From Sneathiella sp. HT1-7 (GTDB lineage: Bacteria > Pseudomonadota > Alphaproteobacteria > Sneathiellales > Sneathiellaceae): 64,000 bases of DNA. This document shows, piece after piece, positions 1-64,000 of the stretch. The stretch's first letter is position 1; each line of letters starts with the position of its first letter. Below the pieces are notes generated by a model, which worked only from the letters and a program-made list of their open reading frames with translations, searched no databases and had not been told where the DNA came from. A program made the position numbers and the translations under genes. Location of the stretch: positions 496,001 through 560,000 of the forward strand of contig NZ_JAJFZN010000001.1 in NCBI RefSeq assembly GCF_020731145.1, read 5' to 3'.

Positions 1-352
1 GCAGGCGTAGAATAATGCCAAATTTCGTTCCGTCCTGAAAGAATACCGGCAAACCGATCAGGTCCGCATGATAGTATTCTTCCTCTTCTTTCGTTTCGGG
101 CAATCTGTCCCGCGACACGTAAAGCTGCGTCCCTTTCAGGGCCTCGGCCGCGTTGCGATCTGATATACCCTTAATCCGCGCCACCGGCAAACCTTTGCTT
201 AGGCCAACTATCTTCAGATTGAAGGTCATTTTTCCGGATGCATCCATCAAAGGGCCATAAGCACCAACATCTTCCGGGTTTTCAGTGAAGCTTTTGATCT
301 TCACTTCGCCCTTGATGCCTTTGGCCCCGACGACTACGCCCATCAGCAGCAT
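1..352 (-). CDS. rimM: Ribosome maturation factor RimM (partial, C-terminus outside window)
   Basis: RimM helps mature the 16S rRNA 3' domain and binds S19 in the 30S head. Reading from 352 downward the protein begins MLLMGVVVGAKGIKGEVK, matching the family's N-terminal G-x-x-x-G-x-[KR]-G-E beta-barrel signature; about 117 codons are in the window and the gene runs off the left edge. I chose the ATG at 352 because GAGGTGG lies just upstream; an in-frame ATG at 343 is the alternative. It starts 27 nt after the rpsP stop, in the usual ffh-rpsP-rimM order, so the three are probably cotranscribed. The neighbouring trmD expected in this operon would lie outside the window. Confidence 0.9.
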   Translation of the reverse strand, partial: MLLMGVVVGAKGIKGEVKIKSFTENPEDVGAYGPLMDASGKMTFNLKIVGLSKGLPVARIKGISDRNAAEALKGTQLYVSRDRLPETKEEEEYYHADLIGLPVFFQDGTKFGIILRL

Positions 353-379
353 TCCCACCTCAGGCACAAGAATACGCCC

Positions 380-835
380 TTAGGCCTCAGCCTTCTGATC
401 CGCTTCCTCTGCAGGAGCCTCTTCAGCGGCAGCTTCCTCAACCGGTGCTGCCTCTTCGGCAGGGGCGGCTGCGGCTTCTGCCTCAGCTTCCTTTGCGGTC
501 TGACGTGCTTCTTCCTGCTCCTTCAGCCGTTCCTGCGCCTTGGCTTTTGGCTTGGCTTTTTCCGGGTTGTTGCGAACTGGTTTCTCGCCTAGACCTGCAG
601 TTGCCATCAAATGCGCTACACGATCAGTTGCCTTTGCGCCATTGCCGATCCAGTACTGGATCCGCTCCCCATTCAGGGACACGCGGTTTTCATCATCCTT
701 CGGCAGCATCGGGTTGTATGTGCCCAGACGCTCAATATACCGTCCATCACGCGGGCTGCTGGCTTCAGCAACAACGACACGATAGAAGGGACGCTTTTTT
801 GCGCCCTGACGGGTAAGGCGAATTTTAAGTGCCAT
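380..835 (-). CDS. rpsP: 30S ribosomal protein S16
   Basis: S16 is a 30S subunit assembly protein. The first ~80 residues are the conserved domain ([20 protein letters not shown], then [13 protein letters not shown]). The protein is 151 residues, against about 80-90 in E. coli. The extra C-terminal ~70 residues are a charged helix followed by a low-complexity Ala/Glu/Pro tail, an extension common in alphaproteobacterial S16. It lies 34 nt downstream of ffh and 27 nt upstream of rimM on the same strand, so an operon is likely. Confidence 0.97.
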
Positions 836-869
836 ATTACGTTCTTTCCTTTAACAAACTCGAATTCAT

Positions 870-2231
870 TTATAACTTCATTCCTGGCGGCAAAAGCCCC
901 TGCATGCCTCCGCGTGCAATGCCTTTTTTGCCAAGCTTCTTCACTTTTTTCATCATACCTGCCATCTGCTTATGTTGCTTGAGCAGACGGTTGACATCCT
1001 GAACTGACATGCCTGATCCCGCCGCAATACGCTTCTTGCGGGACGCAGCAATAATTTGCGGGTTGCGCCGTTCCTTCGGCGTCATCGACTGGATCATCGC
1101 TTCCTGACGAACCAGTAACTTGTCGTCAAGATTGGCGGCATCCAGTTGTTTTTTCATTTTGCCGACGCCCGGCAGCATGCCAACAAGGCTGTTCATGCCG
1201 CCCATTTTACGCATCTGGCGCAGTTGGCTCGCCAGATCATCAAGATCGAACATGCCCTTCTGCATTTTAAGGGCAAGTTTTTCAGCCTCGTCCTTCTCGA
1301 TCGTCTCGGCGGCCTTTTCAACCAGCGAGACAATATCGCCCATACCAAGAATGCGGTTAGCAATACGGTCAGGATGAAAAGCCTCCAGTTCATCCAGCTT
1401 TTCGCCAGTACCAAGAAGCTTGATCGGGCAGCCCGTCACTTCGCGCATGGACAGTGCCGCACCACCGCGTCCGTCGCCATCTATCCGGGTCATGACAATA
1501 CCGGTAACATCAACACGCGACTTGAACTGTTCGGCCACATTGACCGCATCCTGACCTGTCAGGCTGTCGACAACCAGCAGGGTTTCCGTCGGATGGCTTT
1601 CCTTATGGACGGCGTCCATTTCAGCCATCAGGGATTCGTCTACATGAAGTCGGCCCGCAGTATCGAGCAGAACCACATCAATGCCCTGCAGCTTCGCCGA
1701 CTGAACGGCACGCTTCGCAATATCGACCGGCATTTGCCCTTCAATGATCGGCAGGGTCGCAATATTTGTTTGCTCGCCAAGAATCTTGAGCTGCTCCTGA
1801 GCGGCGGGGCGACGCACGTCGAGAGAGGCCATCATGACCTTTTTGCTCTGCTTTTCGGTCAGCCATTTGGCGATTTTCGCTGTAGAGGTGGTTTTACCGG
1901 AACCCTGCAGGCCGACCATCATATAGACAACTGGCGGAACCGCGACGAGATTAAGCTCCTGCTGTTCCGATCCCAGCATTTCGATCAGCTGGTCATGGAC
2001 AACCTTAATCACCATCTGCGCTGGATTGACGGACTTCAGAACTTCCGTGCCCACCGCTCTGGTCTTTACGCGTTTGATAAAGCTTTTGACAACGGGCAGC
2101 GCAACATCCGCCTCAAGGAGAGCAACGCGGACTTCGCGCAACGCTTCCGTGACGTCTGCTTCCGTGAGTGCGCCGCGCTTGGTCAATCGCCCAAGTACAT
2201 CACCCAGTCTGCCTGTCAAACTTTCAAACAT
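870..2231 (-). CDS. ffh: Signal recognition particle protein (SRP54)
   Basis: Ffh is the GTPase of the signal recognition particle; it binds signal peptides of nascent membrane proteins together with 4.5S RNA and docks on FtsY. The 453-residue protein has the N domain, a G domain with P-loop GLQGSGKTTSTAK (about residue 107), DVRRPAAQEQL and DTAGRL, and a methionine-rich M domain from about residue 330 (for example MRKMGGMNSLVGMLPGVGK). The start MFESLTGRLGDVL is the typical SRP54 N-terminus. It heads the ffh-rpsP-rimM operon, and its receptor gene ftsY lies 2.3 kb away on the other strand. A terminator-like hairpin sits in its leader. Confidence 0.98.
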   Translation of the reverse strand: MFESLTGRLGDVLGRLTKRGALTEADVTEALREVRVALLEADVALPVVKSFIKRVKTRAVGTEVLKSVNPAQMVIKVVHDQLIEMLGSEQQELNLVAVPPVVYMMVGLQGSGKTTSTAKIAKWLTEKQSKKVMMASLDVRRPAAQEQLKILGEQTNIATLPIIEGQMPVDIAKRAVQSAKLQGIDVVLLDTAGRLHVDESLMAEMDAVHKESHPTETLLVVDSLTGQDAVNVAEQFKSRVDVTGIVMTRIDGDGRGGAALSMREVTGCPIKLLGTGEKLDELEAFHPDRIANRILGMGDIVSLVEKAAETIEKDEAEKLALKMQKGMFDLDDLASQLRQMRKMGGMNSLVGMLPGVGKMKKQLDAANLDDKLLVRQEAMIQSMTPKERRNPQIIAASRKKRIAAGSGMSVQDVNRLLKQHKQMAGMMKKVKKLGKKGIARGGMQGLLPPGMKL

Positions 2232-2284
2232 TCGGCTCTAAACCCGTTCAAAATCCTAATTCTGACAACTAAGCCAAACAACGC

Positions 2285-2319
2285 AAAAAACGCCAGGGCG
2301 CGAAACTCGCGGGCTGGCG
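2285..2319 (-). terminator. Terminator-like hairpin in the ffh leader
   Basis: On the minus strand CGCCAG-CC-CGCGA-GTT-TCGCG-CC-CTGGCG forms a stem of 6 bp plus 5 bp around a 2x2 internal loop with a 3-nt loop, followed directly by six T. This has the form of an intrinsic terminator 54 nt upstream of the ffh start. No minus-strand gene ends just upstream, so it is either a leader attenuator for ffh or a block against antisense transcription from the dapF side. The structure is seen; the function is inferred. Confidence 0.6.
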
Positions 2320-2371
2320 GATGCCTATTACGGCACTTGTATGTTGCGACTCGATTGTCGTGATTGGCTGG

Positions 2372-2400
2372 AATTAGCCATAGACCCCATCATAAGTCAA
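2372..2400 (-). promoter_or_regulatory. Possible promoter for the ffh-rpsP-rimM operon
   Basis: On the minus strand TTGACT at 2400-2395 is followed 16-17 bp later by GCTAAT/CTAATT near 2378-2372. The -35 is good and the -10 is weak. If it is real, the transcript would run through the hairpin at 2319-2285 before reaching ffh. Confidence 0.35.
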
Positions 2401-2468
2401 GCATAACCACCAATCCACTATGATAAATGTGCTGGACCGAAGGCACCGAAACGCCTATATCGCGGGGT

Positions 2469-3308
2469 ATGGAACAGATACCCTTTATAAAGATGCATGG
2501 CCTTGGCAATGATTTCGTCATCATTGACGGACGGGCGACGCTGCCTGACCTCTCAGGACCAGCGCTCCGTGCCATTGCGGATAGGCATCGGGGCGTGGGA
2601 TATGACCAGTTGATTGTCATGGAACCGACAGCGAAGAATGCTGATATCTTTATGCGTATCTACAATTCCGATGGCAGCGAGGCCGAGGCATGCGGAAATG
2701 CCACCCGTTGCGTCGCCCATCTCCTCATGGAGGAAGCGGATAAGAATGCCGTCACAATAGAGACCAGGGCGGGATTTCTAGCCGGAACGACCGAGGACCG
2801 TCATCACATTGTGATCGACATGGGAACGCCGAATCTGGGTTGGCGGGATATCCCCCTCTCCCGAGAGGAGGATACGACGCATATCAACCTCACCATCGGC
2901 CCGCTAAATGATCCGGTTGGCGTGAACATGGGCAATCCCCACGCGGTATTCTTTGTTGAGGACGCCGACGTCGTTGACCTTGAAAAATGGGGACCAATTG
3001 CTGAGACAGACCCGCTCTTTCCCGAGAAAGCCAATATCAGCATTGCCAGCAAGATGGCCAATGGTGATATCCGCTTGCGCGTTTGGGAACGCGGTGTTGG
3101 CATTACGCTCGCCTGCGGATCCGCGGCCTGCGCCACAATGGTGGCAGCAAATCAAAGAGGCATAGCAGGAAAAGAGGCAACATTGCACCTGAACGGTGGC
3201 CCGCTTGATATGCGGATTGGCGACAAGGGACATGTTTTTATGGGCGGCCCCATCGCGACATCCTATCGCGGCGTCCTAGGCCCCGATCTTTTGAAAGGGG
3301 CAGCGTAA
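2469..3308 (+). CDS. dapF: Diaminopimelate epimerase
   Basis: DapF converts LL- to meso-diaminopimelate for lysine and peptidoglycan synthesis. The 279-residue protein starts MEQIPFIKMHGLGNDFVIID and has both catalytic cysteine motifs, ACGNATR near residue 80 and LACGSAAC near residue 222. An in-frame start 14 codons upstream exists, but this ATG gives the usual family N-terminus. The stop overlaps the mtaB start (TAATG), so it leads a coupled plus-strand operon dapF-mtaB-ftsY-yciB, an arrangement common in alphaproteobacteria. Confidence 0.97.
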   Translation: MEQIPFIKMHGLGNDFVIIDGRATLPDLSGPALRAIADRHRGVGYDQLIVMEPTAKNADIFMRIYNSDGSEAEACGNATRCVAHLLMEEADKNAVTIETRAGFLAGTTEDRHHIVIDMGTPNLGWRDIPLSREEDTTHINLTIGPLNDPVGVNMGNPHAVFFVEDADVVDLEKWGPIAETDPLFPEKANISIASKMANGDIRLRVWERGVGITLACGSAACATMVAANQRGIAGKEATLHLNGGPLDMRIGDKGHVFMGGPIATSYRGVLGPDLLKGAA

Positions 3309-4585
3309 TGGGTGAGATCAAGCCGCTTGCCGCGCCCGAAATCATCACCTTCGGCTGCCGCCTGAATACTTACGAATCCGAAGTGATGCGCGGTCATGCA
3401 ATGTCAGCGGGGCTGACAAACGCGATCATCATCAACAGCTGCGCCGTGACGAACGAAGCAGAACGTCAAGCGCGACAGGCTGTGCGCAAAGCGCGCCGGG
3501 AGCATCCCGACGCCAAAATTATCGTCACCGGCTGCGCCGCGCAGACGACTCCTGAACAATTCGCCTCCATGCCGGAGGTTGACCAGATTCTCGGCAATAT
3601 AGAGAAGCTGGAGCAGCAGTCCTTCGGGCTGGAGCAGGCGGAGCGGATGCAGGTCAATGACATCATGTCAGCCGAGGAAACGGCGGGGCATCTTATCGAA
3701 GGATTCGATGGCCGCGCCCGTGCCTTCCTGCAAATCCAGAATGGCTGCAACCATCGCTGCACCTTCTGTATCATTCCTTATGGCCGCGGCAATAGTCGGT
3801 CCGTGCCCATAGGCGCGATTGTTGACCAGGCTCGCTCCCTCACCGGGAATGGATACAAGGAATTTGTCCTGACCGGCGTTGATATAACCGCCTATGGCGA
3901 GGATTTACCCGGCTCTCCAACCCTCGGGCAGATGTGCCGCCGCCTTCTTGCCGCAGTGCCGGAAATGGAGCGGCTTCGTCTTTCCTCCCTCGATCCTGTG
4001 GAAGTGGATGATGATCTTTGGCGACTGATCGAGACCGAACCGCGTCTGATGCCGCATCTGCATATTAGTCTCCAGGCGGGCGATGACATGGTGCTTAAAA
4101 GAATGAAACGGCGACATCTTCGCGATGACGTCTATGCCTTTGTTGAAAAGGCGCGTCGGCTCCGCCCAGAAGTTGTTTTCGGCGCGGATATCATTGCGGG
4201 CTTCCCGACCGAAACTGACGAGATGGCGGTCAACAGCCTCAAGCTGATTGAGGAATGTGACATCGCCTATATGCATGTCTTCCCTTATTCAGCGCGCCCC
4301 GGTACACCTGCCGCAAAAATGCCACAGGTTCCGGGAGACATCCGAAAAGCGCGTGCGGCTGATCTCCGTACCGCAGGCGACCATAATCTTGCGCAATTTC
4401 TAAAGAGCCTCGTCGGGACCGAGCAATCCGTCCTCGTTGAGAATGAAACGACGGGACGGACACGCCATTATGCACCGGTTGAGTTTAACTTCTCGGCAAT
4501 CGGTGGCGAAATTATCCCGGTCAGAATTACTGGCACGAACGGTCAAAAAGTTTTTGCAGAACTTGCCGAGAATAAGGACCAATGA
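3308..4585 (+). CDS. mtaB: tRNA t6A37 methylthiotransferase MtaB
   Basis: MtaB is a radical-SAM enzyme that converts t6A37 to ms2t6A37 in tRNAs reading ANN codons. The 425-residue protein has the N-terminal UPF0004 domain (GCRLNTYESEVM, with its cluster cysteines), the radical-SAM CxxxCxxC motif in CNHRCTFCIIPYGRG at about residue 145, and a C-terminal part of TRAM type. It overlaps dapF by one base and ftsY by four bases (ATGA), so translation is coupled on both sides. Confidence 0.93.
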   Translation: MGEIKPLAAPEIITFGCRLNTYESEVMRGHAMSAGLTNAIIINSCAVTNEAERQARQAVRKARREHPDAKIIVTGCAAQTTPEQFASMPEVDQILGNIEKLEQQSFGLEQAERMQVNDIMSAEETAGHLIEGFDGRARAFLQIQNGCNHRCTFCIIPYGRGNSRSVPIGAIVDQARSLTGNGYKEFVLTGVDITAYGEDLPGSPTLGQMCRRLLAAVPEMERLRLSSLDPVEVDDDLWRLIETEPRLMPHLHISLQAGDDMVLKRMKRRHLRDDVYAFVEKARRLRPEVVFGADIIAGFPTETDEMAVNSLKLIEECDIAYMHVFPYSARPGTPAAKMPQVPGDIRKARAADLRTAGDHNLAQFLKSLVGTEQSVLVENETTGRTRHYAPVEFNFSAIGGEIIPVRITGTNGQKVFAELAENKDQ

Positions 4586-5523
4586 GCGAAACAAAAGAAA
4601 AAAAAGGCTGGTTCAGTCGCCTGCGTGACGGACTAAAACGTTCCTCTTCTGCAATTTCAGGCGGGATCACCGATATCTTCACCAAGCGCAAGCTTGACGA
4701 TGACGTAATTGAGGAGTTGGAGGAACTACTGATTAGCGCGGACCTCGGCGTCGCAACAGCCGCCCGCATCTCGGCCAATATTGCTAAAACCCGATATGAC
4801 AAGGAAATCGCTCCTGAGGAAATCCGCGCTGCGCTTGCGGAAGAAGTCACAGCCATTCTTGATCCAGTGGCCGCGCCTTTCGTCCTTGATGAAAGCCGCA
4901 AGCCTCACGTTGTTTTGGTCGTTGGTGTCAACGGCTCCGGCAAGACAACAACTATCGGCAAGTTCGCCAAGCAATATAGGGCGGCAGGCAAGAAAGTAGT
5001 TCTCGCGGCCGGTGATACCTTCCGCGCGGCCGCGGTGGAACAACTTCAAATCTGGGGCCAGCGCACAGGGTGCGACGTGATCACCACGAAGGTGGGCGGC
5101 GATGCAGCAGGCCTTGCCTTTAGTGCGGTTGAAAAAGCGAAAGCAGATGGCGCTGATCTGTTACTGATCGATACTGCCGGAAGATTACAGAATAAATCCG
5201 ACCTGATGGCCGAGCTTGAAAAAATTCTTCGGGTTATAAAAAAGCTTGAACCCGATGCGCCGCATTCTTGTCTTCTCGTGCTGGATGCCACTACGGGCCA
5301 GAATGCTTTGAGCCAGGTGGAGATTTTTGGAAAAATCTGTAACGTTACCGGTCTGGTGATGACAAAACTTGATGGAACGGCACGGGGCGGTGTGCTGGTC
5401 GCGATCGCCGACAAATTCGGCCTGCCTGTTCATGCCATTGGCGTTGGCGAAAGCGAAGACGACCTGCAACCCTTCGCCGCAAATGATTTTGCCCGCGCCC
5501 TGTCAGGTGCCGGAGACACTTAA
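4582..5523 (+). CDS. ftsY: Signal recognition particle receptor FtsY
   Basis: FtsY is the membrane-associated SRP receptor GTPase. The 313-residue protein has a short, lysine-rich N-terminal A region rather than the long acidic one of E. coli, then the NG domain with P-loop GVNGSGKTTTIGK (about residue 115), DTFRAAAVEQL, DTAGRL and TKLDGTARGG. It starts in the mtaB stop (ATGA). yciB follows 16 nt later. Confidence 0.97.
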   Translation: MSETKEKKGWFSRLRDGLKRSSSAISGGITDIFTKRKLDDDVIEELEELLISADLGVATAARISANIAKTRYDKEIAPEEIRAALAEEVTAILDPVAAPFVLDESRKPHVVLVVGVNGSGKTTTIGKFAKQYRAAGKKVVLAAGDTFRAAAVEQLQIWGQRTGCDVITTKVGGDAAGLAFSAVEKAKADGADLLLIDTAGRLQNKSDLMAELEKILRVIKKLEPDAPHSCLLVLDATTGQNALSQVEIFGKICNVTGLVMTKLDGTARGGVLVAIADKFGLPVHAIGVGESEDDLQPFAANDFARALSGAGDT

Positions 5524-5539
5524 AAAGGACCATATAAAG

Positions 5540-6115
5540 ATGGCGACTGAAAGAGCAATGCCAAAGGGGCTGAAACCGGCGACGGAGTTGGGGCCGATCC
5601 TGGTTTTCTTCGCCGCCTACTATTTTGGCGATCTTTTTATTGCGACGGGCGCCATTATGATCACGACGCTGATCGCCCTCGCGACATCATATTACTATAC
5701 CCGAAGCCTCCCCATGATGCCCCTGGTCACAGCGGTTGTCGTGATGGTCTTCGGCGGGCTGACGCTTTATTTGAATGATGAAACCTTCATCAAGATGAAG
5801 CCGACGATTATTTACGCTATTTTTTCTGTCATCCTATTCGCCGGGCTGATTCTTGGAAAATCCTTTGTCAAAGTCCTGTTCGACAACTTCTGGGATCTTG
5901 ATAATGACGGCTGGAAAAAACTGACCATACGCCTTGCTTCCTTCTTCCTTCTCATGGCTATCGCCAATGAAATTATCTGGCGTAGCGTTTCGACGGAGCT
6001 TTGGGTAAATATCAAGGTATTCGGCTTCACCGCCGCGACCTTCCTCTTTTTCGTCGCGCAGGTACCTATGATCACACGCCACATGAATCAGGAAAAAGCC
6101 GACACGGACACATGA
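5540..6115 (+). CDS. yciB: Inner membrane septation protein A family (YciB/IspZ)
   Basis: This family of small polytopic inner-membrane proteins affects septation and envelope integrity; the molecular role is unsettled. The 191-residue protein shows five to six hydrophobic segments and the family signatures ELGPILVFFAAYYF at the N-terminus and NFWDLDNDGWKKLTIRLASF near residue 115. A longer in-frame extension into ftsY exists but lacks family sequence; the ATG at 5540 follows AAAAGGACC. The stop overlaps the next start (ATGA). Confidence 0.9.
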   Translation: MATERAMPKGLKPATELGPILVFFAAYYFGDLFIATGAIMITTLIALATSYYYTRSLPMMPLVTAVVVMVFGGLTLYLNDETFIKMKPTIIYAIFSVILFAGLILGKSFVKVLFDNFWDLDNDGWKKLTIRLASFFLLMAIANEIIWRSVSTELWVNIKVFGFTAATFLFFVAQVPMITRHMNQEKADTDT

Positions 6116-6960
6116 CCTTCCGTTACTTTCCTCTCGATGGCACGGATTTCCGCCTGACGATGGGATTGCAGGCGTTAAGGGACCGATCCTTCCTTGATAT
6201 CGATAACCAATATGCAAAGGATATTACGGAAAAGCGCCGCCTATTAGGCGACTATCGTGATCAGGTTTTTGCCGAGACCGCTGGCACTGATCAAGCGCAA
6301 CAGCATATATATCGTCTGATCTCGGAAGATCTCGCCACACATCATTCAAGGGTAACTCCAGCTGAGACGTTGGGAGAAGAACCAAGCCCGCTAGCCCAAG
6401 CGGCTTTGATGGTTCAGGAAGATCTTGTCCTGATGCGAGAAGCTCCAGAAGGCTATATCCTGGCTGCCGCCTGTGTTTGCTTTCCAACTGGCTGGAACCT
6501 TGCTGAAAAGGTCGGCCGACCTATGCAGACTATTCACCAGCCCGTACCCGGATTGAATGACCGATTGGGGAGTCCAATAGACCGGTTCTTTCGTAACCTG
6601 AAGCCTGGCAAGAAGGTAGAGCGGTTTAACTGGGGCCTCTATGACAGCAATGCTCTTTTTCAACCCGGCTGGTGGCGTCACGAACGGCCTGTTGACTGTT
6701 CAATAACTCCAGAAAATATTGGCGAAAAGATTTTTTTCCGCGTGGAGCGGCAAACCCTCCAACGTCTCGGTAACAGTGGGGATGTCCTCTTTACGATCCG
6801 CATTTTCAACAACAGCCTTGCCGAAATATGCGTAGATCGCAATCGCGCTGAATGCCTGCTCCATGGTCTTCAGACTATGGAAACAGACATGCGCGACTAT
6901 AAATCACTTCCCCGCTATGAAACGCTGATCACGGATTACCTGAAAGAGGCGCTCACCTAG
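6112..6960 (+). CDS. DUF3445 haem-dependent oxidative N-demethylase family protein
   Basis: The 282-residue protein matches the DUF3445/HODM alpha-subunit-like family: MTFRYFPLDGTDFRLTMGL at the N-terminus, then LVLMREAPEGYILAAACVCF, FPTGWNLAEKVGRP, and FFRVERQTLQRL with IFNNSLAEI toward the end. The characterised relative oxidises dimethylamine with haem and flavin partners. No partner subunit genes are seen here, so the substrate is unknown. Translation starts inside the yciB stop (ATGA), which puts it at the end of the dapF operon. Its stop meets the convergent DUF4197 gene with a few bases of overlap. Confidence 0.82.
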   Translation: MTFRYFPLDGTDFRLTMGLQALRDRSFLDIDNQYAKDITEKRRLLGDYRDQVFAETAGTDQAQQHIYRLISEDLATHHSRVTPAETLGEEPSPLAQAALMVQEDLVLMREAPEGYILAAACVCFPTGWNLAEKVGRPMQTIHQPVPGLNDRLGSPIDRFFRNLKPGKKVERFNWGLYDSNALFQPGWWRHERPVDCSITPENIGEKIFFRVERQTLQRLGNSGDVLFTIRIFNNSLAEICVDRNRAECLLHGLQTMETDMRDYKSLPRYETLITDYLKEALT

Positions 6961-7715
6961 TTCCCGAATACTGTAGTCAGAATTTCCGTTGTCCGTTTGA
7001 CCGGATCATTGCGGATGGCTGCCTCTTCCTGTGCAAGGTAGTAAAACAAACCTTCCAACGCCTGTTCCGTCGCATGGCCCGTCAGGTCAGACTTGATATC
7101 CGGTACAAGGGGGTAGGTTTTATATTGTGACACAAGATTATCATAAGCCGTAATCGCGCCAACATCCTGCAATGACTGTTCGATAATCGGGCGGACAGTC
7201 TCTGTCAAATCTGCTGTGGTGACTTTGCGGAAATACTGCGTCGCCGCGTCATCAGGGCCGCTATATATCCCTTGCGCGTCTTCAAGGGTCATTTCAGAAA
7301 TGGCGTTATAGATAATTTCCTTGGTCTTGGGAGCCGCAGCTTCCGCACCTCTGTTCAGCCGTTCCTCCAACTCATCCGCCATGCCGGAGAGGCCAAATTT
7401 CTTTAACAATGACTGTGCTTGCTGCATTTTCTCGGGCAACGGGATATGGATCGCTGGATCGCCGTTATATCCGTCTGTTGTCCCAATCTGGCCAACCACC
7501 GTTTCCGTGCCGACCTTGAGCGCCTCTTTCAAACCCTCCGTGATCTGGCTGGTTGATAGATTACTCGCCGCACCGCTGCTGGATCCGCCCGAAGAAGACG
7601 ATGTCGTATCGGTGATCGTCTTTTGCAGCTTGTCGAGCAGACCTGCCTGCAAATTTGTCGCGCCTGCGAGCACAAACGCGACGCCCATCGCTACGATTGC
7701 CATTGTTTTGTTCAT
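6957..7715 (-). CDS. DUF4197 domain-containing exported protein
   Basis: The 252-residue protein of unknown function begins with a signal peptide (MNKTMAIVAMGVAFVLAG, cleavage likely near NLQA). A Ser/Gly-rich linker follows, then the DUF4197 region (TEGLKEALKVGTETVV, IIYNAISEMTLEDAQGIYSG, AATQYFRKVT, ALEGLFYYLAQEE). I chose the ATG at 7715 because GAGGA lies 8 nt upstream; the in-frame TTG at 7730 is inside that ribosome-binding site. It follows the NUDIX gene by 24 nt and may share its transcript. Confidence 0.85.
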   Translation of the reverse strand: MNKTMAIVAMGVAFVLAGATNLQAGLLDKLQKTITDTTSSSSGGSSSGAASNLSTSQITEGLKEALKVGTETVVGQIGTTDGYNGDPAIHIPLPEKMQQAQSLLKKFGLSGMADELEERLNRGAEAAAPKTKEIIYNAISEMTLEDAQGIYSGPDDAATQYFRKVTTADLTETVRPIIEQSLQDVGAITAYDNLVSQYKTYPLVPDIKSDLTGHATEQALEGLFYYLAQEEAAIRNDPVKRTTEILTTVFGN

Positions 7716-7739
7716 TCTAGAAATCCTCAAATAAGCCTG

Positions 7740-8303
7740 TTAGCGACGTAAAATCTCATATGATTTTTCAAGCATTTCCCCCTCCGCATTGGAGAACGGC
7801 GCAAAATACTTAGAATCTTTTATCTGTCTATACTGATGTAGTGCCCAATAAACAGTAGGAAAGGCAAGATCGTTCCAAGGGATATCATCCCAATCAAAAA
7901 GACGAACTTCCAGCGATTCCGGCCCGGCAGAAAACTCCGGTCTATCCAGCACCGCACGATACATAACCTGAACCTGGCTAATATGGGTAACGCTATAAAG
8001 AGCAAGAAGGTCGCGTATTCGTATTTTGGCGTTTGCCTCCTCGAACGCCTCACGCATCGCCCCATCGGCCGTGGTTTCATTTTGCTCAAGATATCCGGCG
8101 GGCAACGTCCAAAAGCCTTTACGCGGATTGATCGCCCGCTTACAGAGCAGAAACTTATCTTCAAATGTAACAACGGAGCCCACAACTACCTTTGGATTAT
8201 CGTAATGTATCCAGCCGCAATCAGCACAGACATGACGTTCCATATTGTCGTCAGCGGGGATCTTGCGCTCAAAGGCATAATCATCAGGATTTATAGACGC
8301 CAC
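7740..8303 (-). CDS. NUDIX hydrolase with N-terminal zinc ribbon
   Basis: The 187-residue protein has a CxxC zinc-ribbon half (HVCADCGWIHYDNPK, residues 24-38) and a NUDIX box near residue 70 in the form G-x5-E-x7-RE-x2-EE (GYLEQNE, then REAFEEANA). The terminal Gly of the box is replaced by Asn. It is related to ADP-ribose or NADH pyrophosphatase-type enzymes; the substrate cannot be told. The start used is GTG with a weak GGAAAG upstream. It sits between ccmI and the DUF4197 gene on the same strand. Confidence 0.85.
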   Translation of the reverse strand: MASINPDDYAFERKIPADDNMERHVCADCGWIHYDNPKVVVGSVVTFEDKFLLCKRAINPRKGFWTLPAGYLEQNETTADGAMREAFEEANAKIRIRDLLALYSVTHISQVQVMYRAVLDRPEFSAGPESLEVRLFDWDDIPWNDLAFPTVYWALHQYRQIKDSKYFAPFSNAEGEMLEKSYEILRR

Positions 8304-8340
8304 GGGCTAATTTCTTTCCATCCGTTAAAGCGTAACGGTA

Positions 8341-9729
8341 TCAATTTTTGTTCGCGCCGGAAAGGCTCTTTATTGCCTCCGCCGCGGCGGTGTTCACGGC
8401 ACTTCCTGTTTCTGTCACGGCCTGAAGCCGGGCCCATATATGGATTGCCTCGGCATTATTTCCGCTCGCGGCTTCGGCAACACCAAGATACCAAAGAGCC
8501 TGGGGATGATCCGGGTTTTGATCAAGAACCATTCGGTATAGTTCAACTGCAGAAGCAGGAGGTACACCCGTATCGCCTGCCGCCTGAACATGTGAGAGTG
8601 CTTCTGCCTGAAGCGCCTCTAAATCGTCAGGTTTCAAAGCGCGGGCTCGAGCGTAAGCATCGGCAGCACTCTTATAATTCTGAAGCGTGCGATAGGCCTG
8701 CCCTAGCCGCATAAGTCCTTCATAATCCGGAGCCTCTTCCATGCGCGTGGCCAGTCGATCCACCATTGAAGCTATCATTTCCTGTCGATCTTCTGGCGAC
8801 ATCTCTGCCGCTGCCTCAATATCCTCGGAACTCGGACCGGCTTGTTCTACCGCTGCGATCTTCTGATCGAAGAGATCACCAATATCAGTGTTGGTTTCTT
8901 CGGCGGTCTGTTCAATCCGTCGCGCGAGAACTGGCATGAAAGGGGCATCTGCCGGGCTTTCCTCATAAAGCGCGATCCAACTTTTGAGTGCGCCCGACGG
9001 ATCCCCAGCCTGCGCATCGCGAAGGGCAAGGTAATAACGCGCACCCGGATTATTGGGGTTCAGCGTCGCCGCAGCCTCGAACGCCTCTTCCGCGGCCGGC
9101 GTGATTGTCCCGTCTGATGCAAAATAGTAGTTTTCACCCGCCCCAATAAAAAGCTCTGCAGAGTTCGGAGCAAGCAGGGTCGCTTTCATATAAGTTTCCG
9201 CGGCTTCATTATATCGCTCCAGACGGGTTAACGTCCGGGCCAGCAGAACCCAGCCGTCGAGATTATCCGGCTGCGCCTTCAGCGCATCAACAAGCCGCTG
9301 GATCAAGACTTTAACGTCCTGTGTTTCAAGTGCCGCTCTCTCCGCCTCGATATTGCGGGCCATCAAAGGTCGGGCGGAGGTGTTCGGCGACCCAAGGTCG
9401 GCATAAAGCGCAAATGAAATGGCCGGGACTGAAATTGCAAGAACCAAAGCGATCGGCCAACCGACCTGCCGCCCCGAGTAGGAGGACACTTTTTCATCCA
9501 ACCGTCCCATACGGAGCATGCGCCGCTTGATTTCCACTCCCATGGACTCAGCCTCTGCCTTGCCAACAATACCGCGTGAGACATCGGACGCGAGTTCATC
9601 CAATTGCTGTTTGTAGACCTCAAGCCCCTGATCCGCATGATCGCGCAAATCGCGGCCTTCGCGCAGGAAAGGCCAGACAAGAATAATAATCACGACAAGC
9701 AGGATTATCGAAAAAACGATCCAGATCAT
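8341..9729 (-). CDS. ccmI: Cytochrome c maturation protein CcmI (TPR)
   Basis: CcmI is the apocytochrome c chaperone of the System I haem ligation complex. The 462-residue protein has an N-terminal membrane segment (MIWIVFSIILLVVIIILVWP), a cytoplasmic helical loop, a second membrane segment at about 90-112, and a periplasmic part rich in TPR repeats (for example ERYNEAAETYMKATLLAP, NYKSAADAYARARALKP). Its start overlaps the ccmH stop by 4 nt. It is the last gene of the ccm operon. Confidence 0.93.
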   Translation of the reverse strand: MIWIVFSIILLVVIIILVWPFLREGRDLRDHADQGLEVYKQQLDELASDVSRGIVGKAEAESMGVEIKRRMLRMGRLDEKVSSYSGRQVGWPIALVLAISVPAISFALYADLGSPNTSARPLMARNIEAERAALETQDVKVLIQRLVDALKAQPDNLDGWVLLARTLTRLERYNEAAETYMKATLLAPNSAELFIGAGENYYFASDGTITPAAEEAFEAAATLNPNNPGARYYLALRDAQAGDPSGALKSWIALYEESPADAPFMPVLARRIEQTAEETNTDIGDLFDQKIAAVEQAGPSSEDIEAAAEMSPEDRQEMIASMVDRLATRMEEAPDYEGLMRLGQAYRTLQNYKSAADAYARARALKPDDLEALQAEALSHVQAAGDTGVPPASAVELYRMVLDQNPDHPQALWYLGVAEAASGNNAEAIHIWARLQAVTETGSAVNTAAAEAIKSLSGANKN

Positions 9730-10223
9730 GCGTTTTTCCCGGGCTCATCCGAATTCAACAACTCGTTGATTTTCGTTTCTTCCTCCGCGGAAAGCTTGAT
9801 GGATTTCTCCCCATCAACCTCGCGATTGCGGCTTCGCAGAAAAACAAGCATTGCAAAAGCACCAAGAAGGAAGATCAGCGCAGGACCAAGCCAAAGAAAT
9901 AGAGTGGTCATTTTAAATGGCGGGTCGAGAAGAACCCAATCCCCAAAGCGAGCGACTAGGAACGCTCTGACCTCATCGTCCGTTTCCCCGAAGGCGATCC
10001 GTTCCCTGACAATCTGACGAAGGTCTTTCGCAAGGTCCGCGTTGCTATCGAGAATTGACTGGTTCTGGCATACTAGACAGCGGATTTCGCCAGAAATGTC
10101 TCTTGCGCGTGCCTCCTGTGCCGGGTCCTCCAGTTTTTTCTCAATAAAGACAGCCGACGCAGAAATGACGATTAAAGGCACAAGCACCATGGCCAGCATT
10201 ACCGGACGGAGGAATGACATCAC
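9726..10223 (-). CDS. ccmH: Cytochrome c-type biogenesis protein CcmH/CcmL
   Basis: CcmH (CcmL) is a membrane-anchored periplasmic thiol oxidoreductase that reduces the apocytochrome CxxCH motif before haem attachment. The 165-residue protein has a signal or anchor sequence at 7-27, the family motif RCLVCQNQSI with the redox CxxC at about residues 48-51, and a C-terminal membrane helix at about 105-130. It overlaps dsbE and ccmI by 4 nt at each end. Confidence 0.95.
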   Translation of the reverse strand: MMSFLRPVMLAMVLVPLIVISASAVFIEKKLEDPAQEARARDISGEIRCLVCQNQSILDSNADLAKDLRQIVRERIAFGETDDEVRAFLVARFGDWVLLDPPFKMTTLFLWLGPALIFLLGAFAMLVFLRSRNREVDGEKSIKLSAEEETKINELLNSDEPGKNA

Positions 10224-10753
10224 GATCCTGCCTCATTTAAAAGCGGGAGGATGCGGCTTTCAAACATATCCCTGCTGACCGGCCCAATAATTTTATCGAG
10301 AATTTTACCATCAGGACTGATGATAAAGGTTTCCGGAACCCCATAAACGCCGAAATCAATACCAACCCGGCCTTTCAGATCCATGCCAGTGCGTTTATAT
10401 GGATTTCCGTGACGTGCGAGCCATTGCGCGGCGGCCTCGGGCGTATCCTTATAGTTCAAGCCGTAGATATCGACTGTATCCTGCGTCTTCAATTCCATGA
10501 AGAAGGGATGCTCCGCCATACAAGCAACACACCAGGACGCGAAGACATTCAGCAAGACAACTTTCCCCGTCGCGAGATCCGTTTGCGCCAAGCCCGGCCC
10601 GTAGCCAGGTACAGGTTCCAATGCAAACTCGGGCGCTGGTTTACTGACCAACTCCGTCGGAATTTCCGTTGGGTTCAAATTAAAAAGTGCATACCACATC
10701 ACCGCGGCGATACCGGAGAAAGTCAGTACAGGGATAAGAAACCGAAACCGCAT
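10220..10753 (-). CDS. dsbE: Thiol:disulfide interchange protein DsbE/CcmG
   Basis: DsbE/CcmG is a membrane-tethered thioredoxin-fold reductase dedicated to cytochrome c maturation. The 177-residue protein has an N-terminal anchor (FLIPVLTFSGIAAVMWYAL), the active site ASWCVACMAEHP (CxxC), and the family sequence YGVPETFIISPDGKI. I start it at 10753, 4 nt after the ccmF stop; a 30-codon upstream extension lies inside ccmF and is basic, without family similarity. It overlaps ccmH by 4 nt. Confidence 0.95.
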   Translation of the reverse strand: MRFRFLIPVLTFSGIAAVMWYALFNLNPTEIPTELVSKPAPEFALEPVPGYGPGLAQTDLATGKVVLLNVFASWCVACMAEHPFFMELKTQDTVDIYGLNYKDTPEAAAQWLARHGNPYKRTGMDLKGRVGIDFGVYGVPETFIISPDGKILDKIIGPVSRDMFESRILPLLNEAGS

Positions 10754-10757
10754 CAAT

Positions 10758-12755
10758 CTAACCTTTCGCGCCCGACAAATCCGGGCTAGCGGTTTCCTTA
10801 CGGCGAGCGCGGCGCGGCGCGCCAAGACGCAAACGCCGATCACTCAGGCTCAGCGCCCCGCCAAGGAACATGACAAAAGAACCTATCCATATCCAGGAGA
10901 TAAAGGGCTTGTGATATATGCGGACAGCATAACCGCCTGTGCCATCTTCCTCTCCAATTACCGTATAAAGATCCGCACTGAGCATGGGCCGGATGGCGGC
11001 CTCAGTCGTATCCATTGGCGGGGTGGTATAGCGCCGCTGTTCCGGATACAGGTAAACACCCTTATTACTCCCGGTTGAGGCAAGGAAGGTACCACGGACG
11101 GCGTCATAGTTGGGCCCGGCAATCGTTTCCGCGCCATCAAAGCGGAAATCATATCCGCCAACGGAGACAATTTCTCCCGGCCGCATTACCCCGAGATGCT
11201 CCGACTGCCAGGTTTCTGACGCGGTGATCCCTAAAATAACCAAAGCAACGCCGATATGAGCAACTGTCATGCCGTGGGCGCTTCTGGGAAGTTGTTTCAT
11301 CCGCCGCCAGCTGCTTGCCAAAGGTCCGCGGAAAAGCTTGATGCGCTCCGACCACTCAAGCAACGATCCGACAAACACCCAGGCAAAGAGCCCCAAACCA
11401 ACAAGCGACATAACCGGCGTATTCGTCTGCTGCCACCAGGTAAACCCAACTAATACAAACGAAACAAGAAGCGCAAACTTAAGCCGTGAAATGACTCCGG
11501 CAAGATCTCCGCGCTTCCAGGCAAAGAAGGGACCGAACGCCATGGCGATTACGAGCGGGATGGCAAGGGGAAGGAAAGTAGCCTCAAAATAGGGCGGTCC
11601 AACGGAAACCTTGGCACCGGTGAAGGCATCCAGAAAAATCGGGTAAAGCGTTCCCAATAAAATCGTCGCTGTCGCAGTGGAAAGCAACAGGTTATTGAGA
11701 ACCAATGCCCCCTCCCGGCTAATTGGGGAAAAGAGACCGCCGCCCTTCATTTGCGGCGCACGAATTCCATAAAGCAGCAACGATCCACCAATCACAAAGA
11801 TCAGAAAGATCAAGATAAAGATCCCTCGCGCCGGATCGGATGCAAAGGCATGTACGGAATTCAACACGCCCGAACGAACAAGGAAAGTGCCGAGCAGACT
11901 TAAACTGAACGCGACAATCGCCAGCAATATTGTCCAGTTTTTGAGGGCATCTCGTTTTTCAACGACGATTGCGGAATGCAGCAATGCGGTTGCCGCAAGC
12001 CAAGGCATAAACGATGCGTTTTCGACCGGATCCCAGAACCACCAACCGCCCCAGCCAAGCTCGTAATAGGCCCACCAAGATCCCAGAGCAATTCCGATCG
12101 TCAAAAACCCCCAAGCGGCAAGCGTCCAAGGGCGCACCCAACGCGCCCAGGCGGGATCTACCCTCCCCTCAATCAGAGCGGCAATGGCGAAAGAGAAGGT
12201 GACAGACAGGCCAACATAACCAAGATAAAGAAACGGTGGATGAAAGGCGAGGCCGGGGTCCTGCAACAACGGATTAAGACCACTTCCGTCAAGCGGGGCC
12301 GGATCGAGCCTCTCAAACGGATTGGAGGTAAACAGGATAAACATCAGGAAGCCGACGCCGATTAACCCCTGAATAGAAAGAACACGTGCCTTCAGGGTAT
12401 CAGGCAGGTTACGACCAAACGCCGCAACGGCTAATCCAAAGAGCGCCAGAATCAAACTCCAAAGCAGGAGCGACCCCTCATGATTTCCCCAAACGCCGCT
12501 TATTTTATAAAGCATGGGTTTTAGGGAATGGGAATTGTTCGCCACATTCAAAATCGAAAAATCGCTGGCGACATAACCAATCGTTAAACAGATAAAAGCT
12601 CCGGCAATGGCCGCGAATTGAACAAAAGCGGCATTATTCGCGAACCGCATCATAGGTTGACTGTTTCGTGCTGCCCCGATAAGCGGAAAAATGCCTTGAA
12701 ATACCGCCGTTATCAGTGCCAAAATTAGGACGAACTGACCAATTTCTGCAACCAT
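10758..12755 (-). CDS. ccmF: Cytochrome c haem lyase subunit CcmF
   Basis: CcmF is the large integral membrane subunit of the haem ligation complex. The 665-residue protein has about 14-15 hydrophobic segments and the tryptophan-rich haem-handling WWD signature (GGWWFWDPVENASFMPWL, about residues 230-247), preceded by WGNHEGSLLLW near residue 90. I use the ATG at 12755, which overlaps the ccmE stop as ATGA; the GTG eight codons upstream is less likely. Confidence 0.97.
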   Translation of the reverse strand: MVAEIGQFVLILALITAVFQGIFPLIGAARNSQPMMRFANNAAFVQFAAIAGAFICLTIGYVASDFSILNVANNSHSLKPMLYKISGVWGNHEGSLLLWSLILALFGLAVAAFGRNLPDTLKARVLSIQGLIGVGFLMFILFTSNPFERLDPAPLDGSGLNPLLQDPGLAFHPPFLYLGYVGLSVTFSFAIAALIEGRVDPAWARWVRPWTLAAWGFLTIGIALGSWWAYYELGWGGWWFWDPVENASFMPWLAATALLHSAIVVEKRDALKNWTILLAIVAFSLSLLGTFLVRSGVLNSVHAFASDPARGIFILIFLIFVIGGSLLLYGIRAPQMKGGGLFSPISREGALVLNNLLLSTATATILLGTLYPIFLDAFTGAKVSVGPPYFEATFLPLAIPLVIAMAFGPFFAWKRGDLAGVISRLKFALLVSFVLVGFTWWQQTNTPVMSLVGLGLFAWVFVGSLLEWSERIKLFRGPLASSWRRMKQLPRSAHGMTVAHIGVALVILGITASETWQSEHLGVMRPGEIVSVGGYDFRFDGAETIAGPNYDAVRGTFLASTGSNKGVYLYPEQRRYTTPPMDTTEAAIRPMLSADLYTVIGEEDGTGGYAVRIYHKPFISWIWIGSFVMFLGGALSLSDRRLRLGAPRRARRKETASPDLSGAKG

Positions 12756-13195
12756 CAGCCACCATCCTCCGGTTGCCACTGCCCGGCTTTTTTGAGCGCG
12801 TCCGCAACCTCCGGCGGCATATAATTTTCGTCATGCTTGGCAAGGACGTTGGTTGCGACGAATACTCCCTCTTCGTTGAAGGCACCTTCCGTCACCACGC
12901 CCTGTCCCTCCCGGAATAAATCGGGAAGCAACCCTTTAAAAGTAACCGGCACCACCTCATTCAGGTCTGTCACACTAAAGCGCGTGATGACGCCGTTTTT
13001 CTCAACACTACCTTCCTCCACCAGACCGCCAAGTCGGAAATTGCGGCCAGGTTCGATAGGTTTTTCGACAAGATCGGAGGGGCTTCTGAAGAATACGAGG
13101 CTGTCTTCGAATGACGTGAGCACGAGCGCCGCAGCGATACCGAGAACACACATTCCCGCAAGGACAAAATATAGCCGACGTTTCTTTCGGGTCAT
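12755..13195 (-). CDS. ccmE: Cytochrome c maturation haem chaperone CcmE
   Basis: CcmE is a periplasmic OB-fold protein that carries haem covalently on a histidine to CcmF. The 146-residue protein has a basic N-terminus and membrane anchor (LYFVLAGMCVLGIAAALVL). The haem-binding motif is VLAKHDENYMPPEV, with the His at about residue 123. It overlaps ccmD and ccmF by 4 nt and 1 nt. Confidence 0.96.
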   Translation of the reverse strand: MTRKKRRLYFVLAGMCVLGIAAALVLTSFEDSLVFFRSPSDLVEKPIEPGRNFRLGGLVEEGSVEKNGVITRFSVTDLNEVVPVTFKGLLPDLFREGQGVVTEGAFNEEGVFVATNVLAKHDENYMPPEVADALKKAGQWQPEDGG

Positions 13196-13404
13196 TGCAG
13201 ACTCTCTCCGGCGGGTGCCGTTGCTTTCCGGCCGCCCCGTTTATGCCGGCGACCTTCTATCAACGCAAGCTCACGCTCGACGATTGTCAGGCGGCGGCGA
13301 CTGAAAAAATACAGCATCAACAGCGCAAGAGCGGAGATTGCAAAGCAAGGCCAAATAAATAGCCCGTACCCACCCATATCAAAAAATGTTGCAACCTGAT
13401 CCAA
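13192..13404 (-). CDS. ccmD: Haem exporter protein CcmD (TTG start)
   Basis: CcmD is a small membrane protein that releases holo-CcmE from CcmABC. From the TTG at 13404 it is 70 residues, reading (M)DQVATFFDMGGYGLFIWPCF, with one membrane helix (about 12-35) and a basic cytoplasmic tail (FFSRRRLTIVERELALIEGRR). The TTG is preceded by GAGG with a 6-nt spacer and gives the family N-terminus. The only longer option is a GTG at 13452 with no clear ribosome-binding site. The stop overlaps the ccmE start. Confidence 0.85.
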   Translation of the reverse strand: MDQVATFFDMGGYGLFIWPCFAISALALLMLYFFSRRRLTIVERELALIEGRRHKRGGRKATAPAGESLQ

Positions 13405-13518
13405 TATGATCCTCAAAGCCTTTTGTTTCGGAGGAATATAGTTGTTTCCCACCTAAAATACATAACGGAACGACTATTCTGCGTCACAATGCCGCGATCA
13501 GAAAAAGTCGAACTTCCC

Positions 13519-14253
13519 TTAGCTTTCCCGTAGCTCTGCAATCTGTAGGACGTGAAGACGGCGTTTCAGGATTTCAGCCTTCACCCGAATGATCAACACC
13601 ATGACAAAAAAGGCTGTATAGGCAAGCCCCATAACCAACAGCGGAATAAGAATGGTGCTGTGAATTTTCGGGCCATCCATCGTCGCAACGCTTGCCGGTT
13701 GATGCAGTGTATTCCACCAATCCACCGAGAAACGGATAATCGGAATATTCACAACCCCGACCAGCGCGAGAATGGCAGCCGCCTTTGCAGCCTTCGTTGG
13801 ATCGTCAAAACTCTCCCAGATTGCCATATAGCCCAGATACAGGAACAACAGGATCAGCATGCTTGTCAGCCGCGCATCCCAAACCCAGAATGTACCCCAC
13901 ATGGGCTGCCCCCACAAAGACCCGGTTACCAGCGCGAGGAAGGTAAAGCAGGCCCCAATCGGCGCGGCCGCCTTCGCCGTAAGATCAGCAACCGGGTGCT
14001 TCCAGATAAGACCGACCGCAGAACTAACCGCCATCAACGTGTAAATCATCAAAGCCATCCAGGCGGCAGGGACATGGACGAACATAATGCGCACGGTATC
14101 CCCCTGCTGATAATCCGGCGGAGCAACGAACAGGCTGAGATAAAGCCCGCCAAGCAGTAGAATAACGGTCAGCCAGACACTCCACGGATAGATCGCTGCT
14201 GTGATTGCCAGAAACCGTTTGGGGTTGGCATATTTATGTAAATCAATGGCCAT
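13519..14253 (-). CDS. ccmC: Haem exporter permease CcmC
   Basis: CcmC is a six-helix membrane protein that loads haem onto CcmE. The 244-residue protein has the tryptophan-rich motif WGQPMWGTFWVWDARLTS at about 115-132 with flanking conserved histidines, and FMFVHVPAAWMALMIY-type sequence before it. It lies 24 nt after ccmB; the 114-nt space before ccmD holds nothing recognisable. Confidence 0.96.
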   Translation of the reverse strand: MAIDLHKYANPKRFLAITAAIYPWSVWLTVILLLGGLYLSLFVAPPDYQQGDTVRIMFVHVPAAWMALMIYTLMAVSSAVGLIWKHPVADLTAKAAAPIGACFTFLALVTGSLWGQPMWGTFWVWDARLTSMLILLFLYLGYMAIWESFDDPTKAAKAAAILALVGVVNIPIIRFSVDWWNTLHQPASVATMDGPKIHSTILIPLLVMGLAYTAFFVMVLIIRVKAEILKRRLHVLQIAELRES

Positions 14254-14277
14254 GACTTAATTCAGTTCCTAAGTTCC

Positions 14278-14943
14278 TCATGACAGAGACAATCTCAACC
14301 CTGCCGCCGCTGCCAACGGTCCAACAACCAACGCACCCAGCGAAACGCCGCCAAGCAAAAATAGATGAGGGACCACAGTAAGCTGGGCGATTGCGGCATC
14401 GACAGCCGCAACACCAAATATCAATATCGGTATATATAGAGGAAGTACCAAAAGTGACAACAAAACACCGCCGCGTCGCATTCCAACAGTAAGCGCAGCA
14501 CCCATTGCCCCGATCAAGCTCAACGTCGGTGTGCCTATCAGGAGAGCTAAGGTTAAAGCGAAAATACCGTCTCCCGGAAGATTAAGAGATAGCCCCAGAA
14601 TCGGCGCGATTACAATTAGCGGCAGAACGGAGGTCAGCCAATGCGCAATAACTTTGGCAAGCACCAGAATTTCCGTGGGTAAAGGCCCGATGATCAAAAG
14701 GTCGAGAGAGCCATCTTCGAAATCCGCCTGAAACATCCGGTCGAGAGTCAGGAGACATGAAAGCAAAGCCGCGACCCAGAGAACGCCGGGACCTATCCTC
14801 GCCAGCACCGCAAGTTCCGGCCCAACGCCGAGCGGAAACAGCACGACAATAATGACAAAGAAAGAAAGACTGAGGGTAACCGCACTGCCCTGCCGAAACG
14901 CCAACCGGATATCCCGGCCAACAAGTTGGATAAAGCGACTCAT
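14278..14943 (-). CDS. ccmB: Haem exporter permease CcmB
   Basis: CcmB is the membrane partner of the CcmA ATPase in the complex that frees holo-CcmE. The 221-residue protein has six hydrophobic segments and typical family sequence: FIQLVGRDIRLAFRQG at the N-terminus, then DRMFQADFEDGSLDLL near residue 70. It overlaps ccmA by 4 nt. Confidence 0.95.
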   Translation of the reverse strand: MSRFIQLVGRDIRLAFRQGSAVTLSLSFFVIIVVLFPLGVGPELAVLARIGPGVLWVAALLSCLLTLDRMFQADFEDGSLDLLIIGPLPTEILVLAKVIAHWLTSVLPLIVIAPILGLSLNLPGDGIFALTLALLIGTPTLSLIGAMGAALTVGMRRGGVLLSLLVLPLYIPILIFGVAAVDAAIAQLTVVPHLFLLGGVSLGALVVGPLAAAAGLRLSLS

Positions 14944-15551
14944 GAGGCAGTCTCATCAAGATCAAGTATTTTGACCCGATCCAGTTCCATATCCTGATGA
15001 GTTGCGAACAACGCCATGCCGCCATCGTCCAGGTGACGAAGGAGCCGTTCCTTAAAAAGCGTAATGTAATGCCGGTCCAGCGCACTCAAAGGCTCATCCA
15101 ATATCCAGAGCTTTGCAGGCGACGCAACCAGCCGAGAAAGGTTGGTCCGTTTTTTCTGTCCTTGAGATAACATGCCTGTCGGAGTATCCGCCAGCGCTTG
15201 AAGCTCAAACTTCTCCAGAGCCATCGCGACATTCGCTGTCCCGTGAAAGCTTGCCCAAAACCGAACGTTTTCGCGAACTGTCATCGCATGTTTAAGAGCG
15301 TCCAGATGACCAAGATAATGATATTGCCCGACATAGCCATCATAGTCCTTGAAAATATCCTTGCCTTGCCATTCGGCATGTCCGCGAAAAGGGGTCAGAA
15401 GCCGACCGCATATCCGAAGCAGTGAAGATTTACCGGCGCCATTTCGACCTTTGACCCATATCGCCTCACCGGCGGACAGTGTGAATGAAACGTCCTCGAA
15501 AATCAGCTGATTGGCGCGCTGACAGGCAAGATTTTGGGCGATAAAACTCAT
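14940..15551 (-). CDS. ccmA: Haem exporter ATP-binding protein CcmA
   Basis: CcmA is the ABC ATPase that powers release of holo-CcmE. The 203-residue protein has Walker A GRNGAGKSSLL (about 35-45), signature LSQGQKKRTNLSRL (about 128) and Walker B LWILDEP, then an H-loop in ALFATHQD. It is the first gene of the minus-strand ccmABCDEF-dsbE-ccmHI operon. The 266-bp region separating it from the divergent acnA should hold both promoters, but no site there is convincing. Confidence 0.95.
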   Translation of the reverse strand: MSFIAQNLACQRANQLIFEDVSFTLSAGEAIWVKGRNGAGKSSLLRICGRLLTPFRGHAEWQGKDIFKDYDGYVGQYHYLGHLDALKHAMTVRENVRFWASFHGTANVAMALEKFELQALADTPTGMLSQGQKKRTNLSRLVASPAKLWILDEPLSALDRHYITLFKERLLRHLDDGGMALFATHQDMELDRVKILDLDETAS

Positions 15552-15817
15552 TTTCGCGGCATATCACTCCGAAAGGACAAAAATTAGGGCGTCGCCCTGT
15601 TTCCCTGACTACAGCAAGAAAGTCGGATTCGCAAATATATAGAACCGTCTTTTTGCGGACCAATCACACGTCACATACAACATAATGATGCCAGAAACGC
15701 CGGTTCCGAAGCTTTGTACTTGAGAATTTTTCAAATTTAAGGCACATAACGCACATTGTAGAACCGGTGCCGCAGTTCCGGCATTTCCCGTTCCCCCTAC
15801 CTTCAAGGAGCGATACG

Positions 15818-18511
15818 TTGACAACAACTGGTCACGACAGCCTTAACATTCGCCGCACACTCGATGTCGACGGCGACAAATATGACTACTACAGCATCCC
15901 GGAAGCTGAAAAAGCCGGTCTCGGCGATGTTTCCCGCCTTCCCTTTTCCCTGAAAGTCCTGCTGGAAAATCTGCTGCGCCACGAAGATGGCCGCACGGTT
16001 ACATCGGAAGATGTGAGCGCGATTGCCGGCTGGTTAAAAGACCGCAAGGCGGATCGCGAAATCGCTTACCGCCCGGCCCGCGTCCTGATGCAGGATTTCA
16101 CGGGCGTACCTGCTGTTGTCGACCTTGCCGCAATGCGCGATGCCATGGTGGCACTGGGTGGCGACGCAGAAAAGATTAACCCTCTTGCCCAATGCGATCT
16201 CGTAATTGACCATTCCGTAATGGTCGACAAGTTCGGCACCGCGGCCTCCTTCGGCCAGAATGTTGAGCTGGAAATGGAACGGAACGGCGAACGTTACGCT
16301 TTCCTGCGTTGGGGTCAGAAGGCCTTTAACAATTTCCGCGTTGTGCCGCCCGGAACCGGTATCTGCCATCAGGTCAATCTGGAATATCTCGCGCAGACTG
16401 TCTGGACGACAAAAGACCAGAATGGCAGTGAGGTCGCCTATCCTGATACATTGGTCGGCACGGACAGCCATACAACTATGGTCAATGGCCTCGCGGTTCT
16501 TGGCTGGGGCGTCGGTGGTATCGAGGCAGAAGCCGTTATGCTCGGCCAGCCGATTTCCATGTTAATCCCGGAAGTTGTCGGCTTCAAGCTAACCGGCAAA
16601 CTGAAGGAAGGCACGACGGCAACTGACCTTGTCCTGACTGTAACGCAGATGCTGCGTGCACAGGGAGTTGTCGGCAAGTTTGTGGAATTCTATGGCCCCG
16701 GCATTGCGGAACTTGGACTTGCCGATCGGGCAACCATTTCCAACATGGCGCCTGAATATGGCGCGACTTGTGGCTTCTTCCCGATCGATGCTGAAACCAT
16801 CAACTACCTCAATTTCACGGCACGCGATCCAAAGCGCGTCAAGTTGGTGGAAGCCTATGCCAAGGCTCAGGGCATGTGGCGCGACAATGATACACCCGAT
16901 CCAGAATTCACGGCATCGCTGGAACTCGATATTTCAACAGTTGAGCCAAGCCTTGCCGGTCCGAAACGGCCGCAAGACCGCGTTTTGCTAGCAGACGCGG
17001 CCAACGCTTTTCAGGGTGCACTTCCGGAACTGGCCGGAACGAGCAGCGATCTGGACAAACAGATCCAAGTCGCAGGTGCCGATTACAAAATCGGTCATGG
17101 TAACGTCATCATTGCAGCAATTACTTCTTGCACCAATACCTCCAATCCGAATGTGATGCTCGCGGCCGGTCTGGTCGCACGCAATGCGCTCGCGAAAGGC
17201 TTAACTGTTAAGCCATGGGTGAAAACATCTCTCGCTCCCGGTTCAAAAGTAGTGACGGATTATCTCGAAAAAGCGGGCCTTCAGGATGACCTGGATGCAC
17301 TCGGGTTTAACCTTGTCGGCTATGGCTGTACGACCTGTATCGGCAACTCCGGTCCCGTGGCTCCAGCGATTGCCGATGCCATTGCAGAAGGCGAACTTGT
17401 CGCCTGTTCTGTTCTTTCCGGAAACCGCAACTTTGAAGGCCGGGTCAGCCCGCAAGCAAAGGCAAACTATCTTGCGTCACCGCCGCTGGTTGTTGCCTAT
17501 GCAATAGCAGGATCGCTCAATATCGACATCACAAAGGATTCGCTGGGCGACGACAAGGATGGTAACCCGGTTTATCTGAAAGATATCTGGCCGAGCAATG
17601 CGGAAGTGCATCAGACAGTGCGTGATGCCGTGACTCGCGATATGTTTGTAACCCAATATGCGGATGTTTTCTCAGGTGACGACACTTGGAAATCAATTAA
17701 GACTGCGGAAGGCCAGACATATACATGGGATAGCACCTCGACCTATGTTCAGCATCCGCCTTATTTCGAAGGGATGCAAAAAGAACCGGGGGCGTTCGAG
17801 GATATTAATGGCGCTCGGGTTTTAGCGCTTCTCGGCGATTCGGTAACAACAGACCATATTTCGCCTGCGGGCGCTATCAAGGCCGATGGCCCGGCCGGCG
17901 AATATCTGAAATCGCATCAGGTCGCGCCTAAGGATTTCAACTCCTACGGCTCCCGTCGCGGTAACGATCAGGTCATGACCCGCGGTACCTTTGCCAATAT
18001 TCGGCTTCGTAACGAAGTGGCGCCGGGCACCGAAGGTGGTGTCACGAAGCATATGCCGGATGGAACGCAAATGTGGATATATGATGCCGCCGTGAAATAC
18101 CGTGAAGAGGGCACGCCTCTCGTTGTTTTTGCCGGCAAGGAATATGGCACAGGGTCCAGCCGTGACTGGGCCGCGAAAGGCACGTTACTTCTGGGCATCA
18201 AGGCTGTTATCGCCGAAAGCTTTGAACGTATTCATCGCTCAAACCTCGTAGGAATGGGCATTCTACCGCTCCAGTTCCCGGAGGGAGTTACCCGCAAGAC
18301 GCTTAACCTAGATGGCAGCGAAGTAGTTGACCTCGTTGGAATCGAGAGTGGCATCACACCACGCATGAATGTCGCCTGCAAGATCACGCGGACAGACGGT
18401 TCTTCGCAGGAGATTGACCTTCTTTGCCGCATTGATACGCTGGATGAGGTCGAATATTACCGCCATGACGGTATTTTGCAGTATGTGCTGAGAAATCTGA
18501 CGGCAAGCTAA
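15818..18511 (+). CDS. acnA: Aconitate hydratase A (TTG start)
   Basis: AcnA interconverts citrate and isocitrate in the TCA cycle with a 4Fe-4S cluster. The 897-residue protein carries the cluster ligands in [10 protein letters not shown] and [11 protein letters not shown], and the C-terminal swivel domain ([17 protein letters not shown]). The predicted start is TTG at 15818 with AAGGAG 7 nt upstream, giving (M)[18 protein letters not shown], the usual alphaproteobacterial AcnA N-terminus. An upstream in-frame ATG at 15767 adds 17 residues without similarity. A strong terminator follows. Confidence 0.96.
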
Positions 18512-18534
18512 TTTCCGACAGTAAAGTAGTTCCT

Positions 18535-18566
18535 AAAAACGGCGGTTCGAAAGGGCCGCCGTTTTT
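18535..18566 (+). terminator. Intrinsic terminator after acnA
   Basis: AAAAACGGCGG, a short loop, then CCGCCGTTTTT form a GC-rich stem flanked by A and T runs, starting 24 nt after the acnA stop. The T5 tract on the plus strand makes this a standard intrinsic terminator. Confidence 0.88.
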
Positions 18567-18630
18567 CGTTCACTTACGTCTCACTCACAGGTGATTTGTC
18601 TGTGAAGCTGGAATAAGCTAACTATGTTTC

Positions 18631-19365
18631 ATGAAGAAATTATGCGTCAATTATCTGGCTTTAATCTGCGCTGTCGCTCTTATGGCGATGGTCAGCACGA
18701 CGACCGCATTTGCCCAGAGTGCGCATCAACCTTCAACTGTCGTGGAATTATATACATCACAAGGATGTAGCTCCTGTCCGCCGGCAGACAAATTGCTCGG
18801 TGACCTCATCAAGAATGAGGCGGTTATGGGACTCTCCTTCGCCATAACCTATTGGGATTATATCGGCTGGAAGGATGTTTTTGGCAATCCCGATAACGAT
18901 GATCGTCAGGTGGAATATCGCGGTCGATTTAATTCACGCTATGTATATACACCGCAAATGGTTGTTGGCGGGGAAGCCCATGTTGTCGGCTCTGACCAGA
19001 GCGGTGTAAACGCTTTAATCGAAAAGTACGCGGATCACGCGAAAAATCTTGCGCTTGAATGGGTCTTTAACGGAGACGAGCTAGAGGTGAAACTCCCGTC
19101 GGGATCCGGCAACGCAACTGTATGGCTCATAGATATTGACCGCACAAAAGATGTTGATATCCAGCGGGGTGAGAATACCGGACGGATTATTACCTATCAC
19201 AACGTGGTCCGGAAAATCCGCTCCCTTGGGGAATGGACAGGCGATGAAAGAACCGTTGCCCTCAACCTCGCGGAAATGCGCGCGGAAGGCCGGGATGGCT
19301 GCGCTTTGATCGTTCAGGAGAAAGGCTATGGGCCTATCCTCGCCGCACTGGAAGTCATGCTATAA
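18631..19365 (+). CDS. DUF1223 thioredoxin-like exported protein
   Basis: The 244-residue protein has a signal peptide (LALICAVALMAMVSTTTAFA, cleavage near residue 30) and the DUF1223 thioredoxin-fold signature VVELYTSQGCSSCPPADKLL, with a CxxC pair at about residues 46-49. The family's function is not established; a periplasmic redox role is a reasonable inference. It stands between acnA and a NUDIX gene on the plus strand, 119 nt after acnA beyond the terminator. Confidence 0.88.
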   Translation: MKKLCVNYLALICAVALMAMVSTTTAFAQSAHQPSTVVELYTSQGCSSCPPADKLLGDLIKNEAVMGLSFAITYWDYIGWKDVFGNPDNDDRQVEYRGRFNSRYVYTPQMVVGGEAHVVGSDQSGVNALIEKYADHAKNLALEWVFNGDELEVKLPSGSGNATVWLIDIDRTKDVDIQRGENTGRIITYHNVVRKIRSLGEWTGDERTVALNLAEMRAEGRDGCALIVQEKGYGPILAALEVML

Positions 19366-19431
19366 AAGCATTTAGTTGATCCTCCCTTCACTCTCAGGCA
19401 CTATGTTCGAAAAGAATAAGAATGGTGCTCT

Positions 19432-20241
19432 ATGACTAATAAAGAAGTTCCCCTAAAACCTGCTGCCACGGTTTTGCTGATCCGTGACTGCGTCAAAAAA
19501 AATGACAAAATTGAAGTCTTCATGGTGGTCCGTCATCACCAGATTGACTTTGCCTCTGGTGCGCTGGTTTTTCCGGGCGGCAAGGTGGATAAGGGGGATA
19601 TGGACCCGGCACTGCTCGATCACTTGCCTGAGAACGAACGCGGAGAAGATTCTTTGCGCGCCTTTAAAATTGCGTCAATCCGAGAAAGTTTTGAGGAAGC
19701 CAACATCTTGCTCGCTCGCAACCGGGAAACCGGCGCTCTTGTCACCCATGACCGCCTGGAATCTCTTGCTGCAAAATACAGGATGCCTCTTCAAAGCGGT
19801 GAACTGCCAATCCTGGATATGGTGCGCGCTGAAAACCTGGAACTTGCAACCGATCTTATGGGTCATTTTGCGCATTGGATCACGCCAACGCATATGCCGA
19901 AACGCTTCGATACTCATTTCTTTATCGCCAAGGCACCGCCACATCAACTTGCAGCGCATGATGGCGAAGAATCTGTGGATTCAGTCTGGGTTGGCCCTCA
20001 GGAAATTATGGAAGAGGCCGATAAAGGAAATTACACGGTGATTTTTCCGACCCGCATGAATGTCGAGGCGCTGAGCCGATTCAGTTCCAGTGAAGACGCC
20101 GTCATGAACGCGCATGGAACCGATACCTTCACAGTCCTTCCTCAGATGGAAGTCACAGACGAAGGAAAGTTCCTTCTCATCCCGAAAGAGGCCGGATACA
20201 GTGTCACCCGACGCCGCATTGATGAAATTATGGATAAATAA
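19432..20241 (+). CDS. NUDIX hydrolase
   Basis: The 269-residue protein is of the longer NUDIX type, related to acyl-CoA or nucleoside diphosphate pyrophosphatases. It reads VVRHHQIDFASGALVFPGGK around residues 28-47, then a split NUDIX box ending REsFEEANILLAR near residue 85. The insertion between the glycine-rich loop and the REXXEE helix is typical of this subgroup. The substrate cannot be inferred. It lies 66 nt after the DUF1223 gene, and its stop abuts the convergent gene that ends at 20242. Confidence 0.82.
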   Translation: MTNKEVPLKPAATVLLIRDCVKKNDKIEVFMVVRHHQIDFASGALVFPGGKVDKGDMDPALLDHLPENERGEDSLRAFKIASIRESFEEANILLARNRETGALVTHDRLESLAAKYRMPLQSGELPILDMVRAENLELATDLMGHFAHWITPTHMPKRFDTHFFIAKAPPHQLAAHDGEESVDSVWVGPQEIMEEADKGNYTVIFPTRMNVEALSRFSSSEDAVMNAHGTDTFTVLPQMEVTDEGKFLLIPKEAGYSVTRRRIDEIMDK

Positions 20242-20568
20242 CTATACAAGCAGGGACAGTGCAATACTGACGCCCTTGATCAGCATTGAAAAAATTGCGC
20301 GGTCTCTTGCTTCTTTCTCCGATACCCAGCTTGAAAGATCCGACAGCTCCGATTTACACTCACGAAATGCGGTGGTGAGAGCAGCATAGTCGCCATCACG
20401 TTCCGCGATCTGTTTGACCTGTAGTGCCTGTATTTCACCATAGACGGCGGCTTTCGATCTTTCCAGGTTCGCCAATTGTGAAGATGGTAATTGAGAAACG
20501 TCTTGAGTATTCAACGCCGCTTGCGCCTTTTCCAACTTAGCGAAAGCGTCACGATAACTATTTGCCAT
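20242..20568 (-). CDS. Unknown small protein with coiled coil and C-terminal hydrophobic segment
   Basis: I do not recognise this 108-residue protein. It is helical with heptad-like charged sequence (SYRDAFAKLEKAQAALN, then LANLERSKAAVYGEIQALQV) and ends in a hydrophobic stretch IFSMLIKGVSIALSLLV, so it may be tail-anchored. The ATG at 20568 has GGAGGAAGTA directly upstream. That start lies inside the 3' end of the upstream lipoprotein gene (11-bp overlap), so the two are probably translationally coupled and may act together. Confidence 0.7.
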   Translation of the reverse strand: MANSYRDAFAKLEKAQAALNTQDVSQLPSSQLANLERSKAAVYGEIQALQVKQIAERDGDYAALTTAFRECKSELSDLSSWVSEKEARDRAIFSMLIKGVSIALSLLV

Positions 20569-21661
20569 TACTTCCTCCGATATGAGATTGTGTGGAAGCA
20601 TTCAAGTGGAAACTCTGCGTTGACTCGCTGTCGCTGGAAAGTGCCGACATAGCACTCTTGACTTTCGCAGCGGTCTCCAGGAGCCCACGCAATTTTTCAT
20701 GAAAGAGAAGAGATTTGGATGTCGCAGTAATAGGCGGGCTGGCGGATTCTTCAGCGTCCTTTAGCGTCGTTTCAAGCGTTTCATGCGCTTTGACCATGGC
20801 AATCAAGGTAGCTTGCGTTTCACTTAACAGTAAATCTAAGTTCTGACCCAGTTTCTGGATCGACACAAGCCGCTCAATCGCCGAACTACGCACATCTGCA
20901 CTATCATTTTCCGATGCCTTCAGATAGGCCAGCTTGTCCTTCCATATATGCGTATCAAATCTTATGGCGTTGTTGGCAATCGACCGCAATCCGCCTTTGC
21001 ACAGTCGCAAACTCGACATATCCGTCTCAAAATCATTTTTCGGGTAGGTATAGCTGCATTTGCTGGACTGATCGGAAACGGCTCCGATATCAAAATAAAG
21101 AAGGAGGGCAATTTTTTTTAGCGCCGTCCCTCCCTTTTCAACGATTGGAAACAACTTCTTATCCCGCTCGGGCAAGATAAACAGTTTGCCAAAGAGACTG
21201 ATGTCATTGACGAGCTCATTTGAATCCAGAAATGAAAGAGAGTGCGCCAGGTTAAAATTTCCCGAGCTTAGCTCCTTCAAGTTTCCCCCCGTACCGACCA
21301 GTTTAGAGTATTCCGAAGAAAGCGATTTTCCCGAGGCAACGGCTGCCAGGGTTTCAGCATATCCATTGAGAGCCGTTAAAACGCTCTGCCTTGCGGCAGT
21401 ATCCGAGGCACTGAAGAGGGGCTTTAAGTTAGTGTCCGGGTTACCACCCAGTTCAAACTGAAATTTCAGGTTATCAGTAAAGCCAAGAGTATTTATCTCT
21501 TCGGCAAGTGCGAACTCTTTGGTGATAATGGCTGAAAGCGCCACAACCCCGCGGGAAAAATCGCCGACTTCCTCGGTCAGCAGCACATCATCAATAACAC
21601 TGCAAGCGGTAAATCCGGGCAGGGAACTAATAAGAATAAAGATTTGAAGCAGCCGTTGCAT
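20558..21661 (-). CDS. Putative lipoprotein of unknown function
   Basis: The 367-residue protein starts MQRLLQIFILISSLPGFTAC, a signal sequence ending in a lipobox-like FTAC, so a membrane lipoprotein is likely. The rest is mainly helical and polar, with no catalytic motif that I recognise. Two cysteines occur in the middle (SSKCSYTYPKND and RLCKGGL). An in-frame start four codons upstream is possible. It overlaps the small coiled-coil gene downstream. No family is assigned. Confidence 0.68.
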   Translation of the reverse strand: MQRLLQIFILISSLPGFTACSVIDDVLLTEEVGDFSRGVVALSAIITKEFALAEEINTLGFTDNLKFQFELGGNPDTNLKPLFSASDTAARQSVLTALNGYAETLAAVASGKSLSSEYSKLVGTGGNLKELSSGNFNLAHSLSFLDSNELVNDISLFGKLFILPERDKKLFPIVEKGGTALKKIALLLYFDIGAVSDQSSKCSYTYPKNDFETDMSSLRLCKGGLRSIANNAIRFDTHIWKDKLAYLKASENDSADVRSSAIERLVSIQKLGQNLDLLLSETQATLIAMVKAHETLETTLKDAEESASPPITATSKSLLFHEKLRGLLETAAKVKSAMSALSSDSESTQSFHLNASTQSHIGGSNGK

Positions 21662-21765
21662 GTGCCAACACAATGTTTATTGGATCAATCACAGCTTACT
21701 TGGATATCGCGCGTATATAATACAATCAAAAAATACCATAGGGTGTATTTCGTGACGGTATTAGA

Positions 21766-21795
21766 AAAATTCGAGTGGGAGGCTTTCGCCTCCTC
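21766..21795 (-). terminator. Likely htpG terminator
   Basis: On the minus strand GGAGGC-GAAA-GCCTCC forms a 6-bp stem with a GAAA tetraloop, extended by GAG/CTC, followed by AATTTTT. It lies just downstream of the htpG stop at 21801. Confidence 0.6.
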
Positions 21796-21800
21796 CTCGT

Positions 21801-23678
21801 TTAATTGGAAATGCTGTTCGCCATGAAATCGGCCATGCGTTTTGAAAAGGCAACAGGGTTTGCAACCGGATCACCTTCAACAATATGCGCCTGATCAAGA
21901 AGAAGAAGCGCCGCGTCTTCTAAGGACGTCGAAGACCCATTCTTCTGAGCATTCTTTGCCAGCTTCTTGATTAACGGATGCTTGGGGTTTATTTCCAGAA
22001 TGCGCAAATTATCACTTGCGCCGAACTGTTTGTGGGCTTTAAGCAATTTTTCAAGATGGATGTCCATATCCCCCTCATCCGCGACGAGGCAGACAGGGCT
22101 TCCAGTCAAACGGGACGAAATCCTGACATCCTTTACCTTGTTCTCAAGCACAGTTTTAAACAAGGCGATCAGGCTGTCCATATCTCCGGGAGGCGTTTTG
22201 TCTGTTTCTTCAGCTTTTTCTTCCGCATCGGCAATCTTATCGAGATCGGAGCCGCCCCGGGTCACTGATTTGAAGGGCTTCCCATCAAATTCATTCACCC
22301 TACTCAGCCAGAAACTATCCACGGCATCGGCAAGCAACAGAACTTCAATCCCCTTCGCCGCGAATCCTTCAAGCTGCGGGCTCGACTTCAACGCCTCAAG
22401 ATCTTCACCGGTAATATAGTAGATCGCGTCCTGGCCTTCTTTCATCCGGCCGATATAGTCTGCGAGGTTAGTACGCTCCTCTTGTCCGGTGCTATTGAAA
22501 AGCGACATTTTGAGAATGCGCTCTCCATTGACGGTATCCTCATATATTCCTTCTTTCAGGACGGCGCCAAAGTTACCCCAGAATTTAGCAAAATTCTCCG
22601 TGTCTTTGGTTGCTTTCTTCTCAAGCTCGCCAAGCACCTTCTTGATCAACCCGCTGCGGATTTTCTGCAGGACCGGATTATGCTGCAACATTTCACGGCT
22701 GACGTTAAGCGGTAGATCTTCTGAATCCACAACCCCGCGCAGGAAGCGCAGATAAGCCGGGATCAGCTCTTCACAATCATCCGTGATAAAAACCCGCTTC
22801 ACATAGAGTTTAAGCTGAGATTTACGTTCGGGGTTGAACAAGTCAAACGGGGGTTGCTCCGGCACGAACAAAAGCATCGTATATTCGATACGCCCTTCTG
22901 CTCGGCTATGTAATGTCAGCCACGGCGTATCAAAAGCCTGCCCGACATGATGGTAAAATTCGGTATATTGTTCGGGCGTTATCTCTGATTTCTGGCGGGT
23001 CCATAAGGCGCTTGCGCTATTAAGCGTTTCGTCTTCCTCACCTTGCGCTGCCGATTTCAGGATAACCGGAATTGCGATGTGATCCGCGTAAGTCTTGATA
23101 ATCTGGCGAAGCCGGGCGCTCTCCAAATATTCTTTTGCCTCTTTACGCATATGCAAGACAATTTGTGTGCCGCGCGTTTCCTTAGTGCCCGGCTCGACGG
23201 CGAATGATCCATGCCCTTCGGATGACCATACAGTTGCTGTCTCTTCCCCGGCCCGGCGGCTTGTCACCGTCACCTTATCCGCCACCATGAAAGCGGAATA
23301 GAAGCCAACGCCGAACTGCCCGATCAGGGTCACATCCTTGGAGGCGTCGCCTGTCAACTGTTCGGAGAACCTGGAAGTACCCGAACGAGCGATCGTGCCA
23401 AGGTTATCGATCATGTCCTGCTCAGACATGCCGATGCCATTGTCTTCAATCGTCAAAGTGCGGGCTTTTTCGTCTATCGAGATAGTAATTTTGAATTCCG
23501 GATCATCTTTGATCAGGTCCGGATTTGTCAACGCTTCATAGCGTAACCGGTCACAGGCATCTGAAGCGTTAGAGACCAGCTCCCTCAAGAAAATTTCCTT
23601 TTCACTGTAGAGGGAATGCGTCACAATATCTAAAAGCTTGGCGACCTCCGCCTGAAATTCATGTGTTTGCTCTGTCAT
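21801..23678 (-). CDS. htpG: Molecular chaperone HtpG (Hsp90)
   Basis: HtpG is the bacterial Hsp90, an ATP-dependent homodimeric chaperone in the cytoplasm. The 625-residue protein has the GHKL ATPase motifs ELVSNASDACDRLRY (about 26-40), IEDNGIGM (about 80) and GQFGVGFYSAFMV (about 115), then middle and C-terminal domains of normal length. I chose MTEQTHEFQAEVAKLL (ATG at 23678) over an in-frame start six codons upstream, because this is the family N-terminus. A heat-shock-type promoter lies upstream. Confidence 0.97.
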   Translation of the reverse strand: MTEQTHEFQAEVAKLLDIVTHSLYSEKEIFLRELVSNASDACDRLRYEALTNPDLIKDDPEFKITISIDEKARTLTIEDNGIGMSEQDMIDNLGTIARSGTSRFSEQLTGDASKDVTLIGQFGVGFYSAFMVADKVTVTSRRAGEETATVWSSEGHGSFAVEPGTKETRGTQIVLHMRKEAKEYLESARLRQIIKTYADHIAIPVILKSAAQGEEDETLNSASALWTRQKSEITPEQYTEFYHHVGQAFDTPWLTLHSRAEGRIEYTMLLFVPEQPPFDLFNPERKSQLKLYVKRVFITDDCEELIPAYLRFLRGVVDSEDLPLNVSREMLQHNPVLQKIRSGLIKKVLGELEKKATKDTENFAKFWGNFGAVLKEGIYEDTVNGERILKMSLFNSTGQEERTNLADYIGRMKEGQDAIYYITGEDLEALKSSPQLEGFAAKGIEVLLLADAVDSFWLSRVNEFDGKPFKSVTRGGSDLDKIADAEEKAEETDKTPPGDMDSLIALFKTVLENKVKDVRISSRLTGSPVCLVADEGDMDIHLEKLLKAHKQFGASDNLRILEINPKHPLIKKLAKNAQKNGSSTSLEDAALLLLDQAHIVEGDPVANPVAFSKRMADFMANSISN

Positions 23679-24003
23679 CTGTGTATTACACCTCAAAAAA
23701 TTTTCCTCTATCGTCTATATGACTAATGAGCCAAATTCATTCAAGGATAAAAGGAGGACTTTATCAAGCTGGGAGGTGAAGTCGGCCCACCCCGAGGGGC
23801 GCAGAAAATCGGGGCAGGCCATTCACAGATCAACAACATATTTGCGTAGATGGAGGTGATCAGTACCCAATCATATATATAATTGGAACGATCGTTCAAG
23901 TATTATTTTCTAATTTTTTTCTTAATGACCAAGTCGTGAATTCACATCCGCGCAAGATGTGACGTCCTCCTGTATATGCTAACAGAGAAGACGGACTTCG
24001 CCG
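23679..24003. other. Divergent intergenic region htpG/gntR
   Basis: These 325 bp separate htpG (minus) from the GntR-family gene (plus). They hold the heat-shock-like promoter, a hairpin at 23784-23820 (GGCC-CA-CCCCGA pairing with TCGGGG-CA-GGCC) and a perfect 12-bp palindrome GAACGATCGTTC at 23886-23897, followed by an AT-rich tract. No ORF with coding character is seen. Confidence 0.6.
23716..23745 (-). promoter_or_regulatory. Candidate RpoH (sigma-32) promoter of htpG
   Basis: On the minus strand CTTGAA (23745-23740) is followed after 18 bp by CATATA (23721-23716), about 40 nt upstream of the htpG start. CTTGAA at -35 is the mark of alphaproteobacterial RpoH promoters, and htpG is a classic heat-shock gene. 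The -10 match is only partial. Confidence 0.5.
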
Positions 24004-24732
24004 ATGCCCCATTTTAAGTCGCAAAAAGATGACCGCCCCTATTCCCCACCAAAGCCACTGTATGAACAGGTTAAATCCTATGTGTTAAAGAATATGGAAT
24101 CCGGGGAATGGCCCGCCTATTTCCAGCTTCCCTCCGAACATACCCTGGTTCGCGAAATGGGAATTTCCCGGATGACAATTCATCGCGCTCTTCGCGAATT
24201 GACACAAGCCGGATTTCTGGAACGCATTCAAGGTGTCGGTACTTTCGTTGCCGCCCCGAAAAAACAGCCAAAAGTACTGGAGCTCCGCGAAATTGAAGAC
24301 ATTATTCGCGGCCATGGAGGGCGGCATCAATGCGACGTTCACTTTTTGCAAGAAGAGCCGATTGAAAAAGATGCCGCTGCGATGATGTCCATGACGCCGG
24401 GCGAAAAAGTCTATCGGTCCTACTTCGTTCACCGAGAAAACGGGTTGCCGGTCATGCTGGAGGACCGCTATGTTCACCCGAAATTCATGCCGGAATATCT
24501 GGAAACAGAATTCACCCATGCGACCGCGGATACTCATCTTAGCCGAAAATACGCCCTGCTATCCCACTCTCATGTGATTCAGGCCGCTGTGTCCAATGCA
24601 GAGATTAATCATTTTCTCGAACTGGAGGCCACAACCGCCTGTATCGTCATTAATCGCAAGAGCTGGCTCGGTGACGACGTCGTTTCCGCCGCACGCCTCG
24701 TATTTCCTGGGAACAGAATCCAGCTTACATAG
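24004..24732 (+). CDS. GntR-family regulator, HutC-like (UTRA domain)
   Basis: The 242-residue protein has an N-terminal winged helix (PLYEQVKSYVLKNMESGEWP, then REMGISRMTIHRALRELTQAGFLERIQGVGTFVA) and a C-terminal UTRA ligand-binding domain (FVHRENGLPVMLEDRYVHP, HVIQAAVSN, ending ARLVFPGNRIQL). It most resembles the histidine-utilisation repressor HutC. No hut genes occur in this window, so its target is elsewhere or differs. A 12-bp palindrome at 23886 upstream may be an autoregulatory operator. Confidence 0.85.
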   Translation: MPHFKSQKDDRPYSPPKPLYEQVKSYVLKNMESGEWPAYFQLPSEHTLVREMGISRMTIHRALRELTQAGFLERIQGVGTFVAAPKKQPKVLELREIEDIIRGHGGRHQCDVHFLQEEPIEKDAAAMMSMTPGEKVYRSYFVHRENGLPVMLEDRYVHPKFMPEYLETEFTHATADTHLSRKYALLSHSHVIQAAVSNAEINHFLELEATTACIVINRKSWLGDDVVSAARLVFPGNRIQLT

Positions 24733-24752
24733 CAGAAATCGCTTCCACGCCG

Positions 24753-26255
24753 TCAGACGGCTGCTACTACCGGCTTTGATTGATCCCTGTTCGTCGATTT
24801 TGCCGCAGTCTTTCCGGCACCCTTCGCAGAAGAAGTGTAGAGGTTTTTAAGCGCATCGACGACGAGTTCTTTATCGATATAGGGATCCGAGCCTTGATAT
24901 TTGCAGGCCGAGATAATCTGATCCACGATAAACTTTGGCTGATAGCAGGCCAAATCGAAACTGTTGTTCACCTGCAATTCCTCGATAACAGTATCAAGGA
25001 TCTCTTCCGATATTTTCAACCCGCGGGATTCCCCAACCATTTTGAAAATTTCGAAATACTGTTCTCGGGAAGGACCAACCGTTTCCAGCTTATAGGGGAT
25101 ACGCCGCAAAAAGGCAGGATCCATTAGATCATCTGGTGAAAGGTTGGTCGAAAAGATCACCAACTCGTCAAACGGCAGCGAGAAACTTTTACCGGTATGC
25201 AGCTTAAGATAATCAATACGGCTTTCAAGCGGAACGATCCAGCGGTTTAACAAATCTTCCGGACTGACCAACTGGCGACCGAAGTCATCGATGATGAAGG
25301 TACCGTTAGAAGCTTTCACATGCAGAGGTGCTTCATAATACTTAGCGTGGACATTAAAGCTAAGATCAAGCATTTCCAGCGTTAGTTCACCCCCGGTAAT
25401 AACAACCGGACGTTCGCATGGAACCCAGCGACCGTCAAACTCTTCTCGGCGCAAACCGGAATTCTTCTTCTTGTCGTTTTCGCTACCGAATTTTGGTTTA
25501 TGAATGGCAGGATCAAAGACCTTAACAATCTGCCCATCCACTTCGAAACAATAAGGAACATAAATAACATTTGCGAAAATCTCGGCAACTTTCTCCGCGA
25601 CTGTCGTTTTCCCGTTACCGGGAGGTCCGTAAAGAAGAATGCTCTTACCCGCATTCACCCCCGGCCCGAGACGGCGCACAAAGTCTTCCGTAATGACCAG
25701 ATTTTCAAAGCTTTTTTCGATCTTCGCCTGTTCAACCCGCTCATTCGTAATTTTCTGTTGATTAATCCGCGCTTGATAATCTGTAAGGGATACCGGCGCT
25801 GGCCCGACATATTGGTTCTGTTCCAGCGCTTCAATGGCGAAGCGCTTTCCTGCCTCTGTCATAACATAGCGTGTTTCAGAAAAGGTCGATTGGTCGGCAT
25901 TTCCCAGTGATTCAAGAAATTTCCGATCACCTGCTTCCTGTATAAGGCGATTAACAACGCCAATGGGGAGCTTGATCGCAGCAGAAAGCTCTGAGGCAGT
26001 TTCCAGCGTATTGGCATACATCAGCTTCAGGAGGATTCGCAGCAAGTTACCACTTGGAATGCCCGTATCTTCAATGGTTTTGGGTGCCCGTGGGGCTTCA
26101 TAGATTGCCCGGTCGAGCTGTTCCTGTGTCAACGCGCCAAGCGCAACAAGGTTCTCGCCAAGTCGGCCCCCATTCTCCTTCTGGCGATGAAGGGCAATTT
26201 TTATATCCTCTGGCGTGACCAGATTTTGCGCCAACAAGATATCACCGATGAGCAT
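24753..26255 (-). CDS. AAA-family ATPase with N-terminal MshEN-like domain
   Basis: The 500-residue protein begins MLIGDILLAQNLVTPEDIKI and continues with a repeat-like GERL/NLV pattern, resembling the N-terminal domain of GspE/PilB-type ATPases. A winged-helix-like middle follows, then an AAA domain with Walker A LYGPPGNGKTTVAEK (about residue 230), Walker B FIIDDFG and an arginine-finger region AFLRRIPYKLE. The ATG at 26255 has TTGGAGAAAA upstream; an in-frame extension of 29 codons is unlikely. No secretion or pilus genes are adjacent, so its client is unknown. Confidence 0.75.
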   Translation of the reverse strand: MLIGDILLAQNLVTPEDIKIALHRQKENGGRLGENLVALGALTQEQLDRAIYEAPRAPKTIEDTGIPSGNLLRILLKLMYANTLETASELSAAIKLPIGVVNRLIQEAGDRKFLESLGNADQSTFSETRYVMTEAGKRFAIEALEQNQYVGPAPVSLTDYQARINQQKITNERVEQAKIEKSFENLVITEDFVRRLGPGVNAGKSILLYGPPGNGKTTVAEKVAEIFANVIYVPYCFEVDGQIVKVFDPAIHKPKFGSENDKKKNSGLRREEFDGRWVPCERPVVITGGELTLEMLDLSFNVHAKYYEAPLHVKASNGTFIIDDFGRQLVSPEDLLNRWIVPLESRIDYLKLHTGKSFSLPFDELVIFSTNLSPDDLMDPAFLRRIPYKLETVGPSREQYFEIFKMVGESRGLKISEEILDTVIEELQVNNSFDLACYQPKFIVDQIISACKYQGSDPYIDKELVVDALKNLYTSSAKGAGKTAAKSTNRDQSKPVVAAV

Positions 26256-26529
26256 TCGTTTTCTCCAATTATAGTTCCGCCAAACAGTGTGTTCAAAACA
26301 CGGATTTACGGCAGGCATTCCGCCAATTAGCCCCCAAGACATACCTGATTTTCGTTAACGCAAGGTTATCCAAGGCTATAAAAGTTAAAATGTGCACCAT
26401 ATTCCCCTTCTGCTATTGATGATTTTGGGAATACCGACGGGAATGCAGCTAAATGGTTGTTGAAATGGCGCAAAGGTAGTAATTCTGTAGCATCAAGTAT
26501 ATTCAAAGCTGAATTTCGCGGGCAAAGCT

Positions 26530-27063
26530 ATGTCAGACTATAAAGCGCTATTATCTGTCTTTTCGAAAGATCGTGTAGGTCTGATTTCCCTTGTTACAGG
26601 GCATCTTTTCGACAAAGGAATCAATCTTGGAGACACCTCCTTTGCCGTTCTTGGCAAGGGCGGCGAATTTACGAGTGTGATTGATATTCCTGCTGATGTC
26701 CCGGAATCAGAACTTATTGAGGAACTCCGTACTCTGGAGGGGATGCAGGACGCAGATATAGACGTTCGGCGCTTTGCTTTTAACGGTGGCGATACCCCGC
26801 CCACAGATATTACCCATCATATTCGGTGTGAAGGACCGGATCAGCCCGGTGTTCTGGCGCGACTATCTGAAGTTTTCATCGATTTTGACGCCAATATTGT
26901 TCGGCTAAAATCCGATCAGATCGACCGGGAGGGTCAGACGATTTTCGTCACGCGCTTTTCAGTCTATATCCCAGCCACGCGGGCAGACAACTGCCTTGCC
27001 GCGCTCGACAACACCGCAAGTGCGCTTGGGCAAACATTGACAGCAGAGCGCTCCGAAATTTGA
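26530..27063 (+). CDS. ACT-domain protein, GcvR-like
   Basis: The 177-residue protein consists of two tandem ACT domains: residues ~5-75 (ALLSVFSKDRVGLISLVTGHLFDKGINL) and ~88-170 (RCEGPDQPGVLARLSEVFIDFDANIVRL). This is the layout of the glycine cleavage repressor GcvR and related amino-acid-sensing proteins. No gcv genes are near, so the regulatory role is inferred from the family only. Confidence 0.8.
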   Translation: MSDYKALLSVFSKDRVGLISLVTGHLFDKGINLGDTSFAVLGKGGEFTSVIDIPADVPESELIEELRTLEGMQDADIDVRRFAFNGGDTPPTDITHHIRCEGPDQPGVLARLSEVFIDFDANIVRLKSDQIDREGQTIFVTRFSVYIPATRADNCLAALDNTASALGQTLTAERSEI

Positions 27064-27069
27064 GAATGT

Positions 27070-27432
27070 TCAGGCGTTTTTGAAAAACAGGAACGCAAAC
27101 AGGATCATATTAAGGAGCGCGATCAGCGACGAGATGATGGCAATAGGCTCATATTCCATCATGCCCGCATAGAGCAACCCAACTCCAATCGTCAGGCCAA
27201 TGACGCTAACATGCGCAAGCCAGTATGTCAGCTTGGCAAACTTCGCCGCAGCAACAGCGGGCCAGTTTTTATAAATGAGACCCATGAGGCCCATCGTCAC
27301 CCACCCCAATAAATTGAGATGCGCATGCGTTGGCATTTGAGAATGATCCTGCGTGGCGGACATATAGATCCCGAGGATCATCCCAAGAATGATGTAAACC
27401 GCCGCGGATTTTACAAATTTTTCTGCGAGCAT
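27070..27432 (-). CDS. Small haem-copper-oxidase subunit I-like membrane protein
   Basis: The 120-residue protein has four hydrophobic segments and the motif MPTHAHLNLLGWVTMGLMGLIYKNWP, which resembles a fragment of cytochrome oxidase subunit I including a conserved histidine. It contains too few helices and histidines to be an oxidase by itself. Stand-alone proteins of this type are widespread in alphaproteobacteria and have no settled function. It is convergent with the ACT gene, 6 nt apart. Confidence 0.6.
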   Translation of the reverse strand: MLAEKFVKSAAVYIILGMILGIYMSATQDHSQMPTHAHLNLLGWVTMGLMGLIYKNWPAVAAAKFAKLTYWLAHVSVIGLTIGVGLLYAGMMEYEPIAIISSLIALLNMILFAFLFFKNA

Positions 27433-27530
27433 TACTCTCTCCCATCAAAATTGCCGCAAAACCTTTTTTTCTGATGGTTAAGAGAAGTCTAATTTTCTTA
27501 ATTTTGCAATCGGAATTTTATCTTGAGGAG

Positions 27531-28676
27531 CTACTCCGCGTCCTCTCCCTCAAGACGATCGAACTCCTTATATATAACATCTAAAACCGAGGCCCCAAGC
27601 TTGCCTGATCGGCCGGGAGACCAGCCGTACTGATGGTTCGGGCGGTCCGCTGTATCTTTGAACGGCATTTCTAAAGTCATTGCGAGACAGCCGAAATATT
27701 CGCTAACATGATTGACGCAAATGGTCATGTTTCCTTGTCCCTTCTTGGCAATTGGATAGCCATGGCGGGTTTGAAAATCTGGATTAACCTGCTGCCAAGT
27801 TCGTTTGAAATCAGTAAGCAGCATGTCTTTTTGCGCATCCCAACTCGGTACCCCTTCGGGCCCCGCGATAAAATTATGTGGTAGCCCTTCGTCCCCATGA
27901 ACATCGAGGCAGAAATCAACGCCTGTTTCCCGCATTTTTTCGCGTACTAGATAAACCTCCGGGCTCCTTTTCATATCCGGGTCCTGCCACTCCCGGTTCA
28001 GATTGGCGCCTGTCGCATTCGTACGAAGGTTCCCGCTCCGGCTACCATCGGGATTCATATTCGGCACGACATGAAAAATTGCCCGGTCCAGTAAAGCATT
28101 CGCAACGGCATCATTCGGGTCCAGAAGACGGCCCAGAAATCCGTCCATCCACCATTCGGCCATCGTTTCCCCAGGATGCTGGCGTGCAATCAGCCAAAAA
28201 TTCCGCTTATTGCCCCGTGCTTCTCCAATGGTCAGGAGGTCCATATCCTGCCCATCGACTGTCCTTCCCATCACGGAATGCGTTACCCGCGGCGACTGAC
28301 CGGCGCGGGCGATAAGATCCGCATGCCGTTCCATGGAATAGGGGGCAAAATACGCGAAATAGATAGAATCGAATTCTGGCCGATGATTTAAAATCAGCTT
28401 TCCATCCTTATATTCGGTATCTACGCGGAACCAGTTTTCCCGGTCATAGGATGCAACAGCCCGATAGTCTTCCCATCCCCGGAGGTATGATGCGTCCTTG
28501 GCATTGGTTAGCCGCATCTTACAATCCACGCCTTTTGCGCCATTCAGTCGAAAATAAAACCATTGAAAGAAATCAGCCTTTGTATCAGGGCGAATGCGCA
28601 AACTGATATTCGCAGGATCGTCAGAGGAGTCACAAATAATGTTCCCGCCATCAAAATTGCTACTAATTTGGATCAT
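27531..28676 (-). CDS. M14 zinc carboxypeptidase, cytosolic carboxypeptidase-like
   Basis: The 381-residue protein has an N-terminal beta-rich M14_N-type domain (residues ~1-125), then the peptidase domain with ZnBD HPGETMAEWW (HxxE, about 166-169), NMNPDGSRSGNLRTNATG with substrate-binding arginines, the third zinc ligand in DVHGDEGLPHNF, and the catalytic Glu in MTLEMPFKD. This is the architecture of eukaryotic CCP/AGBL enzymes and their bacterial relatives. No signal peptide is seen, so it is probably cytoplasmic. The substrate is unknown. Confidence 0.85.
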   Translation of the reverse strand: MIQISSNFDGGNIICDSSDDPANISLRIRPDTKADFFQWFYFRLNGAKGVDCKMRLTNAKDASYLRGWEDYRAVASYDRENWFRVDTEYKDGKLILNHRPEFDSIYFAYFAPYSMERHADLIARAGQSPRVTHSVMGRTVDGQDMDLLTIGEARGNKRNFWLIARQHPGETMAEWWMDGFLGRLLDPNDAVANALLDRAIFHVVPNMNPDGSRSGNLRTNATGANLNREWQDPDMKRSPEVYLVREKMRETGVDFCLDVHGDEGLPHNFIAGPEGVPSWDAQKDMLLTDFKRTWQQVNPDFQTRHGYPIAKKGQGNMTICVNHVSEYFGCLAMTLEMPFKDTADRPNHQYGWSPGRSGKLGASVLDVIYKEFDRLEGEDAE

Positions 28677-28744
28677 AATGTGACTCCGGGTTTATTTTTT
28701 TTCGAGCGGCGCCATAAGCAACCACCAACCGTATTCTGTGATTT

Positions 28745-29716
28745 TCAGAACCATTTGAGCTTTTTGAAAAGCAATATCTGAATGATTACAAGGAGGATAA
28801 GTATCCCGGAAAAAATGAAGAAGGCATATGGATTATCGACACCCGGAATTCCCCCAACATTTATGCCAAGAAGCCCTGTCAAGAAACCGAGTGGTAGAAA
28901 GACAGCCGCGATAACAGACAATACATAAAGATTCTTGTTCAAGCGGTCCGCGATAATATTGGCAAGTTCATCTTTAACAATCTGAGCCCGTTCGCGTATG
29001 GCGTCCAGATCCTCTACATAGCGCATCAGATGATCATAGTTTTCCACCAAATGGCGCTTATGACCAGCATCCAGCCATGAAAATTCGCATAACCGCAACT
29101 GCGCGATTGCATCTTTTTGCGGTGCCATATATCGGCGCAGGACGATAGCCTCTTTTCGAATATCGATGATTTTCTCTCGAAATGCCGTATCGGGGTTTTC
29201 AAGGATTTTCTCCTCAACATCATCCGTTGCATCGTCCAGCTCGGTCAGGACAAGTGCCATTTTTTCGGATAATCGCGCCACAAGCATATTGATAAAATCA
29301 CCTGAGTTTTTTGGACCTCTGCCCGCCAATATTCGCTCTTCGATTTCCAGAACCGCCTTTAATTGTCGTCTCTGAACACTGATGATCCGCTCAGCGTCGA
29401 TCCATAACCGGATAGAGACCATATCTTCCGGGTCCGCATTCTCATTCAGGTTAACACCGCGCAAAATAATCAACGCGCCATCCCCGATTTCCGCGACACG
29501 CGGTCGGGTCTCTTCTGCGACCAAGGCATCGACAACGAACGGATCAAGGTAGGAAATCTTTTTATGCAGCCATGGTTTTGTATCCGGATGACTTAAATCC
29601 AAATGTACCCAAGCGAGTTTTTCATTCTTTAATTCGCGGGCAATCGCCTTGTCGCTGACTGATTTTCCGCCGCCCACACCATCAAAATCGTATGCAAGCA
29701 GGATCGGACTGGTCAT
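28745..29716 (-). CDS. zntB: Zinc transporter ZntB / CorA-family divalent cation channel
   Basis: The 323-residue protein has a long cytoplasmic helical N-terminal domain and two C-terminal membrane helices. The pore-end motif is GINVGG (LLGINVGGIPGVDNPYAFF), the GIN form typical of ZntB rather than the GMN of CorA. It probably exports or imports Zn2+. It overlaps the upstream MscS-type gene by 4 nt. Confidence 0.87.
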   Translation of the reverse strand: MTSPILLAYDFDGVGGGKSVSDKAIARELKNEKLAWVHLDLSHPDTKPWLHKKISYLDPFVVDALVAEETRPRVAEIGDGALIILRGVNLNENADPEDMVSIRLWIDAERIISVQRRQLKAVLEIEERILAGRGPKNSGDFINMLVARLSEKMALVLTELDDATDDVEEKILENPDTAFREKIIDIRKEAIVLRRYMAPQKDAIAQLRLCEFSWLDAGHKRHLVENYDHLMRYVEDLDAIRERAQIVKDELANIIADRLNKNLYVLSVIAAVFLPLGFLTGLLGINVGGIPGVDNPYAFFIFSGILILLVIIQILLFKKLKWF

Positions 29717-30675
29717 TTTAAAGCCTCCGAATTTTTAAGATGCAGGTCTCGCTGCGGGAAGGGGATTTCAATATTGTTCTCCCCAAATTTCCGCCAGATC
29801 GCAAACAAGACATCACTGCGAGGACGCATTCTCCCCTCGGTCACATTTTCAATCCAGAAATAGAGCGTGAAATTAATGGAACTATCTGCAAAATCCACAA
29901 GGAAGCACTCGGGCGCAGGCGTTTCCATACAACGCGGATGTTCACGCGCTGCCTCAACAATCAACGTCGAAGCCAGATCTAGATCAGTTCCATAGGCGAC
30001 GCCAATATTGATCTCTGCCCGTGCGCGGCTATTACTGAATGTCCAGTTCGTGACGCGGTTAGTTATAAAATCTTCATTTGGGACCATGGTTTCGTGTCCC
30101 TCAAAAGTTTCTATGCGGGTGTATCTCGCGCCTGTCTCCCGAACATAACCGACAATACCATCATTCAGCTCTATCAGATCACCTTCCTCAACAGATTTTT
30201 CAAACAAAAGGATAATGCCGCTGATGAAGTTTGATGCAATTTTCTGTAGACCAAAGCCAATACCTATGCCGACCGCGCCGCTGAATATAGTCAAGGCGGT
30301 CAGGTCAATGCCCAGCACTCCAAATACGAACAGGAATGCCAGAAAATAGATGACGATCTGGATCGCCTTGATGATAAGTGCCTTATTGCTCGACTTGATG
30401 CGCCGAAGCGATTTGATCCGGTTCTCCAACATCTCCGACAAGATACCAACCAACCAAAAAAGAAGGATGATAATAAAAAGGGCCTTGACCAGCAGATAAG
30501 CAGAGAAGCGTACGTCGCCGACATTAAAGGCAAAAGTATCGGAATCAAGGAATTCGCGGATTGGATTGAGATAGCCGAGGTATCCAAAGGCAAGGAAGCC
30601 AATAACCGCAAACGCCAGCAGTAACTTGGCTACCCATGCGCGTGGTTTAATTAGCGAACTCAAGAATTTAGCCAT
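29713..30675 (-). CDS. MscS-family mechanosensitive ion channel
   Basis: The 320-residue protein has three to four membrane helices in the N-terminal half, including the pore-lining helix region IFSGAVGIGIGFGLQKIASN with its Gly/Ala packing, followed by the beta domain (SVEEGDLIELNDGIVGYV, ETFEGHETMVPNEDFI). It releases solutes under hypo-osmotic shock. Overlap with zntB suggests cotranscription. Confidence 0.9.
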   Translation of the reverse strand: MAKFLSSLIKPRAWVAKLLLAFAVIGFLAFGYLGYLNPIREFLDSDTFAFNVGDVRFSAYLLVKALFIIILLFWLVGILSEMLENRIKSLRRIKSSNKALIIKAIQIVIYFLAFLFVFGVLGIDLTALTIFSGAVGIGIGFGLQKIASNFISGIILLFEKSVEEGDLIELNDGIVGYVRETGARYTRIETFEGHETMVPNEDFITNRVTNWTFSNSRARAEINIGVAYGTDLDLASTLIVEAAREHPRCMETPAPECFLVDFADSSINFTLYFWIENVTEGRMRPRSDVLFAIWRKFGENNIEIPFPQRDLHLKNSEALK

Positions 30676-30778
30676 AAACGACGCGCTACTCCCATATTTC
30701 CTTTGGGGAATAATACTGTAGATGCATCATTTGGCTATTGTTTTCTGCGGTCGCGAGCCCGCTGATTCACGGCTGATC

Positions 30779-31174
30779 TCAGCGTTGCAACTCAACCATC
30801 AATTCAGGATATTTAGAAACCAGCCGCAGCAGATTATTCATCGGCTTTGAAATAGTCACCTTTCCCGTTTCATACTTTTGAAAAGCATTTGGACCCCCAC
30901 CGAAAATTTGTCCGGCACGACGTTGCGACAGATTAAGATCAACGCGAATTTCACGGATTTTCTCCGGCGGCATAACCCCCAGATATTCTGCCTTTAAATC
31001 GGCCTTGATCCGCTCAACGTCACTCCACGCACTTTCCTCCACCATGCCTTCACCGCAATCTGCATTACTGCAAAAAAGGCCAGGCAGATCAGCATAGCTT
31101 TGCATATGCTTGTATTTAATTTCATATGTACGAATTTGACGTTCAACGTCGCCGCCGCAAAGTGGACAGGCCAT
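30779..31174 (-). CDS. MqsA-family antitoxin-like regulator without an adjacent toxin
   Basis: The 131-residue protein has an N-terminal YgiT-type zinc finger (CPLCGG at 3-8, then CSNADCG around 34-40) and a C-terminal HTH (LNLSQRRAGQIFGGGPNAFQKYETGK) that matches MqsA. MqsA normally follows mqsR, but the 120 bp between this gene and ureG cannot encode MqsR, and the MscS gene lies downstream. It is an orphan, likely a solitary transcriptional regulator. Confidence 0.85.
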   Translation of the reverse strand: MACPLCGGDVERQIRTYEIKYKHMQSYADLPGLFCSNADCGEGMVEESAWSDVERIKADLKAEYLGVMPPEKIREIRVDLNLSQRRAGQIFGGGPNAFQKYETGKVTISKPMNNLLRLVSKYPELMVELQR

Positions 31175-31294
31175 AAATAATCCTCAAAAATATATTCACT
31201 GAAATAATAACTATCAAAGAGTTGCGTCTCTAACAACAGACTGTGGCACCATTATGGCGCCGACTCATGACAGTTCTCTTTCAATGATACGGCA

Positions 31295-31909
31295 TCACAA
31301 TCCACCCTTGTCTATGATGAAACTTGCTACGCTCTCCACGCCGTCCCCTGCTTTGATATTCGTGAAGACAAAGGGCCGCTCACCTCGCATCTTTTTTGAG
31401 TCTCTATCCATCACGCCTAGATCAGCACCGACATAAGGAGCCAGATCAATCTTGTTTATGACGAGTAGATCGGATCGAGTAATGCCGGGTCCGCCTTTGC
31501 GTGGAATTTTATCGCCAGCGGAAACATCAATGACATAAATTGTGATATCGGCAAGTTCCGGGCTGAAGGTCGCGGCGAGGTTATCCCCACCGGATTCAAT
31601 CAAGATGAGCTCTAGCCCTTCAAATTTTTCCGAGATATCCGCAACAGCGGCAAGGTTGATCGACGCATCTTCACGAATGGCCGTATGCGGGCAGCCGCCC
31701 GTTTCAACCCCGACAATCCGGTCAGGTGAGAGAGCCCCGGACCGGGTCAAGAATTCCGCATCCTCGCGAGTGTAAATATCATTGGTGATTACTGCTATAT
31801 TAAAATCCTCACGCAGATGCTTGCAAAGTGCGTCGGTAAGCGCGGTTTTGCCGGAGCCGACCGGTCCTCCAATGCCAACGCGCAAAGGTCCGTTATGTAC
31901 TGACGTCAT
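31295..31909 (-). CDS. ureG: Urease accessory GTPase UreG
   Basis: UreG is the SIMIBI GTPase that drives nickel insertion into urease. The 204-residue protein has the P-loop [15 protein letters not shown] (about 12-26), the nickel-site CPH motif in [18 protein letters not shown] (about 65), and the base-recognition motif NKID. It is the last gene of the urt-ure operon and overlaps ureF by 4 nt. Confidence 0.97.
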
Positions 31910-32589
31910 GACCTGAATAACCTCGTATACTGTGTTTCATGTGAAGCGGAGCACCAGTCAACCATCAGGGTGGCGGAGCCCAATTCGCCCAAGGGTGTTT
32001 TAATTGCGATAGCTGTAATTCGTTCCACCTTATCTGCCATGGCGGCAATTGCGCGCTGCCCATCCGTCTGGCCCAGCGGAACAAGCCGAACAGCAGCAGA
32101 TACAAGGTTGGAAACAAAACCGTGCAAATATGCGGTGAGCGTTTCGCTCAAGGGAACCCCATGATCTGCGGCGACAATACCCACGGCAATCGGATGAATT
32201 AGCTGACCTTGCCAGTATTCGGCCAATACCGCCAGCGTCTTTGCCTCTGTGCTCACATTGCCAATAACGCCCACGAAGGCGCGGCCCTGTTGCGTCGTTT
32301 CAAGCGCTATTTCCTTTGTCGGTGCAAAGGCATTCCCAATCTCGGCGACCTCCTTCAAAGCCTCCATATCCTGATCGATTGTGGCCCAGTAGGCCGCCGC
32401 CAGCAAAACGCAATCGGATTTGCCGCTGCCATATTCCAGAATATCAGTAATCCAAGGCACCAGATTGTTTAGGCTGGTTACGAGCCCTTCCTCAACCGCG
32501 AACTCAATACCGTGGCTGTAGGTATAGGAGCCAATCGGATAAGATGGCGACATCCAGGACATCAGGTTAAAAAGCGCACGATTATCCAT
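31906..32589 (-). CDS. ureF: Urease accessory protein UreF
   Basis: UreF is an all-helical protein that bridges UreD and UreG in the nickel-delivery complex. The 227-residue protein begins [30 protein letters not shown], the family's N-terminal signature. I use the ATG at 32589, overlapping the ureE stop by 8 nt; the longer frame runs into ureE and lacks similarity. Confidence 0.94.
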
Positions 32590-33055
32590 GATGATGCCCG
32601 TGGCTATGGCCTTGCGTCTCACCATGCCCATAAGCCCCGCCTTCGGGATTAAAGGGAGCATCCAACCGCATGACCGTCGCCCCTAATTTTTCGGCCATCT
32701 CTTCAATCACATGATCCTGCCGAATGCGCAGACGATCCCCCATTAACTCCGTTGGTAAATGGCGATTTCCCAAATGCCAGGCAACGCGTACCAGATGCGC
32801 CAAATCCTTGCAGCGGATATCCACAACTGGCTCATTGCGAGCGCGCACGCCAATACCGGATCCGTCTTCCAGCAGGAGGATGTCGCCATCACGCAGGGTT
32901 TTCAGTTCCGGCATATCCAGAAGGAACGCCATACCATTGTCGGTCTCAAGCTTCAGCCGGCGACGACAGCGGTGATCAAAATCAAGCGTGACCGTGTCAC
33001 ACACCACGCCATCAAATGGCGTGGAGGAGCTGTAAATGGCGCGTGCATGCTTCAT
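32582..33055 (-). CDS. ureE: Urease accessory nickel metallochaperone UreE
   Basis: UreE delivers nickel to UreG. The 157-residue protein has the family core (FDHRCRRRLKLETDNG, DLAHLVRVAWHLGNRHLP) and a histidine-rich C-terminus ([15 protein letters not shown]) that binds Ni2+. It starts 3 nt after the ureC stop and overlaps ureF. Confidence 0.95.
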   Translation of the reverse strand: MKHARAIYSSSTPFDGVVCDTVTLDFDHRCRRRLKLETDNGMAFLLDMPELKTLRDGDILLLEDGSGIGVRARNEPVVDIRCKDLAHLVRVAWHLGNRHLPTELMGDRLRIRQDHVIEEMAEKLGATVMRLDAPFNPEGGAYGHGETQGHSHGHHHG

Positions 33056-33058
33056 GGT

Positions 33059-34771
33059 CTAATACATAAAATAGCGTTGGGCCATGGGAAGCTCCGTTGC
33101 CGGATCGCAGGTGAGCAACTCCCCGTCCGCGTGAACCATATAGGTCTCCGGATCAACATCTATTTTCGGTGTCGCGCTGTTATGAATCATCGACGCTTTA
33201 CTAATACCTGAGCGGGTATTTTTCACCGGCAAGAGATCTCGCTCCAACCCCAGCTCGCCTTTCAGATCATATTGGAGTGACGCCTCGCTCACGAAGGTGA
33301 CCGAACTTGCCGTCAGGCTTTTGCCAAACGCACCGAACATTGGGCGATAGTGAACGGGCTGCGGTGTCGGGATGGAAGCGTTCGGGTCTCCCATGGGCGC
33401 CGCGACAATTGTCCCGGACTTTAACACCAGATCAGGCTTCACCCCAAAAAATGCGGGGGACCAGAGAACCAGATCGGCAAGCTTGCCTGCCTCGACCGAG
33501 CCAACATAAGTATCTATGCCCTGTGCGATTGCCGGGTTGATCGAGTATTTAGCGATATAACGCTTTACGCGGAAGTTATCATTCTCCCCCGTTTCCTCCG
33601 CCAGCCGTCCGCGCTGTTTCTTCATCTTGTCGGCCGTTTGCCAGGTGCGGATCAGGACTTCGCCGACCCGTCCCATCGCCTGGCTGTCTGAAGCAATAAT
33701 GGAAAATGCGCCCATGTCGTGAAGGATATCTTCGGCGGCAATCGTCTCTTTTCGAATACGGCTCTCGGCGAAGGCCACATCTTCGGGGATATTAGGGTCC
33801 AGATGATGGCATACCATCAACATATCGAGATGTTCATCAATCGTATTGATCGTGAATGGCCGCGTTGGATTGGTGGAGGAGGGAATCACGTTCGGCTCCC
33901 CGACGACCTTGATAATGTCCGGGGCATGCCCCCCGCCTGCGCCTTCCGTATGAAACGCATGGATCGTCCGCTTCTTGAAGGCAGCAACCGTATTCTCGAC
34001 AAATCCAGATTCATTCAGGGTGTCCGTATGGATGAGTACTTGAACATCCATGTCATCAGCAACGGAGAGACAGCAATCAATTGCGGCAGGCGTGGTGCCC
34101 CAGTCTTCGTGTAGCTTAAGGCCGCAGGCCCCCGCCTGTACCTGCTCCACCAGAGCGTCGGGAAGGCTCGCGTTGCCTTTTCCAAAAAACCCGAGGTTCA
34201 TCGGAAAAGCTTCTGCCGCCTGCATCATCCGCGCAAGATGAAAAGCCCCCGGGGTACAGGTCGTTGCGTTCGTTCCGGTCGCCGGGCCCGTGCCACCACC
34301 CATCATGGTTGTCACACCGCTATAGAGCGCGTCATCGATCTGCTGTGGGCAGATGAAGTGGATATGAACATCAAGCGCGCCCGCGGTAAGGATCTTTCCC
34401 TCCCCTGCAATAACCTCGGTCGACGGACCAATAATAATATTGACGCCAGACTGGATATCGGGATTTCCGGCCTTTCCGATTGCATGTATTTTGCCATCAC
34501 GCAAGCCAACATCGGCCTTGACGATTCCCCAGTGATCAACAATCAACGCATTGGTGATCACCGTATCGACGGCGCCATTTGCCCGCGTGACCTGAGACTG
34601 GCCCATGCCGTCGCGGATGACCTTTCCGCCGCCGAACTTGACCTCCTCGCCATAGGTCGTGAAGTCCTTCTCAACTTCGATAAATAGTTCCGTATCCGCA
34701 AGCCGGACTTTATCCCCCGTTGTCGGGCCAAACATGCCCGCATAGGCGCCCCGTGAAAAGGTTACCGCCAT
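33059..34771 (-). CDS. ureC: Urease subunit alpha UreC
   Basis: UreC is the catalytic dinickel subunit that hydrolyses urea to ammonia and carbamate. The 570-residue protein shows the first His ligands in HIHFICPQQ, the carbamylated lysine in [12 protein letters not shown], further ligands in [13 protein letters not shown] and [14 protein letters not shown], and the mobile-flap Cys-His in [21 protein letters not shown] start it at [20 protein letters not shown] (34771), one base after the ureB stop; an in-frame extension lies within ureB. Confidence 0.98.
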
Positions 34772-34772
34772 T

Positions 34773-35090
34773 TTACTCTCCCTTATCCAGCGGGCCCATA
34801 ATGGCCTGATTAAATCCATAGACGGTACGCGTGCCCGAAAGGGCGACGAGATTTACATCCCGTGTCTGACCAGGCTCAAATCGGATGGCCGTGCCGGACG
34901 GGATGTCAAGACGGAACCCTTTTGCGGCTGCACGATCAAATTCAAGGCCGCTGTTTGCTTCGGCAAAATGAAAATGGCTGCCAACCTGGACGGGTCGGTC
35001 TCCAGTGTTGGAAACCGTGAGGGTCATGGATTGACGACCGGCATTCAGCTCAATTTCGCCGGCGGCGGGAATGATTTCTCCTGGTTTCAT
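34773..35090 (-). CDS. ureB: Urease subunit beta UreB
   Basis: UreB is the non-catalytic middle subunit of the (ABC)3 urease core. The 105-residue protein begins [20 protein letters not shown] and contains [18 protein letters not shown], both diagnostic. The ATG at 35090 is preceded by AAGGAGCACGAG. It is separate from ureA (10 nt apart), not fused. Confidence 0.96.
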
Positions 35091-35100
35091 CTCGTGCTCC

Positions 35101-35403
35101 TTATCGAATGGGATCATGCACGGTGACCAGCTTGGTCCCGTCGGGGAAGGTGGCCTCGACCTGAACTTCATCGATCATCTCGGCGATCCCGTCCATGACT
35201 TGCTCCCGGCTGACGACCGTTCCGCCTTCACTCATCAGGGTCGCCACGGATTTACCGTCACGCGCACCCTCAATAACAAAATCTGTAATGAGCGCGATGG
35301 ATTCGGGATAGTTCAGCTTCACCCCCCGCGCCAGCCGCTCGCGCGCCACCATGGCCGCTAGCGACACCAGCAATTTGTCCTTTTCCCTCGGTGTAAATTG
35401 CAT
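35101..35403 (-). CDS. ureA: Urease subunit gamma UreA
   Basis: UreA is the small structural subunit of urease. The 100-residue protein begins [20 protein letters not shown] and contains [21 protein letters not shown] and [20 protein letters not shown], all strongly conserved. It sits between ureD and ureB in the operon. Confidence 0.97.
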
Positions 35404-35415
35404 TTTTCGCCCTTC

Positions 35416-36282
35416 TTATTGATTTTCCCACACTTTTGGCAGCGCTACGGTATGCCCTGAAAGTTCTGTCCGCATTCGCGTCAAAATACGTGCAAGACTT
35501 TTCCGTAGCTCATAACCGCTATCCGCCAGCACCCGTATGATCAGCAATTCATCCCGGCAAGTAACTGCTGCCCGCACGCAGTTCTCACGCACTGAGTCTC
35601 GCGCCACGTCTTGATAGCTCTCGGCCTGATCGTCCGCGATCAGGATTGTGGCCATCCCTTTTGCGCCGGCAAGTACTGCCGGGCGGAGAGATTTGGCGTG
35701 AATGTCACCTTCCAGAACGAAATTATCGAACCAGAGAAGCTTTCCATTTCGCCAGACCTTCCATCCGTCCTGAAGACTCGCGGCCCTCAGAGTTTCTCCA
35801 TGGGCCGTTCGGCCAAACAGGGTCGCCTCAAGAGCTATTAAACGACTTCCCGCTTCCAGATACACAGTGTTCATCCGGCGAAGACGGCCCTTCTCAAAAA
35901 GGATTGTCTCTTGCGGCAACCATTCAAGAACTGCCCCGCGCGCAACATGTATCTCAGCCTCTATCACTGCCATTGATCCAACGGAACGGTAGATTTTTTC
36001 GGCCGCCTGCCCCGATATGGTAAGCCCCGAGCCCTCATCTAGCGTGATCTGATAGGACATATGATCTCCGCCAGTCAGACCGCCCGCTGTATTGATCAAA
36101 ACGGCTTCGGGATAGTCGGCGTGATCAACGGTAGGAAACCGGACCCGTCCGCATCCGCGCTGATACAGATGCGCAAGCTTCGAGCCGGACTCTTTGACGC
36201 GATACCTTAACTCCACGCGCCCTTCTGACCGGGCGAGCGCGGCAGGAGCGTGATCAGACTGTAAGGTATTTTCGAACGTCAC
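35416..36282 (-). CDS. ureD: Urease accessory protein UreD (GTG start)
   Basis: UreD is the scaffold that binds apo-urease and recruits UreF and UreG. The protein has the family motifs LINTAGGLTGGDHMSYQITL and YRSVGSMAVIEAEIHVA with LEWLPQETILFE. No ATG is available before the conserved region, so I place the start at the GTG at 36282 (288 residues, V/M-TFENTLQSDHAP), which overlaps the urtE 3' end by 29 nt. This physically joins the transport and enzyme halves of the operon. Confidence 0.9.
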   Translation of the reverse strand: MTFENTLQSDHAPAALARSEGRVELRYRVKESGSKLAHLYQRGCGRVRFPTVDHADYPEAVLINTAGGLTGGDHMSYQITLDEGSGLTISGQAAEKIYRSVGSMAVIEAEIHVARGAVLEWLPQETILFEKGRLRRMNTVYLEAGSRLIALEATLFGRTAHGETLRAASLQDGWKVWRNGKLLWFDNFVLEGDIHAKSLRPAVLAGAKGMATILIADDQAESYQDVARDSVRENCVRAAVTCRDELLIIRVLADSGYELRKSLARILTRMRTELSGHTVALPKVWENQ

Positions 36283-36949
36283 TTTCCAGCATATCCTCTT
36301 TCGCTCCGGCCAGAACGACCTCCCCGCGATCCATAACAGCGAACCGGTTCGCGAGATCGCGTGCAAACTCGAAATATTGTTCCACAAGCAGGATGGCCAT
36401 GTCTCCGCGATCTCTCAATATTTCGATAACATTGCCAATATCCTTGATAATCGATGGCTGAATTCCTTCAGTTGGTTCATCTAGAACAAGAAGCTTCGGT
36501 CGCATAACCAGTGCCCTGCCAATTGCTAATTGTTGTTGTTGTCCGCCGGACAAATCGCCACCTCTCCTTTTTAGCATATCCTGAAGGATAGGAAACAAAT
36601 CAAAGATCTCTGAGGGAATATATCTTTCCTTGAGAGGAAGCGCGGCGAACCCCGTCTTGAGATTTTCATGTACCGTCAAAAGCGGGAATATTTCGCGCCC
36701 TTGCGGAATAACCGCAATGCCCTCCCGGGCACGCTGATGTGCGCTCATATTGGTAATGTCCTTGCCATCCCAGCTGATTTTTCCGCTTGAAACCGGATGC
36801 TGTCCGACAATGGCGCGCAAGGTGCTGGTCTTTCCGACACCATTACGCCCGAGGAGAGAGGTAACCTCTCCCTTCTTTACCTCCAATGATACATGGCGCA
36901 ACGCCTGGCTCGCCCCATAAAAAAGATCGACATTTTCAACAATCAACAT
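36254..36949 (-). CDS. urtE: Urea ABC transporter ATP-binding subunit UrtE
   Basis: UrtE is the LivF-type ATPase of the high-affinity urea importer. The 231-residue protein has Walker A GRNGVGKTSTLRA (about 34), signature LSGGQQQQLAIGRAL (about 134) and Walker B LLVLDEP followed by TEGIQPSII, the UrtE-specific stretch after Walker B. Two nucleotides separate it from urtD and it overlaps ureD. Confidence 0.95.
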   Translation of the reverse strand: MLIVENVDLFYGASQALRHVSLEVKKGEVTSLLGRNGVGKTSTLRAIVGQHPVSSGKISWDGKDITNMSAHQRAREGIAVIPQGREIFPLLTVHENLKTGFAALPLKERYIPSEIFDLFPILQDMLKRRGGDLSGGQQQQLAIGRALVMRPKLLVLDEPTEGIQPSIIKDIGNVIEILRDRGDMAILLVEQYFEFARDLANRFAVMDRGEVVLAGAKEDMLESDVRKYLTV

Positions 36950-36951
36950 GA

Positions 36952-37728
36952 TCAGCGCCCCAGATAAACTTCGATAACGCGTTGATTATTCTGAACAGTA
37001 TCGAGGCTGCCTTCGGCAAGCACTGATCCTTCATGCAACACGGTCACTTTTGAATTCAGTGCACGGACAAATTCCATGTCATGCTCAACCACAACAACCG
37101 AATGGGTCGCCGAAATTTCGCGCAGCAAGATGGCGGTCTGTTCCGTTTCCGCATCAGTCATTCCCGCCACAGGCTCATCTACAAGCAGAAGGTCCGGGTC
37201 CTGCATCAGCAACATGCCAATTTCCAGCCACTGTTTCTGGCCATGAGATAAGCTACCCGCCAGATCGCCGGCTTTTTCCGTGAGGCGGATGACACCGAGA
37301 ACTTCCATAATCCGCGCGACTTCCGCATCGTTAAGCGCCGCGAAGAGCGTCGTCATGACCCCCTTCTCGCCCTTCAGGGAAAGCTCCAGATTATGAAAAA
37401 CGGTCTGACTTTCGAACACTGTCGGTTTCTGAAATTTACGACCAATGCCGAGATTGGCGATATAGGCTTCGTCATGCTTGGTAAGATCGACACCACCTTT
37501 GAAGAAAATCTCCCCCGTATCCGGTTTTGTCTTGCCGGTAATAACATCCATCATCGTCGTTTTACCCGCACCGTTCGGTCCGATAATCGCCCGCATTTCC
37601 CCCGGTTCAATCACTAAACTGAGGTTATTCAAAGCCTTGAAACCATCAAAACTGACACTCACCCCATCAAGATAAAGGATTGAGCTCAAACCCTGATGAA
37701 CAGATTCATTTGCTTGCGTAGTCATCAT
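36952..37728 (-). CDS. urtD: Urea ABC transporter ATP-binding subunit UrtD
   Basis: UrtD is the LivG-type ATPase of the urea importer. The 258-residue protein has Walker A GPNGAGKTTMMDVI (about 52), LGIGRKFQKPTVFE, signature LSHGQKQWLEIGMLL and Walker B LLLVDEPVAGMTDAE, the last typical of UrtD. It overlaps urtC by 4 nt. Confidence 0.95.
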   Translation of the reverse strand: MMTTQANESVHQGLSSILYLDGVSVSFDGFKALNNLSLVIEPGEMRAIIGPNGAGKTTMMDVITGKTKPDTGEIFFKGGVDLTKHDEAYIANLGIGRKFQKPTVFESQTVFHNLELSLKGEKGVMTTLFAALNDAEVARIMEVLGVIRLTEKAGDLAGSLSHGQKQWLEIGMLLMQDPDLLLVDEPVAGMTDAETEQTAILLREISATHSVVVVEHDMEFVRALNSKVTVLHEGSVLAEGSLDTVQNNQRVIEVYLGR

Positions 37729-38903
37729 TCTTCTTTCACAGGCAGGGGAATACCAATATCAGGACTTCCCTGCCGTGTATTCTTCAGTTTTTCGATCCAG
37801 ATAGCGGAGGTCCCAACAATCCCTTTCGGCAGGAATAATGTCGCGAAGACAAACAGCCCACCCAACATATAAAGCCAGGCTTCCGGAAAGCTGCCGGTGA
37901 AGTAGCTTTTCCCCCAGTTGACAATAAAGGCACCCAGAACCGCGCCCCAAAGGGTACCACGACCTCCAACCGCGACCCAGATCACGACTTCAATCGAATT
38001 GGCCGGTGAAAATTCGGATGGATTAATAATCCCGACCTGCGGTACGTAAAGCGCGCCCGCAATACCTGCCAGAACCGCTGAAACTACGAACACGAAAAGC
38101 TTGTAATACTCCACCCTATAGCCCGAAAATCGGGTCCGGCTTTCCGCGTCGCGAATGGCGACAAGCACTCGGCCAAGTTTGGATTGAGTAATAAAGCTAC
38201 ACACCAGATATCCGAAGGCGAGCGCAATCAGGGAGGCGACGAATAGCCCCAGCCGCGTTCCTGTTGCCTGTAAATCAAAGCCGAGAATGTCCTTGAAATC
38301 CGTGAGACCGTTGTTGCCGCCGAACCCCATGTCATTGCGGAAGAAGGCCAGAAGTAAGGCATAAGTCATAGCCTGCGTAATGATCGAGAGATAGACACCG
38401 GTCACGCGCGAACGAAAGGCAAACCAGCCAAAGACAAAGGCAAGTAACCCCGGAACCAACATCACCATCAGCATGGCAAAGGGAAACATATCGAAGCCAT
38501 ACCAATACCAGGGAAGTTCCGTCCAGTTGAGGAAGACCATGAAATCAGGGAGGATCGGATTGCCATATACGCCGCGATCCCCGATCTGGCGCATCAAATA
38601 CATGCCCATGGAATAACCGCCCAGTGCGAAAAAGGCGCCATGACCCAAACTCAAGATACCAGCGAAGCCCCAGATAAGATCAACACTTAGTGCAAGAAGC
38701 GCGAAGCAGACGTATTTTCCCATCAGACTAACCAGATAGGTCGGCACATAAAAAGCTGAGCTCTCGGGGAGTAGAGTATTGCTCAAAGGAACAAGGAGGG
38801 CGGCAACAAGAAGAATCCCCAAAAACGTCTTGCCGCCGCCCGGAAGACCCGTCATGAGGGATACGAACGGGCCTTTGTGAGATTTGTATATCGCGTCAAC
38901 CAT
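37725..38903 (-). CDS. urtC: Urea ABC transporter permease UrtC
   Basis: UrtC is one of the two LivHM-type permeases. The 392-residue protein has about ten hydrophobic segments and the family motifs GFAGILSLGHGAFFALGGYSMG, RDAESRTRFSGYRVEYYKLF and EVVIWVAVGGRGTLWGAVLG. It lies 3 nt after urtB and overlaps urtD by 4 nt. Confidence 0.95.
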   Translation of the reverse strand: MVDAIYKSHKGPFVSLMTGLPGGGKTFLGILLVAALLVPLSNTLLPESSAFYVPTYLVSLMGKYVCFALLALSVDLIWGFAGILSLGHGAFFALGGYSMGMYLMRQIGDRGVYGNPILPDFMVFLNWTELPWYWYGFDMFPFAMLMVMLVPGLLAFVFGWFAFRSRVTGVYLSIITQAMTYALLLAFFRNDMGFGGNNGLTDFKDILGFDLQATGTRLGLFVASLIALAFGYLVCSFITQSKLGRVLVAIRDAESRTRFSGYRVEYYKLFVFVVSAVLAGIAGALYVPQVGIINPSEFSPANSIEVVIWVAVGGRGTLWGAVLGAFIVNWGKSYFTGSFPEAWLYMLGGLFVFATLFLPKGIVGTSAIWIEKLKNTRQGSPDIGIPLPVKEE

Positions 38904-38906
38904 GGC

Positions 38907-40544
38907 TTAATTCTCCACAGCCCGACCCTTGAGGGCGAATAGCCCTCTTGGTCGTTTCTGGATAAACAAAATGATGAAAACCAGGATAAATATTTTGGCG
39001 AGAACCGCCCCAGTATAAGGTTCGAGAAACTTGTTGGTGACGCCGAGGCTAAGCGCACCGACCAGCGTGCCCCACAAATTCCCGACGCCGCCAAAAACGA
39101 CGACCATGAAGCTGTCAACAATATAGGCCTGACCCAGGTTGGGACTGACGTTATCAATCTGGCTCAAGGCGACGCCCGCCATACCCGCAACACCAGAGCC
39201 CAGACCAAAGGTCATGGCGTCCACCCAACCGGTCCGGATTCCCATCGAGGAAGCCATCCTGCGGTTCTGGGTAACGGCGCGCATCTGCAGACCAAAGGCG
39301 GTTTTTCTTAGTACCAGCATCAACATTAAGAGTACTGCCGCTGCAAAAAAGATAATAGCGATCCGGTTATAGGTGAGCGCGAGACCGCCAGTAATTTCCC
39401 ATGTGCCGCTTAACCAATCGGGAGAGGAAACCTCTTTATTCGTCGGGCCGAAAATTGTCCGGACAAATTGTTGCAAGATCAGACTCAAACCCCAAGTCGC
39501 AAGCAGTGTTTCAAGCGGGCGTCCATAAAGGAAACGGATAATACTGCGCTCAATCGCAACACCGCATAGGCCGGAAACAATAAATGCGGCCGGTATAGCG
39601 GCAACCAACGAATAGACAAGTAGGTCTGGCGCGAAGTTGCGGCAAAGTTCCTGCACCACATAGGTCGTATAGGCACCAATCATCACCATTTCGCCATGCG
39701 CCATGTTGATAACCCCCATCACCCCGAAAGTAATGGCAAGACCGATGGCCGCAAGAAGAAGCACGGAACCGAGCGAAATGCCCTGAAACACATTTTCCAC
39801 GATGCCAAGCATGGCAAGTTTTTCATCGACTTTGGCCAGCGCGTCACCCACAGCTTTCGCAAGGGCCTGATTTTCAGGTGACGGATTTTGAATGGCGGCG
39901 AGCCTGTTCGCTTCGGCGCTTAGAAGTGATTTAACTTCCGGGTTTGATTGCTCCTCTAGTATAAGGAGTGCTTCAGCCTGCACTTCCGAAGTATCGCCGT
40001 GCACAAAGTTCAACGCCGCCAGCGCGCGTCGCATAGCCGCAGCTACTGTTGCATCGGTCTCCGCCTCCAGCGCATCGCCTAACGGAACAATCATTTCTTT
40101 CGGTCGGCTTTTGAATACCGAGTCGGCTGCCTTCAGTCGCAATGCGGGGTCTTCGTTCAGGAGCGTTAAGCGACCGAGGAGATCCTTTATAAGTCCGCGC
40201 ATCTTGTTGTTGATACGGATTTTGGAAAGATCGCTGCTTTTGACCACGCCGAGGTTTTCTTCAGTAATGATATCCGTGATCTGATAGCCATCGTTCACTT
40301 TTTTACGGGAGACAAGCCGGTCATCGGATTTTATGGCGTAAAGGTCCCCCTCGAGGAGCGTTTCCAGTAGAAAGGCAGACCGGGCACCGCCTGACGCAGC
40401 AATCGCCTCTGTCGCCTGAATTTTGTCGCTATATTTTTTTGAGAGCAGGCCCTTCGCAGCGTCCGCCAGATCCGCAGAAGCGGAGGCCTGGGTCGCCAGC
40501 AGGAAAAGCAAAGCCGCGATTATGGTTTTGATTGTAATCCGCAT
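38907..40544 (-). CDS. urtB: Urea ABC transporter permease UrtB with periplasmic N-terminal domain
   Basis: UrtB is the second permease. The 545-residue protein has a signal peptide, a periplasmic helical domain of about 230 residues with repeat-like alanine/glutamate helices (typical of proteobacterial UrtB), then a LivH-type permease with INMAHGEMVMIGAYTTYVVQ and FGLGSGVAGMAGVAL. It follows urtA across an 85-nt gap that contains a strong hairpin. Confidence 0.95.
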   Translation of the reverse strand: MRITIKTIIAALLFLLATQASASADLADAAKGLLSKKYSDKIQATEAIAASGGARSAFLLETLLEGDLYAIKSDDRLVSRKKVNDGYQITDIITEENLGVVKSSDLSKIRINNKMRGLIKDLLGRLTLLNEDPALRLKAADSVFKSRPKEMIVPLGDALEAETDATVAAAMRRALAALNFVHGDTSEVQAEALLILEEQSNPEVKSLLSAEANRLAAIQNPSPENQALAKAVGDALAKVDEKLAMLGIVENVFQGISLGSVLLLAAIGLAITFGVMGVINMAHGEMVMIGAYTTYVVQELCRNFAPDLLVYSLVAAIPAAFIVSGLCGVAIERSIIRFLYGRPLETLLATWGLSLILQQFVRTIFGPTNKEVSSPDWLSGTWEITGGLALTYNRIAIIFFAAAVLLMLMLVLRKTAFGLQMRAVTQNRRMASSMGIRTGWVDAMTFGLGSGVAGMAGVALSQIDNVSPNLGQAYIVDSFMVVVFGGVGNLWGTLVGALSLGVTNKFLEPYTGAVLAKIFILVFIILFIQKRPRGLFALKGRAVEN

Positions 40545-40584
40545 GGGGGTAACCGGATTCTCGCAAAGTTATGTTAGGGGAAGG

Positions 40585-40609
40585 AAGGGTCGGCCGCTTG
40601 CCGACCCTT
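40585..40609 (-). promoter_or_regulatory. Stable hairpin between urtA and urtB
   Basis: AAGGGTCGGC and GCCGACCCTT form a perfect 10-bp stem with a 5-nt loop just after the urtA stop. On the minus strand it is followed by CCTTCCCC, not a T run, so it looks like an mRNA-stabilising or partial-stop element. Such hairpins after the binding-protein gene commonly give it higher expression than the permease genes. Confidence 0.65.
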
Positions 40610-40629
40610 CAGCTTTAGCAAGGCGATGA

Positions 40630-41916
40630 TTAGTACATCGGCTTTTCGCAGCCACCACAGACATAAGGATATGTCCAGTCAGCTGTCAGTTTTGCGCTTT
40701 CCGGAATGAAATCGCTCCAGGCATCGCCAACGACGACATCTTCCGTCCGCCAGACAGTTTCGATCTGGCCATCGTCCTGGATTTCACCGATCAGAACCGG
40801 TTTGGACAGGTGATGGTTTGTGTTCATAACGGCTGTACCACCTGTGAGGTTCTTAACCTCCTGGCCGTACATTGCCTGACGAACCGCATCCACATTAGTG
40901 GTACCAGCCTGCTCTACAGCCTGCGTCCACATTTTGAAGCCGATATAGGTTGCTTCCATCGGGTCGTTGGTAACTCGCTTGTCGTCACCAATAAAGGCTT
41001 TCCACTGCTTGATGAACGCATCATTTTCTTCGCTTTCCATGCTCATAAAGTAGTTCCATGCCGCGAGGTGACCAACGAGCGGTGCTGTATCAAGACCGGC
41101 GAGTTCTTCTTCACCAACAGAGAAAGCCACAACTGGAATATCAGCTGCATCGATGCCCTGGTTGCCGAGTTCTTTATAGAAAGGAACATTGGCATCACCG
41201 TTTATAGTAGAAACCACAGCAGTTTTCTTGCCTTCAGAACCGAACTTCTTGATGTCAGACACGATCGTCTGCCAATCGGAATGACCGAACGGCGTGTAGT
41301 TGATCATGATGTCCTCTTCTGCGACACCCTTCGATTTCAGGAAGGCTTCCAGAATCTTGTTGGTTGTGCGCGGATAAACATAGTCGGTACCGGCCAGCAC
41401 CCAACGCTCGACGTTACCGCCTTCTTCGCTCATCAGATATTCAACCGCCGGGATTGCCTGCTGGTTCGGCGCAGCACCGGTGTAGAATACATTGCGGGAG
41501 CTTTCCTCGCCTTCATACTGAACCGGGTAGAAAAGCATGCTGTTCAGCTCTTCAAATACCGGCAGGACGGATTTGCGAGACACTGACGTCCAGCACCCGA
41601 AAACGACATCAACTTTTTCCACCTCAATCAATTCACGCGCTTTTTCTGCGAATAAAGGCCAGTCAGATGCCGGATCAACGACGACCGCCTCAACCTTTTT
41701 ACCCAGAAGGCCGCCCTTCTTATTGAGATCGTCCACCATCATAAGGACAGCATCCTTCAAGGTGGTTTCTGAAATAGCCATCGTGCCGGATAGGGAGTGT
41801 AGTACCCCGACCTTGATCACGTCGTCCGCAGCCTGAGCGGAGCTCAGACCGAAAGCGCTGGTTGCCAACATGGCTGCGCCCGTAATCACTCCTGCGACTT
41901 TGCGTAGTCCTAACAT
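40630..41916 (-). CDS. urtA: Urea ABC transporter substrate-binding protein UrtA
   Basis: UrtA is the periplasmic urea-binding protein. The 428-residue protein has a signal peptide (VAGVITGAAMLATSAFGLSSAQA, cleaved near residue 30) and the family sequence VGVLHSLSGTMAISETTLKDA, VFGCWTSVSRKSVLPVFEE and PVQYEGEESSRNVFYTGAAP, which are characteristic of UrtA rather than LivJ. It is the first gene of the operon, about 50 nt downstream of a sigma-54 promoter. Confidence 0.97.
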   Translation of the reverse strand: MLGLRKVAGVITGAAMLATSAFGLSSAQAADDVIKVGVLHSLSGTMAISETTLKDAVLMMVDDLNKKGGLLGKKVEAVVVDPASDWPLFAEKARELIEVEKVDVVFGCWTSVSRKSVLPVFEELNSMLFYPVQYEGEESSRNVFYTGAAPNQQAIPAVEYLMSEEGGNVERWVLAGTDYVYPRTTNKILEAFLKSKGVAEEDIMINYTPFGHSDWQTIVSDIKKFGSEGKKTAVVSTINGDANVPFYKELGNQGIDAADIPVVAFSVGEEELAGLDTAPLVGHLAAWNYFMSMESEENDAFIKQWKAFIGDDKRVTNDPMEATYIGFKMWTQAVEQAGTTNVDAVRQAMYGQEVKNLTGGTAVMNTNHHLSKPVLIGEIQDDGQIETVWRTEDVVVGDAWSDFIPESAKLTADWTYPYVCGGCEKPMY

Positions 41917-42270
41917 TTTAATGATGCCTCCATTAGCCCATTGTCATTTTTGTAGTGCCGTACAAAAAGCAAAGGCCGTGCCAGAAATTCAAGTCTTTTC
42001 GCCGAATGGTGGTAAGTGACTGATAAGTAAAGAATTTATTAACTAGCATCCGCTTCACAGAGGATTTTAGGTTGAGTAAAAACTGATCAAAAAGAAATTT
42101 GTGCTCATAATTTAAGCAAATCCCGTGATTTTCGCGCGCCGACCGCAATTTCTGTTTATTTTTTAGGCATTCCCCATCGCGGTTAATATTATTTCTGTGG
42201 TTTTTTCACCTGCCGCATGAAAATATTGACGTCGGGAATGGGCCATCAGCCCACGATCTGGGAGGGAAAA
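41917..42270. other. Divergent intergenic region urtA/hydrolase
   Basis: These 354 bp hold the sigma-54 promoter of urtA and, further right, an AT-rich stretch where enhancer sites for the operon and the promoter of the divergent hydrolase should lie. No additional ORF or structured RNA was recognised. Confidence 0.5.
41969..41983 (-). promoter_or_regulatory. Sigma-54 promoter of the urt-ure operon
   Basis: On the minus strand TGGCAC-GGCCT-TTGC (41983-41969) matches the RpoN consensus TGGCAC-N5-TTGC at every position, with correct spacing. Transcription would start about 40 nt before urtA. The match and its position fit NtrC/RpoN nitrogen control of urea uptake and hydrolysis. I could not identify convincing NtrC sites upstream. 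Confidence 0.87.
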
Positions 42271-43581
42271 ATGAGAAAGATATTAAAAATTGCGATGATG
42301 GGATTGATTATGAGCAGCACGGCATTCGCGACAGAAAACAGGGTTGACGGATTACGCCCCGACGCGCCCGAGCTGGCAAAGCGTGGCGACTATGCTGTTG
42401 GTGTCCGGACAATTCAGCTCACCAATAAAGATCAAGTAGATATCCTGAAAGTTGAGGCCGACAAGCTACTCCCCAAATATGACCGACCGCTAACCGTAGA
42501 GGTTTGGTATCCATCGGACGGAACAAACCGGGGCGGCGAATACAACAACGTTTATTTGCGGGATGGAAAGACACAGGTAACGCTCTATGGCCAAGCCGTC
42601 CGCGACGCGGCACCGGCAGCACCCGCAACAGCGTATCCTTTAGTCATTATCTCGCATGGTTATCCGGGAAATCGCTTTTTACTCAGCCATCTGGCGGAGA
42701 ATTTGGCCTCCAAAGGATATGTCGTCGCGTCCATAGATCATACGGACAGCATGTATCATGACAAGGCCGCCTTCGGCAGCACATTGGTCAACAGGCCGCT
42801 TGATCAAAAATTCGTTTTAGAAGAAATGGACCGCCTTGGGAAGGATACAAACAGCTTCCTGCACGGGCTGGTAAACGCAAACGATACGGGGCTGATCGGT
42901 TATTCGATGGGCGCCTATGGGTCCGTTATAACGGCGGGTGGTGGCGTCACGAAGGCCGCGACCGAACTCGCCTGGGGCGCGCCAAATGGCACTCTAAAGC
43001 CGATGATGGCAGGCAGCAAGGAACATGAAGCCATGCTGGACAATCGTTTCAAGGCGATCGTTTCTATCGCGCCATGGGGCATGACATACGGTTTCTGGGA
43101 TGCAGAAGGTCTAGCCGGGGTGCGCGTGCCGATGTTCTTCATCGCGGGCAGCGTCGATGATGTTTCGGGATACGAAAAGGGCACAAAAGCAATATTCGAG
43201 AATGCCGTGAATACAGATCGTTACTTGCTGACGTTTGAAAACGCTAATCATAACGCTGCGGCGCCGATCCCCGCACCAGCAGAATCATGGAATCCGGTCG
43301 AAAATCTGGATTTTGTTCCCTTTGATCATTATGCAGATGCTGTTTGGGATACGCTCCGCATGAATAATATTACGCAGCATTTTGTCACAGCCTATTTCGA
43401 TTCTCACTTAAAAGGGGATGACGCGAAACAGAGTTATCTCGATATTATCGAGACGGCTAACGATGGCGTCTTCGCTATTGAAAAGGATGGCACGCCAAAG
43501 CCCGAGCATACTTACTGGAAAGGTTTCCAGAACCGAACGGCAAAAGGTCTGAAGCTGGAACATATACAAAAGGCGAAATAA
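42271..43581 (+). CDS. Secreted alpha/beta hydrolase (dienelactone hydrolase/PAF-acetylhydrolase-like)
   Basis: The 436-residue protein has a signal peptide (ILKIAMMGLIMSSTAFA) and an alpha/beta-hydrolase core with oxyanion-side motif VIISHGYPGNRFLLSHLAE and nucleophile elbow IGYSMGAYG (Ser of GYSMG, near residue 214); late Asp and His residues are present (for example in NANHNAAAP). The substrate is unknown; an esterase or lipase is likely. The ATG at 42271 has GGAGGGAAAA upstream, which decides against the ATG at 42217. Confidence 0.82.
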   Translation: MRKILKIAMMGLIMSSTAFATENRVDGLRPDAPELAKRGDYAVGVRTIQLTNKDQVDILKVEADKLLPKYDRPLTVEVWYPSDGTNRGGEYNNVYLRDGKTQVTLYGQAVRDAAPAAPATAYPLVIISHGYPGNRFLLSHLAENLASKGYVVASIDHTDSMYHDKAAFGSTLVNRPLDQKFVLEEMDRLGKDTNSFLHGLVNANDTGLIGYSMGAYGSVITAGGGVTKAATELAWGAPNGTLKPMMAGSKEHEAMLDNRFKAIVSIAPWGMTYGFWDAEGLAGVRVPMFFIAGSVDDVSGYEKGTKAIFENAVNTDRYLLTFENANHNAAAPIPAPAESWNPVENLDFVPFDHYADAVWDTLRMNNITQHFVTAYFDSHLKGDDAKQSYLDIIETANDGVFAIEKDGTPKPEHTYWKGFQNRTAKGLKLEHIQKAK

Positions 43582-43613
43582 CGTTAGCTACGACTTGAAA
43601 GACGTTCAGACAT

Positions 43614-43650
43614 AAAAAAGCCGCCGTCAGTATTAGCTGACGGCGGCTTT
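43614..43650 (-). terminator. Intrinsic terminator of the cold-shock gene
   Basis: GCCGCCGTCAG and CTGACGGCGGC form a perfect 11-bp stem with a 6-nt loop. On the minus strand it is followed by TTTTTT, so it terminates the csp gene at 43664. On the plus strand the T run is poor, though it may also stop the convergent hydrolase transcript. Confidence 0.88.
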
Positions 43651-43663
43651 CAATTAACGCAAA

Positions 43664-43870
43664 CTAGAGCAGAGTGATGTTTTCTGCAGAAGATTTGCCG
43701 TTCTTGCCAGCTTCGAGGTCATAAGAAACCTTCTGACCTTCGTTTAGGCTCTGAAGCCCGGCGCGTTCAACCGCCGAAATATGGACAAATGCATCATTTG
43801 AACCATCTTCAGGCTCAATAAAGCCAAAACCTTTTGTCGGGTTGAACCATTTTACAGTACCTGTAGCCAT
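43664..43870 (-). CDS. Cold-shock protein, CspA family
   Basis: The 68-residue protein is a single cold-shock domain with RNP1-like [18 protein letters not shown] and RNP2-like DAFVHISAV. It is an RNA/ssDNA-binding chaperone. It is monocistronic, with a terminator downstream and a long leader upstream, as is usual for csp genes under post-transcriptional control. Confidence 0.96.
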
Positions 43871-44243
43871 AGTATTATTCCTTTATAGCAACATGAAACG
43901 CGCGGCCCGCACCTTGCAGACCTACGGTTTTCGTAACGATCACATTGTCAGGGATAACTAAGGTAACCAGCGTACCGATTATTTAGGCAAGTCAAAACGA
44001 ATGTAACACGTGATGCCTACATATAGATTATTATCAACAAGTCAATGATTTGTGAGATATATTAAGATGACGGCAGCAACTATTCCAACTTCTTGAAGAA
44101 AATCCATAAGAAGACATTGGGCCGATTGCCTCGAAGAGCGGCGAACGAATCAGAATGGAATGTGGACTTGAGCAACACCGTATTTCTTATTTGTAGAAGC
44201 GATAGAGGTTAGGGCATAAGATTTTCAAAAAAGGAGTTATGAC
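43871..44243. other. Long leader/promoter region of the csp gene
   Basis: These 373 bp separate csp (minus) and the gene at 44244 (plus). On the minus strand TTGACT (44045-44040) and TATGTA (44023-44018), 16 bp apart, could be the csp promoter, giving a leader of about 145 nt, consistent with cold-shock mRNAs. Nothing coding is seen. Confidence 0.45.
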
Positions 44244-44687
44244 TTGGAGACCGCTAGAGCCATAATCGGATCCGGAACAATTTCCAATTTTGAGTATATA
44301 ACATACCAAATTGGATATGAACGTCTGCATCAAATACAGATTATCGAGAAAGTTGGAAGACGCGAACGAATCGGCTTATACAACGAACTTTTAGCCCTAA
44401 ATAAATCAAGCTCCTTCTTTTGCATACTTGACAACAGAGGAAATTTTGAAAACATCCTGTCCTTTGATGACATTAAGTATCTTGATAGCATACTGATCGA
44501 CGCCGGGATAAAATATTTCTATGGCGCCACTGTCACGAACGATACGGCATATCCATTAGTCGTTAAAATGGCGGAGGGGAATGCTGTGTTGAATAATCTG
44601 GACGGAGAAATAGTCGCCACAGACAGCATAAGTGAAGCAGAAGAATTTATTGCTGAAAAAATTGCAATGGTGGATTCCCATCGCTAG
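44244..44687 (+). CDS. Hypothetical protein (TTG start)
   Basis: I do not recognise this 147-residue protein. It is a mixed alpha/beta globular sequence without signal peptide or membrane segment (YQIGYERLHQIQIIEKVGR, SSFFCILDNRGNFENILSFD, AEEFIAEKIAMV). The spacing of strands and helices is reminiscent of STAS/SpoIIAA-like folds, but no defining motif supports that. The start is TTG at 44244 with AAGGAG 7 nt upstream; a nearby ATG is out of frame. The gene is AT-richer than its neighbours. Its 3' end overlaps arfB by 4 nt, convergently. Confidence 0.7.
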   Translation: METARAIIGSGTISNFEYITYQIGYERLHQIQIIEKVGRRERIGLYNELLALNKSSSFFCILDNRGNFENILSFDDIKYLDSILIDAGIKYFYGATVTNDTAYPLVVKMAEGNAVLNNLDGEIVATDSISEAEEFIAEKIAMVDSHR

Positions 44688-45103
44688 TCCAAGCCAACTT
44701 TTCCCCGAGTCCTTTTAAGCCCGGCGCGCCTCTGTTTCTTCTCAAGACGTCGCTGCTTGGACGCGTAAGTCGGTTTGGTCGGTCGCCGATATTTGGGAAC
44801 GATAGCGGCCTCCTGTATCAAGCCAATAAGCCGTTCCAGAGCGGCCTTCCGATTGCGATCTTGGGACCGGTATTCACTAGCGCTGAGGACGAGAACCCCG
44901 TCTTTCGTCATCCGCTGCCCGGCCTGCTCCTTTAACCGCGCAAAAATATGCGGCGGAAGGTTTGGACTGTTTTTTGCATCGAAACGCAGCTGTACTGCGG
45001 TCTCGACCTTGTTGACATTCTGCCCGCCAGGGCCAGACGCCCGGATAAAGCTCTCGATGATTTCCGAGTCATCCAGCGTGATATTGTCATTAATCCTGAT
45101 CAT
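44684..45103 (-). CDS. arfB: Alternative ribosome-rescue factor ArfB (peptidyl-tRNA hydrolase)
   Basis: ArfB rescues stalled ribosomes by hydrolysing peptidyl-tRNA. The 139-residue protein has the catalytic GGQ motif in RASGPGGQNVNKVETAVQLRF (about 26-46) and the basic, disordered C-terminal tail (KQRRLEKKQRRAGLKRTRGK) that enters the mRNA channel. Its size separates it from the full-length release factors. Confidence 0.95.
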   Translation of the reverse strand: MIRINDNITLDDSEIIESFIRASGPGGQNVNKVETAVQLRFDAKNSPNLPPHIFARLKEQAGQRMTKDGVLVLSASEYRSQDRNRKAALERLIGLIQEAAIVPKYRRPTKPTYASKQRRLEKKQRRAGLKRTRGKVGLD

Positions 45104-45236
45104 AATGCTTCGGTTAAACAGAAAAATGGTTATAAAGGCAAGACCTGCTGCATACCGCGCCTACCGAAGCCGCCATTGTATAACTGAATGTAATGCGTAC
45201 AATTTCTATGAATTCCTTCAATCGGAGTCATAAATT

Positions 45237-46040
45237 ATGCCAGCCAATCCCGTGGATCTGGGCATCGATGCTTTTAGCCCGAATGAAGTAGCGCAAAGAG
45301 TCCAAGCGAGCGGTATTGCAAAAGCCCGGCTTGGCTTTTTGCAAGTTCTAATGCTTGCCGTCTTGGCAGGCGCATTTATTGCGCTGGGCGGAGCGTTTTA
45401 CACGCTGACTGTAACTGGAAGCGAACTTGGTTTCGGCATAACCCGGTTTTTGGGCGGCATCGCCTTTTCACTTGGCCTCATTTTAGTCGTGATTGGCGGC
45501 GCCGAGCTTTTCACCGGCAACAATCTCATCGTCATGGCCTGGGCGAGCCGCGAAGTGACCCATCGTGAACTTCTCCGCAATTGGCTCATCGTCTATATCG
45601 GTAACTTTATCGGTGCTATCGGCACGGCGGTCATGATAAGCCTCTCAGGCGTGCTTTCGATGGGTGACGGAGCTGTCGCCGAAACAGCGATTAATATTGC
45701 AAATGCCAAGCTCTCCCTTTCTTGGCAGACAGCCTTCTTTCGGGCTATTCTATGCAATACGCTTGTTTGCCTCGCGGTCTGGATAAGCTCTGCCGCACAT
45801 AGTGTCAGCGGAAAAATCCTAGCAATTATTTTTCCGATTTCTGCCTTCGTCGCACTCGGATTTGAACATTCCGTCGCCAATATGTACCTGATACCAGTTG
45901 CTTTTTTCGAGGGATCCGCAACCGTTACGATCGGTGGATTTTTAGCTAACCTGCTCGTCGTAACTATCGGGAATATTCTGGGCGGTAGTGCCCTCGTCGC
46001 ATTGGTTTATTGGCTTATATACCTCCGAAAAAGCTCATAA
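45237..46040 (+). CDS. Formate/nitrite transporter family protein
   Basis: The 267-residue protein has six hydrophobic segments and the FNT signatures LGGIAFSLGLILVVIGGAELFTGNNLIVMAW (read in two parts, ~75-105) and FEHSVANMYLIP near residue 208. It forms a pentameric channel for formate, nitrite or a similar small anion. No formate or nitrite enzyme gene is adjacent, so the substrate is open. Confidence 0.9.
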   Translation: MPANPVDLGIDAFSPNEVAQRVQASGIAKARLGFLQVLMLAVLAGAFIALGGAFYTLTVTGSELGFGITRFLGGIAFSLGLILVVIGGAELFTGNNLIVMAWASREVTHRELLRNWLIVYIGNFIGAIGTAVMISLSGVLSMGDGAVAETAINIANAKLSLSWQTAFFRAILCNTLVCLAVWISSAAHSVSGKILAIIFPISAFVALGFEHSVANMYLIPVAFFEGSATVTIGGFLANLLVVTIGNILGGSALVALVYWLIYLRKSS

Positions 46041-46052
46041 GCATTCCCAAGC

Positions 46053-46286
46053 CTAACTCAGATATGCACTTATCTGATCTTTGAGCGCAAGGCGCTGGCG
46101 TCGAAGTTGCTTTTCAAACCCTTCATCCGCTGGCTCCACATTTGTCTCAATCCTGTGAATTTCCCGATTGATCGAATGATACTCTTCCGCAAGCTTTGCG
46201 AAATGGGCATCCGACTGCGTCAGTGAATGGATCTGGTCTTTTGATTCAGGAAACTCTTCGGCAAGTTCATGCGGGACATGTGACAT
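46053..46286 (-). CDS. YdcH/DUF465 family small protein
   Basis: The 77-residue charged helical protein (SKDQIHSLTQSDAHFAKLAEEY, then LRRQRLALKDQI) matches the DUF465 family, whose function is unknown. I chose the ATG at 46286 because GGAG lies 9 nt upstream; the ATG at 46292 is too close to it. Confidence 0.8.
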   Translation of the reverse strand: MSHVPHELAEEFPESKDQIHSLTQSDAHFAKLAEEYHSINREIHRIETNVEPADEGFEKQLRRQRLALKDQISAYLS

Positions 46287-46380
46287 AGTCATACTCTCCA
46301 AACGGATTTAAGGTTTTATTATACTTATAAGAACTAGGTCATTTAGGAACAGGCGCAAGATGTCGGCATTGATTTGACGC

Positions 46381-46408
46381 AATTAGGGTTTGGGTACCCG
46401 ACCTAATT
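46381..46408. promoter_or_regulatory. Palindromic operator-like site between divergent genes
   Basis: AATTAGG-GTTT-GGGTACCC-GA-CCTAATT has 7-bp inverted arms around an 8-bp palindrome, placed between DUF465 (minus) and DoxX (plus). This fits a dimeric regulator's binding site; the regulator is unknown. Confidence 0.45.
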
Positions 46409-46512
46409 TACCGATTCCGTCACTCACGTAATAGTGAGACATCGTGTGCCCGACACGCGCCGGATTCTGTTATCACCAACGGAATAGTTCTTCAAATTGA
46501 GGGAGAGTAACG

Positions 46513-46965
46513 GTGATAAAAAACCCTGATACGCGCGACGCGGTTGCCCTGTTGATCTTGCGTCTTGGCCTTGCCTGGTTTCTTTTTGTCTGGGCCGTGA
46601 ACAAGATTATCGAACCCGGTCAATATACGCGCATCTGGGGTTATTTTCATGGCGTAGATATCGGTGCCACCACGCCCTATGTTATGGGTGCAGCACAGAT
46701 CGTGATATGTGTGATGGCCGCTATGGGGCTTTGGCGCGTCCTATCCTATGGCCTTCTATTCCTGATGCATCTCGTCACCGTGGTCGTGATTTTTCCAAGT
46801 CTGATCGCCCCGTTCGTTATTGAGGATGGCTTTCCTGTAAACCGCAACAACGCCATTGCTCTCGCGGCGCTTGCCGGTTTTGCATCACTTTGGCTGCTGC
46901 GACACCGGGATCACTTTTCACTTGATGTCTGGCTACAGCAACGCAAACGGGAAAATCTCAGCTAA
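46513..46965 (+). CDS. DoxX-family membrane protein (GTG start)
   Basis: The 150-residue protein has four hydrophobic segments (LLILRLGLAWFLFVWAVNKI, VMGAAQIVICVMAAMGLW, LLFLMHLVTVVVIFPSLIAP, ALAALAGFASLWLL) and matches the DoxX-like type. The start is GTG at 46513 with GGGAGAG 6 nt upstream. The function is uncertain. Its 3' end overlaps the convergent oxidoreductase gene by 8 nt. Confidence 0.75.
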   Translation: MIKNPDTRDAVALLILRLGLAWFLFVWAVNKIIEPGQYTRIWGYFHGVDIGATTPYVMGAAQIVICVMAAMGLWRVLSYGLLFLMHLVTVVVIFPSLIAPFVIEDGFPVNRNNAIALAALAGFASLWLLRHRDHFSLDVWLQQRKRENLS

Positions 46966-47932
46966 CCTGAATAAGGGTTTTGCCGATGGCCTGTTGATTT
47001 TCAAGGCGTGCCAGCGCCGTTTTTGCCTGCTTGAGCGGAAATGTCCGGTCGATGGCGGGCTTCACATGCCCTTGCACGCAGAGATCAAAAAGATCAGTCA
47101 TCACTTTGTTTGAAATTTCCGGCTCATGCCAAGCCGTTGTTGACCAGTTCGCACCCATCACCGAATATGATTTGATCAGCGGCATATTCACCCCAAGCTC
47201 CGGGATGCGACCCGAGGCAAAACCAACGATGAGCATCCGCCCACCCCGCGCCATACGCCGCGAACAAATTCCGAAAAGATCGCCTCCGACAGGGTCATAG
47301 ACAACATCAACCCCATTGTTATCGGTTAGTTCCTTCAGCCGCTCATTCAAATCTTCTTCGGTATAGTTGACCACTTCATCGGCCCCAGCAACCGTCGCCG
47401 AATGCATTTTTTCTTTGCTGGAACAAACGGCGATAACACGCGCCCCAAGCGCCTTACCAATTTGTACAGCATAATTACCTGTGCCACCGGCCGCGCCGAG
47501 AACAACCAGCGTTTCGCCTTCCTTCAATTGCCCGCAATATTTCAAACCATACATCGCCGTTCCACCAGCGAGCGGAATGGCCGCGCCGGTATCAAACGGT
47601 ATGCTGTCGGGTAATTTAAAGCACATCTGCTCCCGAACGGAAGCAAACTGTCCAAGTGCGCCTTGCCCCATACCGACGATCCGATCACCGGCTTTTAGTC
47701 TTTGGCAACCCTCTCCCGTTTCGCGCACGATGCCGGAAAATTCAAGGCCCAGTACAAAGGGAAGCTCCGGTTGATCCTGATACAGACCTCTCGGTTGCAG
47801 GACATCGGGAAAATTCAGCGCCGCCGTATTGACTTCGACAATCAGTCCGCGTCGGCGCACAGTTGGTTTTGGAAATTCGCTTAATTTCAGGCCATCGAGG
47901 CCCGTTATCTCACTAACAACAATCGCTTTCAT
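46958..47932 (-). CDS. NADPH:quinone oxidoreductase-like, MDR family
   Basis: The 324-residue protein has a GroES-like N-terminal domain and a Rossmann domain with GAAGGTGNYAVQIGKALGAR at about 144-163; no structural-zinc cysteines are present, as in quinone oxidoreductases or enoyl reductases. It probably reduces a quinone or an alpha,beta-unsaturated acyl or carbonyl compound using NADPH. It is divergent from the double-HxlR regulator gene and next to acyl-CoA genes. Confidence 0.88.
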   Translation of the reverse strand: MKAIVVSEITGLDGLKLSEFPKPTVRRRGLIVEVNTAALNFPDVLQPRGLYQDQPELPFVLGLEFSGIVRETGEGCQRLKAGDRIVGMGQGALGQFASVREQMCFKLPDSIPFDTGAAIPLAGGTAMYGLKYCGQLKEGETLVVLGAAGGTGNYAVQIGKALGARVIAVCSSKEKMHSATVAGADEVVNYTEEDLNERLKELTDNNGVDVVYDPVGGDLFGICSRRMARGGRMLIVGFASGRIPELGVNMPLIKSYSVMGANWSTTAWHEPEISNKVMTDLFDLCVQGHVKPAIDRTFPLKQAKTALARLENQQAIGKTLIQVS

Positions 47933-47975
47933 TTTTATTGTTCCGTCTTGTTGTTCTATTAAGGGAAGATACTCT

Positions 47976-48017
47976 TAAAAGTCTCATATTGCAAGTATAA
48001 AAGTCTCGTACTGAAAG
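47976..48017. repeat. Direct repeat in the hxlR/oxidoreductase promoter region
   Basis: Two 20-bp units, TAAAAGTCTCATATTGCAAG (47976) and TAAAAGTCTCGTACTGAAAG (47998), differ at three positions and are spaced 22 bp start to start, two helical turns. They lie between the divergent oxidoreductase and regulator genes and are probably binding sites of the double-HxlR protein. Confidence 0.65.
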
Positions 48018-48030
48018 CATATAAATGATA

Positions 48031-48036
48031 TATAAT
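48031..48036 (+). promoter_or_regulatory. -10 element giving a leaderless regulator mRNA
   Basis: A perfect TATAAT sits only 4 nt before the regulator's ATG at 48041, and no ribosome-binding site is present. Transcription would start at or near the ATG, so the mRNA is probably leaderless. The -35 region would overlap the second direct-repeat unit. Confidence 0.5.
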
Positions 48037-48040
48037 CTAT

Positions 48041-48976
48041 ATGTTAAAGCATGAAATCCTTCCGGACAGCCGTTGTTCCGTTGAACGATCCTTCGAAATT
48101 CTGGGTGGCGCCTGGACCTTCTTGGTACTGAGGGAGGCCCTGTTTGAAAATGTCGCTCAATTCGATAGTTTCCAGACCAATCTCGGAATTGCCCGCGAAT
48201 CCTTGAAACGTGTGCTCAACCGTCTCGTGCGCAATGGGGTGATGGATCATCGACCTCTTGTACCGGGTGGCTTGCGAAAAGGATATTTTCTGACGGAACA
48301 GGGACGGGACCTGTTGCCTGTCCTGGTGGCCGCGCTTAACTGGGGCGAAGCTTGGGCCAGTAATGGCCCCACACCCGAGCGCCTGATCCACAAAAACTGC
48401 GGATGCCCTCTTAAGCAGGCGGTTGTATGCTCTCATTGTCATACGACAGTTGACCCGCGGGACGTCAGCTTCACAAGCCGAATAAGAAACCGGAGTAAAG
48501 GCCGGGAAAAGTTTGCAAAAATGCGCTATGTGGAGCAGGAACTGCTGGAACGACAAAAGCCAAGCTCCATCGCGCGCACTATGGCGACAATCGGCGACCC
48601 TTGGAGTTTTTTGATCATTCGGGAATGTTTTTACGGCGTCCGGCGATTTGACGCCTTTCAACAACGGCTTTCGATTGCCAGCAATATCCTGACGGCTCGC
48701 TTGAAAAGAATGGTCACCGCAGGTGTTCTGCGGACCCAGCCGATCATCGATCAACCCCATCTTTCAGAATACCGTTTAACTGAGAAGGGGATGGCGCTAT
48801 ATACCCTCCCGCTTACCATCATCGCCTGGGGCGACAAATGGCTTGCCGGGGCGAATGGCCCTCCGCTGATACTGACGCATAAACGCTGCGACCATGTTTT
48901 CTCAGCAGAGCTGCGTTGCCTTAGTTGCGACATAACCGTCACCCTTGAAGATGTAGAGTATCAGGCGCTGACTTGA
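48041..48976 (+). CDS. Double-domain HxlR-family transcriptional regulator
   Basis: The 311-residue protein contains two complete HxlR-type winged helices in tandem: residues ~10-100 (SFEILGGAWTFLVLREALFE, QFDSFQTNLGIARESLKRVL) and ~175-265 (TMATIGDPWSFLIIRECFYG, RFDAFQQRLSIASNILTARL). Each is followed by a similar Cys/His-rich tail (KNCGCPLKQAVVCSHCHTTV and KRCDHVFSAELRCLSCDITV). Ordinary HxlR proteins are about 110-150 residues and dimerise; here the dimer appears built into one chain. It is divergent from the oxidoreductase gene and overlaps the convergent acyl-CoA synthetase gene by 38 nt. Confidence 0.88.
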   Translation: MLKHEILPDSRCSVERSFEILGGAWTFLVLREALFENVAQFDSFQTNLGIARESLKRVLNRLVRNGVMDHRPLVPGGLRKGYFLTEQGRDLLPVLVAALNWGEAWASNGPTPERLIHKNCGCPLKQAVVCSHCHTTVDPRDVSFTSRIRNRSKGREKFAKMRYVEQELLERQKPSSIARTMATIGDPWSFLIIRECFYGVRRFDAFQQRLSIASNILTARLKRMVTAGVLRTQPIIDQPHLSEYRLTEKGMALYTLPLTIIAWGDKWLAGANGPPLILTHKRCDHVFSAELRCLSCDITVTLEDVEYQALT

Positions 48977-50606
48977 CGCTTCCCGCCGCGACAATTCTTT
49001 CTGCCCATTTATAATCCGGCTTACCGTTAGCATGCCGCATTACTTCTTCGACGATAAAGAACGCCTTAGGTAATTTATAGCGGGCGATATGTTGCGCGCC
49101 CTCGCCGACCAATTCGTCATTAGTGACCATCATACCGGCATGAAAAGAGACAACGGCTGTGACTTCCCGTCCCCATCGTTCACTGTCCCGACCCACGACC
49201 AAAACATCCTTTACTGCAGCGTGATTTTTGATCGCCTCTTCCACTTCCTCGGTAAAGATTTTCTCACCGCCACTATTGATGACAAGGGAATCACGACCAA
49301 GTAGCCTGACGACATTTCCCGGAAGCAGTTCCGCCCTATCACCGGCGATTGCAAAACGTTCCCCATCCATCTCAAGGAAAGTTTTCTTCGTTGCAGCTTC
49401 ATCATTGAGATAGCCAATGGGCACATAACTCTTTCGGGCCCACCAGCCCGTTCCCTCATGTCCAGGCTCAAGAAGCGCGGTTCGGCTATCGTTCAAGACA
49501 GCGTTTCCCGGTGACATCCGGAAAGTACCGGGCTGATTGTCATCAATATCCTCCACATGCTGGCCTTGATTTCCCCCTTCAGAGGAGCCCAGAAAATCGA
49601 GGATGCGGGTCTTGGGAAGCAGTTCAGTTAATGCACGCTTGGACTTGGCCGACAGATGAGCACCGCTGTTCAAAAAAAAGCGCAGTGAGCCTAACTCATG
49701 CCCGCCCTTCTTTATTTCTTCGATCAACGGTAAAGCAAACGCATCACCGACAATCGAGATCATGACAACATTTTCACGATCAATTATGTTCAGGACATCC
49801 ACAGGATCCAACAGGTCAACGCGATCCTGAATAACCACCGTGTTCCCGGCAAAAAGACCCATGATCGCGTTCCACTGTCCCGCCGCATGCATGAACGGTG
49901 GCGCTGGAAGGACCGGCATTGTCCCCTCTGATGCAATGGCGGCGACTTCGTCAAGGCTATTAATAATGCCTTTGTCGGAAAGTCGCCGCCCGCCCAGAAC
50001 CGAGATCCAAATATCCCCCTGCCGCCAGAGCACGCCCTTCGGCCGACCGGTGGTGCCTCCGGTGTACAGGATATAAAGATCGTCCAGGCTGTAGGATAGA
50101 TCCGGCGAGATTGGCGAAGCCGCCGCGATCAGACTTTCATAGTCAATCGCCTCCTTGATAAAACGAGGCCCCCCGTCATCAATTTCAATGAAGCAAGTCA
50201 AGCTCGGCACTTGATCGCGTATGGCTGCGAGCTTTTTGCCGAAGCTCCGCTGATACACAATCACGCGCGCCTCAGCATTATTGAGAAGATAGACAAGCTC
50301 CTCCTCGACATATCGGTAATTTACATTAAACGGGGCGAGCCGCGCCTTGAACGCACCGAACATGGCTTCAAGATATTCATTGCCGTTATGGAGATAAACT
50401 GCGAGACGGTCTTGACCAGACTCCCAGTCCTGCAAATCTTTGCGTTCTTTATGACACCCGAACCCAAGCTCAAGAAATGCATTGGCAAGACGATTGGAGC
50501 GCCCCGCGAATTCCGCAAATGTCCATTGCTTGCCCCGACAAACAATTGCCGTTCTTTCGGGGACGGCGGCAGCGACGCAATCAAGGACCTGTGGTAAGTG
50601 AAACAT
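48939..50606 (-). CDS. AMP-dependent acyl-CoA synthetase
   Basis: The 555-residue protein is an ANL-superfamily ligase with the A3 loop ILYTGGTTGRPKGVLWRQ (about 185-202), the A5-type FLGSSEGGNQG, the A8 hinge RLLGRDSLVINSGGEKIFTE and the A10 lysine in NGKPDYKWA. It activates a carboxylic acid, probably a fatty or steroid/aromatic side-chain acid as in FadD17/FadD19-like enzymes. I start at ATG 50606 (MFHLPQVLDCVAAAVPERTA); a GTG at 50639 is the alternative. It follows the crotonase gene by 56 nt in an apparent operon. Confidence 0.88.
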   Translation of the reverse strand: MFHLPQVLDCVAAAVPERTAIVCRGKQWTFAEFAGRSNRLANAFLELGFGCHKERKDLQDWESGQDRLAVYLHNGNEYLEAMFGAFKARLAPFNVNYRYVEEELVYLLNNAEARVIVYQRSFGKKLAAIRDQVPSLTCFIEIDDGGPRFIKEAIDYESLIAAASPISPDLSYSLDDLYILYTGGTTGRPKGVLWRQGDIWISVLGGRRLSDKGIINSLDEVAAIASEGTMPVLPAPPFMHAAGQWNAIMGLFAGNTVVIQDRVDLLDPVDVLNIIDRENVVMISIVGDAFALPLIEEIKKGGHELGSLRFFLNSGAHLSAKSKRALTELLPKTRILDFLGSSEGGNQGQHVEDIDDNQPGTFRMSPGNAVLNDSRTALLEPGHEGTGWWARKSYVPIGYLNDEAATKKTFLEMDGERFAIAGDRAELLPGNVVRLLGRDSLVINSGGEKIFTEEVEEAIKNHAAVKDVLVVGRDSERWGREVTAVVSFHAGMMVTNDELVGEGAQHIARYKLPKAFFIVEEVMRHANGKPDYKWAERIVAAGSVKSAPDTLHLQG

Positions 50607-50662
50607 AATGTTTATATGCTTTCGGGCCGCGATTGTCACTGCGGCCCGAAAATCAACCCCTT

Positions 50663-51457
50663 CTAGTCAGCCCAGAAATCCTTCGAAAGTTCCCGACGCT
50701 TCTTTCGGCTGTCCGCACTCTTGAAATCCTTGAGGCCCGATGATCCTCTTGCATAAGGCATAATCGGCACTTCGAAGGCTAACGCACCTTGAACCGGCAG
50801 ATCCGCACTCTTGTTCAGGGCAAATTTGGTTCGGCGCACTGTAATGGGATGTTTCTGCAGCATGATATGTGTCAACTGCGCAACCTGATCATCCAGCTCT
50901 TCCGGCGCGACAACGCGATTGACGAGATCATAGCGCTCCGCTTTTTCCGCGGTAAACATCATACCAATAAGGTTCCATTCCTTTGCTTTACGGCGGCCGG
51001 CAAATTTTGGAATACGCGACAGACCACCCCAACCCGGCGTGATATCCCAGTCAATCTCGGGCATGCCCCAACGCGAACGGTCCGTCGCGACAACAAAATC
51101 GCAGACGAGCGTAAGCTCCAGTCCGCCGCCCGTGCAAACACCATCAACGGCGGCAATGGTGATCGGCGTCAGATCCTCAATCAGCTGTACCGTTTCCTGA
51201 TAGAGACGAACCTGCCAATAGGATTCATCTCCCTTCCATTCGTTGAATTCCTTGATATCGTCACCAGCGCAGAAAGTATCCCCGGCACCGCGCAGGATCA
51301 TGACCCGGCATTCCCGATCCGCGCGCACGGCAAGGATGGCGGCTTTCAGCTCTGCGGAAAGCTCCCGATCCAACGCGTTATGCACTTCCGGCCGGTTCAA
51401 TGTTATGGTCGTCACTGTGTCCTGGCGGTCAAAGATCAGTTTTTTATAGTCGCTCAT
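50663..51457 (-). CDS. Enoyl-CoA hydratase/isomerase (crotonase) family protein
   Basis: The 264-residue protein has the two oxyanion-hole segments GAGDTFCAGDDIKEF (about 62-76) and DGVCTGGGLELTLVCDF (about 108-124), then the family's PEIDWDITPGWGG. It hydrates or isomerises an acyl-CoA. The ATG at 51457 follows GGGAAGGAAAACAAT. It is divergent from the thioesterase gene and precedes the acyl-CoA synthetase. Confidence 0.9.
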   Translation of the reverse strand: MSDYKKLIFDRQDTVTTITLNRPEVHNALDRELSAELKAAILAVRADRECRVMILRGAGDTFCAGDDIKEFNEWKGDESYWQVRLYQETVQLIEDLTPITIAAVDGVCTGGGLELTLVCDFVVATDRSRWGMPEIDWDITPGWGGLSRIPKFAGRRKAKEWNLIGMMFTAEKAERYDLVNRVVAPEELDDQVAQLTHIMLQKHPITVRRTKFALNKSADLPVQGALAFEVPIMPYARGSSGLKDFKSADSRKKRRELSKDFWAD

Positions 51458-51500
51458 TATTGTTTTCCTTCCCGTTAGGTAATTCTTGTTTAGCGATACT

Positions 51501-51541
51501 ACTTTCGTTATAAGATTTATAGAAAGTCTAATAACGAAAGT
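51501..51541. promoter_or_regulatory. Inverted repeat between crotonase and thioesterase genes
   Basis: ACTTTCGTTAT (51501-51511) and ATAACGAAAGT (51531-51541) are perfect 11-bp inverted arms with a 19-bp spacer that contains another GAAAGTC. The AAAGTC core resembles the repeats in front of the double-HxlR gene, so both promoters may share a regulator. Confidence 0.6.
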
Positions 51542-51577
51542 CAATGCACAAATTTGGCGAAAGAAAAAGGCGTAAAA

Positions 51578-52003
51578 ATGGCGCAAAATAGCGAGATGAA
51601 ACCACCGCCGGAAGGCTTCGTTCAAAGCCGCACCCGCGGCCCCTTCTCATCCCATAACGGACCGTTTTTCCATAAGGTAGACGGCGACAAGTTCTGGCAT
51701 GGCCTCTATGTTACCGCGTTGCATTGCAACTCGCGCGGACGCCTGCATGGCGGCATGATGACGACCTTTGCCGACGGCCTCCTTGCGACCGCCGTGGCCC
51801 GCGCCAACAAAATCCCCGCCGTTACAATCAACCTGAACTGCGACATATGCTCAGGCGCCGATATAGGCGACTGGCTGGAAGGAACCGCACGTCAAACCGG
51901 CCTCAATGACGGCTTCGCTTTTGTTGAGGCCAGAGCCTGGGTCGACGAAAAAATTGTCTTCAGCGCAAGCGGGGTGTTTCGATTGCTAGAAAGGAAGGGT
52001 TGA
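51578..52003 (+). CDS. PaaI-family acyl-CoA thioesterase
   Basis: The 141-residue hot-dog-fold protein has the family's HGGMMTTFADGLLATAVAR (about 55-73) and TINLNCDICSGADIGDWLEG. It hydrolyses acyl-CoAs released by the neighbouring catabolic genes. I start at the ATG at 51578 (MAQNSEM), preceded by AAAAAGGCG, rather than the TTG at 51554. Its stop is 2 nt before the first copy of the tRNA-Gly terminator repeat. Confidence 0.87.
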   Translation: MAQNSEMKPPPEGFVQSRTRGPFSSHNGPFFHKVDGDKFWHGLYVTALHCNSRGRLHGGMMTTFADGLLATAVARANKIPAVTINLNCDICSGADIGDWLEGTARQTGLNDGFAFVEARAWVDEKIVFSASGVFRLLERKG

Positions 52004-52005
52004 GC

Positions 52006-52065
52006 GAAAAAGCAATTAGGTCACAAAAAAGCCCCGCATTCCTGCAGGGTCTTTTTTGACAATGG
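52006..52065. repeat. Degenerate copy 1 of the tRNA-Gly 3'-flank/terminator
   Basis: This stretch matches the sequence that follows tRNA-Gly at 61087-61146: GAAAAAGCAA, a variable 6-9 nt, the terminator hairpin (one base changed), and a TGG that corresponds to the tRNA CCA end. The tRNA itself is missing. It lies 2 nt after the thioesterase stop, so it probably marks the original chromosomal left edge before insertions. Confidence 0.75.
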
Positions 52066-52258
52066 ACGATTTAATGCCTTGGCGCTAAACTGCCAAAGTG
52101 GCGAAACTGTGGGCCGCAATGCCCAAATGGTGGAGTTGGCCGAATGTTTCCGGAGGACACTCGATCTAAGATATTCTGGTTGGCCTAGAGACATTGTCAG
52201 GCTTCATGACGATTGAACTGTGTTGCGCCGCATAGCAAAAAGCGAAGAGAGAGTGAAA
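52066..52258. other. Possible gene remnant between terminator copy 1 and the amidohydrolase
   Basis: The first part contains an open frame ending in TGA at 52214-52216 whose 5' end is lost in the terminator repeat. It reads plausibly (ETVGRNAQMVELAECFRRTL) but matches nothing I know. It could be the tail of a gene cut by an insertion, or chance. Confidence 0.3.
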
Positions 52259-53137
52259 ATGCGGCGAATCGACACTCACCTGCACCTATGGGACACAACG
52301 CAGCTTGACTACCCTTTGTTTCAGAACGGTGCATTTCCCGAACTACCGGATACTTACCTGCTAGATGACGCGATTGCCGAGGCAGAGGGAACCGAAACCG
52401 ATTTCATCGTTATCCAAGCCGAAGTCGATCATGCGAATGACCCGGTCGAAGAGACTGCATGGCTCCAGAGAACCGCTGACGAGCACCCGAACGGCGACCG
52501 GATCACGGGCTTTATTGCGTACGCGGATCTTTCTCAGCCAGACGTCAAGGCACTTCTTGAACGGCACGCCCAGAACCCGATTTTTCGCGGTATTCGGCAG
52601 GAGATTTGGTGGCAAAAACCCTCCCCGCGCCCGGATATCCTGGAGGAGGATCTGCTGGCAAACCCTGATTGGCGCCGGGGTTTCACCGCGCTGGCCGATG
52701 TCAACGCAAGCTTCGATCTGACCTGCTGGCACTCTCAACTCAGCGCATTTGCAGCGTTCCTATTTGAACATCCCACCATACCAGTCATCGTCGACCATTT
52801 GGGCTCACCTATTGCAAATGACGATGGCGCACAGGACGTATGGCTTAATGGTATCAACGCGCTTGCCGCCTTGCCCAATACATTCATGAAGATCTCCGGC
52901 TTGTCTCAAGCGGATCCACGCTGGAGCATCGATAGCATAAGGCCTTTGGTTGATCAGGTCTTAGAAGCCTTCGGTCCGGAACGATGTATGCTCGGCAGTA
53001 ATTTTCCAATCGAGAAGCTAACGTCGACATATGAAATTGTTTGGGACACATATCGGGAAATTTTTTCTGAATTGACTTCTGAAGAAAAGGAAAACCTGCA
53101 CTTTGCAACGGCAAAGAGAGCTTATCGACTGGGATAG
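52259..53137 (+). CDS. Amidohydrolase-family protein (L-fuconolactonase/PDC-lactonase-like)
   Basis: The 292-residue TIM-barrel metal-dependent hydrolase starts with RRIDTHLHLWDTTQLDYP (HxH metal motif), and contains IVDHLGSP and MLGSNFPIEKL, which are family signatures. The substrate is probably a lactone or related carboxylate. I start at ATG 52259 after GAGAGAG, not the TTG at 52220. It lies between terminator copies 1 and 2, so it may be cargo of an earlier insertion, although its composition resembles the core genes. Confidence 0.85.
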   Translation: MRRIDTHLHLWDTTQLDYPLFQNGAFPELPDTYLLDDAIAEAEGTETDFIVIQAEVDHANDPVEETAWLQRTADEHPNGDRITGFIAYADLSQPDVKALLERHAQNPIFRGIRQEIWWQKPSPRPDILEEDLLANPDWRRGFTALADVNASFDLTCWHSQLSAFAAFLFEHPTIPVIVDHLGSPIANDDGAQDVWLNGINALAALPNTFMKISGLSQADPRWSIDSIRPLVDQVLEAFGPERCMLGSNFPIEKLTSTYEIVWDTYREIFSELTSEEKENLHFATAKRAYRLG

Positions 53138-53190
53138 GGTTAGTTCGTTAACCAGATTTAGGAGATTCTATATAGAAAAAGCAAATAGCC

Positions 53191-53278
53191 CACAAAAAAG
53201 CCCCGCATTCCTGCAGGGCCTTTTTTGAAAATTGGAGCGGGCGATGAGATTCGAACTCACGACCCTAACCTTGGCAAG
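53191..53278. repeat. Left attachment repeat (attL) with tRNA-Gly 3' fragment
   Basis: This is the left copy of the 88-bp direct repeat. It includes the tRNA terminator (53191-53228) and the 3' 46 nt of tRNA-Gly on the minus strand (CCA end at 53235-53233, breaking at the anticodon loop CTTGGCAAG, 53270-53278). After 53278 the sequence departs from the tRNA. Confidence 0.9.
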
Positions 53279-53345
53279 CTAGCAAAATAACCTTTAGGCA
53301 TTTGATTTGTAATTGCTTTTTCCTCTATTGAACACGGAGGAAACA

Positions 53346-54323
53346 ATGGCATCTATCAGAAAATTGCCCTCAGGAAAGTATTACTGCCAAGTCCGTCTGA
53401 AAGGCTCAAAACCAGTCTACAAGACATTCTCACAACTACAAGACGCAGAAAACTGGGCGAAGGAAAGAGAGAAAATTGCTCGAAGCAACGCATCCCTCTC
53501 AAATACTACATTAAAATTTGATTCCAAAGATACTCTAAGAGACGTCGGCTCTCGCTATTGCTCTATCGTCCTTAATGGTAAAGCATCTCAATATCAAACT
53601 TTGATGCGTGTTGAACGCATGGCCAAGTATTTTCCGCAACCGTTTGGCCAGATTAGCAAATGGAATGTGAACGACTACAGGCTTGCTCGATTGAAATCTG
53701 TGTCGCCCACAACTTGCCGAGACGAACTGGTCTTGCTGAGCAGACTGTTTAAGTGGATAAGCCGTGAACTTCTTCTTGATCTGCCCAATCCCTGCATAGA
53801 TATAGCTCTACCAAGATCGTCAAAGCCGAGAGACAAGGTGGTATCTCCGGAGGAAATGGAGATGCTACTTAAAGCAATGTCCCCTCGAATGGCTGTTATC
53901 ATTGAGCTTGCTTATGAGACTGCCATGAGGAGATCAGAAATACTCAAACTAACACCCTCCTGCTTGCACCTCGATAGACGCCTTCTCGATGTTATTGACG
54001 GCAAGACTGGTAGCCGCACAGTACCCCTTACAAGAAGGGCCGCAGAGCTTCTCTCAGGGGCTGTAAAGGCTTGTTCTAAGGATGATGCCCATATTTTCCA
54101 AGTATCCGCTTACGGAGTCTCTCAGGCCCTTAGAAGGGCAAGACAAAAGCTAGGATTATCTGATGACATACGTGTACACCAATTGAGGCATTCAAGAATT
54201 AGCATTGTAGCCCGTAAGGGCTTTAACAACGCTCAGATAATGGCGGTCTCTGGACATAAAGATGTAAGGTCAGTTCAACGCTACACCCACCTAAACGCCG
54301 TTGATGTAGTAGATTTGCTATGA
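53346..54323 (+). CDS. int: Tyrosine-type site-specific integrase
   Basis: The 325-residue protein has an N-terminal Arm-type DNA-binding part (MASIRKLPSGKYYCQVRLKG), a SAM-like core-binding domain (~60-160) and a catalytic domain with R195 (AMRRSEILKL), K220 (IDGKTGSRTVPL), H278-x-x-R281 (HQLRHS), H304 (SGHKD) and nucleophile Y313 (QRYTHL). All catalytic residues are present, so it should be active. The ATG at 53346 has CACGGAGGAAACA upstream. It sits 67 nt inside the left attachment repeat, as is typical for tRNA-targeting integrases. Confidence 0.96.
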   Translation: MASIRKLPSGKYYCQVRLKGSKPVYKTFSQLQDAENWAKEREKIARSNASLSNTTLKFDSKDTLRDVGSRYCSIVLNGKASQYQTLMRVERMAKYFPQPFGQISKWNVNDYRLARLKSVSPTTCRDELVLLSRLFKWISRELLLDLPNPCIDIALPRSSKPRDKVVSPEEMEMLLKAMSPRMAVIIELAYETAMRRSEILKLTPSCLHLDRRLLDVIDGKTGSRTVPLTRRAAELLSGAVKACSKDDAHIFQVSAYGVSQALRRARQKLGLSDDIRVHQLRHSRISIVARKGFNNAQIMAVSGHKDVRSVQRYTHLNAVDVVDLL

Positions 54324-54526
54324 AAAACTTAGGAATGGGAATTATTTCATAAACTATTCGGCTTAGAAATTCTAACTTTTGTTGAACTTACCGTTACGCA
54401 TGCGTTTAGTCTGATATAAATAGTGGTCACTATGGAATATTTATACTCTTTGGTGTAACTTAGCCGCGATTTCAACAAATAATTTGGTTTTGGATCTAAT
54501 GGAATAAGGGCTTGGAATAATAGGCA

Positions 54527-56947
54527 ATGGAAAGAAGAGTTCTGAAAGTATTTTTGGGTTCGCCGGGTGACTTGCAGAAGGAACGAGAAAGGGCCCGTTC
54601 GATTGTTGAAGAAGAGAATAAAAATCATGCTTACAATCACGGATACCAAATTGAATTAGTGGGGTGGGAAGACACAGTAGCTCAAGCAAGGCGCGCTCAA
54701 GCGACGATAAACAGAGAACTTGATCAATGCGAGTACTTCATTGGAATGATGTGGCAAAAGTGGGGAACTGCACCTGGGGGTGAAGGTCATCCATATACAT
54801 CAGGATTTGAGGAAGAATTTCGGAGATCAATGGATAGAAAACGAGCGACTGAAAAGCCTGAAATTGCTTTGTTATTTAAAAAACCCACTGAAGAGTTATT
54901 GGCAGATCCGGGCCCCGAGATTACGAAGGTATTAAAATTCAAAAAAGAAATTGTAGATGCCAAAGAACTTACCTTTCAGGAGTTCGATAAACTCGACGAA
55001 TTCGCTACTAAGTTTCGTGCCATTATAAGCTTGATTCTAAACATGCAATTAGATGCTTCAAAAGCCGAAGATATTGTATCAGAGGAGTCTATAAAGGAAA
55101 CTTCAAATGATGGCTCCCAAAAAGATATTGCGCCTTCTACTACATCACTTTTTGATCCCAGCTCAATACACTTCATTGAATCCTTATTCGAAAATAGCGA
55201 GATTGATGCTACGTCAATAGCAAGGTTCCGCCTTATAGCAAATTCAATGCATAAATCCGGAAATGATGATATTTCGCTTGGCGTTCATGATTCCAATTTG
55301 ATTTATCGGAATAAAGACGCAATCACCCTAGAAAGCAGAGAAACTAAATTCCTTATTAAAACGGGTGTAAGCAATTTCCAAAGTGAAGTCGTACCCATAT
55401 GGTATTGGCTTTTTTCGACAACAGAAAGCCCGCAGTATGAAATTACTTTTAGAACATTATATGGTAGTAATCGTCATCGGGAAAATGCGTTAAAAATACT
55501 GCGGTTGTGCTCTTGGGATATTGCAGATATCAGTGAGTTATTTACCCGGAAATCCATAATCGAAATCTGGTTGAATAATAACACATCAAATGATTTACGT
55601 TTGGCAGCGTTTTCCTATTTACAAGAATGTGGCCGCGAAGAAGATTTGCCACAAATTTCGTCTTTCCATGACAGCTCTGAAACAAATATTTCAATTGCAG
55701 CAGTTAGCGCCACGATTGGTATACTATCAAAATTTAGCATTTCAGAGGCACTCGAATTTATTGCTACGCGGGAAGATGCAGATATATCTCCAGCGATAGC
55801 TCAAAAACTCCTGTCCAAGCCCAGTATGATTGAAACGACGCTTCTTAAGAATTGTCTATCAAACCAATCCACAGAGTTTTTGATTTTGGTGGCCAAAGAG
55901 CTCAATAAACGCGAAAAACTCTCATTAGACGACGCCAAATTACTTGGGGAGTCTGGCAATGCTCAAGTTAGACTCATTAGTACGCAAACATTTCAGAGGC
56001 ACAGAGATGAATTCTCTTTGTCCGACGCAAAAAAGATACTCGTCAAACCTACAAAAAACAGAACACTAATTTCATGGTTTTCTACTACTTCAATAGACCA
56101 CGACGGTGAAGCAGTTTATGATTCATATGAGATCGCAGTCTTTTGTGAACTGCCCGTAGAAGAACTCAGACAGAAAGTGAAGTCGGCTTCTATTTATAAC
56201 TCTAATGCACTTAAAGCATACTATACTCGTTACTTTTCTTCAGCGCGAAGCGAAATGATTAACAATTTAGAAGACAAATTTGTCTCGTATTTTGAAGATA
56301 AGCGCGAAAAAATTAGTGAACCTAATGTACCGCCGACCGACAGCCTTACTAATTTCCTTCGACTTAGTATGTTAAAATCGGTGCTTGATATTCTTTGTGA
56401 GAAAGGGGGAGTTAAGGACCTACAACTAGCCAGAAACCTGATCGACGAAAGCGAAATCCAGTTATCGAATACAATTGCCTCATTTTTAGCGAAACATGGC
56501 AGCTGGGAAGATGCTGAGCGAATTGCAAAATTGACTAACGATGCATCATTTAGCGGTGGATTACTACCTTCTCCAAATAAAATGAATGACTATAAGGAAA
56601 TTGCCACTGCTCTTTTGAAGCTTGGTGGTGAAAGGATCGCTGATTTATTCGCGCTCGATATCTCATCTTCTGTAAAAAAATGGATGATCCATCTTCTCTC
56701 CAAACCAAAATTCATTTCATTTGACGACAAACAAATATGTCAAATGCTAAGAAATGAAAGCGAGTATATTAGGCAAGCCGTCGCTTTTAAATCAATTTTA
56801 TGCTTAACGAAGTCAAGATTGGAAAAAATATTATACCTATACTATAAAGGGGAAGATAGTCACTATTATAATGCTATATTTTGGTTGGATTTAGGCATTA
56901 GCACCCCTTCTAAATTGGCAAAATCGATAGCTAGAAGTAAAATTTAG
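54527..56947 (+). CDS. DUF4062 (TIR-like) protein with helical-repeat C-terminus
   Basis: The 806-residue protein has an N-terminal DUF4062 domain (residues ~5-175): RVLKVFLGSPGDLQKERERA, WEDTVAQARRAQATINREL, CEYFIGMMWQKWGT and GFEEEFRRS. DUF4062 is a TIR/SLOG-like Rossmannoid domain usually found at the N-terminus of bacterial NACHT/STAND proteins. No P-loop is visible here; residues ~300-800 instead look like HEAT-type helical repeats (RLAAFSYLQECG, AQVRLISTQTFQRHRDEFSL). A sensor-effector role in phage defence is inferred from this layout and the island setting. The gene is strongly AT-rich, and its ribosome-binding site is weak. Confidence 0.8.
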   Translation: MERRVLKVFLGSPGDLQKERERARSIVEEENKNHAYNHGYQIELVGWEDTVAQARRAQATINRELDQCEYFIGMMWQKWGTAPGGEGHPYTSGFEEEFRRSMDRKRATEKPEIALLFKKPTEELLADPGPEITKVLKFKKEIVDAKELTFQEFDKLDEFATKFRAIISLILNMQLDASKAEDIVSEESIKETSNDGSQKDIAPSTTSLFDPSSIHFIESLFENSEIDATSIARFRLIANSMHKSGNDDISLGVHDSNLIYRNKDAITLESRETKFLIKTGVSNFQSEVVPIWYWLFSTTESPQYEITFRTLYGSNRHRENALKILRLCSWDIADISELFTRKSIIEIWLNNNTSNDLRLAAFSYLQECGREEDLPQISSFHDSSETNISIAAVSATIGILSKFSISEALEFIATREDADISPAIAQKLLSKPSMIETTLLKNCLSNQSTEFLILVAKELNKREKLSLDDAKLLGESGNAQVRLISTQTFQRHRDEFSLSDAKKILVKPTKNRTLISWFSTTSIDHDGEAVYDSYEIAVFCELPVEELRQKVKSASIYNSNALKAYYTRYFSSARSEMINNLEDKFVSYFEDKREKISEPNVPPTDSLTNFLRLSMLKSVLDILCEKGGVKDLQLARNLIDESEIQLSNTIASFLAKHGSWEDAERIAKLTNDASFSGGLLPSPNKMNDYKEIATALLKLGGERIADLFALDISSSVKKWMIHLLSKPKFISFDDKQICQMLRNESEYIRQAVAFKSILCLTKSRLEKILYLYYKGEDSHYYNAIFWLDLGISTPSKLAKSIARSKI

Positions 56948-57628
56948 CACAATTGAACAACCCGAAGTTAACGCATGAGTTTCAGAGCGACATAAAACAA
57001 ATTAACGTGAGTCCATTTATAAGGTACGGGTGATCAAGTTATCAAACCCCATGACATCTAAGCATATGAAGCTATTATTTTTTCCAGCTAAAGAGAAACT
57101 GGATTGCAATTTATGTAATTATTCAAACCAAAATGGCTAATTTCTGACATTTCCAGTTCCTAATTAGCATGGGATATATAGTCTGCAATTACTCCTACAT
57201 CACCCCCGTATAGGAGCGTTAGTAGGTAGTATTCTCAACCTTTATCTTTGCAATTAGGTGATACCGAATACCTACATTTTTGTTAGAAATTTTTTGGCTC
57301 GAATGAAGTTAGCTTGTATACCCCGTGCACCCCCGGGATACCCCCTCAACTAATAGAAAAAAATATTCTCAATGATGCCCATCATAACATTCTTTTTTAA
57401 CCGAATGACCTGACCCTAACTACGACTAGGTTAGGGTCATGCTTGCAGAATCAAACGATTAGGTTGAATTTACTCGTGTAATTTTGTCCATTGGTCAGAT
57501 AAGGTGCCAAGGCTACATGCAGAACTAAAGAAGTCTAAACGAACTGAAAATGAATTTGGGATACATATTGTGAGCATTTCTTTCAGAAAATTTGCTGCTA
57601 GAAGCCCACTTATGTGAAACCTGATAAT
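56948..57628. other. Long AT-rich non-coding gap within the element
   Basis: These 681 bp between two plus-strand cargo genes contain no convincing ORF. They hold a perfect inverted repeat at 57411-57439, C-runs near 57214 and 57324-57347 (CCCCGTGCACCCCCGGGATA), and the likely promoter of the following gene. A structured RNA or a regulatory site is possible, but I cannot name one. Confidence 0.5.
57411..57439. repeat. Perfect 10-bp inverted repeat
   Basis: TGACCCTAAC (57411-57420) and GTTAGGGTCA (57430-57439) are separated by 9 nt. The nonamer GACCCTAAC also occurs in the tRNA-Gly part of both attachment repeats (53261 and 61172 region), so the site may be recognised by an element-encoded recombination or regulatory protein. 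Confidence 0.6.
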
Positions 57629-59086
57629 ATGCGTGACAAGATATATTACTTTAAGACTGAATGGCTTCAGCCTGAATCTGCCGTTAGTACGTTAGTAGAT
57701 TGCACTGGTTTATCGCCTATAATTAACGGATCCAAAATCGGGATAAGTACAGCAGATAAAGTTCTTTCGAAACAAGGTCTCTCCCCATTGGCTATGGGCT
57801 ATGAGCAACCGATTAACCATCTGGACTTACGATCAACAATTCAGGGTCTTCTAGAGGTGACAGAAGACAACACAGACTTTCTTCGAAAACTTACTCCAGA
57901 AATAAAACCCCCTAAAGAATTACACAGAACTCAAGCTTTAGAGTCATTTGGACATTTGATATCCCTACTAAACCGTGTTTACTTAGAGCCGCATCCGGAA
58001 GCTGCCGCCGAATGCGGAGAAGAAGCATTAAGAATTTTGCTTTCATTCGTTCCGCAATTAGAATTTGCAACTCCAATTACTGTAGATTTAAAGCTACAGG
58101 AAAGTATATTTTCCTTTACTAAAATTGCTCTATTGATTGAGAAACTGGGCTTAGATGCGGTAAAAGGCAAATCTAAAACAGACGACGCGATGGCCGGGCT
58201 CAAACAAGCGTCACTCCAAATTCCCGACTATGTTGACGCGCTCACTCGCCTATATCCTATCATATTCACATTCCCATTCAAAAGAACTGGCTGTTCCTGG
58301 CATTTCTATTCAAGAGATCTTTTTGGCCTCCCTTATGATTTGACAACTAGTTTTTCTGACCAATTCACTTCTTTATCTACAATAAGAGCGTCAGTTCCAA
58401 ATCCCAATGGGTTAAGGGGATTCAAGCTACCTACAAAAAATGGAGTATGGCGAGTTTTAAGAGAAGCAGTAAATGCGGTTAACAATATTTTTTCGTTCAT
58501 CAATAACTTTACTAACTTTGTTGATTCTAGCGATTCAATTGATCTTATGCGGCAAAATAAATTTGAAATATCAATCCACTTTCTGTTTGCAGACCTACAA
58601 GCAATTGTAAATACCTCAAGCCCGCATAGTCGATTTGCTTTTACCCTCAATTTTTTTGACAGATTAGCTAATTTGTATCGCGGATACACTGGTGATCGCA
58701 CAAAAGATGAATCCGCCATTTCGCTACTGTTAATGTCTGAGCAGTTTGGGAAAAAGCTCGCTACGATGCTGTCAAAAAATTATTCAAGCTCTGACAGCGA
58801 ATTTGGCGAGGCATTGTCACGTTCTACAATAACCACGTATAGAAATATTAAAGACAAGCTATTAGATGATCTTGGCACGGAAAGTGCCGAAGAAAGAAGG
58901 GGCGAATATATCCGTATCTTAAGAAATCTGGCGCACGGGGGTTATCTCGAAACAAAGAAATATGACGATTATTTACTTACGAGCAGAATGGAACTCCCAG
59001 AAGACTTGGTTACCCTGCCGTGGTTATTAATGTTTGGAATGTGCTCTAATCCTGTTCAATTTTTCTCATTACTAGAAAGCGAATGA
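57629..59086 (+). CDS. Unknown protein with HEPN-like C-terminal motif
   Basis: I do not recognise this 485-residue protein. It is mostly helical and lacks signal peptide or membrane segments. Near the C-terminus it has EYIRILRNLAHGGYLE, where R-x6-H and the RNxxHG pattern resemble the catalytic motif of HEPN ribonucleases such as Abi-type toxins. The rest has no known domain. The start is uncertain: ATG at 57629 (used here) or GTG at 57614, both with weak ribosome-binding sites. It is AT-rich cargo between the DUF4062 gene and the convergent polymerase-like gene. Confidence 0.68.
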   Translation: MRDKIYYFKTEWLQPESAVSTLVDCTGLSPIINGSKIGISTADKVLSKQGLSPLAMGYEQPINHLDLRSTIQGLLEVTEDNTDFLRKLTPEIKPPKELHRTQALESFGHLISLLNRVYLEPHPEAAAECGEEALRILLSFVPQLEFATPITVDLKLQESIFSFTKIALLIEKLGLDAVKGKSKTDDAMAGLKQASLQIPDYVDALTRLYPIIFTFPFKRTGCSWHFYSRDLFGLPYDLTTSFSDQFTSLSTIRASVPNPNGLRGFKLPTKNGVWRVLREAVNAVNNIFSFINNFTNFVDSSDSIDLMRQNKFEISIHFLFADLQAIVNTSSPHSRFAFTLNFFDRLANLYRGYTGDRTKDESAISLLLMSEQFGKKLATMLSKNYSSSDSEFGEALSRSTITTYRNIKDKLLDDLGTESAEERRGEYIRILRNLAHGGYLETKKYDDYLLTSRMELPEDLVTLPWLLMFGMCSNPVQFFSLLESE

Positions 59087-59279
59087 TGAGAACGCCCTAA
59101 AATAAATTATCGTGGTCCAGTATAGAGAGAGGAATTATCAAGATAGAACTATAAGCAATAGAACGCGATTAACTAATGATAAGACGTCATTCCATTATAA
59201 TATTATTTCGTTATATTATTACGTTCATTAACTAATTTGACGTTAGCGTTCAATGTACTAGCGAGATCAAATACGACTG

Positions 59280-60854
59280 TTATTCGTAACCATATAATCC
59301 ATGTACTTTCCGCCATTGCTCATCACGAATATGATACGTTCTATGCGTTTCCATATACGATTTCGTCTCGGCCTCTATATCTGACATATTGACCAAGGAA
59401 GGTCCATCATATCCTTCTGGCGGATCATATACTGCTTCATCTAAATCTATCTTACATTCCGTTCCTATAACTTCGCTGAATGACTCAGTCATGGCGTTGT
59501 GCAGTAATTTTTCTCCACCTCGACGTACAATGAAGGAGTCATGAATTGGAAGCGCTGTTATTGGTGGCGAATTGTCCAATAGTTTAATCATCACACGTTC
59601 CGCAATCTGAGAATCTAAATTCTGGGTTGCGCCCCAAGCACTTGAGAAAAAATCGTTTTCAATAGGCTCATGGAATTTTATTAAGTCACTCAACAAATCG
59701 GAATACGGTCTCCCCGTGAGTTCCTCAAATTGCCGTCGCCGAGATTTTATTTTTTGAGAAAGAGACATTTCACCCCAATCAACCGGCAAAGGGTCTGGAT
59801 CCAGATCAGGTCCAAAACGATGCCATTGTTTGGGATTTCTAGAGGAGGGATCACTATTAACAAGTTGATTGAAAGCTTTTTTAATTAATGGCCTGAGACT
59901 AACGTCCCATCCCTCCAGTATATAAGAATCTTCAGGAGGCTCCCTATCCACAAACGCATAAAGCATATGGGGTTGGAGGGTTGCATAATCCATCTCCCGA
60001 GTAACACACCCTTCTATCTCGATAAATTTTCTGTATTCACTAGGCAATCCCTGCCACCAGCCTCCGTAAAACCTTCCTCCATTACTGAAGCTACCTAAAG
60101 AGAAAATTCGTCGAAGGGATCTATTTGAGAACTCAAGAGGCTCTCTGAACTCATCATTATCAGTTGTCTCGACTATCCCCTGCTCCCCCACACGAGATAG
60201 ACGTCTTCTTATCAGTTCGAAATCGTCATCAGAGATAGACAGATTGATCAAGCTGGATTGTAAATTCTCATTTATTCTCCTGATATTTTTTCGAGAAGCT
60301 TCTAAGTCAAACTTTCCCGGTTTAGGAAATGAAATGAAATTTTTGTTTTCTGTATCCTTGACAAAAATCACTGGGGCGTTGGGATCGGTCAATATGCAAG
60401 CCCAATTTACCTCAAATTCATCAAATAGAGTTTGGAGGCCGGGCGCAGCTCGCATTCGCGACGAAATATCACTGAACCCTTGTTTAGCAACATGATTTTC
60501 AATTAGCTGTTGGTGCTCCAGAAAATCGATAACTCGTAGAAATATTCTTTCAGATATGAAGGGGCTACTATTTTCATAGTCCCAGTAAGAACCCCCTTCA
60601 ATAAAATATTTTTTCGACCGGCTATAACCGATATATAGTTCTGGATCTGCACTCCAAGCGGATGCTAAATCTGCCAGTACAATCTCAAAGTGACGAAAAT
60701 AGCTTTCCGCCTCAGACTCTGACAATCCTCTGATTCCCTGTTCTTTACGGGATTCCAAATACGTATTTTTAATATCGGAAACAAATTGAGTAAACTGTTC
60801 GGATTTAACAACTAGGTCTGTCCTATTACGCCTTGAGTTCCCCAAACTATCCAT
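59280..60854 (-). CDS. Family-A-polymerase-like protein of a mobile element (TV-Pol-like)
   Basis: The 524-residue protein carries, in order, the polymerase A palm signatures: SNGGRFYGGWWQGLPSEYRK (~256-275, equivalent to the GR...QN-IP...R segment of Pol I), motif A MDYATLQPHMLYA (Asp at ~289), a motif-B-like helix LRPLIKKAFNQLVNS (~320-334), LDSQIAERVMIKLLDN and motif C LPIHDSFIV (~436-444, HDS as in T7 RNA polymerase). No 3'-5' exonuclease domain is seen; the N-terminal ~200 residues are unassigned. It may replicate the element or act as a primase-polymerase. The ATG at 60854 has AGGTGAGG 9 nt upstream; the GTG at 60869 overlaps it. Confidence 0.75.
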   Translation of the reverse strand: MDSLGNSRRNRTDLVVKSEQFTQFVSDIKNTYLESRKEQGIRGLSESEAESYFRHFEIVLADLASAWSADPELYIGYSRSKKYFIEGGSYWDYENSSPFISERIFLRVIDFLEHQQLIENHVAKQGFSDISSRMRAAPGLQTLFDEFEVNWACILTDPNAPVIFVKDTENKNFISFPKPGKFDLEASRKNIRRINENLQSSLINLSISDDDFELIRRRLSRVGEQGIVETTDNDEFREPLEFSNRSLRRIFSLGSFSNGGRFYGGWWQGLPSEYRKFIEIEGCVTREMDYATLQPHMLYAFVDREPPEDSYILEGWDVSLRPLIKKAFNQLVNSDPSSRNPKQWHRFGPDLDPDPLPVDWGEMSLSQKIKSRRRQFEELTGRPYSDLLSDLIKFHEPIENDFFSSAWGATQNLDSQIAERVMIKLLDNSPPITALPIHDSFIVRRGGEKLLHNAMTESFSEVIGTECKIDLDEAVYDPPEGYDGPSLVNMSDIEAETKSYMETHRTYHIRDEQWRKVHGLYGYE

Positions 60855-60957
60855 AGCAGCTAGCCTCACCTAAGTTGGATTACGCTAGTTAATCCCAGTC
60901 ATTCCAGTTGTTTGAACATAACCAAATCCGTTTCTATGTGCAAAGCACGTACATTAT

Positions 60958-61021
60958 GAGCGGGCGTAGCTCAGGGGTAGAGCTATTTCATGCCACAGCT
61001 TGCTGTGAGCACCTTGCCAAG
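60958..61021 (+). pseudogene. Partial tRNA-Gly 5' half in inverted orientation
   Basis: Plus-strand bases 60958-60983 are identical to the first 26 nt of the tRNA-Gly gene region (starting GAGCGGGCGTAGCTC). They are followed by 26 unrelated nt, including the small hairpin CACAG-CTTG-CTGTG, and then by ACCTTGCCAAG (61011-61021), the anticodon-loop core. It cannot fold as a tRNA. It faces the intact tRNA-Gly and lies inside the element's right end. Confidence 0.75.
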
Positions 61022-61023
61022 CA

Positions 61024-61067
61024 GATGTGTACAGAAGTGTGTACAGTGCCTTGAATTGTGCACAGAA
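61024..61067. repeat. Three short repeats near the right attachment site
   Basis: TGTGTACAGA, TGTGTACAGT and TGTGCACAGA occur within about 45 bp next to the CTTGCCAAG core. Their spacing and position suit arm-type binding sites for an integrase or excisionase. Confidence 0.45.
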
Positions 61068-61101
61068 ACTGCTAGGATTCTCGAAGGAAAAAGCAAACAA
61101 T

Positions 61102-61137
61102 CACAAAAAAGCCCCGCATTCCTGCAGGGCCTTTTTT
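61102..61137 (-). terminator. tRNA-Gly terminator
   Basis: On the minus strand GCCCTGC-AGGAAT-GCGGGGC forms a 7-bp stem (one G-U pair) followed by TTTTTT, a few bases after the tRNA CCA end. Copies occur at 53191-53228 and, degenerate, at 52022-52058. Confidence 0.85.
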
Positions 61138-61189
61138 GAAAATTGGAGCGGGCGATGAGATTCGAACTCACGACCCTAACCTTGGCAAG
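61102..61189. repeat. Right attachment repeat (attR)
   Basis: This is identical over 88 bp to 53191-53278. It covers the terminator and the 3' part of the functional tRNA-Gly. Identity ends at the anticodon loop (CTTGGCAAG, 61181-61189), which places the crossover in or left of that loop. Confidence 0.92.
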
Positions 61190-61218
61190 GTTATGCTCTA
61201 CCCCTGAGCTACGCCCGC
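61144..61218 (-). tRNA. tRNA-Gly (anticodon GCC)
   Basis: The minus strand reads GCGGGCGTAGCTCAGGGG at the 5' end and closes with CGCCCGC-T-CCA. The acceptor stem GCGGGCG/CGCCCGC is perfect, the anticodon stem is TAACC/GGTTA around loop TTGCCAA (anticodon GCC), and the T loop contains GTTCGAATC. CCA is encoded. It is the integration target of the element on its 3' side and has been restored by the element's copy. Confidence 0.97.
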
Positions 61219-61248
61219 TCGAGCGTGCAACATCCGTTGCGAGGCGGG

Positions 61249-61276
61249 ATAATACGTAAATAGCCCCTGAATGCAA
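61249..61276 (-). promoter_or_regulatory. Promoter of tRNA-Gly
   Basis: On the minus strand TTGCAT (61276-61271) and TATTAT (61254-61249) are 16 bp apart, about 30 nt upstream of the tRNA 5' end, followed by a GC-rich discriminator CCCGCC of the kind found at stringently controlled stable-RNA promoters. Confidence 0.6.
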
Positions 61277-61376
61277 GCGCGTTTTGTCAAAAAATGCGGC
61301 TTTTGTGAATTCTTTATTTCCTCTGGCGGATGGAGCCGCTAATTTTCTCGCATCCAAACCGGAGAGAGGAGAGAGA

Positions 61377-61877
61377 ATGCCCGCAACACCCGAGGAATTA
61401 TTCGAGACGCTAGATGCGCTGGGAATCACCTATGAAACCCACCACCATGCGCCGGTTTTCACGGTCGATGAAGCGCAGGCGCATACGGATCATATCCCCG
61501 GCGGGCATTGCAAGAACCTGTTCCTGAAAGACAAGACCGGAGATTTATACCTGATCGTCTGCCTTCAAGAGACGGCAGTTGATTTAAAAGAATTTCGCAA
61601 ATTGGTCGGCGCGAAAAACCTGAGTTTCGGAAAGCCGGAACTCCTGTGGGAAACACTCGGTGTGGAACCGGGCTCGGTGACACCATTTTCCCTCATCAAT
61701 GATACGAACCAATGCGTTTCAGTGATACTTGAAAAGCGGATGATGGCGCATGATCTGCTCAACTATCATCCGCTTCGCAATACAATGACAACGCAAATAA
61801 CCTCACCGGATCTGGAGAAGTTCATCCTTGGATGCGGACATCAACCCCGCATTCTTGAGCTACCGGAACGCGGATAA
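61377..61877 (+). CDS. Prolyl-tRNA deacylase/YbaK-family editing protein
   Basis: The 166-residue protein is a trans-editing enzyme related to ProXp-ala and YbaK that removes mischarged amino acids (for example Ala-tRNAPro). It has the family sequence FTVDEAQAHTDHIPGGHCKNLFLKDK with the conserved lysine, and LGVEPGSVTPFSLIND toward the middle. The ATG at 61377 follows GGAGAGAGGAGAG; a longer frame to 61284 crosses the promoter of the tRNA and is unlikely. Confidence 0.9.
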   Translation: MPATPEELFETLDALGITYETHHHAPVFTVDEAQAHTDHIPGGHCKNLFLKDKTGDLYLIVCLQETAVDLKEFRKLVGAKNLSFGKPELLWETLGVEPGSVTPFSLINDTNQCVSVILEKRMMAHDLLNYHPLRNTMTTQITSPDLEKFILGCGHQPRILELPERG

Positions 61878-62033
61878 GATTTCACAGGCACCTTGATTGT
61901 CTTTATCCATGGCCTAAATCATCCACAGGAGTCTTAACAAACCTAACGTATGGTGCTATCCCATGGACCGAGCAATGGCTGCTCTGATGGCTCGCTCTTC
62001 TTTGAAAACAAAAAACATTGGTGAACCGGACTT

Positions 62034-62939
62034 ATGGAAACTCTGATTGGCGACGGTGCCGTTACAAGCGATGACTTGATCAAGGATGGCTCTACAGAGG
62101 GCTTTATGCAGGACGTGGTCGAGGCGAGCAAGGAGACTCTGGTCCTTGTTGATCTCTGGGCACCTTGGTGCGGCCCGTGCAAACAGCTTGGCCCAATGAT
62201 TGAAAAGGTAGTCACCGACGCGAAAGGCACCGTTAAGCTCGTCAAGATTGATATTGACCAGCACCCGCAGATCGCCCAGAGCCTCCAGGTACAATCCATC
62301 CCGGCGGTATTCGCCTTTAAAGATGGTCAGCCTGTAGACGGCTTCATGGGCGCGCTGCCGGAAAGCAAGATCAAGGAATTTGTGGAGAAGCATGCGGGTC
62401 CAATTGGGCCGTCCCCAATCGACGAAGCATACGGCTCCGGCACGGAAGCATTAGAGGCAGGGGACACGGAAGTCGCACTCACCGCCTTCGCAAAAATACT
62501 GGAACTGGACCCGGACCATGTTGATGCAAAAGCGCAGCTTGCCCGGGTATATGTCAAGCTCGGGGAACTTGACGCCGCCAAGAGCCTGATGGCTACACTT
62601 CCGGAAGACGTCAAGCAAACCCCCGCCGTTACAGCCGCGCTCGCCGCTATCTCAATCGCTGAAAATGCGGCAGATGCCGGCGAACTGGAACCGCTCCGCC
62701 AAAAGGTTGAGGAGAACCCCGATGACCTTGCAGCCCGACTTGAATACGGAATTGCGCTCGCGGGCAGTGCCGACTATGAAGCCGGCGGGGCAGAGTTTCT
62801 GGAAATTATCCGCCGGGACCGGGACTGGAATGAGGCCGCAGGACGGCAGGAACTCCTCAAAATGCTGGAAGTGATGGGGCCGGCTGACCCGCTTACCAAA
62901 AGCCTTCGTCGGCAACTGTCATCGATCCTATTCGCATGA
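62034..62939 (+). CDS. Thioredoxin-TPR co-chaperone, YbbN-like
   Basis: The 301-residue protein has an N-terminal thioredoxin domain with an intact CGPC active site in VDLWAPWCGPCKQLGPMIE (about 41-59) and a C-terminal helical TPR region (EVALTAFAKILELDPDHVDA, LEYGIALAGSADYEAGG). It resembles CnoX/YbbN, which holds oxidatively damaged proteins for GroEL or DnaK; unlike E. coli YbbN it keeps both active-site cysteines. Its stop overlaps the next start by 4 nt. Confidence 0.9.
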   Translation: METLIGDGAVTSDDLIKDGSTEGFMQDVVEASKETLVLVDLWAPWCGPCKQLGPMIEKVVTDAKGTVKLVKIDIDQHPQIAQSLQVQSIPAVFAFKDGQPVDGFMGALPESKIKEFVEKHAGPIGPSPIDEAYGSGTEALEAGDTEVALTAFAKILELDPDHVDAKAQLARVYVKLGELDAAKSLMATLPEDVKQTPAVTAALAAISIAENAADAGELEPLRQKVEENPDDLAARLEYGIALAGSADYEAGGAEFLEIIRRDRDWNEAAGRQELLKMLEVMGPADPLTKSLRRQLSSILFA

Positions 62940-63595
62940 CGGACACGGGCGCAAATACAGGACTGGAAGAACTTCCGACTGCCCTGCCGATCTTTCCATT
63001 GACCGGCGCCCTTCTGTTGACGAATGGACATTTACCGCTGAATATTTTCGAGCCGCGCTACCTTGCCATGGTGCAGGACGCTATGGCAACGCATCGCCTG
63101 ATCGGCATGATCCAGCCGCGCGACCCAGAAACCAACCATATGACTCCAGAGACCTACCAAATTGGCTGCGCCGGTAAGATCTGCGAATATGGCGAACTAC
63201 CGAATGGAATGCTACGCATTACACTGGAAGGCATTTGCAGATTCGAAGTTATTGAAGAACTCAATGTGGCCACGCCCTACCGACAAGTTAAAGCGGCGTA
63301 CCGCAAATTCATTCATGATATGGAACCGCTACAACAAAATTGCGTGGATCGCTTGGCCCTGCACGAAGCATTGCATCATTTTCTGGAATTTGAAGAAGAG
63401 GCTAGCGACTGGCAAACTCTCGACCATCTGGACGACGATAGCCTGGTAAATTCCCTTTCCATGATCTGCCCCTTTTCCCCTGTCGAAAAACAGGCTCTGC
63501 TTGAAGCTGTAGATATTTCAGCCAGATCAGATTTGTTGATCAGCCTGCTGCAAATGATGCTCCAACAGGTAGAAACACACCGCACCGTGCAATAA
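62936..63595 (+). CDS. LON peptidase substrate-binding (LON N-terminal-like) domain protein
   Basis: The 219-residue protein has only the N-terminal LON domain (LPIFPLTGALLLTNGHLPLNIFEPRYLAMVQDAM), with no ATPase or protease part, as in the stand-alone family found widely in alphaproteobacteria. It probably binds peptides or acts as an adaptor. It is coupled to the thioredoxin gene by ATGA. Confidence 0.88.
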   Translation: MTDTGANTGLEELPTALPIFPLTGALLLTNGHLPLNIFEPRYLAMVQDAMATHRLIGMIQPRDPETNHMTPETYQIGCAGKICEYGELPNGMLRITLEGICRFEVIEELNVATPYRQVKAAYRKFIHDMEPLQQNCVDRLALHEALHHFLEFEEEASDWQTLDHLDDDSLVNSLSMICPFSPVEKQALLEAVDISARSDLLISLLQMMLQQVETHRTVQ

Positions 63596-63616
63596 CCTCT
63601 ACTTAAAGAGACACCC

Positions 63617-63817
63617 ATGTCCGACAACAAGACGTTAGCCGTTGATCCAAAACTTCTAGAGATCCTTGTCTGCCCCCTCACCAAGGGACCATTGATTTTT
63701 GATCGGGAGAATAATGAGCTAGTCAGTAAGAGTGCAAATCTCGCCTACCCGATACGAAACGGCATTCCCATCATGCTCGTGGATGAAGCACGCGAGATTG
63801 ACGAGACGACGGGCTAA
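63617..63817 (+). CDS. Trm112-like zinc-binding protein
   Basis: The 66-residue protein has [16 protein letters not shown] and [20 protein letters not shown], the family signature of Trm112/DUF343. Eukaryotic and archaeal relatives activate methyltransferases; the bacterial role is less clear. It follows the LON-domain gene by 21 nt, and its stop overlaps the next start (TAATG). Confidence 0.93.
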
Positions 63818-64000
63818 TGAGCGGTGAAATTTATGACGAGGCAGGTCGCCCGAAACCGACCGAGGTCCGCCTGAAAAAAGCTGAGAAAACGTTGGCTGTT
63901 TCGTTCGAAGATGGCCATTCATTCCAATTCCCGGCAGAGCTTTTACGCGTGGAAAGCCCCTCCGCGGAGGTTCAGGGCCACGGGGCAAGCCAAAAACAGA
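63817..64000 (+). CDS. DUF971 domain-containing protein (partial, 5' end)
   Basis: The first 61 codons are present and the gene runs off the right edge. It begins [19 protein letters not shown] and continues SFEDGHSFQFPAELLRVESP, matching DUF971, the gamma-butyrobetaine-hydroxylase-like N-terminal domain linked in some species to iron-sulfur or molybdenum cofactor proteins. It begins in the Trm112 stop codon. Confidence 0.85.
   Translation, partial: MSGEIYDEAGRPKPTEVRLKKAEKTLAVSFEDGHSFQFPAELLRVESPSAEVQGHGASQKQ

Follow-up and report, generated by a model that had tools for sequence, protein, structure and literature searches.

A probable TV-Pol-like family-A polymerase in a small tRNA-integrated element of Sneathiella sp. 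HT1-7

INTRODUCTION

Of the TV-Pols, described by Iyer, Abhiman and Aravind in 2008, some have a lambda-type integrase, a resolvase or a transposase nearby, and some have an extra N-terminal domain (PMC2579912). The TV-PolN domain was predicted to be all-helical, and in another subset a D5-type helicase is fused to the polymerase or encoded next to it, without being required of all members (PMC2579912). Phage polymerases of the divPolA2 type are described in a second paper, in the excerpt of which considered here the phages carry a second, regular polymerase, and a role as RNA polymerase or in transcription is raised for the phage relatives (PMC11348598). A third system is that of the CCPol-MP or PolA-SSB primases of SCCmec; according to the excerpts considered, CCPol is an A-family polymerase that primes when joined to the protein MP (PMC7581432, PMC10061031).

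We analysed a stretch of 64,000 nucleotides of Sneathiella sp. HT1-7 (hereafter the window), in which an earlier note had proposed, from the letters alone, a family-A polymerase core in the gene of a mobile element. The protein most likely is an element primase-polymerase of a TV-Pol-like family that includes divPolA2, and is of a kind already known. What is added is that an unnamed family (phrog_4756, divPolA2) is now tied to bounded integrative elements that have defined ends and carry an integrase and defence-like genes.

RESULTS

The polymerase gene and its protein family

The gene was considered in two forms:

59280..60854, minus strand: family-A type polymerase gene, 524 aa, ATG start
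59280..60869, minus strand: the same gene in a longer GTG form, 529 aa

The ORF at 59280-60854 is real, as the earlier note had it, and its ATG at 60854 is preferred over the GTG at 60869 because AGGTGAGG lies 9 nt upstream of the ATG. Residue numbers below are those of the 529-aa GTG form.

The protein had no match in Pfam, NCBIfam or PADLOC (E up to 10). In PHROGs it matched phrog_4756 ('unknown function', E 2e-36), besides two rows at chance level, and the same phrog was matched by all 26 members of the first family alignment. These 26 members had no Pfam family in common and no polymerase family among their matches. Nuclease families were likewise absent from their Pfam matches at E <= 0.1, where five rows were single chance-level matches; the exonuclease domain said to be missing was thus not found. 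A single-protein sequence search of the PDB returned no polymerase, its best rows being designed TIM barrels, and was set aside. With the family profile (A1), the sole match among PDB sequences was AdcR (E 0.39).

Predicted fold

An AlphaFold2 model built from 23 aligned sequences had a pLDDT of 87.4 and a pTM of 0.88. In the PDB, Foldseek returned 78 matches at E <= 0.001; KlenTaq (4.1e-5) and the apicoplast polymerase headed these, and every one of the best 50 of the 78 was a Pol I-type polymerase or Pol theta/nu. The whole-chain TM-scores among the matches listed were low (TMq 0.20-0.30). By VIA-align, the model matched 9cay_A with Z 12.3 (255 residues, 4.1 A), followed by KlenTaq (11.6), T7 DNA polymerase (11.5) and T7 RNA polymerase (1h38; 10.8), and mitochondrial RNA polymerase was also among the matches. 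The aligned ranges mostly started at residue 16-22 or 159-187 and ended at 475-483. Among viral models (BFVD), the best match was an uncharacterised Aeromonas phage protein (3.2e-21), and a 'DNA polymerase' of Rheinheimera phage Barba31A was also present (3e-18).

The structure prediction and structural search suggested in the earlier note therefore returned Pol I-type matches with Z up to 12.3, with the motif Asp residues aligned by profile. The model, the Foldseek and VIA matches, and an hhalign alignment (E 8.6e-5, probability 60%) of the family to ten sequences of Pol I type agree, and the prediction that the ORF has a family-A palm/fingers core is well supported.

Active-site residues

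Four segments were placed by profile alignment and conservation:

60030..60080, minus strand: conserved-Arg segment GGRFYG..R280, aligned with TGRL..R641 of Pol I
59958..59996, minus strand: motif A with D294; Q299 is at the steric-gate position
59856..59894, minus strand: fingers motif R326xxxK330xxxNxxxN338
59535..59543, minus strand: motif C, H443-D444-S445

In the hhalign alignment R280, D294, R326, K330, H443 and D444 were paired with R641, D656, R705, K709, H832 and D833 of the host Pol I, R641 being invariant in the ten Pol I-type sequences. The segments thus follow each other in the order read in the earlier note. Its motif B needs correction: an equivalent is present, but it begins at R326xxxK330 and continues into the following residues, so that KKAFNQL is only its second half. 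The spacing R-x3-K-x3-N-x3-N equals R-x3-K-x3-F-x3-Y of the host Pol I, and is also that of T7 DNA polymerase (R-x3-K-x3-Y-x3-Y) and T7 RNA polymerase (R-x3-K-x3-M-x3-Y).

Conservation was counted over 47 loci with one protein each (the best-scoring where there were several pieces). R266, R280 and D294 were each kept in 47/47, K330 in 46/47 (one gap), R326 in 45/47 (one gap, one Pro) and D314 in 44/47, while D444 was present in all 45 homologues having a residue there. Conservation of this extent exceeds chance.

In Pol I, a Glu at the gate position excludes ribonucleotides. This Glu (E661 in the host Pol I, E480 in T7 DNA polymerase) is invariant in the ten Pol I-type sequences and occurred in 0/47 homologues, where the position held His (25), Gln (11), Ala (3), Asn (2), Ser (2), or Gly, Leu, Met and Phe (one each). 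The residue after the HD of motif C was Ser in 41 homologues, Ala in three and Gly in one, with two gaps; T7 RNA polymerase has HDS, and Pol I and T7 DNA polymerase have HDE. As the catalytic residues are kept, the gate Glu is absent and motif C is mostly HDS, the protein is likely an active polymerase whose choice of sugar is relaxed or altered. The absent Glu and the HDS motif would fit a primase or an RNA-capable enzyme, and the former leads to a concrete prediction, namely the use of ribonucleotides.

N-terminal domain

Ahead of the core lies one further predicted domain:

60390..60800, minus strand: N-terminal winged-helix-like domain, about residues 24-160 (weak structure and profile matches)

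The N-terminal half, modelled alone from 41 sequences, had a pLDDT of 89.9. Its Foldseek matches were weak and of the Fur, PadR and MarR winged-helix types (best E 3.9e-3, none at 0.001). With VIA, a ribosomal protein came first (Z 6.4), the best DNA-binding row had Z 6.2 with further ribosomal proteins intermixed, and T7 RNA polymerase scored Z 5.4. The N-terminal profile gave six matches among PDB sequences (E 0.12-0.71), all MarR- or PadR-type by name or relatedness, and the 41 N-terminal pieces had only single, chance-level matches in Pfam. Several weak results agree here, none being significant alone, and suggest that this part is probably a winged-helix DNA-binding domain.

Comparison with TV-Pol, divPolA2 and CCPol

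The protein resembles TV-Pols in its minimal family-A palm and fingers with two Asp, a conserved Arg and RxxxK, and in having no nuclease. An extra N-terminal domain, and an integrase or resolvase nearby (34/47 loci), are each features of a subset of TV-Pols as well. The hairpin Arg ahead of motif A in TV-Pols has counterparts in R266 and R280 (47/47), and the RxxxK and conserved Asp of the TV-Pol fingers in R326, K330 and D314, D314 being assumed to be the Asp of that paper. Helices 189-205 and 214-225 lie ahead of the hairpin in the model and may be compared with the two-helix thumb of TV-Pols. Unlike the D5-helicase subset, the window element has no recognised helicase, and the N-terminal domain of its polymerase is predicted to be winged-helix-like, unlike the all-helical TV-PolN.

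The genome of Ma-LMM01, a TV-Pol-bearing phage, was searched in four overlapping pieces, and the family HMM had no match below E 0.1 among its ORFs. MAP_030 of this phage aligns with the family at only E 0.092; its motif residues are similar to those of the window polymerase (His at D+5, Asn at K+8, HDG). From these motifs and a neighbouring transposase, our guess is that MAP_030 may be the TV-Pol of Ma-LMM01. The protein may be a TV-Pol, as raised in the earlier note: the core features and setting that were tested agree, with no significant sequence match in Ma-LMM01.

The A1 profile matches the divPolA2 protein AUR84708 (E 1.4e-41), and the family includes the phage divPolA2 proteins; both have the palm and a non-canonical N-terminal domain. 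Those proteins belong to tailed-phage genomes with a second polymerase, in the excerpt considered, whereas the window gene is in a bacterial integrative element. CCPol, as far as its excerpts describe it, is likewise an A-family polymerase of a mobile element, without editing exonuclease and with a predicted primase role; unlike the window element, where neither was recognised, its operon has an SSB-like partner and a helicase. Palm, fingers, and motif order and spacing are shared with DNA polymerase I and T7 DNA polymerase, from which the protein differs in having no exonuclease found and in the replacement of the gate Glu and of the Glu following HD in motif C.

The integrative element

The polymerase gene lies inside a 7.9-kb element at a tRNA-Gly gene, bounded by 88-bp direct repeats, with these further features:

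53191..53278, no strand: left copy of the attachment repeat, 88 nt, 100% identical to the right copy
61102..61189, no strand: right copy of the attachment repeat, holding the tRNA-Gly 3' part and a terminator-like hairpin
61144..61218, minus strand: intact target gene, tRNA-Gly(gcc) (tRNA detection, Rfam)
53313..54323, plus strand: tyrosine recombinase (integrase), PF00589 E 7.4e-27, likely start ATG 53346
54527..56947, plus strand: DUF4062 protein, 806 aa, probable cargo; first 188 aa like PADLOC PDC-S60, E 1.1e-23
57614..59086, plus strand: orphan protein, 490 aa, probable cargo, no family found

The G+C content is 0.38-0.40 within the element and about 0.53 outside. In one of seven congener stretches (genome G007, locus L156) the site is empty, the flanks being joined with one repeat copy; identity is 90.6% for the left flank (52056-53278) and 86% for the right. 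The repeats at tRNA-Gly and this empty site establish that the polymerase belongs to an element, as the earlier note had supposed. The terminator-like hairpin of the right repeat was the one found there, as against 0.7 in shuffles. A promoter search of 60800-61300 gave no match, and Rfam at the element end gave the tRNA and one row far under its cut-off.

None of the four long genes of the element is of a phage structural family (Pfam, PHROGs). Pfam recognised no helicase or SSB, and the four proteins lack a Walker A motif; nor was an origin, an iteron or, within the window, a small gene adjoining the polymerase found. Searches of plasmids and of 59 other genomes gave no match to the orphan. 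Given its PDC-S60-like N-terminus, the DUF4062 gene is possibly a defence gene. A relative of it, near full-length in two pieces and 31% identical, is present on a plasmid of Asticcacaulis excentricus.

In another congener (G015), about 3 kb at the same tRNA-Gly (L153, 3339-6484) looks like a decayed remnant of the element. Its right end retains 87 nt of the element's right end at 87% identity, no integrase or polymerase was seen in it, and it has one 733-aa ORF without a Pfam family.

Relatives and their neighbourhoods

Close relatives are present in Marivibrio halodurans (L016, 48% identity), Devosia (L017, 45%) and a Rhodospirillaceae MAG (L018, 37%). The profile matched in 30/385 genomes of the class sample and the single protein in 6/115 of the near-relative sample, the window's genome and a number of partial matches being counted in both. 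Scans of viral contigs gave two loci and then none; tblastn gave eight phage and two plasmid records. Plasmid searches with two other family members gave five and three records, in none of which a protein from the TV-Pol paper could be identified.

A recombinase lies within 8 kb at 34/47 polymerase loci (tyrosine integrase at 32, serine recombinase at 15). The profiles used for this count were themselves derived from recombinases at the loci, and Pfam confirmed ten of the cases. The remaining 13 loci have none within 8 kb; for seven of them the sequence ends within 8 kb on one side, which is not so for the other six. Few other neighbour genes recur among the loci listed. In Marivibrio, the element is 4.2 kb long and occupies the same tRNA-Gly with the same neighbour genes and 68-nt repeats (91% identical). 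It holds the polymerase, a 221-aa ORF, the integrase and a doubtful 107-aa ORF overlapping the tRNA-copy region. From this small element and the recurrence beside a recombinase, the polymerase is probably a core gene of these elements rather than cargo.

Eight proteins were chosen for a Pfam scan, seven polymerase neighbours and the 733-aa ORF of the remnant. Five had a match: TIR (L019), WD40 repeats, NACHT (L023; 25.3 bits, just under the cut-off of 26.7), ResIII (L104) and N6-methylase with HSDR (L100). The other three had none; no Pfam match was found for the 221-aa neighbour in Marivibrio and a 235-aa one in L060.

Across 30 loci, L022 and L024 having been dropped as near-identical to L025, polymerase distances correlated with integrase distances at r 0.16 (p 0.01); for the 14 integrases of the short type, r was 0.37 (p 0.0035). 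As this correlation is weak, integrases are exchanged.

An inverted copy of the target tRNA 5' part

Repeat search and shuffles pointed to two pieces of the target tRNA in inverted form:

60958..60983, plus strand: inverted copy of tRNA-Gly nt 1-24 with 2 nt upstream
61011..61021, plus strand: inverted copy of tRNA-Gly nt 28-38, overlapping nt 30, where the direct repeat starts

The copy of nt 1-24 is inside the element, 160 nt past the tRNA 3' end, with the nt 28-38 piece nearer the tRNA. The Marivibrio element has the same arrangement (nt 1-26 at 9623-9648, nt 28-38 at 9576-9586). In L092, at tRNA-Val(gac), nt 9-22 are exact at 5251-5264 (22 nt with one mismatch) and nt 25-35 are at 5188-5198. 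In L023, at tRNA-Val(tac), nt 1-16 (18 nt with two upstream) are at 8897-8914, with no further 11-nt piece nearby. The copy is therefore in two pieces, reaching the crossover region, in three of four cases, and three different tRNA species are involved. The longest exact matches within the tRNA were 24 nt (window), 26 (Marivibrio), 14 (L092) and 16 (L023), compared with at most 10-12 nt in 500 shuffles each.

Among the 30 tRNA genes of the 47 loci, not all of which are element sites, four had an inverted copy of at least 14 nt downstream and none had one of at least 10 nt upstream. The exact tRNA-Gly inverted form was present in one of 385 genomes, the window's own. The copy is thus neither common at the tRNA loci seen nor universal in the family. 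In all four copy-bearing elements the tRNA is at the integrase-distal end; L104 has the same layout and no inverted copy. The remnant L153 keeps the copy at 87% though it has no integrase and no polymerase. G177 has an integrase 50% identical to that of the window; the A1 profile detected no polymerase there, and the sole tRNA of the 19.5 kb stretch is about 8 kb away. Folded as RNA, the strand next to the copy did no better than shuffles (z -0.46). A narrow literature search for an inverted tRNA copy at attP found no paper, from which we do not conclude that the feature is unpublished.

A bolder reading, which we think has little chance of being right, is that the int + Pol elements are a class of their own, free of helicases, with an RNA polymerase-like active site and a working tRNA-derived structure at the attachment end. 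In this structure the target 5' part up to the crossover would stand inverted beside the direct 3' part, would serve as a second inverted core site, a foldable integrase end or a polymerase start site, and would be retuned at each new tRNA.

DISCUSSION

We favour, with some reserve, the view that the polymerase is the replication enzyme of this small tRNA-integrated element, an element-specific primase-polymerase. What the computation supports are the fold and motifs, the limits of the element, the empty site and the recurrent integrase/resolvase neighbourhood. The integrase would cut the element out between its 88-bp repeats, and the polymerase, with its probable winged helix and minimal palm/fingers core lacking an exonuclease, would bind element DNA and both start and extend strands on it. 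The element would be copied as a circle or made double-stranded and would then reintegrate, with a helicase, if any, supplied by the host. We infer the winged helix to be the DNA-binding part, the start to be primer-independent, rNTPs to be used and the excised form to be replicated.

An element primase-polymerase is suggested because the gate Glu is missing in 47/47, HDS is present in 41/45, the gene persists in the 4.2-kb element and the neighbours are recombinases. Priming by an A-family polymerase also has a precedent in CCPol, which primes when joined to MP in the excerpts considered. The requirement of CCPol for a partner protein, as described in those excerpts, and the window element's lack of a recognised helicase or SSB cast doubt on priming. 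The function may not be replication at all, since divPolA2 phages have another polymerase in the excerpt considered. The 13/47 loci without a recombinase in 8 kb, the low TMq, the failure to find an origin and the weak polymerase-integrase correlation also speak against the favoured view.

The same gate position (Glu missing in 47/47) and HDS, as in T7 RNA polymerase, would suit an RNA polymerase or transcription enzyme of the element that does not copy DNA. T7 and mitochondrial RNA polymerases are among the structure matches, and the divPolA2 authors raise this for the phage relatives in the excerpt considered (PMC11348598). We regard it as unlikely: His or Gln predominates at the gate, where T7 RNA polymerase has Gly, the N-terminal part is not clearly RNA polymerase-like (T7 Z 5.4), and DNA polymerases are slightly ahead of RNA polymerases (Z 12.3 vs 10.8). 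Defence-like genes do occur in these elements (DUF4062/PDC-S60, TIR, NACHT below cut-off, ResIII, N6-methylase with HSDR), and the polymerase could in the same way be a cargo, accessory or defence enzyme. This is improbable in our judgement, as the polymerase recurs beside a recombinase while most other genes vary, and is kept in the Marivibrio element of 4.2 kb, in which no defence family turned up.

Ordinary integration by tyrosine recombinases requires no DNA synthesis. This textbook point tells against a polymerase that repairs or completes integration or excision intermediates, by second-strand or gap synthesis, instead of replicating the element. We hold such a role to be very unlikely, even though the polymerase accompanies both tyrosine and serine recombinases, no helicase was seen in the element, and the inverted tRNA copy could give foldable single-stranded ends. 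Three things deserve further attention: the residue at the steric gate, the inverted copy of the tRNA, and the element of 4.2 kb, which has little beyond two genes and would make the element-primase idea of 2008 testable (PMC2579912).

Some minor observations were also made. A palindrome at 57412-57441, in the 666-nt gap between the DUF4062 and orphan genes, has tRNA-Gly nt 37-47 as its right arm, and may be a site, or else the relic of another insertion. The own genome has a second polymerase (L060, 8021-13906), beside a tRNA-Ser and with an integrase and a serine resolvase; it overlaps the 235-aa gene by 4 nt. In L116 (G128:C14), two equal-scoring polymerase copies are located about 9 kb apart, with a serine recombinase near each and an additional fragment, and are possibly a tandem duplication.
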